This document shows, in pieces, positions 1 through 20,674 of a stretch of DNA of 20,674 nucleotides. Source of the DNA: a virus. The translations under genes and the position numbers were made by a program. The stretch's first letter is position 1. Each line of letters begins with the position of its first letter. Under the pieces are notes generated by a model that was not told the DNA's origin, ran no database searches, and worked only from the letters and a program-made list of their open reading frames with translations. The stretch spans positions 1-20,674 of IMG/VR virus record IMGVR_UViG_3300009705_004422; one strand, 5' to 3'.

Positions 1-48
1 AATTATTTATTATATGTTTAATTAGAGATATTTTTACCTGTTTATTTT

Positions 49-64
49 TGGCATGATTCTTGCA
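49..64 (+). promoter_or_regulatory. Sigma-54-like -24/-12 promoter
   Basis: The sequence TGGCATGATTCTTGCA has the invariant GG (50-51) and GC (62-63) separated by exactly 10 bases, as in the sigma-54 consensus TGGCAC-N5-TTGCW. Transcription would start around 75, only a few bases before the ATG at 79. A GTGTAT motif (65-70) lies just downstream. A single match of this length can occur by chance, so this is tentative. Confidence 0.45.
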
Positions 65-78
65 GTGTATATATTAAT

Positions 79-624
79 ATGTTTATTAAACGCATACTCA
101 AAATCGGGCTGGTTGCTATTGTAGCATCAGCATTAACAACTGTACAAGCTCAACCTGTACCTAAGCCAGACAAGCCCACGAAAGAAAAGCCTGAGCGTGG
201 TGGAAAGAAATGGGATCACGAAAAAGTTAAAGGACGCCTTAAGGCAGCTTTTGAAAAGCGCAACAAGCATCGTAAAGACGCAAAGAAACGCGGCCACAAA
301 GTTCGTGACCGTAAGAAAGGTGATCACAAGAAGGGTAGCGGTTTCGGTAAGCTCGTAAGAGACGACGCCAAGATCAAAGAGCTAAAGGAGGCCTTTGCTG
401 CGGCCGCCAAGAAGGGCCACAAGGGCTTTGATAGAGCAGCATGGGGAGATGCGACAGACGACGAAAAGAAGGCTCTTAGAGAGAAAATGTCCGCTGGGAG
501 AAAAGAGTGGTACGAGAAGATGAAAACCCATCGTGAAGAGGTTGGTAAACGCATAAAGGAAATCCGCGAGGAGTTTAAGAATAACCGCGACAAAGTTATT
601 GACGGAAACGATCCCGGCGAATGA
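79..624 (+). CDS. Exported lysine-rich basic protein, unknown function
   Basis: The 181-residue product starts with a clear Sec signal peptide: basic MFIKRILK, a hydrophobic core at about residues 9-20, and a likely cleavage site VQA|QP after residue 24. The mature part has almost no hydrophobic stretch. It is packed with Lys, Arg, Glu and His, including several KKG/HKK-type runs at about residues 40-90, and the C-terminal half looks like a highly charged helix ending NNRDKVIDGNDPGE. No enzyme motif is visible. I associate small exported proteins of this kind with Verrucomicrobiota, so it may be a host-derived cargo gene; this is inference. It is preceded by a sigma-54-like site and a GTGTAT motif. 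An in-frame open stretch follows its TGA (see 625-804). Function unknown. Confidence 0.8.
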   Translation: MFIKRILKIGLVAIVASALTTVQAQPVPKPDKPTKEKPERGGKKWDHEKVKGRLKAAFEKRNKHRKDAKKRGHKVRDRKKGDHKKGSGFGKLVRDDAKIKELKEAFAAAAKKGHKGFDRAAWGDATDDEKKALREKMSAGRKEWYEKMKTHREEVGKRIKEIREEFKNNRDKVIDGNDPGE

Positions 625-804
625 AAGGGTGAGAATATTGTTATACAATATCACAAGCCTTACTATATCCCAAGCAGCATAGCTGATAGAAAAACCAAAT
701 CTATCCCAGAGGTAAACTGGGAATTGCGAATACCTAGAAGCAAAGTTGGAAGAGTTATAATAAGGCGGCCCGCATCACGCGGGGGTGATATTATCATAGA
801 ATAA
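625..804 (+). other. Open in-frame stretch after the TGA of the upstream gene, no start codon
   Basis: Reading on in the same frame past the TGA at 622-624 gives 59 sense codons before TAA at 802-804. The translation looks protein-like, for example YYIPSSIADRKTKSIPEVNW and RIPRSKVGRVIIRRP. The stretch has no ATG or GTG start, and its first TTG is far inside. It could be a readthrough extension of the upstream gene, a decayed gene fragment, a gene with a rare start, or chance. Otherwise 625-810 holds nothing I can identify apart from a small GC-rich hairpin at 769-783. Confidence 0.3.
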
Positions 805-810
805 TTAACG

Positions 811-840
811 AAGGTCGCATATTTTTATGCGGCCTTTTTT
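811..840 (+). terminator. Rho-independent terminator
   Basis: A 10-bp stem pairs AAGGTCGCAT (811-820) with ATGCGGCCTT (827-836), with one G-T wobble and a 6-base loop. It is followed by a T-run to 840. It closes the transcript of the basic-protein gene. Confidence 0.85.
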
Positions 841-848
841 GTATTTAA

Positions 849-854
849 GTGTAA
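849..854 (+). promoter_or_regulatory. GTGTAA start-proximal motif
   Basis: AAGTGTAA lies 16 bases before an ATG at 865 that opens only an 8-codon peptide (MGYYLQKW). It is directly downstream of the terminator and upstream of the 933 gene, as expected for a promoter opening a new transcript. It is one of about ten such motifs in the window. Confidence 0.4.
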
Positions 855-932
855 TTTATTGCTAATGGGATATTACCTGCAAAAATGGTAACGGAGGATA
901 AGACGAATTCCTCATAAAATCAACGACCGGTC

Positions 933-1289
933 GTGGTTTTCCTTTCTTTAGTTTTTAGTACATCGTGGACAATTTTTCTTTTGTTCTTGTGGTTTAATAC
1001 TAACTGGCTTCTTTTTTATGGGGAGTCGTTAGGACTATCTTCTTTACTTCGTATCTCTAAATTTAAAAAACTTAATAAGGAAGGGTTAGCTTCTGATTTT
1101 TTACTTTTCTTATGGACAGAATTTCAGGATCATAAGCTTTTGCGATTCCCCGTTAAGCTCTTGACATGCGTTTACTGTTTTGCGTTCTGGGTATCCCTTA
1201 TCGTCGTTTCTTTTTACGGGTTCGAGTTGTTTCCATTGAATTATCTTTTATCAGTTGTAATATTTAAAAAGATAAAAAGAGATGAATGA
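933..1289 (+). CDS. Small membrane protein with CxxC motif (DUF1360-like)
   Basis: The 118-residue product has a hydrophobic N-terminal segment (about residues 3-28), a polar middle, and a second hydrophobic segment (about residues 76-108). The second segment is introduced by LLTCVYCFAFWVSL. The pattern L-x-C-x2-C-x2-F-W-x-S is typical of small phage and bacterial membrane proteins of the DUF1360 kind; I am matching the motif from memory, not from an alignment. Translation appears to start at GTG 933, because an in-frame stop lies at 915-917 and no ATG is available. The nearest GGAGG (893-897) is too far away to be a normal ribosome-binding site, so the start is uncertain. It overlaps the next gene by 8 bases, which suggests coupled translation. 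Confidence 0.65.
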   Translation: MVFLSLVFSTSWTIFLLFLWFNTNWLLFYGESLGLSSLLRISKFKKLNKEGLASDFLLFLWTEFQDHKLLRFPVKLLTCVYCFAFWVSLIVVSFYGFELFPLNYLLSVVIFKKIKRDE

Positions 1290-1620
1290 ATATATTATAG
1301 GTGGCCCCGGGGAGCTGGTTAGTTTTTTAGAACAAATGGGATTAGGGGGCGATTGGAATGAATACACTGACTCTTTAATAAAGAATTATCATACCGCCCA
1401 AAACGGGTGCTGTTCACAACAAAAGACCTCCGCATCCGTAAACTTTCATGCCCTTTATAGAAAAATCGTTGATTTTGAGCTTGAGGTTATAGGAGATACT
1501 TTTTTATCCAAAGCAAAAGAAAAAGGTTTTGATCAAATTAAATTAGTAGTTAATGCGGGCGCTTGGCGCTCTAAAGGAGACAAGAAGAATGCGGGTGTTT
1601 ATGAAAAAACACTCAAGTAA
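1282..1620 (+). CDS. Hypothetical protein, unknown
   Basis: The 112-residue product is translationally coupled to the membrane protein before it: the ATG at 1282 overlaps that gene's stop by 8 bases, in ATGAATGA. It is soluble-looking, with no signal peptide or membrane segment. A Cys-Cys pair occurs in NGCCSQQK (about residues 42-49), and the C-terminus is lysine-rich. I recognise no family. It ends 4 bases before the end of the convergent lipoprotein gene on the other strand. Confidence 0.6.
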   Translation: MNEYIIGGPGELVSFLEQMGLGGDWNEYTDSLIKNYHTAQNGCCSQQKTSASVNFHALYRKIVDFELEVIGDTFLSKAKEKGFDQIKLVVNAGAWRSKGDKKNAGVYEKTLK

Positions 1621-1624
1621 ATAA

Positions 1625-1924
1625 TTAGTTTTTATTTTTTCTTGGTAACAGCTGAGAAACCCCCTCTACTATTGGAGGGGGTAAATTAGGATTCATTAGG
1701 TAGGGGTCGCGCCCTTTGGACAGCCAGTATTTTATTTCTTCTTGTGGGGCCATTTGACCGGTAGGACCCACATTCTCTAGATCCTTGTAGTAATCTACTT
1801 CAACGCTAAATAACGCAGGGATACCAACGCGCATTTTTTCGACGCGTCCGTGGTGTTGGGTCATCTGGCACCCAGCCAAAAATAATACTAAACATATTAA
1901 AATTTTATTTGCGTTGATTTTCAC
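1625..1924 (-). CDS. Small outer-membrane-type lipoprotein
   Basis: The 99-residue product has a lipoprotein signal peptide with lipobox LAGC (residues 16-19); Cys19 would be the lipidated residue. Residue +2 is Gln, not Asp, which favours outer-membrane sorting by the E. coli rule. The mature part is short and contains a LPPP stretch near the C-terminus, loosely reminiscent of Rz1-type outer spanins, but it is not clearly one. It starts at GTG 1924 with a strong AAAGGAG ribosome-binding site, and overlaps the MscS-like gene upstream by 20 bases, so the two are probably co-translated. It is the last gene of the minus-strand block. Confidence 0.75.
   Translation of the reverse strand: MKINANKILICLVLFLAGCQMTQHHGRVEKMRVGIPALFSVEVDYYKDLENVGPTGQMAPQEEIKYWLSKGRDPYLMNPNLPPPIVEGVSQLLPRKNKN
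1659..1682. repeat. Perfect 8-bp hairpin inside the lipoprotein gene end
   Basis: ACCCCCTC (1659-1666) pairs exactly with GAGGGGGT (1675-1682) around an 8-base loop. It encodes the proline-rich end of the lipoprotein. It lies about 40 bases past the stop of the convergent plus-strand gene, so it could slow or stop plus-strand readthrough. No T-run follows on either strand. Confidence 0.4.
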
Positions 1925-2387
1925 GAAGCTCCTTTAGGTCAGTTGCCGATACCTCCGCTAACTCTACAAAATCTGGATCCCCACCACTAGAGAGATAGGG
2001 GTTTCCTCCGTTTTTAGGAAGGGTTTTTTCTATTGTTAGTTCTTTTAACTGCTCATTGGGTACGACCATTTTAGTTTTGCGGTCAGTCATATAAAAAGTG
2101 GTAGATGTAACTCCAACCCGTACGATTCGTGCCTGACGCCCACTAATATAAATGATATCATCATTATTGAAGTGTGAACCATAAAATATTAAAATGCCTT
2201 TGGCGAAGTTCATCATAACGTCTTTTACTAAAATGACCGCTACTCCGGCGGCAAACATCCACCCATATTCTGAGAATAAGTCTTTTGCGATACCTTCTAC
2301 TTGCTCGTGATTAAAATTGGAAATAGTTGTGGAATCAAGGTTAGTTAAAACTTGACCAATTCCAATACTGTTAAGGAGGTTAGTCAC
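1905..2387 (-). CDS. Miniature MscS-like mechanosensitive channel protein
   Basis: The 160-residue product matches the core of the small-conductance mechanosensitive channel MscS. A membrane helix and pore-like segment (about residues 43-72, AAGVAVILV then NFAKGILIFYG) aligns with MscS TM3 (AAGLAVGLAL, NLAAGVLLVMF). It runs into a beta-domain at about 73-115, with DDIIYISGRQARIVRV and VTSTTFYMTDRKTKMVVPNE. The last part parallels the E. coli MscS stretch STTMRTADGKIIVIPNG. The first two helices of MscS and the large C-terminal alpha/beta domain are missing: E. coli MscS has 286 residues. It starts at GTG 2387, overlaps the preceding gene by 8 bases and the lipoprotein by 20. It may form a minimal pore or interfere with host channels; the activity is inferred only. 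Confidence 0.72.
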   Translation of the reverse strand: MTNLLNSIGIGQVLTNLDSTTISNFNHEQVEGIAKDLFSEYGWMFAAGVAVILVKDVMMNFAKGILIFYGSHFNNDDIIYISGRQARIVRVGVTSTTFYMTDRKTKMVVPNEQLKELTIEKTLPKNGGNPYLSSGGDPDFVELAEVSATDLKELRENQRK

Positions 2388-2640
2388 CTTTTAGGGAGTC
2401 CATTTTTACTTCGAGTTTATCGAAGCGTTCATGGATGGTTTCAAGAGCTCTGTTAAGATCGTTTTTTGTCACATATTCCTTGGGAATTTCGATAGCTATT
2501 TTAGTTAGCCTTTGGGTTACTTCGTCGTGTTTTCTCCAGAGCTCGTCTATATTGTGAAAAAGCCTATTGATGGTGTACCCCACGAAAAGAACAGAGACTC
2601 CAAACGCTATGTCGATAATACTATTTACATCCATACTCAT
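2380..2640 (-). CDS. One-pass membrane-anchored coiled-coil protein
   Basis: The 86-residue product has an N-terminal membrane segment (about residues 8-26, IDIAFGVSVLFVGYTI), followed by a charged helical region that looks like a coiled coil (about residues 30-84). The motif KEYVTKNDLNRALETIHERF is like small phage proteins often found near lysis or tail genes, in style similar to DUF2730/holin-associated proteins. The exact role is unknown. Two possible starts exist, ATG 2640 and ATG 2634; the second lies 16 bases from a GTGTAA motif, a spacing seen at other genes here. It overlaps the MscS-like gene by 8 bases. Confidence 0.65.
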   Translation of the reverse strand: MSMDVNSIIDIAFGVSVLFVGYTINRLFHNIDELWRKHDEVTQRLTKIAIEIPKEYVTKNDLNRALETIHERFDKLEVKMDSLKGD

Positions 2641-2644
2641 TCTA

Positions 2645-2650
2645 TTACAC
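2645..2650 (-). promoter_or_regulatory. GTGTAA start-proximal motif
   Basis: GAGTGTAA on the minus strand lies 10 bases before ATG 2640 and 16 bases before the second in-frame ATG at 2634. It sits in a 24-base gap between two genes. Confidence 0.4.
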
Positions 2651-2664
2651 TCTCATTAAAGTAT

Positions 2665-2880
2665 CTACTCAAATATTTTGTCAATAACTTTTTTCTGAAG
2701 CTCTTCTTTGGCTTTATCAGTTACCTTATCCACAGCCGTATCTATGACTTTTTCGGTTACTTTTTCGACTATTTTCTGTTCTAAGGGTTTTGCCCCGGAC
2801 AATAGGCACAAACTTGCTCCACCAATAATTCCTATTGCTAGGGCGATGATTGCCGCGCTTATTTTTTTTGGAAGTTTCAT
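2665..2880 (-). CDS. Small one-pass membrane protein with amphipathic helix
   Basis: The 71-residue product starts with MKLPKK and a hydrophobic segment at about residues 8-28 (IIALAIGIIGGASLCLL). A repetitive, charged amphipathic helix follows, with EKVTEKVIDTAVDKVTDKAK in steps of about four residues. The Cys at about residue 25 lacks a good lipobox (ASLC), so I read it as a membrane anchor and not a lipoprotein. It is the first gene of the four-gene envelope cassette. Size and shape would fit a holin or holin accessory protein, but nothing proves that. A GTGTAT motif lies 20 bases upstream of its ATG. Confidence 0.6.
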   Translation of the reverse strand: MKLPKKISAAIIALAIGIIGGASLCLLSGAKPLEQKIVEKVTEKVIDTAVDKVTDKAKEELQKKVIDKIFE

Positions 2881-2894
2881 AGCTCTTTATTACT

Positions 2895-2900
2895 ATACAC
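2895..2900 (-). promoter_or_regulatory. GTGTAT start-proximal motif
   Basis: CAGTGTATAGTAATAAAGAG on the minus strand precedes the ATG at 2880, with GTGTAT 20 bases upstream. It lies between the end of the pseudopilin genes and the small-membrane-protein cassette, as expected for a separate promoter. Confidence 0.4.
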
Positions 2901-2940
2901 TGATAGGGTAAATTTGCTCGATGGAATTTCATGAATATTT

Positions 2941-2957
2941 AAAAGGATTGCGATCCT
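2941..2957 (-). terminator. Possible weak terminator after the pseudopilin genes
   Basis: On the minus strand AGGAT (2957-2953) pairs with ATCCT (2948-2944) around a 4-base loop, followed by only three more Ts. It lies 80 bases past the stop of the second pseudopilin. The stem is short, so termination would be weak. Confidence 0.35.
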
Positions 2958-3037
2958 GAAGGTTTAAGGGCGCCTGTAAGCTAAGGGTTAATACCCCTAA
3001 TTGCGACCATAAATATTGGTAACTGATAAAAGGCTTC

Positions 3038-4018
3038 TTACCATTGATGATTCCAGTACCATCCCCACGAGTCTCTTCTGCCGTAACGGACGTAAGAGTC
3101 TCGTGCCTCTTCTGGTCCCACATTCCATTTACGCATTTGTCTTGATAACCCATGAATCCAAGGAAACCATGTATATTTCTGAGCCGCAAAATCTTCTATT
3201 TTGGTGGTCGACCTATCTTTTAACCATTTTATATCTACATTACCATATGATCTCCTTATTCCGTACTTGAAATTAGAACCGTCAATGTAATATTTAACTT
3301 GTGCATTTTTTGTTCGCTCGTCCAACCATCTTTTAGTTTCGACATGACCATCTGCGAAAGCTAATGCCGTTCCATCAATGTGGTAGTTACCCGGAACATC
3401 CATGTCGTACACTTTATGCGTAGGCGCTCCTTCGTTCATCACTACCCTAAAACAACCAGCATTTATAAACTCAAACGGCATCTCTATAAAAGTAAAAATA
3501 TTAGATGGAACTTTGATGTCTTGTTGTTTACGGTATACTGTCCATTCTTTATCATCTTCTACTGGCCAACCCGCCCACCCTCCTACGTGAATATTAACGC
3601 TATAACTCCTATGTCGCGGGATGAGATATTTTAACTCACCAGCTTTGTTTGTTACTCGGAGCATGTCCTTGTCCGCTGGGCATTTAAATACACCAACAGA
3701 TTTGCCCGCATATGGATAAAGCGGGGATTTCTCTAGCCACATTGTTCGGTTTCCATATTTAGAAATATTTAAGCTACCGGCTGCCCATGCATACTTGGCA
3801 CATTTTTCATATTTCCAAGAACTTGAATATAATATTTTATCACCATGGTCATCACTAAACGTTGTGTGGGCCATTTGCAGCTGTTTCTGATTATTAATAC
3901 ATGCTACCCTTTGTGCGATTGATTTAGATTTAGCAATCGCTGGTAACATTAGCGTCGCAAGAATAGCGATGATTGCAATGACTACTAACAGTTCTATGAG
4001 TGTGAAGCCTTTTTTCAT
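3038..4018 (-). CDS. Type II secretion-like pseudopilin, H-X9-DG family (second copy)
   Basis: The 326-residue product has a textbook prepilin leader MKKG|FTLIE, with cleavage after Gly4 and Glu at +5 of the mature protein, followed by a hydrophobic helix ([20 protein letters not shown]). The C-terminal half carries the H-X9-DG signature: His213, nine residues, then Asp223-Gly224, in [20 protein letters not shown]. This domain marks a pseudopilin group abundant in Planctomycetota, Verrucomicrobiota and Lentisphaerota. I chose ATG 4018, not the upstream in-frame ATG at 4042, because it overlaps the previous stop as ATGA and gives the standard short leader. It is a paralog of its neighbour: both have FTFIEMP, INAG-x-FRV and a tryptophan-rich end (SWGWYWN). 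It would be matured by a host prepilin peptidase and inserted in the inner membrane. Confidence 0.9.
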
Positions 4019-4956
4019 TTCCAAGTTGGGTGATGGCCCCACGAATTATTCCAATACCAACCCCATGAAGTATACACGTTGCCGCCTACATTGCGCTCAT
4101 TCCCGGTTCTATTGTATCTACCTATACCACCGCCTCCCCCATACCATCCGTGAGTATTAGGATCTGGTACAACTGCTCTTTCTCTAAGCCACGAAAGATC
4201 ACGATTATTTGCGCTTACTATTTTATCCTGATTGGTTGTCGGGTCCATCGCGTCGGATGATATATTTATTGTGTCCTGTTCCAACCATCTTTTAAATTCT
4301 ACATGTGCGTCAACAAAAGAAACAACAGAACCATTATTATGATAAACTCCGGGCCAGTCTTGTGAGAAAAAACTCTCGCCACCTTTAAGCGCTGGTGCGA
4401 CTCTAAAATTTCCAGCGTTGATGGATTGAGGTGGCATTTCAATAAAAGTAAATAATAGGCTCGAGTTGTTTACGTCATCATATTCATGATGAACTTTGTA
4501 CTGGTTATCTGATAACCAAGGCCATCCCGACCAACCACCGACAAAGAGATTTACACTATAGGAACGCGGTCTGTTTATGGTCTTAGCGTTAACCGTAACC
4601 GTTGACTTGTCACCGGGACAATGGTATATACCCATACCCGCATAAGGTTTCAAAGGAGAAAAAAATAGAGGCCTATCGGTTTGCCCCCATGTCCCGCTGC
4701 CGCTCATACTGTCAGCAACCCACGCCCACATGCCGGTAGGCTCACCAGCCCAAGCTGAGGCGTAAGGAAACCTGTTTTCGTGATCCCCCGCAAACTGTGT
4801 GTAAGCGAGGTTAAGTTGACGTTGGTTATTTATACATGCTGCTTGCTGCCCCGTTTGTTTAGCTGAGCCAAGGGCCGGGAGAAGAAGGGCTGCCAAAATT
4901 GCAATGATGGCAATAACTACCAACAATTCAATAAGCGTGAAAGCTTTTGTTTTCAT
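4015..4956 (-). CDS. Type II secretion-like pseudopilin, H-X9-DG family (first copy)
   Basis: The 313-residue product has the prepilin leader [10 protein letters not shown] and the hydrophobic helix [20 protein letters not shown]. Ala replaces the usual Gly at the cleavage site, a substitution some prepilin peptidases accept. The H-X9-DG motif appears as His206, nine residues, then Asp216-Ala217 (DA instead of DG), within [20 protein letters not shown]. Shared blocks with the second copy include ACINNQ at the end of the helix, CP-x-DK, FTFIEMP, SINAG-x-FRV and SWGWYWN. A glycine-rich patch lies near residue 275. An AAAAAAGG sequence upstream of the ATG could serve as ribosome-binding site. 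No secretin, secretion ATPase or prepilin peptidase is in the window, so it would depend on host machinery. Confidence 0.9.
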
Positions 4957-4993
4957 ACAATACCTTTTTTAAAATCAAATTATTCATTACAAT

Positions 4994-4999
4994 TTACAC
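4994..4999 (-). promoter_or_regulatory. GTGTAA motif at the end of the glycosyltransferase gene
   Basis: On the minus strand TTTAGTGTAAATTG forms the last Val codon and the stop of the glycosyltransferase. The motif is 43 bases before the pseudopilin ATG, longer than at other genes, but 12 bases before another ATG (4987) that is out of frame. It could start pseudopilin transcription with a short leader carrying the AAGG site. Confidence 0.3.
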
Positions 5000-6109
5000 T
5001 AAAAAACGATCAGAGGTAAAAGCGCACTGATTGTAGACGTTCCCCCAAAAACCATAATCTTTCTCATTGATCAAAAATTCAAAATAAGTTTCGTAGCGTT
5101 TCATGATGTGAGATATGTGGAATTGTTTTTCAGCGTATTGACGGCAATAACGGGGGCTAATTGTTTCAATTAAGTTTGCGGCGTGAAAGAATTCATTGAG
5201 ACTTCGGCATTTAAACCCGGTTTTGTGGTGGCGATTATATTCAGAAGGCGCCCCCCAGTCTGTGGTTAAAACAGGGGTTCCTGAAAACCAAGCTTCTATC
5301 ATAGACCATCCACAAGGCTCCATATACAAGGTGGGCATTAGTAGCCCTTTGGCTTTTGTTAACAAGTGTCTTCTTTGCTCGTGGCTGACCGTGGGGATAT
5401 ACTCAGCATAAGGATTGTCTTTGGGTAGCGTGTTTTTAAGTGTTTGAGGGCCCACAAATTTAATGGGTTGTCGTAACGCTCGAGACAGCTGATCTGCTAT
5501 ATGTACCCCTTTAGGGTCTACGATGCGCCCTAAAAACAACCAGTAGTCTTCTTTTTTTTCGCTGAATTCGAAATCACTAGGAGTAAACCCCGGAGGTATT
5601 ACGTGGTCAGTTGGAGAGGGGTGTTTTTGGTGCGCTCCTCCTAACATCTTGTGGAGATGAGCGTAAGATTCAAATACCCTAAAGTGAGCAAAAAAAGAAT
5701 CATAGCCTATGCTCGGCTCAACAACAATCATGCTGTCCTTTAATTTTTCACAAGCTTCTTTGTGCCCTATTCCCCAAAAAGCTAATACCAAATCATTTTT
5801 GTCGTGTCGGTGATTTAACGCTTCTCGGGCAGCGTTTAAGTTAAATTCTTCGTGCAGTTTGTTTTGTATGCTTTGAGGTAAAAAATCTTGCCATTTTTTT
5901 CCTTTAAAGTGGTTGTCGTAGGTTTTGCGGGAAATAACATCGATATGTTTAGTGCACCTAACGACAGAGTCCGGATGGCCGTAATGGTAAACGGTGTGGC
6001 CTCTTTTAAACATTTCAGAACAAAACTTATAAACCTTTTGAGTAAATGCGCAAATTGTAATCTCCTTACAGGTAGGGTGTATTGGGATAGATAGTACGTG
6101 GAATACCAT
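4994..6109 (-). CDS. GT4-like glycosyltransferase (GT-B fold)
   Basis: The 371-residue product has the C-terminal nucleotide-sugar domain of family 4/family 1 (Pfam) glycosyltransferases. A beta-strand and loop YWLFLGRIVDPKG (about residues 189-201) carries the Arg and Lys usual for the donor phosphates. The E-x7-E motif is at Glu264-Glu272 (EPCGWSMIE), followed by SGTPVLTTDWGAPSE and GFKCRS. The N-terminal half is a divergent acceptor domain. It would transfer an activated sugar to an unknown acceptor, probably in the cytoplasm. It is the first gene of the minus-strand block, 37 bases from the first pseudopilin, so glycosylation of envelope or pilin-like proteins, or of phage DNA or virion proteins, are all possible. 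Confidence 0.85.
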   Translation of the reverse strand: MVFHVLSIPIHPTCKEITICAFTQKVYKFCSEMFKRGHTVYHYGHPDSVVRCTKHIDVISRKTYDNHFKGKKWQDFLPQSIQNKLHEEFNLNAAREALNHRHDKNDLVLAFWGIGHKEACEKLKDSMIVVEPSIGYDSFFAHFRVFESYAHLHKMLGGAHQKHPSPTDHVIPPGFTPSDFEFSEKKEDYWLFLGRIVDPKGVHIADQLSRALRQPIKFVGPQTLKNTLPKDNPYAEYIPTVSHEQRRHLLTKAKGLLMPTLYMEPCGWSMIEAWFSGTPVLTTDWGAPSEYNRHHKTGFKCRSLNEFFHAANLIETISPRYCRQYAEKQFHISHIMKRYETYFEFLINEKDYGFWGNVYNQCAFTSDRFLV

Positions 6110-6117
6110 TTTCTTTT

Positions 6118-6145
6118 ATATTAATGTGGAAAAACCTTTAGTCAA
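6118..6145 (-). promoter_or_regulatory. Possible sigma-70-like promoter for the glycosyltransferase
   Basis: On the minus strand TTGACT (6145-6140) and TAATAT (6123-6118) are 16 bases apart. The -10 box is only 8 bases from the ATG at 6109, so the transcript would be nearly leaderless. It overlaps the region holding the plus-strand signal for the phoH-like gene. Confidence 0.35.
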
Positions 6146-6158
6146 GTGTAATTATAAT
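6146..6158 (+). promoter_or_regulatory. GTGTAA motif plus TATAAT before the PhoH-like gene
   Basis: AAGTGTAATTATAATAAG precedes the ATG at 6167. GTGTAA is at 6146-6151 and a perfect TATAAT at 6153-6158. No TTGACA-like box lies 16-18 bases further upstream. The 57-base gap holds back-to-back promoters for two divergent blocks. Confidence 0.45.
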
Positions 6159-6166
6159 AAGATTAT

Positions 6167-6901
6167 ATGGCAACTAGGCGTAAGAAACCTAAAGTGACGG
6201 AAAAGATTTTGCCCCTAGAGGAAAACAAGTATAAATTAAACTTTAAACATTTTGATTTAACAGGCAAACAAAAGGATTTTTTACATAAAGCGTTCGACGA
6301 AAAAACAAAAATAATGTTCATAGCTGGGCCAGCGGGTTCCACGAAGACGTTTATGTCGGTATACTCAGCGCTGAGGCTTTTTAATGACAACAATGATTTA
6401 GACATTTTTTATGTACGAACCATCGTGGAAAGCGCAGATAGAGGTTTGGGGCATTTGCCCGGAGATGTGGGAGAAAAATTTCATCCGTTTATGATGCCGT
6501 TAACAGATAAGATGCAAGAGATTTTATCAAGCGATCAAATTAAAATGCTTACAGACGAAAAGATTATTTCAGCCGCCCCTGTTAATTATTTAAGAGGTGC
6601 GAGTTGGTCTAACAAATTGGTTATTGCTGATGAATCTCAAAATTTTACCCTTAAAGAGCTTGTTACTCTGGTCACAAGAATTGGAAAAAATACAAAAATG
6701 TTCGTTTGTGGAGACCCTCTGCAGTCAGACATTAACGGTAAAACCGGATTTCGGACAATGTGGAAAGCCTTCAATGATAAGGATAGCGTAGACGAGGGCA
6801 TTCATTGTTTTGAGTTCACCAAAGAGGATATACTTAGAAGTGAAATTCTAAAGTTTATAGTAAATAAAATTGAAAACATCCCAAAAATTAAAAATATATA
6901 A
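6167..6901 (+). CDS. PhoH-like ATPase
   Basis: The 244-residue product is a phage-type PhoH-like P-loop ATPase. Walker A is GPAGSTKT (residues 54-61; the more usual form is GPAGTGKT, keeping Lys60-Thr61). Walker B is LVIADESQN (151-159), and GDPLQSDIN (182-190) matches the third conserved block. The segment YVRTIVESADRGLGHLPGD (about 82-100) is also typical of the family. PhoH proteins are common in marine phages; the cellular role is unsettled, and RNA- or phosphate-related activities have been proposed. It starts the plus-strand block and runs directly into the zinc-ribbon gene 2 bases later. Confidence 0.93.
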   Translation: MATRRKKPKVTEKILPLEENKYKLNFKHFDLTGKQKDFLHKAFDEKTKIMFIAGPAGSTKTFMSVYSALRLFNDNNDLDIFYVRTIVESADRGLGHLPGDVGEKFHPFMMPLTDKMQEILSSDQIKMLTDEKIISAAPVNYLRGASWSNKLVIADESQNFTLKELVTLVTRIGKNTKMFVCGDPLQSDINGKTGFRTMWKAFNDKDSVDEGIHCFEFTKEDILRSEILKFIVNKIENIPKIKNI

Positions 6902-6903
6902 AA

Positions 6904-7269
6904 ATGGCTAGTATATTTTGTCCTGAATGCGGAGCTAAAGCAGCTTACACCTTAAATAAACCAAAGTTCTGTCAAACTTGTGGGGAGAAATTTGAGATGG
7001 GGTCCGTGGTGGCTTCTGAAGGCGATGATGAAGAAGGTCTTGAGGCCGTTCCGGAGCTTAGAAAATTAGATTATTCTATTGAAATGGAGCACGGTAAGAC
7101 TACGCTGGGCAATTTGTTTGATAGTCCTATGGCGCCAACAAATGAAAGCTCCGTCCCTACTTCGATTAAGGGTCACAAAGCACAAACAAAAAAACAGCTC
7201 CTTTCTCACTCTATAGCAGAATGCGCATCAAGGCAACAGCCGTCAGTAACTGAGGATGGATCAACGTAA
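6904..7269 (+). CDS. Zinc-ribbon protein, unknown function
   Basis: The 121-residue product has an N-terminal zinc ribbon with Cys6-x2-Cys9 (FCPECGAK) and Cys23-x2-Cys26 (FCQTCGEK). The rest has low complexity: an acidic run GDDEEGLEAVPE and a serine/lysine-rich tail, probably disordered. It follows the PhoH-like gene by 2 bases and overlaps the sigma-like gene by 14. Such small zinc-ribbon proteins are frequent near phage transcription genes. A role in binding nucleic acid or polymerase is possible but unproven. Confidence 0.75.
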   Translation: MASIFCPECGAKAAYTLNKPKFCQTCGEKFEMGSVVASEGDDEEGLEAVPELRKLDYSIEMEHGKTTLGNLFDSPMAPTNESSVPTSIKGHKAQTKKQLLSHSIAECASRQQPSVTEDGST

Positions 7270-7966
7270 AAAGTACGAAGATAAAGCAGATGTAATAGAT
7301 AACGAGATACGCAAAAGATACTACAAGTGGCATTTACATGCTATTGCGTGGTTTGATTTTGATGATGTCGCTCAAATTATTCGCGCTCATATTTTTAAAA
7401 AATGGGACCAATGGGACCAGATAAGGGCCCTTGAGCCATGGGTGAATAAAATCATTTCCAATCAATTGAAAAATATTTTGCGGAACAACTATTCTAACTT
7501 CGCACGACCGTGCCTTAACTGCAAGCACAACCAGTCTAAACAGCAAGGGGATAACCAAGTTTCCGCCTTATGTTCGCTGACTCCTAGTGGGTTGCAGTCT
7601 AACGAATGTGACCTTTTCGCTAAATGGGAAAAGACTAAAAAAAATGCATACGATATTAAAATGCCTCTTTCTTTAGAGTTTCACTCTTATACCCAAAATA
7701 CAGAACCCTCAGATCACCTCGACATTAGCCGAGCTACCTCAACCCTTCATCGTAAAATGATGGAAAAGCTAACTCCGAGACATTATTTTGTATATAAGAT
7801 GTTGTTTATAGATGGTATAAGCGAAGACGAGGTTGCACGAATTTTAGGATACAAAAGCAACGAAAAGGGAAGAAAAGCAGGGTACAAACAAATTAAAAAT
7901 TTAAAAAACCAATATAAGAATATGGCTAAAAAGATTATAGATAAGGAGGATATTTTTTATGAGTAA
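7256..7966 (+). CDS. Phage RNA polymerase sigma-like factor with four-Cys insert
   Basis: The 236-residue product resembles phage-encoded sigma factors. Residues about 30-80 read like a sigma region 2: FDFDDVAQIIRAHIFKKW, then EPWVNKIISNQLKNILRNNY. Residues about 170-222 form a region-4-like helix-turn-helix, with LTPRHYFVYKMLFIDGISED and EVARILGYKSNEKG. Between them lies a cysteine cluster, Cys86, Cys89, Cys106 and Cys118 (RPCLNCKHN, CSLT, CDLF), probably binding zinc. It would direct polymerase to phage promoters, perhaps those marked by the GTGTAW motif; that link is inference. It overlaps both neighbours, by 14 and 8 bases, within a tightly packed operon. It could instead be a sigma-like DNA-binding protein without sigma activity. 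Confidence 0.72.
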   Translation: MDQRKKYEDKADVIDNEIRKRYYKWHLHAIAWFDFDDVAQIIRAHIFKKWDQWDQIRALEPWVNKIISNQLKNILRNNYSNFARPCLNCKHNQSKQQGDNQVSALCSLTPSGLQSNECDLFAKWEKTKKNAYDIKMPLSLEFHSYTQNTEPSDHLDISRATSTLHRKMMEKLTPRHYFVYKMLFIDGISEDEVARILGYKSNEKGRKAGYKQIKNLKNQYKNMAKKIIDKEDIFYE

Positions 7967-9029
7967 TTACGTCCTTACAAAACAAGAAAAGGTGACTGCC
8001 ATTGAGTTGTTTAAGGAATTAGATGGGGATTTGAGCGAAGCTTGTGTGAAGTTATTTGATGACCCCAATGAAAAAGGAAGCACGATTCGTGGAAGAGCGT
8101 TAAGAAAATTTTGGGTAGAAAAAGGGTTTGAGTATCGAACGAAGGTCAAGAAGAAAACCAGCAAGTATTTTTTGCAAGACAGTGAAAAGGATTTCGTACA
8201 TCGCAATTATTGCGCAGAGATGACTAAGAGGGAAGTGGCCCAATTGTTGTGGACACAGGAAACAAACCATAGAGGTTTTTACGAAAGTCCTAGGTTTATT
8301 GCTTTGTCTAATTTTATTAACAAGGAGTTTCCAAAGATTACTAATTTGCGAGATGAAATAACGGGCGATCGATATGCGCCGCCACAAATAATGAGCACGG
8401 TGATTAAAAAAGTTAACCGTATGGTTTTTAAAGAATTTGATGTAGAAAAGATAAACATACAGGATAGAAAATGCTTAGAAAGACTCTTAACCTATTTATC
8501 AGCCCCTCGTTTTCTACAGGTAATTAACGCGTATACTACTAAACAGAATCGAGAACTGTTGGAATCAGAATATGTTAGGTCTACGTGGGACAAGCCAGAT
8601 TTAACAGCAGATGAACTTAATTTGTACATTAACGTATGTATGGATTATGTTAATCTAAAAGAAATCGAGCAGCAAAAACAAAAGCTTAATTTAATGTTTG
8701 ATGATACTGAAGGACAGAACGATTTAACTATGCGCTTGACAGAGATGCTGAAAACTAAATCAGAAGAATACAACCAATGCACAAATCGTATTGATAAAAT
8801 GATAGCTAAGCTGAACGGTGAGCGAGCAAAGAGGGTGGCTAACCAACACGAGCGCAACGCTTCGGTATTAGCATTGGTGCATCTTTTTCAAGACGAGGAA
8901 GAGAGGCGGCTAATGATTAAAATGGCAGATATGCAAAAAGAAACCGTTAAAGAAGAGGCTGATAAAATAGAAGGAATGAATGATTGGAAAGCTCGAGTTT
9001 TAGGTATAAGTAGGCAAGAAATTATATGA
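7959..9029 (+). CDS. Putative terminase small subunit
   Basis: The 356-residue product has a helix-turn-helix-like N-terminus (about residues 8-55, LSEACVKLFDDPNEKGSTIR) and a central helical part with LERLLTYLSAPRFLQVINAY and WDKPDLTADELNLYINVCMD. A long charged coiled coil fills about residues 225-340. I associate this sequence style with the gene two before the large terminase in marine tailed phages. Position just before packaging genes supports a DNA-recognition role, but no definite small-terminase motif is visible and it is longer than most (150-200 residues). It has a strong GGAGG ribosome-binding site and overlaps the sigma-like gene by 8 bases and the nuclease gene by 4. Confidence 0.5.
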   Translation: MSNYVLTKQEKVTAIELFKELDGDLSEACVKLFDDPNEKGSTIRGRALRKFWVEKGFEYRTKVKKKTSKYFLQDSEKDFVHRNYCAEMTKREVAQLLWTQETNHRGFYESPRFIALSNFINKEFPKITNLRDEITGDRYAPPQIMSTVIKKVNRMVFKEFDVEKINIQDRKCLERLLTYLSAPRFLQVINAYTTKQNRELLESEYVRSTWDKPDLTADELNLYINVCMDYVNLKEIEQQKQKLNLMFDDTEGQNDLTMRLTEMLKTKSEEYNQCTNRIDKMIAKLNGERAKRVANQHERNASVLALVHLFQDEEERRLMIKMADMQKETVKEEADKIEGMNDWKARVLGISRQEII

Positions 9030-9988
9030 TGGAGAGGATAGTTAAAAAAATGTTCAGGTGCGTAGAATGTAAAAAAGAGTTCGAGGGGAGGGGCTCGCTG
9101 CATAAACATTTAAAGCAGCACGGACTATCTTTAGCGGAGTATTATACGCTCCATTATCCGCGAAAGAATAAGCTGACTGGAGAACCATTGCCGTTTAAAA
9201 AATTTGAAGAGTACTTTGAAAGAGATTTTTCCACAAAGCAGCAGCTTAAAAAATGGTGCGCAAAAGCTCCTCCTTCCGAGGTAGGGGCATATATTTTATC
9301 ATTAATCGAAAAAAGACAGTTGAAAAAGCAGAGGATCTATGCTCCTTTTCACTTGGAGGCCAAAAGCTGTTTCTTACCAGACATAGACACTTATAGAAAA
9401 ATATTTGGCAGCTATAATGAGGCTGTCAAAAAGGTTGGCTTACGACCTTTGTATGCAGAGAGGTTACCTAAGGATTTTTTTAATTTTGAGTTGCCTGAAG
9501 ATATAAGGATTGCGATAGATACTCGCGAACAATCCCCTCTTAGCTTTCCTTTTCAGGCTGATGATCACAAGCTAGATGTGGGGGATTACACTCTTTTTGG
9601 TAACCACTATTCTTATACTTACGTAGATCGTAAGTCAGGATCTGATCTGCACTCCACTCTGAGTAACCAAAACTATGAGCGTTTTCAAAGGGAGTTGCAA
9701 AGAGCTAAAGAATTAGATTCTTATCTATTTGTAGTTATAGAGTCAACGCCGGAAAAAATGATCAAGGCAAGTAGGGCTTTTAAGAGGGCGGCAGGCATTG
9801 ATTTCATTTTAAAGAGGGTTAGGGATTTAAGTTATGAGTTTCAGGGGCACTGTCAGTTTTTATTTAGCGGGAGCCGGAAAATCTCAGAGGAAATCATTCC
9901 TAGGCTACTTTACAAGGGCAAAGAAGTGTGGAATACGGATATGCAATATTTTTTAGATCATGAGCTGGATAGAAGGAACACAGAATAG
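9026..9988 (+). CDS. C2H2 zinc finger fused to ERCC4/XPF-type nuclease
   Basis: The 320-residue product starts with a classical C2H2 finger, Cys12-x2-Cys15-x12-His28-x3-His32 (FRCVECKKEF, LHKHLKQH), followed by a conserved-looking linker HGLSLAEYYTLHYPRKNK. The C-terminal half (about 160-245) is an ERCC4 nuclease domain. It has Asp165 and Glu168 in IAIDTREQSP, Asp187 in LDVGDYTL, and the signature DRK-x3-D (residues 201-207, VDRKSGSDL). These are the metal-binding acidic residues of structure-specific nucleases. It probably cuts branched or junction DNA before packaging. The start could be 9026 (coupled to the previous stop) or ATG 9050 behind GGAGAGG (9031-9037); both keep the zinc finger. 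It overlaps the terminase gene by 29 bases. Confidence 0.82.
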   Translation: MMERIVKKMFRCVECKKEFEGRGSLHKHLKQHGLSLAEYYTLHYPRKNKLTGEPLPFKKFEEYFERDFSTKQQLKKWCAKAPPSEVGAYILSLIEKRQLKKQRIYAPFHLEAKSCFLPDIDTYRKIFGSYNEAVKKVGLRPLYAERLPKDFFNFELPEDIRIAIDTREQSPLSFPFQADDHKLDVGDYTLFGNHYSYTYVDRKSGSDLHSTLSNQNYERFQRELQRAKELDSYLFVVIESTPEKMIKASRAFKRAAGIDFILKRVRDLSYEFQGHCQFLFSGSRKISEEIIPRLLYKGKEVWNTDMQYFLDHELDRRNTE

Positions 9989-11825
9989 ACCACCTCCAAG
10001 GTGTCGCTCGAACAAAGAGCTGAATAAGATCGAAGGTCACATAGAAGAAAGGGAGGCTAAGATCGCCCTATATGAGTTCTTAAGGAATAATATGACTTTT
10101 ACGGCAGAGCTTATGATGGGGATTAAGCTTTTTCCTTTTCAGCATATGGCCGTTAAGAGCATGTTCGAAACAGATTATTTTTTAGGAGTATGGTCTCGAG
10201 GGATGTCCAAGTCATTCACGACAGGTGTTTTTGCTGCTTTAGATGCTATTTTAAACCAAGGAGTAGAAATCGGCATACTTTCCAAGTCTTTCAGGCAGGC
10301 AAAAATGATCTTCAAGAAAATTGAGGATATTTCTATGCATCCCGACGCAGGCCTATTTAAACAATGTATCACTAAGGTTTCTAAGAGTAACGACGAATGG
10401 TTAATGGAGATTGGCACTAGTCGTATTCGAGCGCTGCCACTAGGAGATGGCGAAAAGTTGCGTGGCTTTAGGTTTCATCGTATTATTATTGATGAGTTTT
10501 TATTGATGCCCGAAAGGATTTATAACGAAGTTATCGTTCCCTTTTTATCTGTTGTTACAAATCCTACCCAACGTGACGATCTATATAAACTAGAAAATAA
10601 GCTGATCAAGGAAGGACAAATGGAAGAAAAGCAAAGACATATTTGGCCTAACAATAAGTTGATAGCTTTATCGTCAGCTTCTTATAAGTTTGAATATCTT
10701 TATAAGTTATACCAACAGTTCGAGCTAAGCATTACAAGAAAAGAGCAAAAAGACAAGGCTTCTAGGTGTATTATGCATTTTTCTTATGACTGCGCCCCCA
10801 CACAGCTTTACGATCAAAATCTACTTAATCAAGCCAAAACCACCATGAGCACATCTCAGTTCGAGCGAGAGTTTGGGGCGGTTTTTACCGATGATAGTGC
10901 GGGCTATTTTAAGACAAGTAAAATGGCGCTATGTACGGTTCCAGACGGAGAGTCTCCATCTGTTGAAATTAAAGGGGACGCGGATGCAGAGTATATTTTA
11001 GCCTTTGATCCGTCGTGGTCACAAACTGAGAGCTCAGATGACTTTGCAATTCAAATTCTAAAATTAAACGAAGAACAGCAGAGGGCAACACTGGTGCATA
11101 GTTATGCTTTGGCGGGAACTTCTTTGAAACACCATATTAGATATTTTCTTTATTGCTTGCAAAATTTTAATATTACTGCTGTATGTGGGGATTATAATGG
11201 AGGGGTGCAATTTTTGCAAGCGTGTAATGAAAGCGAGATGTTTAAACAAAAAAAAATAAAACTAAGACAGATTGAAGTTCCTTTCGATAAGCCAGAGGAG
11301 TATCAAGCTAATTTGACTACTTTTAAAAATGAATATAATAAAGGCGACTACAAACACGTAATATTGCGAAAACCCACAAGCGGTTGGATACGTCAGGCTA
11401 ACGAGCTATTACAAGCTAATTTTGATCATCGTCGCGTTATGTTTGCTAGTCAGGCCATTAATGAACAGTATGTAGCTCAGAAAAATAAAAGCATCCCAAT
11501 TGAAGAGATTATGTTTTTGCGCAGCAAAGACGTAGAGAAGCAAAGTTCGGGAGCAAAGCAGATTTATTTTATTGAACACCAGTCGGACATGATGAGCCTA
11601 ACAAAAAATGAATGCGCTTTAATACAGATAACTTCCACCGCTCAAGGAACTCAGACTTTTGATTTGCCGTCTAACCTTCGTAGGCAAACTGGGCCCGACA
11701 AGGCAAGAAAAGACTCTTACTCCGCTTTGCTACTTGCCAATTGGATGACAAAAATCTATTTTGACTCGAAAAAACAACCCAAATCGAATATAATAGAAAC
11801 GTTCGAACCAATGTTCGTAAACTAA
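9960..11825 (+). CDS. terL: Terminase large subunit
   Basis: The 621-residue product is the packaging motor. The ATPase part has Walker A SRGMSKS (residues 79-85), Walker B IIIDE (175-179) and a coupling motif ALSSASYK (236-243). The RNase H-like nuclease part has the three expected acidic positions: Asp350 (ILAFDPSW), Asp411 (CGDYNGG) and Asp585 (RKDSYSALLLANW). Length is near the 600-residue norm for T4-like terminases. Walker A lacks the usual GK pair, with Ser before Lys. The annotated start overlaps the nuclease gene by 29 bases; its first 20 residues look poorly conserved, so translation might begin later. A hairpin follows its stop. Confidence 0.93.
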   Translation: MSWIEGTQNRPPPRCRSNKELNKIEGHIEEREAKIALYEFLRNNMTFTAELMMGIKLFPFQHMAVKSMFETDYFLGVWSRGMSKSFTTGVFAALDAILNQGVEIGILSKSFRQAKMIFKKIEDISMHPDAGLFKQCITKVSKSNDEWLMEIGTSRIRALPLGDGEKLRGFRFHRIIIDEFLLMPERIYNEVIVPFLSVVTNPTQRDDLYKLENKLIKEGQMEEKQRHIWPNNKLIALSSASYKFEYLYKLYQQFELSITRKEQKDKASRCIMHFSYDCAPTQLYDQNLLNQAKTTMSTSQFEREFGAVFTDDSAGYFKTSKMALCTVPDGESPSVEIKGDADAEYILAFDPSWSQTESSDDFAIQILKLNEEQQRATLVHSYALAGTSLKHHIRYFLYCLQNFNITAVCGDYNGGVQFLQACNESEMFKQKKIKLRQIEVPFDKPEEYQANLTTFKNEYNKGDYKHVILRKPTSGWIRQANELLQANFDHRRVMFASQAINEQYVAQKNKSIPIEEIMFLRSKDVEKQSSGAKQIYFIEHQSDMMSLTKNECALIQITSTAQGTQTFDLPSNLRRQTGPDKARKDSYSALLLANWMTKIYFDSKKQPKSNIIETFEPMFVN

Positions 11826-11830
11826 CTTTA

Positions 11831-11851
11831 TGACTTTTCAAAGTCACTTTT
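11831..11851 (+). terminator. Hairpin terminator between terminase and portal genes
   Basis: TGACTT (11831-11836) pairs with AAGTCA (11841-11846) around a 4-base loop, followed by CTTTT. It lies 6 bases past the terminase stop, just before a GTGTAA motif that would open the head-gene transcript. Confidence 0.55.
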
Positions 11852-11861
11852 AATCAAATCG

Positions 11862-11867
11862 GTGTAA
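11862..11867 (+). promoter_or_regulatory. GTGTAA motif before the portal gene
   Basis: CGGTGTAAAATCTAAC immediately precedes the portal ATG; GTGTAA is 14 bases upstream. No purine-rich ribosome-binding site separates it from the start codon. Confidence 0.45.
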
Positions 11868-11875
11868 AATCTAAC

Positions 11876-13897
11876 ATGGCAAGCAGAAAATATACAAAAC
11901 GTTCAGACTATTGGAAAAAGTTTGAGAAAAACTTTCAGTACCCAAATAATCCGTACGAAAGCTTGGCGGGGCAATCGGACACCTTTGAACCAAAGCTTGT
12001 AGGTGATTCTTTTTATGATTATACGTCAGAGGCTTATAGTCGCGCAGGGGGCACTGGCGGAACTACGGATAGTAGGCGCAACAGCATAGCGATTCAACCT
12101 AAGCAATATGCTTATAATAATATTCGTGCGGGACTGCTTCCTTTTCAGTATGCTTTAGACGGCGTTAATGTTCGTGACGCTATTGAGTTGTGCCAAAAAG
12201 CTTACTGTAACGTAGCGATTTTTCGTAATTCTATTGATATGATGGCAGACTTTGCTAATTCTACCCTTTATTTAGAAGGGGGCACAGAAAAGTCCAGACG
12301 TTTTATTAATTCATGGTTTAAAAGGATTGGCATTTGGGGGTTAAAGGATCAATTTTTTAGAGAGTATTATAGGAGTGGTAATATTTTTCTTTTTACTGTG
12401 GACGGGAAGTTTAAAGCGGACGAATTTGCTAAAATAAGAAACCTTGGCATAGTGGCAGAGACAAACAAGATTCCTATTAAGTATATTCTGCTTAATCCTT
12501 TTGATGTTGTTGCTCAGCGCACCACTTCTTTTGATGTTAGGTTTTTTTCAAAACTCTTAAGCGAATATGAGATTGAAAGGCTAAAGAACCCCACTAACGA
12601 GGCTGATAGAGAGCTATTTAATGCTTTGCCTGATAATGTCAAAAAAAGGATTCGTAGTAATTCATGGACTCCAAGCGGCATGACCGTTCAGTTGGATCCA
12701 AGCAAACTGAGGTATGCTTTTTATAAAAAGCAAGATTACGAACCCTTTGCAGTTCCTTTTGGGTTTGCCGTACTTGATGATATTAACTTCAAAATGGAGA
12801 TGAAGAAGATTGATCAAGCGATTTGTCGAACGGTTGAAAACGTAGTTCTGATGATCACGATGGGTGCAACCCCTGATAAAGGAGGTATTAATCCGCGCAA
12901 TATGACAGCTATGCAAAACCTCTTTACGAACCAGAGTGTTGGGCGCGTGTTGGTTAGCGACTATACCACTAAAGCTGAGTTTATTATTCCAGATTTAGAG
13001 AAGGTTATTGGGCCGTCTAAATATGATGTTGTAAATAGAGACATTAAAGAAGGCCTACAAAATGTAATTTTAGCAGAAGAGAAGTTTGCTAATGCTACTA
13101 TTAAGGCACAACTCTTTCTTCAAAGGTTAAAAGAATCTCGCGAGGCTTTTCTCAATGAGTTTTTACAGCCAGAAATAGATCAAATATGCAAAAACTTTGG
13201 GTTCCGTGGCTCTCCTCGCGCTCGTTTCGAGGATATCGATATGAAGGATGAGAATCAGGTTCAGCGTGTGATTACGCGTATGATGGAGCTCGGTATTTTA
13301 CCTCCAGAAGAAGGCATGAAGGTTATCGATACGGGAGTATTTCCTTCTGAGAGCGAATTAGAAAAAGCACAGGAGAAGTTTTTAGATGATAGAAAAAAAG
13401 GGTGGTACAATCCTTTGGTGGGCGGGGTACCTGTTTTTGAAGGGTCTGAAGAGATGGGGCTTGAGGAAATTAAGCATCCCGAAAGCATGAGAATATTAGA
13501 CGAGCAAAACAATAAAACCCCCCAATCTCCGGGAAGGCCTGCTGGATCCAAAACTCAAGCGCGTAAGGTTACTTATGCTGTTGATTCCATCAAAGAGGTT
13601 ATTGATGCTACCAATAAGTTTTACAGCGAGGTCAGCGTGGAGGCTAAAAAAGTATTTAAGAAAAAACGTTTAAGCGCAGATCAAAAAGAGATTTTAGAAA
13701 AAGTGTGTGAGCTTGTTGTATCTGCATGCGAGCAGTCCGACTGGAAGAAAACAGCCGTTAGCTGCTTAAAGGACAATAAAAAACTTTTAGGTTTAAAGAC
13801 GTTGGGCCCCGTCGCGGACATTAGCGTGGAGCACGCTTTAGACGAATATTCTTCTGCTGTTTTATATCACAGCACAAAAAATTCACCAAAAGATTAA
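11876..13897 (+). CDS. Portal protein
   Basis: The 673-residue product fits a large myovirus-like portal protein, the dodecameric ring at the capsid vertex through which DNA is packaged. The N-terminus is polar. A central domain (about 95-480) alternates helices and strands, for example AIELCQKAYCNVAIFRNSID, YILLNPFDVVAQ and LDDINFKMEMKKIDQAICRT. The portal assignment rests on overall style plus position directly between terminase and protease. A charged extension from about residue 545 holds RPAGSKTQARKVTYAV and a helical tail with two Cys, probably facing the capsid interior. No ribosome-binding site is visible; a GTGTAA motif lies 14 bases upstream. Confidence 0.87.
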   Translation: MASRKYTKRSDYWKKFEKNFQYPNNPYESLAGQSDTFEPKLVGDSFYDYTSEAYSRAGGTGGTTDSRRNSIAIQPKQYAYNNIRAGLLPFQYALDGVNVRDAIELCQKAYCNVAIFRNSIDMMADFANSTLYLEGGTEKSRRFINSWFKRIGIWGLKDQFFREYYRSGNIFLFTVDGKFKADEFAKIRNLGIVAETNKIPIKYILLNPFDVVAQRTTSFDVRFFSKLLSEYEIERLKNPTNEADRELFNALPDNVKKRIRSNSWTPSGMTVQLDPSKLRYAFYKKQDYEPFAVPFGFAVLDDINFKMEMKKIDQAICRTVENVVLMITMGATPDKGGINPRNMTAMQNLFTNQSVGRVLVSDYTTKAEFIIPDLEKVIGPSKYDVVNRDIKEGLQNVILAEEKFANATIKAQLFLQRLKESREAFLNEFLQPEIDQICKNFGFRGSPRARFEDIDMKDENQVQRVITRMMELGILPPEEGMKVIDTGVFPSESELEKAQEKFLDDRKKGWYNPLVGGVPVFEGSEEMGLEEIKHPESMRILDEQNNKTPQSPGRPAGSKTQARKVTYAVDSIKEVIDATNKFYSEVSVEAKKVFKKKRLSADQKEILEKVCELVVSACEQSDWKKTAVSCLKDNKKLLGLKTLGPVADISVEHALDEYSSAVLYHSTKNSPKD

Positions 13898-13901
13898 AAA
13901 A

Positions 13902-13907
13902 GTGTAA
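13902..13907 (+). promoter_or_regulatory. GTGTAA motif before the protease/scaffold gene
   Basis: AAAGTGTAACTTAAGCAGT fills most of the 20-base gap after the portal stop; GTGTAA is 16 bases before the ATG at 13918. Confidence 0.45.
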
Positions 13908-13917
13908 CTTAAGCAGT

Positions 13918-15504
13918 ATGAATACGCCTTATAAATTCAAAACACAATTTGATTTTGAAGTTTTTGCTACAGATGACCTAGAAAATGAGCTAAGTATTAG
14001 CGTTGCTTCTTTAGATAATTTAAAACCTTTGATACCCAAGGGGATTGATTTAGACCGTAATATTGATTTGGTGGGAGCTGCTTTTAATGCGGCTGTTGTT
14101 AATCGTTTTAACAGGAATGGAGATGGTATCAGTTCCGCCACGGCAAAAGAACTTCTTAATTACTTTATCCATAAGCCCACTAATATAGAACATAAAAAAC
14201 AAAAAGTTGTGGGGCACATCGTAAACGCAGCGTTTACAGATATGGGGAACGAGAAAATTCTAAATACAGATAAGCTGGAAAACAAGAAAGACCCTTTTTA
14301 TATTTCTCTTGCCGCGGTCATTTATAAAACTGTCAACCCGGAATTCGCAGAGCTATTGCTGAAAGCAAGTGATCCCGAGGATATTGATTATAACAAAATT
14401 TCTGCAAGCTGGGAGTTGGGGTTTAATGAGTATCATATTGCAGTAGGGTCTCAAAACCTTAGCGAAGCAGAGATAATTAGTGACCCGCAGAAAATAAAAG
14501 AATTTGAAAAATACCTTAGAGCAAACGATGGAAGCGGTACGCTTGACGACGGCACGCCGGTTTATCGCTTAGTAGCTGGAGAGGTGTTTCCATTAGGAAT
14601 TGGCTTCACAACAAAGCCTGCGGCAGATGTAAAAGGGGTCACTACTCATGAAAATATTGACCTCCAGCTGGAAGAAAAAGAGGACGCAGACGCTAAAGTG
14701 TCAATGCCCACACTAGAAAAAATTCAAAAAAACATTTTAAAAATTTCCCAAAAGGGAGAATCTAATGTAAAAAGTAATAACAGTTTTAAAACTATGGACA
14801 CACAAGAATTAACTAACGAGTTCGCAAAGATGCTCGATTCTAAGTTAGGCAAAAAGTCTGAGTTTTCGCAAGAGTCTGTGGCTAGCATGGCAACCGTCAT
14901 TATGGATAGAATCCGTGAGAAGGATGCTGAGTGGAAGTTACAGCAAGAAGCAGCCGAAATAGAGAAGGTTGATGCGATTACTCGTGCTGAAGAAGCCAAA
15001 GCTAATATCGAGGGCTTTAAAACGCAGCTCGAAGAGGCTCAAGAGAAGATTGCTTCTCTTGAGGGTACCATCTCCACTGCAAAAGCAGAGGAGTTATTCA
15101 ATAGCAGGATGGAAAATATCGATTCCCAGTACGACTTAGAAGACAGCGATCGCGCTGTGCTTGCTAAGGATGTGGCTGCGCTCGAGTCTTCGGAGGCTGC
15201 TTTTGAGGCATACCAGCAAAAACTTGGGGTTATACTCAAGCATAAAGGTAAAGCTTATAAGGAAGAGCAGGAAGTTGCTTTTCAGTCGAAGGTAGAACAA
15301 GAGCTTCAGAAGCGCTTGGCTACACTTGACCACTCTAAAGCTTCTACCTCAAAGGAGGCTACAGTTGAAGATCTCGTCGAAAACGTTGAGGTTTCCAGTG
15401 AGCCTGCAATTGTGAATAATAACGAAGCGTCTTCGCAAGAGGAATCCCTTCGAGACAAGTTCATGAAAGCTTTTAATCCTGACACAGTTTCAGTAACATA
15501 CTAA
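13918..15504 (+). CDS. Prohead protease with C-terminal scaffold domain
   Basis: The 528-residue product joins two parts. Residues 1 to about 245 look like a capsid maturation protease: HKPTNIEHKKQKVVGHIV holds a candidate catalytic His92, and KISASWELGFNEYHIAVG holds Ser162/Ser164, as in His/Ser prohead proteases. From about residue 290 the chain becomes a long acidic coiled coil (EEAKANIEGFKTQLEEAQEK and following), the expected shape of an internal scaffold. This is the classic protease-scaffold fusion placed before the capsid gene. An in-frame ATG at 14794 (residue 293) could start a separate scaffold polypeptide. The catalytic residues are picked by eye. Confidence 0.82.
   Translation: MNTPYKFKTQFDFEVFATDDLENELSISVASLDNLKPLIPKGIDLDRNIDLVGAAFNAAVVNRFNRNGDGISSATAKELLNYFIHKPTNIEHKKQKVVGHIVNAAFTDMGNEKILNTDKLENKKDPFYISLAAVIYKTVNPEFAELLLKASDPEDIDYNKISASWELGFNEYHIAVGSQNLSEAEIISDPQKIKEFEKYLRANDGSGTLDDGTPVYRLVAGEVFPLGIGFTTKPAADVKGVTTHENIDLQLEEKEDADAKVSMPTLEKIQKNILKISQKGESNVKSNNSFKTMDTQELTNEFAKMLDSKLGKKSEFSQESVASMATVIMDRIREKDAEWKLQQEAAEIEKVDAITRAEEAKANIEGFKTQLEEAQEKIASLEGTISTAKAEELFNSRMENIDSQYDLEDSDRAVLAKDVAALESSEAAFEAYQQKLGVILKHKGKAYKEEQEVAFQSKVEQELQKRLATLDHSKASTSKEATVEDLVENVEVSSEPAIVNNNEASSQEESLRDKFMKAFNPDTVSVTY
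14794..15504 (+). CDS. Possible nested in-frame scaffold protein
   Basis: ATG 14794 is in frame with the protease/scaffold gene and would give a 236-residue product starting MDTQELTNEFAKML, exactly where the coiled-coil scaffold region begins. Upstream is a GGGAGAA (14755-14761), too far for a normal ribosome-binding site, and a GTAAAAAGTAATAA stretch partly resembling the start-proximal motif. Nested scaffold genes are known in lambda (Nu3 within C). The case here is suggestive only. Confidence 0.35.
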   Translation: MDTQELTNEFAKMLDSKLGKKSEFSQESVASMATVIMDRIREKDAEWKLQQEAAEIEKVDAITRAEEAKANIEGFKTQLEEAQEKIASLEGTISTAKAEELFNSRMENIDSQYDLEDSDRAVLAKDVAALESSEAAFEAYQQKLGVILKHKGKAYKEEQEVAFQSKVEQELQKRLATLDHSKASTSKEATVEDLVENVEVSSEPAIVNNNEASSQEESLRDKFMKAFNPDTVSVTY

Positions 15505-15509
15505 ATATT

Positions 15510-16178
15510 ATGGCATTAAGACTATATCCATTCAGGCAATATAGTGATCACGATGTGGTCAATATGTTTGCAAATCAGATAGTTGATGAGAATCCATCAA
15601 CTGATGGCGACGGTAGTGCAGGTGTGCTCGTGAAGGTGCTGAGCGGTGATTTGAAGAAAGATGTGATTGAATTCGCAGCTTCTTCGAGTTACCTTGGTAA
15701 AACGGACTACCCATTCTTGGGTGCCGATAAATACCCTCAAGTTCCCCTCCGGTGCATCGCGGCAACGACTGGCGCTCCAGTATTAGGGGTCACGCTTAAT
15801 CAGACGATTAAGAATGACGAGAACGGTGAAAAACTCATCTACAATCCAATCAAAGCAGACGAGCTTCAAGCCGTTCTGAGCGGTCAAGCCGTTCCAGTAG
15901 CGACAAAAGGTTTGTTTACATTTGATGAGACAGCGTATACAAAGTCGGCTACATTTATCCCCGGCAACGTAGCGGTCGTTTCTTCGACCGCAGGTAAAAT
16001 GGACGGACTTAGTTCGGACCTGATTAACCTGCATCGTGTAATTGGGCATATTCTAGCTACAGGCAATAGGACCTCTCAAAATGGGCAGTCCGATGAGTTT
16101 GCAGGTACGGGTACAGCGCAGTATGCAATGGTCCATATTGATGCTTCCGCATCATGGAGTGCTTCTGATAATGGCTAA
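15510..16178 (+). CDS. Putative capsid decoration protein
   Basis: The 222-residue product begins MALRLYPFRQYSDHDVVNMF and looks like a beta-rich structural protein, with many Gly, Ala, Thr and Val and no membrane or enzyme motif. Its place between scaffold and major capsid genes is the usual site of head decoration or stabilising proteins. The C-terminal part has GNRTSQNGQSDEFAGTGTAQ and ends in a Ser-rich tail. It follows the scaffold stop by 5 bases with no clear ribosome-binding site; the upstream AGTAACATACTAAATATT is only a weak relative of the GTGTAW signal. Function is inferred from position and sequence style. Confidence 0.65.
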   Translation: MALRLYPFRQYSDHDVVNMFANQIVDENPSTDGDGSAGVLVKVLSGDLKKDVIEFAASSSYLGKTDYPFLGADKYPQVPLRCIAATTGAPVLGVTLNQTIKNDENGEKLIYNPIKADELQAVLSGQAVPVATKGLFTFDETAYTKSATFIPGNVAVVSSTAGKMDGLSSDLINLHRVIGHILATGNRTSQNGQSDEFAGTGTAQYAMVHIDASASWSASDNG

Positions 16179-16192
16179 TTAAAGGAATTATA

Positions 16193-17332
16193 ATGAAAAT
16201 TACATTAAAAAGAACCCCAGAACAACTCGAACTTATTAAGGCTATGGCCTCTAAGAATCGAGACACTGCTTACAGTGCACAGGTTGCCTTGGCTGAGTTT
16301 ATTGGTCCAGTTGTTTCGGAAGTTATCAATAATGCTCCGACAATTAGCAATCTATTCACTCCGCTTCAGTATAACGCTGACGACAACCCCTCTCTTCCAT
16401 TAGACTTGTATTACAATGTCTTCGACGAAGATTATATTCAGGTTTGGAGTCAGTCAGTTGCCGGTGGTCTTCCGACCAACATGGTGCAGCCTACTGCTTC
16501 GGAGCTTAAGTTCACAACCTACACTTTGGATAGTGCGGTTGCTTTCGATAGAAAGTACGCCTCTCGTTCACGGTTGGATGTGATTGGTAAAACCTTCACT
16601 CGTGTAGCGCAGGAAGTGTTGCTGAAACAGGAGAGGACTTCCTCGAACCTGTTGATGACAGCTCTTGCTGAAGCCACTGCTGGAAGCGCTGCGTTTAGCG
16701 CAAAAAATCGCAATGTTTTCCGTACGCATGCTGCAGGTAGGCTTTTATTGGATGATCTTAATAAGCTTATCACTAAAGCCAAACGGGTTAACGCCTCTTG
16801 GTCAGGTGGTACTCCTACGGGAGCTCGGCACGGTATTAGCGATCTTATCGTTTCTCCCGAAGTGATAGAGCAGATTCGCGCTATCGCTTATAATCCGATG
16901 AATACCGCTCAAGCAACAGCTGGAGTGTCATCTATTCCAGCTACGGATGCGGTTCGTAACGAGGTATGGAAATCCAGCGGTGTTACAGAGTTCTTCGGTA
17001 TTAATATTATGGAAGTGCTTGAGCTTGGTGTTGGTAAGCGTTATAACGACGTCTTTGATACTGTGGCTGGCGCTACTGATTATCTTGATAATAACTCTAC
17101 CACTGCTTCTAGCCCGTTTGCTGGGGCAACTGAGCAGATCTTAATTGGTTTGGATCGTAGTCGTGATGCGCTTGTGCGTGCCATTGCTGTGGATTCAGAC
17201 ACCGGCTCTGAGTTCAACTTGGTAGCGGACGATCAGTTCTCTATTAGGCAGCAACGAATCGGTTACTATGGTTCCCTCGAAGAGGGTCGTATGGTTCTCG
17301 ACAATCGTGCTTTGGTTGGCTTGATTATGTAA
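16193..17332 (+). CDS. Major capsid protein
   Basis: The 379-residue product is the probable HK97-fold major capsid protein. It has LAEFIGPVVSEVINNAPTIS near the N-terminus, DDNPSLPLDLYYNV, then ASELKFTTYTLDSAVAFDRK and IGKTFTRVAQEVLLKQERTS. The C-terminal part has LIVSPEVIEQIRAIAYNP and ends QRIGYYGSLEEGRMVLDNRA. Length and gene order (protease/scaffold, decoration, capsid, strong terminator) agree with this. A good AAAGGA ribosome-binding site lies 8 bases before the ATG, unlike most neighbours. Codon use looks slightly richer in C-ending codons than the accessory genes, as is common for highly expressed genes. Confidence 0.9.
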   Translation: MKITLKRTPEQLELIKAMASKNRDTAYSAQVALAEFIGPVVSEVINNAPTISNLFTPLQYNADDNPSLPLDLYYNVFDEDYIQVWSQSVAGGLPTNMVQPTASELKFTTYTLDSAVAFDRKYASRSRLDVIGKTFTRVAQEVLLKQERTSSNLLMTALAEATAGSAAFSAKNRNVFRTHAAGRLLLDDLNKLITKAKRVNASWSGGTPTGARHGISDLIVSPEVIEQIRAIAYNPMNTAQATAGVSSIPATDAVRNEVWKSSGVTEFFGINIMEVLELGVGKRYNDVFDTVAGATDYLDNNSTTASSPFAGATEQILIGLDRSRDALVRAIAVDSDTGSEFNLVADDQFSIRQQRIGYYGSLEEGRMVLDNRALVGLIM

Positions 17333-17359
17333 TAATCGGGTTTTTCCTAAAAAATTCAG

Positions 17360-17392
17360 CTCCACCCCAAAGCGGGGTGGAGTTTTTTTTTT
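17360..17392 (+). terminator. Strong rho-independent terminator after the capsid gene
   Basis: CTCCACCCC (17360-17368) pairs perfectly with GGGGTGGAG (17374-17382) around a 5-base loop, followed by ten Ts. It is the strongest one-way terminator in the window. Confidence 0.95.
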
Positions 17393-17404
17393 GAAAAAGA
17401 TCTT

Positions 17405-17410
17405 GTGTAT
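17405..17410 (+). promoter_or_regulatory. GTGTAT motif before the SAP-domain gene
   Basis: TTGTGTATACTACTATTATA precedes the ATG at 17424; GTGTAT is 19 bases upstream. It lies directly after the capsid terminator, as expected if it opens a new transcript. Confidence 0.45.
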
Positions 17411-17423
17411 ACTACTATTATAT

Positions 17424-17873
17424 ATGGCAACAAAGAAAAAAAGAACCATAAAGAAGGCTGGCAAGAAAGCAGCACCAGCTAAAAAGACTAAAGCGTCAAC
17501 CGACAAGCCCACTGATAAGCTAAGCGAGCTACGGTATTCAAGCGGTAAAATGGACGATGAGACTCTTTCAAAAATTGAGGAGCTAGAAGCTGTGTTGGGA
17601 GTGCATGAAGTTAACCATTTTGGAACCAATGATCCCAATATTTTTGAAAACCAGCTTAAAGAAATGACTCTTGCGGACCTTCAGAATCTTTGCGGCAAGG
17701 TTCGATTATTTGCTAGTGGGAACACGAGAGAAATAAAAGAAAAGTTACGCAAGGAATTTAGGCGCGTGTCCCAAGGCCAGCGAACTATTAGCATGCGCAA
17801 AAGCACCTCTGTTTGTGACCCAAGCCACCCTAACCACGAACAAGCCAAAAAGGTTCTAGGTCAAGGATTTTAA
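17424..17873 (+). CDS. Histone H1-like/SAP-domain DNA-binding protein
   Basis: The 149-residue product has a Lys/Ala/Pro-rich N-terminal tail (KKAGKKAAPAKKTKAS, residues 10-25) resembling histone H1 tails. A SAP-like domain follows at about residues 77-114 (LKEMTLADLQNLCGKVRLFA, then SGNTREIKEKLRKEFRR), with the usual L-x3-L and a helix after the SGN turn. SAP domains bind DNA. Its place after the capsid gene, as a separate transcript, suggests a role with packaged or replicating DNA, or in the virion. I chose ATG 17424: an earlier TTG at 17391 lies inside the terminator, and a GTGTAT motif precedes 17424. Confidence 0.75.
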   Translation: MATKKKRTIKKAGKKAAPAKKTKASTDKPTDKLSELRYSSGKMDDETLSKIEELEAVLGVHEVNHFGTNDPNIFENQLKEMTLADLQNLCGKVRLFASGNTREIKEKLRKEFRRVSQGQRTISMRKSTSVCDPSHPNHEQAKKVLGQGF

Positions 17874-17879
17874 GTGTAA
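17874..17879 (+). promoter_or_regulatory. GTGTAA motif before the putative connector gene
   Basis: TAAGTGTAAATTACTTTACT abuts the stop of the SAP gene (TAA 17871-17873); GTGTAA is 17 bases before ATG 17891. The 17-base gap holds nothing else and no ribosome-binding site. Confidence 0.45.
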
Positions 17880-17890
17880 ATTACTTTACT

Positions 17891-18436
17891 ATGGCTTGGG
17901 ATTCAGATAAGAAGCAAACACCTTATTTCGTTAGCACTGTTGCTACAGGTATCTATCGGGACGAGTTTGATAGCGATACGGGGTATCAATCCCTATCTCA
18001 GATCTCTGGGTGGCTGGAGAATAATGTAGGACTACTCAACACTCAGCTCTATACTTCTTTCTCAGGATCTGGAACCACTGATGGGGATACAGCCCTTCAG
18101 GGCACAGGGGCCTTTAGATACGAAGAGGCGGATATCTTTAAACAGCTTTATCTTGTAGAGTACTACAAAAAGAAGACACGCTCTGTTTTGAAGGGCATAG
18201 ATAGCTCTGTAGATTTCATTACCTTGAGGGATGGAGATTCTTCGATTACGCGTACAAATAAAAATGAGATAGCCAAGACCTACAGGGGGCTCACTAAGGA
18301 CGCTCAGGAGCGCCTAGACGGCCTTACGGCCAAATACAACATATATGCCGCTGTTCCCCTGCAAGTAGCAGGAGCGGACGCTACGCCCCTTTCAGGGGAA
18401 GCTAACTATCCTGTGTATAACGCTTTCAGGGGATAA
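17891..18436 (+). CDS. Putative head-tail connector or virion structural protein
   Basis: The 181-residue product has no signal peptide, membrane segment or enzyme motif. It starts MAWDSDKKQTPYFVSTVATG. It contains LSQISGWLENNVGLLNTQLY, then a helical part with ADIFKQLYLVEYYKKKTRSV. Size and place after the capsid region fit a connector/neck (head completion) protein. I recognise the style from marine myovirus-like genomes but cannot name the family. It is the last plus-strand gene, closed by a bidirectional terminator 26 bases downstream. Confidence 0.55.
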   Translation: MAWDSDKKQTPYFVSTVATGIYRDEFDSDTGYQSLSQISGWLENNVGLLNTQLYTSFSGSGTTDGDTALQGTGAFRYEEADIFKQLYLVEYYKKKTRSVLKGIDSSVDFITLRDGDSSITRTNKNEIAKTYRGLTKDAQERLDGLTAKYNIYAAVPLQVAGADATPLSGEANYPVYNAFRG

Positions 18437-18462
18437 TCTTTTACCTTTGTATATTTAAATAA

Positions 18463-18492
18463 AAAAGCTGCCAAGTTTCCTTGGCAGCTTTT
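18463..18492. terminator. Perfect bidirectional terminator at the strand switch
   Basis: AAAAGCTGCCAAG (18463-18475) pairs with CTTGGCAGCTTTT (18480-18492), a perfect 13-bp stem with a TTTC loop and A/T flanks on both sides. It serves both the connector gene and the convergent tail gene. Confidence 0.95.
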
Positions 18493-18512
18493 GGTTGTTA
18501 GAGGTGTTTGTA

Positions 18513-20012
18513 TCAACTACCAAGCCATTCGGGGGTCCCTTTATAGGTGGCATCATTATCCTTTTCTGTGCCCATAGGCCAGTAAGGAAGTGTCCGGAAA
18601 CGAGGGTAAGAACCGTTCATAAATAACCCATTGATTTGATCGTTTGCCCCGCCGATTTGAGTAGTAAAGGTCATATCGACAGTTTCGTTATCTCCAATAG
18701 AGCTGCTAAACGTTTCGCTATCTAGGCGAGCATTTTTTACTATATATTGAAGCCTATTCTGCCCGGGTGAAAGGCAAGAGGCGTCTTTCATCGTTAAGGT
18801 GAAGTTGTGCGTTTGCTTGTTGCATAGCTCTACAAACAGGTTCTTGTTGTTAAGATCAGCAACTATAGCCGAGACTGTACAACTGATATCTACTGGAAGA
18901 TCAACTACTCGTGCGTAGCCAAAAGTACTTCCAAGGCGCTGCAAGATTGTGCGGCTCAATGGAACGTTAATAGTGAAGCTTTGGATATGAGCGGATCCGG
19001 CACCGTCCATATCAGCCAGACCGTAATACGATCCAGAGTCGCTCATAGTTAAGGTGAGATCTCCGGGGCGAAGGGCCGCTATTGCAGCGCTACCAGTAGT
19101 ATTGAAAGATGTTCCGTAGTCTCTTTGGTATTCTACAGTACCAGCGTTACCCATTCCGGTTTGGAAGACGTAACGATTAGTTCCGGTGTTTCCATCGAGG
19201 GTTACGCCGGGAACACCTTCGTCCAGATATCCTGCTGCTGTCAGGGGTGAGCCAGACAAGTGGTCGTCCACCTTAATGTTGAAAGCCTCAACAGTAACCG
19301 AAGCGGTAGGAATGGCGCCCACTGAAGCTTCGACTGTATAATCGCTCACAAAACCATTACCAATAGCAACCACATCGTTCTTAATATATCCAGCGGTTCC
19401 TGTGGCGGCTAAAGCCGTTGTGCCCTGCACATCCTTGCCGTCTGGAACGACTGTGATAAAATAGTTATTTCCTTGGGGGTCATTTAAGACTCCTGAAAGA
19501 GCTGAATAACCAGACAAACAACCATCACCTGTCCAGAAATAAGATGTGGCGTTTTCACGAGAGGGCTGATTTATTCCTTCAAGTAGACTCTCAGTGGGAA
19601 CGTTGAAGCCCATTTTTCTTTCATTTCCGCCGTCTGTCAGGTAATAGTTAAAGTCCAGCCCAACAGTCGGGGATTCCATAACAATAGAATCTAAACGAGC
19701 CAATTGGCCAAATTCGTTAACATCCTGCCTGTTAATTGTGAAATTAAAGTTGGCTGATTGTATTCTTTCCATTGGTTCAATCAGGCTCCGATTCTTGGTG
19801 TTACCCGCGGCAGAGGGAACTAACTCTGTGCCGTTGATAGAGGCTCGAGCAGGAACGCCTGTCCAGTTTAGATTGTAGGTTTCGTCTCGCGATGTAGGAG
19901 TGCCCCCGACCGGGACGCAGTTATTGCCTGTCTGAATATGATACCCAGTAGAGTTAGGGCTTATAAAAAGCGCCTGACTTTGATAAATAATTCTGTTTCT
20001 TGATGTAGCCAT
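18513..20012 (-). CDS. Putative tail tube protein, apparently with two related domains
   Basis: The 499-residue product is beta-rich and begins MATSRNRIIYQSQALFISPN, a start I associate with tail tube or similar structural proteins of marine myovirus-like phages. The segment ANFNFTINRQDVNEFGQLAR (about 87-106), followed by SPTVGLDFNYYLTDG, is echoed near residues 345-395 by HIQSFTINVPLSRTILQRLG and VDLPVDISCTVSAI. This suggests a duplicated tube-like domain. A Thr/Ala/Gly-rich middle (about 190-290) may be an inserted or surface domain. It is larger than a classical tube protein (150-200 residues), so tail sheath-associated or another tail protein remains possible. It is convergent with the head genes. 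Confidence 0.6.
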   Translation of the reverse strand: MATSRNRIIYQSQALFISPNSTGYHIQTGNNCVPVGGTPTSRDETYNLNWTGVPARASINGTELVPSAAGNTKNRSLIEPMERIQSANFNFTINRQDVNEFGQLARLDSIVMESPTVGLDFNYYLTDGGNERKMGFNVPTESLLEGINQPSRENATSYFWTGDGCLSGYSALSGVLNDPQGNNYFITVVPDGKDVQGTTALAATGTAGYIKNDVVAIGNGFVSDYTVEASVGAIPTASVTVEAFNIKVDDHLSGSPLTAAGYLDEGVPGVTLDGNTGTNRYVFQTGMGNAGTVEYQRDYGTSFNTTGSAAIAALRPGDLTLTMSDSGSYYGLADMDGAGSAHIQSFTINVPLSRTILQRLGSTFGYARVVDLPVDISCTVSAIVADLNNKNLFVELCNKQTHNFTLTMKDASCLSPGQNRLQYIVKNARLDSETFSSSIGDNETVDMTFTTQIGGANDQINGLFMNGSYPRFRTLPYWPMGTEKDNDATYKGTPEWLGS

Positions 20013-20068
20013 AGTATTTTAAAGTTTTATTAAAAATAGTTACAGCCAAAACTGAAGTTTGAGAACTT

Positions 20069-20674
20069 TTATTGTCTGGGGAAACGGTATTTGTTGATTT
20101 CAAAGTCTATAAAACCTACATATAGTGGAACAGGTATAAATTTGTCCATTTTGTCTGAAATCTTAGAAACAGTAGTGTTTTGTATGAAGAAAGTGTCTGT
20201 TGAATTGTTGTTTGCAACATTGTTGTAATCATAGCCTGTAGGATAGGTAGATTTGATGCCGCCGTACTCATCTAAGGGAGATCCTGTGTAGGGAATACCT
20301 CTGAATATTTCTTTAGAGGCGTCCGCAAAAATAGAAAGGATACCATCTAATTGATATGTATTTTCAGCAAAAGCTACAGCGGTGATGTTGGAGATAGTAT
20401 TATCTTCGCCCCCGAGAGCAAAAGGCTCATTAGTGCTGGTAGTTGTAGAAAGAAAGACTGCGGGAGTTACTTCGTCGTATGGGGCTACGTTTGTTAATTC
20501 TCGTGTATAGCGAGCATTTAGTTTGTATTTACCTTCCATTATAAGGCTTTCTTCGTTTTGGTTGGAAACGTAAGTATTAAAGTTTTTGACGCTATAACTC
20601 CCGCTGATAGGGGAGGCGGCAGAATAAGAACTATCAAATAAGACTCTCCCGTTTTCGTAATCTACCCCCATCCC
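20069..20674 (-). CDS. Virion structural protein, partial (continues beyond window)
   Basis: The reading frame is open to the window edge: an ATG lies at 20671 but the preceding codon GGG is also in frame, so the true start is probably outside. The visible 201 residues include DYENGRVLFDSSYS and SGSYSVKNFNTYVSNQNEES, a pattern (D-x2-NG-x-V-x-F) I have seen in phage tail-region structural proteins. A later part has TSTNEPFALGGEDNTISNIT and ends FEINKYRFPRQ. No enzyme motif is visible. It lies 56 bases upstream of the putative tail tube gene on the same strand, so both probably belong to the tail module. Family not identified. Confidence 0.55.
   Translation of the reverse strand, partial: GMGVDYENGRVLFDSSYSAASPISGSYSVKNFNTYVSNQNEESLIMEGKYKLNARYTRELTNVAPYDEVTPAVFLSTTTSTNEPFALGGEDNTISNITAVAFAENTYQLDGILSIFADASKEIFRGIPYTGSPLDEYGGIKSTYPTGYDYNNVANNNSTDTFFIQNTTVSKISDKMDKFIPVPLYVGFIDFEINKYRFPRQ

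What the first reader, a model, noticed from the sequence alone, without database searches (positions are those of the whole stretch)
7256..7966. Sigma-like factor with a four-cysteine insert between regions 2 and 4
Seen: region-2-like and region-4-like segments separated by Cys86, Cys89, Cys106 and Cys118. A zinc-binding module in this place is unusual for sigma factors. Since the genome has a repeated upstream motif without a normal -35 box, this protein is the natural candidate reader.
Basis: partly seen in the sequence, partly recalled or inferred. Interest (0 to 1): 0.52.

Follow-up and report, generated by a model that had tools for sequence, protein, structure and literature searches.

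The report
Phage sigma factor with metal-binding linker
An uncultivated marine phage group carries a gene-switching (sigma) protein with a four-cysteine, probably metal-binding, piece between its two DNA-binding halves, and the same phages carry a short conserved promoter that this protein may read.

Summary
The ORF at 7256-7966 is a real sigma-family protein with region 2 and region 4. Its only four cysteines (86, 89, 106, 118) lie between them. They are invariant in 58 of 58 distinct relatives and in 67 of 67 aligned members down to about 40% identity. One more distant member has a rearranged C/H set. Metal binding is inferred. The GTGTAW motif is also real: it lies at a fixed distance upstream of orthologous portal (113 of 115), prohead (88 of 97) and PhoH (80 of 101) genes, with no -35 box and almost no Shine-Dalgarno. 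Wherever the group's terminase was held with enough upstream DNA, the factor was present: 42 of 42, and 9 of 9. Three unrelated phages without the factor lack the motif. But the factor's own operon starts with GTGTAW (59 of 66), while a second, different sigma-like gene sits in early-type units (0 of 63 with GTGTAW). A new variant of phage ECF-like sigma factors (phiEco32 gp36 kind).

The parts
7256..7966 (+). sigma-like factor with four-Cys module, 236 aa (stop included)
7349..7489 (+). sigma region 2 (residues 32-78)
   Evidence: PF04542 E 1.6e-4; found in 46 of 46 members at E<=1; helices 35-48 and 59-82
7508..7609 (+). four-Cys module PCxxC-x16-C-x11-C (residues 85-118), probable metal site in the region 2/4 linker
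   Evidence: 58 of 58 and 67 of 67 invariant; spacing 2 / 6-18 / 11 over 64 distinct module sequences
7724..7945 (+). sigma region 4-like helices (residues 157-230)
   Evidence: PF08281 E 0.043; 13 of 46 members at E<=1; VIA-align matches to sigma region 4 chains, e.g. 3vfz rmsd 2.2 over 62
6146..6151 (+). GTGTAA, head of the PhoH - zinc ribbon - sigma - small terminase - ERCC4 - large terminase unit
   Evidence: 80 of 101 PhoH orthologues have it
11862..11867 (+). GTGTAA 14 nt before the portal gene
   Evidence: 113 of 115 portal orthologues
13902..13907 (+). GTGTAA 16 nt before the prohead gene
   Evidence: 88 of 97 orthologues
17874..17879 (+). GTGTAA 17 nt before the 181-aa gene at 17891
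65..70 (+). GTGTAT 14 nt before the gene at 79
2895..2900 (-). GTGTAT 20 nt before the gene at 2880 (minus)
2645..2650 (-). GTGTAA before the gene at 2640 (minus); 10 nt from the first ATG, 16 nt from the second in-frame ATG
6904..7269 (+). small zinc-ribbon protein (CPEC...CQTC), syntenic, overlaps the sigma start by 14 nt
   Evidence: synteny
7959..9029 (+). gene in the small-terminase position directly after sigma (no family match; the name rests on position)
9960..11825 (+). large terminase subunit
   Evidence: PF03237 E 5.4e-7; phrog_2 E 7.4e-26

Best explanation
The gene encodes a phage sigma factor of the small ECF-like kind: region 2, an unusually long linker that carries a structured metal (probably zinc) site, and region 4. 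It binds the host RNA polymerase core and lets region 2 read a single-element promoter, (T)AGTGTAWW, with no -35 box. By analogy with phiEco32 gp36, whose start sites lie 6-8 bp below its element, transcription would start about 0-8 nt before the ATG, so head and packaging genes get leaderless or nearly leaderless mRNAs. Its own gene lies in a unit headed by the same promoter, so it would amplify itself, kick-started by read-through or by the early second sigma. The metal site would stiffen and fill the path through the polymerase cleft where ordinary ECF linkers run extended. Shown here: sigma homology, invariant cysteines, promoter-like motif at orthologous genes, unit layout, co-occurrence. 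Inferred: metal, RNA polymerase binding, reading of the motif, feedback, leaderless start.
For: Sigma homology; fold matches nearly all sigma factors. Cysteines invariant. Best PHROG is phrog_1740 in 44 of 46 members at E<=1, which also holds phiEco32 gp36 at 1.9e-45; gp36 reads the single element tAATGTAtA (PMC8948821 passages). Motif: top word in 4 of 4 clades (in one clade just below its overlap AGTGTA); portal 113/115, prohead 88/97, PhoH 80/101, unit-internal terL 0/136, MCP 0/77, sigma 0/135; no -35; heads units; 4 of 355 with SD core against 198 of 1578. Co-occurrence 42 of 42 and 9 of 9; absent in control phages. Own unit headed by GTGTAW in 59 of 66; phage 7-11 is reported to have such feedback (PMC8948821 section 19). 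No third promoter word was found for it to read instead.
Against: Region 4 is well conserved although the motif has no -35; in phiEco32 gp36 the lack of -35 is ascribed to a missing region 4. Direct profile comparison of the family with gp36 is not significant, L135's member does not reach phrog_1740 at E<=0.01, and a weight-matrix test of motif similarity to TAATGTATA was not significant (22% of permutations as good). No structure of the module, no metal, no RNA data.
Confidence: 0.55

Rival explanations
1. The second, early-type sigma-like protein (phrog_351 kind) is the reader of GTGTAW. The four-Cys protein, made from that promoter together with packaging genes, acts later or otherwise: it retunes the polymerase, competes with other sigmas, or serves a special late task.
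For: Second gene in both longest records; 0 of 63 of its evaluable units carry GTGTAW and 26 of 63 carry CTTGAC-N16-19-TANNNT (0.65% in shuffled 250-bp windows), whereas the four-Cys gene is headed by GTGTAW in 59 of 66. GTGTAW is also the top word around it.
Against: Its PHROG and NCBIfam matches are RpoD/FliA-like, not the gp36 family. No separate promoter class was found for the four-Cys factor. A late sigma inside its own regulon has precedent.
Confidence: 0.28
2. Both factors read the same or overlapping promoters: the second sigma opens them at low level and the four-Cys factor takes over. (This overlaps the best explanation, so the confidences do not add to one.)
For: Unit layout; GTGTAW also precedes units with replication genes such as DnaB (a small gene 44-46 nt before DnaB in both long records has it), so the class may be middle plus late.
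Against: The two families show no significant profile similarity, so shared specificity would be convergent.
Confidence: 0.3
3. The motif is read by the unmodified host polymerase and a host sigma; the phage factor is unrelated to it.
For: Early-type CTTGACA promoters show that host-like recognition is used too.
Against: Motif absent from 200 kb of one MAG that holds a member (2 of 166 ORFs), though that contig may be misbinned; motif constant in phages binned with different phyla (L134, L135).
Confidence: 0.08
4. GTGTAW is a translation signal, not a promoter.
For: Close, nearly fixed distance to the ATG and lack of Shine-Dalgarno.
Against: It heads transcription units (11 of 31 divergent, 3 of 31 with same-strand upstream gap <=12 nt, against 29 of 65 and 114 of 215) and is missing from unit-internal terL, MCP and sigma genes.
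Confidence: 0.05
5. The cysteines hold an iron-sulphur cluster or a redox switch rather than zinc.
For: Four invariant cysteines alone cannot tell the metal.
Against: One distant member (L330) replaces the set by Cys and His residues, which suits zinc better.
Confidence: 0.15

Closest known systems
phiEco32 gp36 (phrog_1740, phage ECF sigma factor)
   Same: Same best PHROG; phage sigma serving middle and late genes; single-element promoter without -35, tAATGTAtA against TAGTGTAWA here; sigma gene in the non-early part of the genome.
   Different: gp36 has no cysteine at all and is reported to lack a region 4; profile comparison with the family not significant; no leaderless pattern seen at its gene-40 upstream element, which lies about 70 nt before the ATG.
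Phage 7-11 late sigma SaPh711_gp47
   Same: Late sigma inside the late cluster with proposed positive feedback; region 2 plus region 4 (PMC8948821 section 19).
   Different: Bipartite promoter GTAAtg-(16)-aCTA, no four-Cys module mentioned in the passages seen.
T4 gp55 with gp33
   Same: Phage factor for late genes at promoters with a -10 element only (PMC2988020 passages and section 9).
   Different: gp55 has region 2 only and works with gp33 and the sliding clamp. Here regions 2 and 4 are one chain. The two long records have a Pol III alpha type polymerase; profile comparison with S-PM2 gp55 not significant.
ECF sigma factors with linker cysteines (CorE/ECF238, ECF57)
   Same: Cysteines in the region 2/4 linker or linking the two domains (PMC8999054 passages).
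   Different: CorE has CXC plus a C-terminal Cys-rich domain; here a complete CxxC...C-x11-C set sits in the linker and no Cys follows it.

Membership tests
sigma70 family, ECF-like architecture | region 2 present | tested here: met
   46 of 46 members match PF04542 at E<=1, best 5.6e-6; 14 of 20 records over the family cut-off (one of the 20 is a bacterial MAG whose own sigmas also count)
sigma70 family, ECF-like architecture | region 4 present | tested here: met
   weak by sequence: 13 of 46 members match PF08281 at E<=1; supported by predicted helices and structure matches at rmsd 2.2-3.0 over 62-72 residues
sigma70 family, ECF-like architecture | curated family score reached | tested here: inconclusive
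   TIGR02937 37.7 bits against cut-off 42.9, E 1.5e-9; PF04542 21.8 against 24
sigma70 family, ECF-like architecture | binds RNA polymerase core and directs promoter-specific starts | not testable with these tools
   needs protein
phiEco32 gp36 family (phrog_1740) | profile match along most of the protein | tested here: met
   window member E 1.4e-6, residues 5-233; 44 of 46 at E<=1; weaker for L079 (0.0052), and L135 not listed at E<=0.01
phiEco32 gp36 family (phrog_1740) | direct similarity to gp36 | tested here: inconclusive
   hhalign of A4 against the single gp36 sequence not significant
phiEco32 gp36 family (phrog_1740) | single-element promoter in the same phage | tested here: met
   GTGTAW without -35; that this protein reads it is not shown
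T4 gp55 late sigma | gp55 profile (phrog_234, the PHROG of S-PM2 gp55) | tested here: not met
   S-PM2 gp55 hits phrog_234 at 4e-67; P0001 does not list it at E<=1
T4 gp55 late sigma | region 2 only, region 4 supplied by gp33 | tested here: not met
   region 4-like segment in the same chain
CorE-like ECF sigma | CXC in the linker and C-terminal Cys-rich domain | tested here: not met
   CxxC and two more Cys in the linker, none after residue 118
zinc protein | bound zinc | not testable with these tools
   four invariant Cys only; no Pfam match of the module, 6 members tried

The most novel reading that the evidence does not exclude
A sigma factor whose linker between regions 2 and 4 is not an extended peptide but a folded metal module that occupies the polymerase cleft and RNA exit path, working like the zinc ribbon and reader of TFB/TFIIB. 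It would be one half of a two-sigma cascade with positive feedback in a large uncultivated phage lineage whose non-early genes are transcribed from one single-element promoter as leaderless mRNAs.
Probability: 0.2. Interest if true: 0.8.

Novelty: new variant of a known kind. Interest (0 to 1): 0.56.

Why it matters
Sigma linkers pass through the active-site cleft and the RNA exit channel and control the first steps of RNA synthesis. In the ECF structures they are extended, while in archaea and eukaryotes a zinc ribbon and reader do this work (PMC6372665 passages). A sigma with a conserved metal site at that spot would be a natural test of how much structure the path tolerates. The short promoter and the leaderless pattern make gene-class prediction possible for these phages from sequence alone. 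The T4 review asked why no fused late sigma (gp55 plus gp33) is known (PMC2988020 section 9); a one-chain region 2 plus region 4 factor at -10-only promoters bears on that question.

Tried and rejected
Sequence search of solved structures gave nothing useful: best E 2 with the protein, 1.1 with the profile. Single-protein tblastn against cultivated phages found no member: one weak hit, E 0.3, in a Gordonia phage for P0001 and none for two divergent members; none in plasmids.

A T4-like reading was considered first because of the terminase, PhoH and rII genes. It was dropped when the replicative polymerase in both long records proved to be a Pol III alpha type and the comparison with S-PM2 gp55 failed.

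A C-terminal clamp-binding peptide (conserved D-I-F/I/L end) was considered from memory of T4 gp55. It was not tested and not claimed.

A third promoter class for the factor was looked for and not found, only early-type and terminator-like words. Motif similarity to the phiEco32 element was tested and was not significant; the matrix was built from sites chosen for GTGTAW, which biases that test against a difference at the G. The 2015 prediction TGATGT for phage 7-11 was set aside because the later experiments give a different promoter. A second fold model with 67 sequences did not make the module clearer: pLDDT 76.9 against 75.7, segment 136-151 below 50.

The first unit-head count used a short gap limit and was replaced, which has the same direction. 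Rows dropped: 86 of 152 sigma loci (80 without a divergent gene in the contig, 6 not in the ORF set) and 6 of 69 second-sigma loci. ORF calling was mechanical, so start codons are approximate. The replication genes scanned had been picked as ORFs without the motif, so they are no test of a late-only class; GTGTAW does precede some replication units.

Paper searches listed no description of this factor or of a GTGTAA phage promoter. This covers only that library and those terms. Papers: PMC7824862, PMC2988020, PMC8999054, PMC6372665 and PMC8948821 were seen as passages (PMC2988020 section 9 and PMC8948821 section 19 in full); PMC4331800 as abstract, outline and sections 12, 14, 15.

Full report
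What is there. The ORF at 7256-7966 (+) codes for 236 aa and lies in a fixed gene order: PhoH, small zinc-ribbon protein, this gene, a gene in the small-terminase position, ERCC4-type nuclease, large terminase, portal, prohead protein, MCP candidate (the last three names rest on order and weak matches). The window is an IMG/VR virus record of 20,674 bases.

It is a sigma-family protein. PF04542 region 2 at residues 32-78 (E 1.6e-4) and PF08281 region 4 at 167-198 (E 0.043); TIGR02937 sigma70-ECF over 30-201 at E 1.5e-9, a little under its cut-off; phrog_1740 'RNA polymerase sigma factor' over 5-233 at E 1.4e-6. Of 46 aligned members, 46 match region 2, 13 region 4 and 44 phrog_1740 at E<=1. 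The predicted model (pLDDT 75.7) has region 2 and region 4 helices with high confidence and a poor middle. Structure searches return almost only sigma factors, with modest E-values (best 0.012 in PDB, 0.0057 in BFVD; best 0.0014 for the second model). Domain-wise matches are good: 2.8 A over 77 residues for region 2 and 2.2 A over 62 for region 4.

The cysteine module. Cys86, 89, 106 and 118 are the only cysteines. They are invariant in 58 of 58 distinct sequences from the first scan (81 sequences before removing copies) and in 67 of 67 of a broader alignment down to about 40% identity. In the terminase-based scan 46 of the 50 rows printed show all four, and the other four are cut off by contig ends. 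Spacing is C-x2-C-x(6-18)-C-x11-C over 64 distinct module sequences. Of eight further full-length members fetched, seven keep the set (in L334 read by eye, because its loop is longer than the pattern allowed); one, L330, has PCPDQHLSDHDPLTCPIC instead, i.e. Cys and His residues that could still make a four-ligand site. Six module stretches had no Pfam match. Zinc is therefore a good inference, not a result.

The promoter-like motif. By count alone GTGTAW is not striking in the window. By position it is. Over 136 loci (1378 ORFs with 60 bp upstream) it occurs upstream in the sense direction for 261 ORFs and antisense for 74. In four clade groups, ranking all hexamers at -22 to -13 from ATG puts GTGTAA first in three, and second to its overlap AGTGTA in the window's own (observed 35, 76, 47, 115; expected 0.7, 1.6, 1.0, 2.6). 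In whole long records 26 of 247 (G001) and 18 of 240 (G002) ORFs have it at 14-26 nt; permuted words give 0 to 10 apart from the overlapping AGTGT (19 and 11). Orthologous genes keep it: portal 113 of 115, prohead 88 of 97, PhoH 80 of 101; unit-internal terL 0 of 136, MCP 0 of 77, sigma 0 of 135. There is no conserved -35 (153 non-redundant sites). ORFs with the motif have a Shine-Dalgarno core in 4 of 355 cases, others in 198 of 1578. Motif genes stand at the head of units. Unrelated controls: T4 0 of 54, S-PM2 1 of 54, HTVC008M 1 of 47, a MAG 2 of 166; positives G001 19 of 231 and G002 13 of 205 by the same count.

Factor and motif together. From a terminase scan (80 loci kept of 594), all 42 loci with more than 3.6 kb upstream of the terminase carry the factor; the other 38 have too little upstream DNA (54 of 80 carry it in all). 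Of 32 records found through the second sigma, 9 hold the factor and 10 hold the terminase; 9 of those 10 have both, and in the tenth the terminase is cut by the contig end. As no near-complete record was available, absence elsewhere means little.

The second sigma and the order of events. The two longest records (211 kb, 180 kb) each hold a second sigma-like gene (208 and 194 aa), close to the first only in name: its matches are phrog_351 and RpoD/FliA-like models. Genes without GTGTAW at unit heads are enriched for CTTGAC, followed at about 17 nt by TAnnnT, i.e. a sigma70-like early class. In 66 evaluable loci the four-Cys gene's unit has GTGTAW in 59 and the early pattern in 2; in 63 evaluable loci the second sigma's unit has GTGTAW in 0 and the early pattern in 26. 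So the second sigma looks early and the four-Cys factor looks non-early. This is against a simple 'this protein switches the class on' reading. It fits a feedback loop: phage 7-11 has its late sigma inside the late cluster, presumably first fed by read-through and then by its own promoter (PMC8948821 section 19).

Why I still favour the factor as a reader. The PHROG it matches best holds phiEco32 gp36 (E 1.9e-45), a phage sigma shown by others to read a single element, tAATGTAtA, with starts 6-8 bp below it. The consensus here around the motif is T-A-GTGTA-A/T-A. The likeness is visible but did not pass a permutation test (22%), and direct profile comparison with gp36 is not significant. gp36 has no cysteines. 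No other promoter class was found that the factor could serve.

How it probably works. Region 2 on the polymerase would melt and read the GTGTAW element; region 4 would hold the flap without needing a -35 contact; the long linker with its metal site would sit on the path through the active-site cleft and RNA exit channel where ECF linkers run (PMC6372665 passages). The motif's distance to the ATG (peaks at 14-15 and 18-19 nt) then gives leaders of roughly 0-8 nt. These last steps are inference.

Verdict. Observation confirmed; interpretation partly supported; a new variant of phage ECF-like sigma factors, with an unusual conserved four-Cys linker module and a well-supported group-wide promoter motif, whose pairing remains to be tested.

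Noticed in passing
G001:C1:133960-134586 (+), G002:C1:89736-90320 (-); L236-L315: A second phage sigma-like family (phrog_351-like), in early-type units, 248 relatives found in viral contigs.
   Followed up: partly
G001 and G002 (L136-L155): Early-type promoters CTTGACA-17-TAnnnT, often with the -35 starting 36 nt before the ATG, which also suggests leaderless starts.
   Followed up: partly
L330 (G038:C1): A divergent member with a rearranged Cys/His set in place of the four-Cys module.
   Followed up: partly
window 3038-4042 and 4015-4956 (-): Two overlapping prepilin-like genes with weak matches to Verru_Chthon and H-X9-DG pilin models, hinting at a Verrucomicrobiota or Lentisphaerota type host.
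   Followed up: partly
window 1905-2387 (-): Short protein with a weak MscS mechanosensitive channel match.
   Followed up: no
window 9026-9988 (+): ERCC4-type nuclease with an N-terminal C2H2-like finger between the terminase genes, syntenic in the group.
   Followed up: no
window about 6118-6151: In the window's clade the GTGTAA before PhoH overlaps a divergent CTTGAC early-type -35 on the minus strand (AGTCAAGTGTAA).
   Followed up: no
G001:C1:165447-168017; G002:C1:134582-137155: Both long records encode a Pol III alpha type polymerase; G001 also has rIIA/rIIB, UvsX-like, DnaB-like and RNR genes.
   Followed up: partly
G001:C1:185387-205156 (-): An open reading frame of 6589 residues.
   Followed up: no
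L133, L134, L135: Members lie in contigs binned with bacterial MAGs (uncultured bacterium, Halobacteriovorax, Flavobacteriaceae); the last MAG holds two terminase copies.
   Followed up: partly
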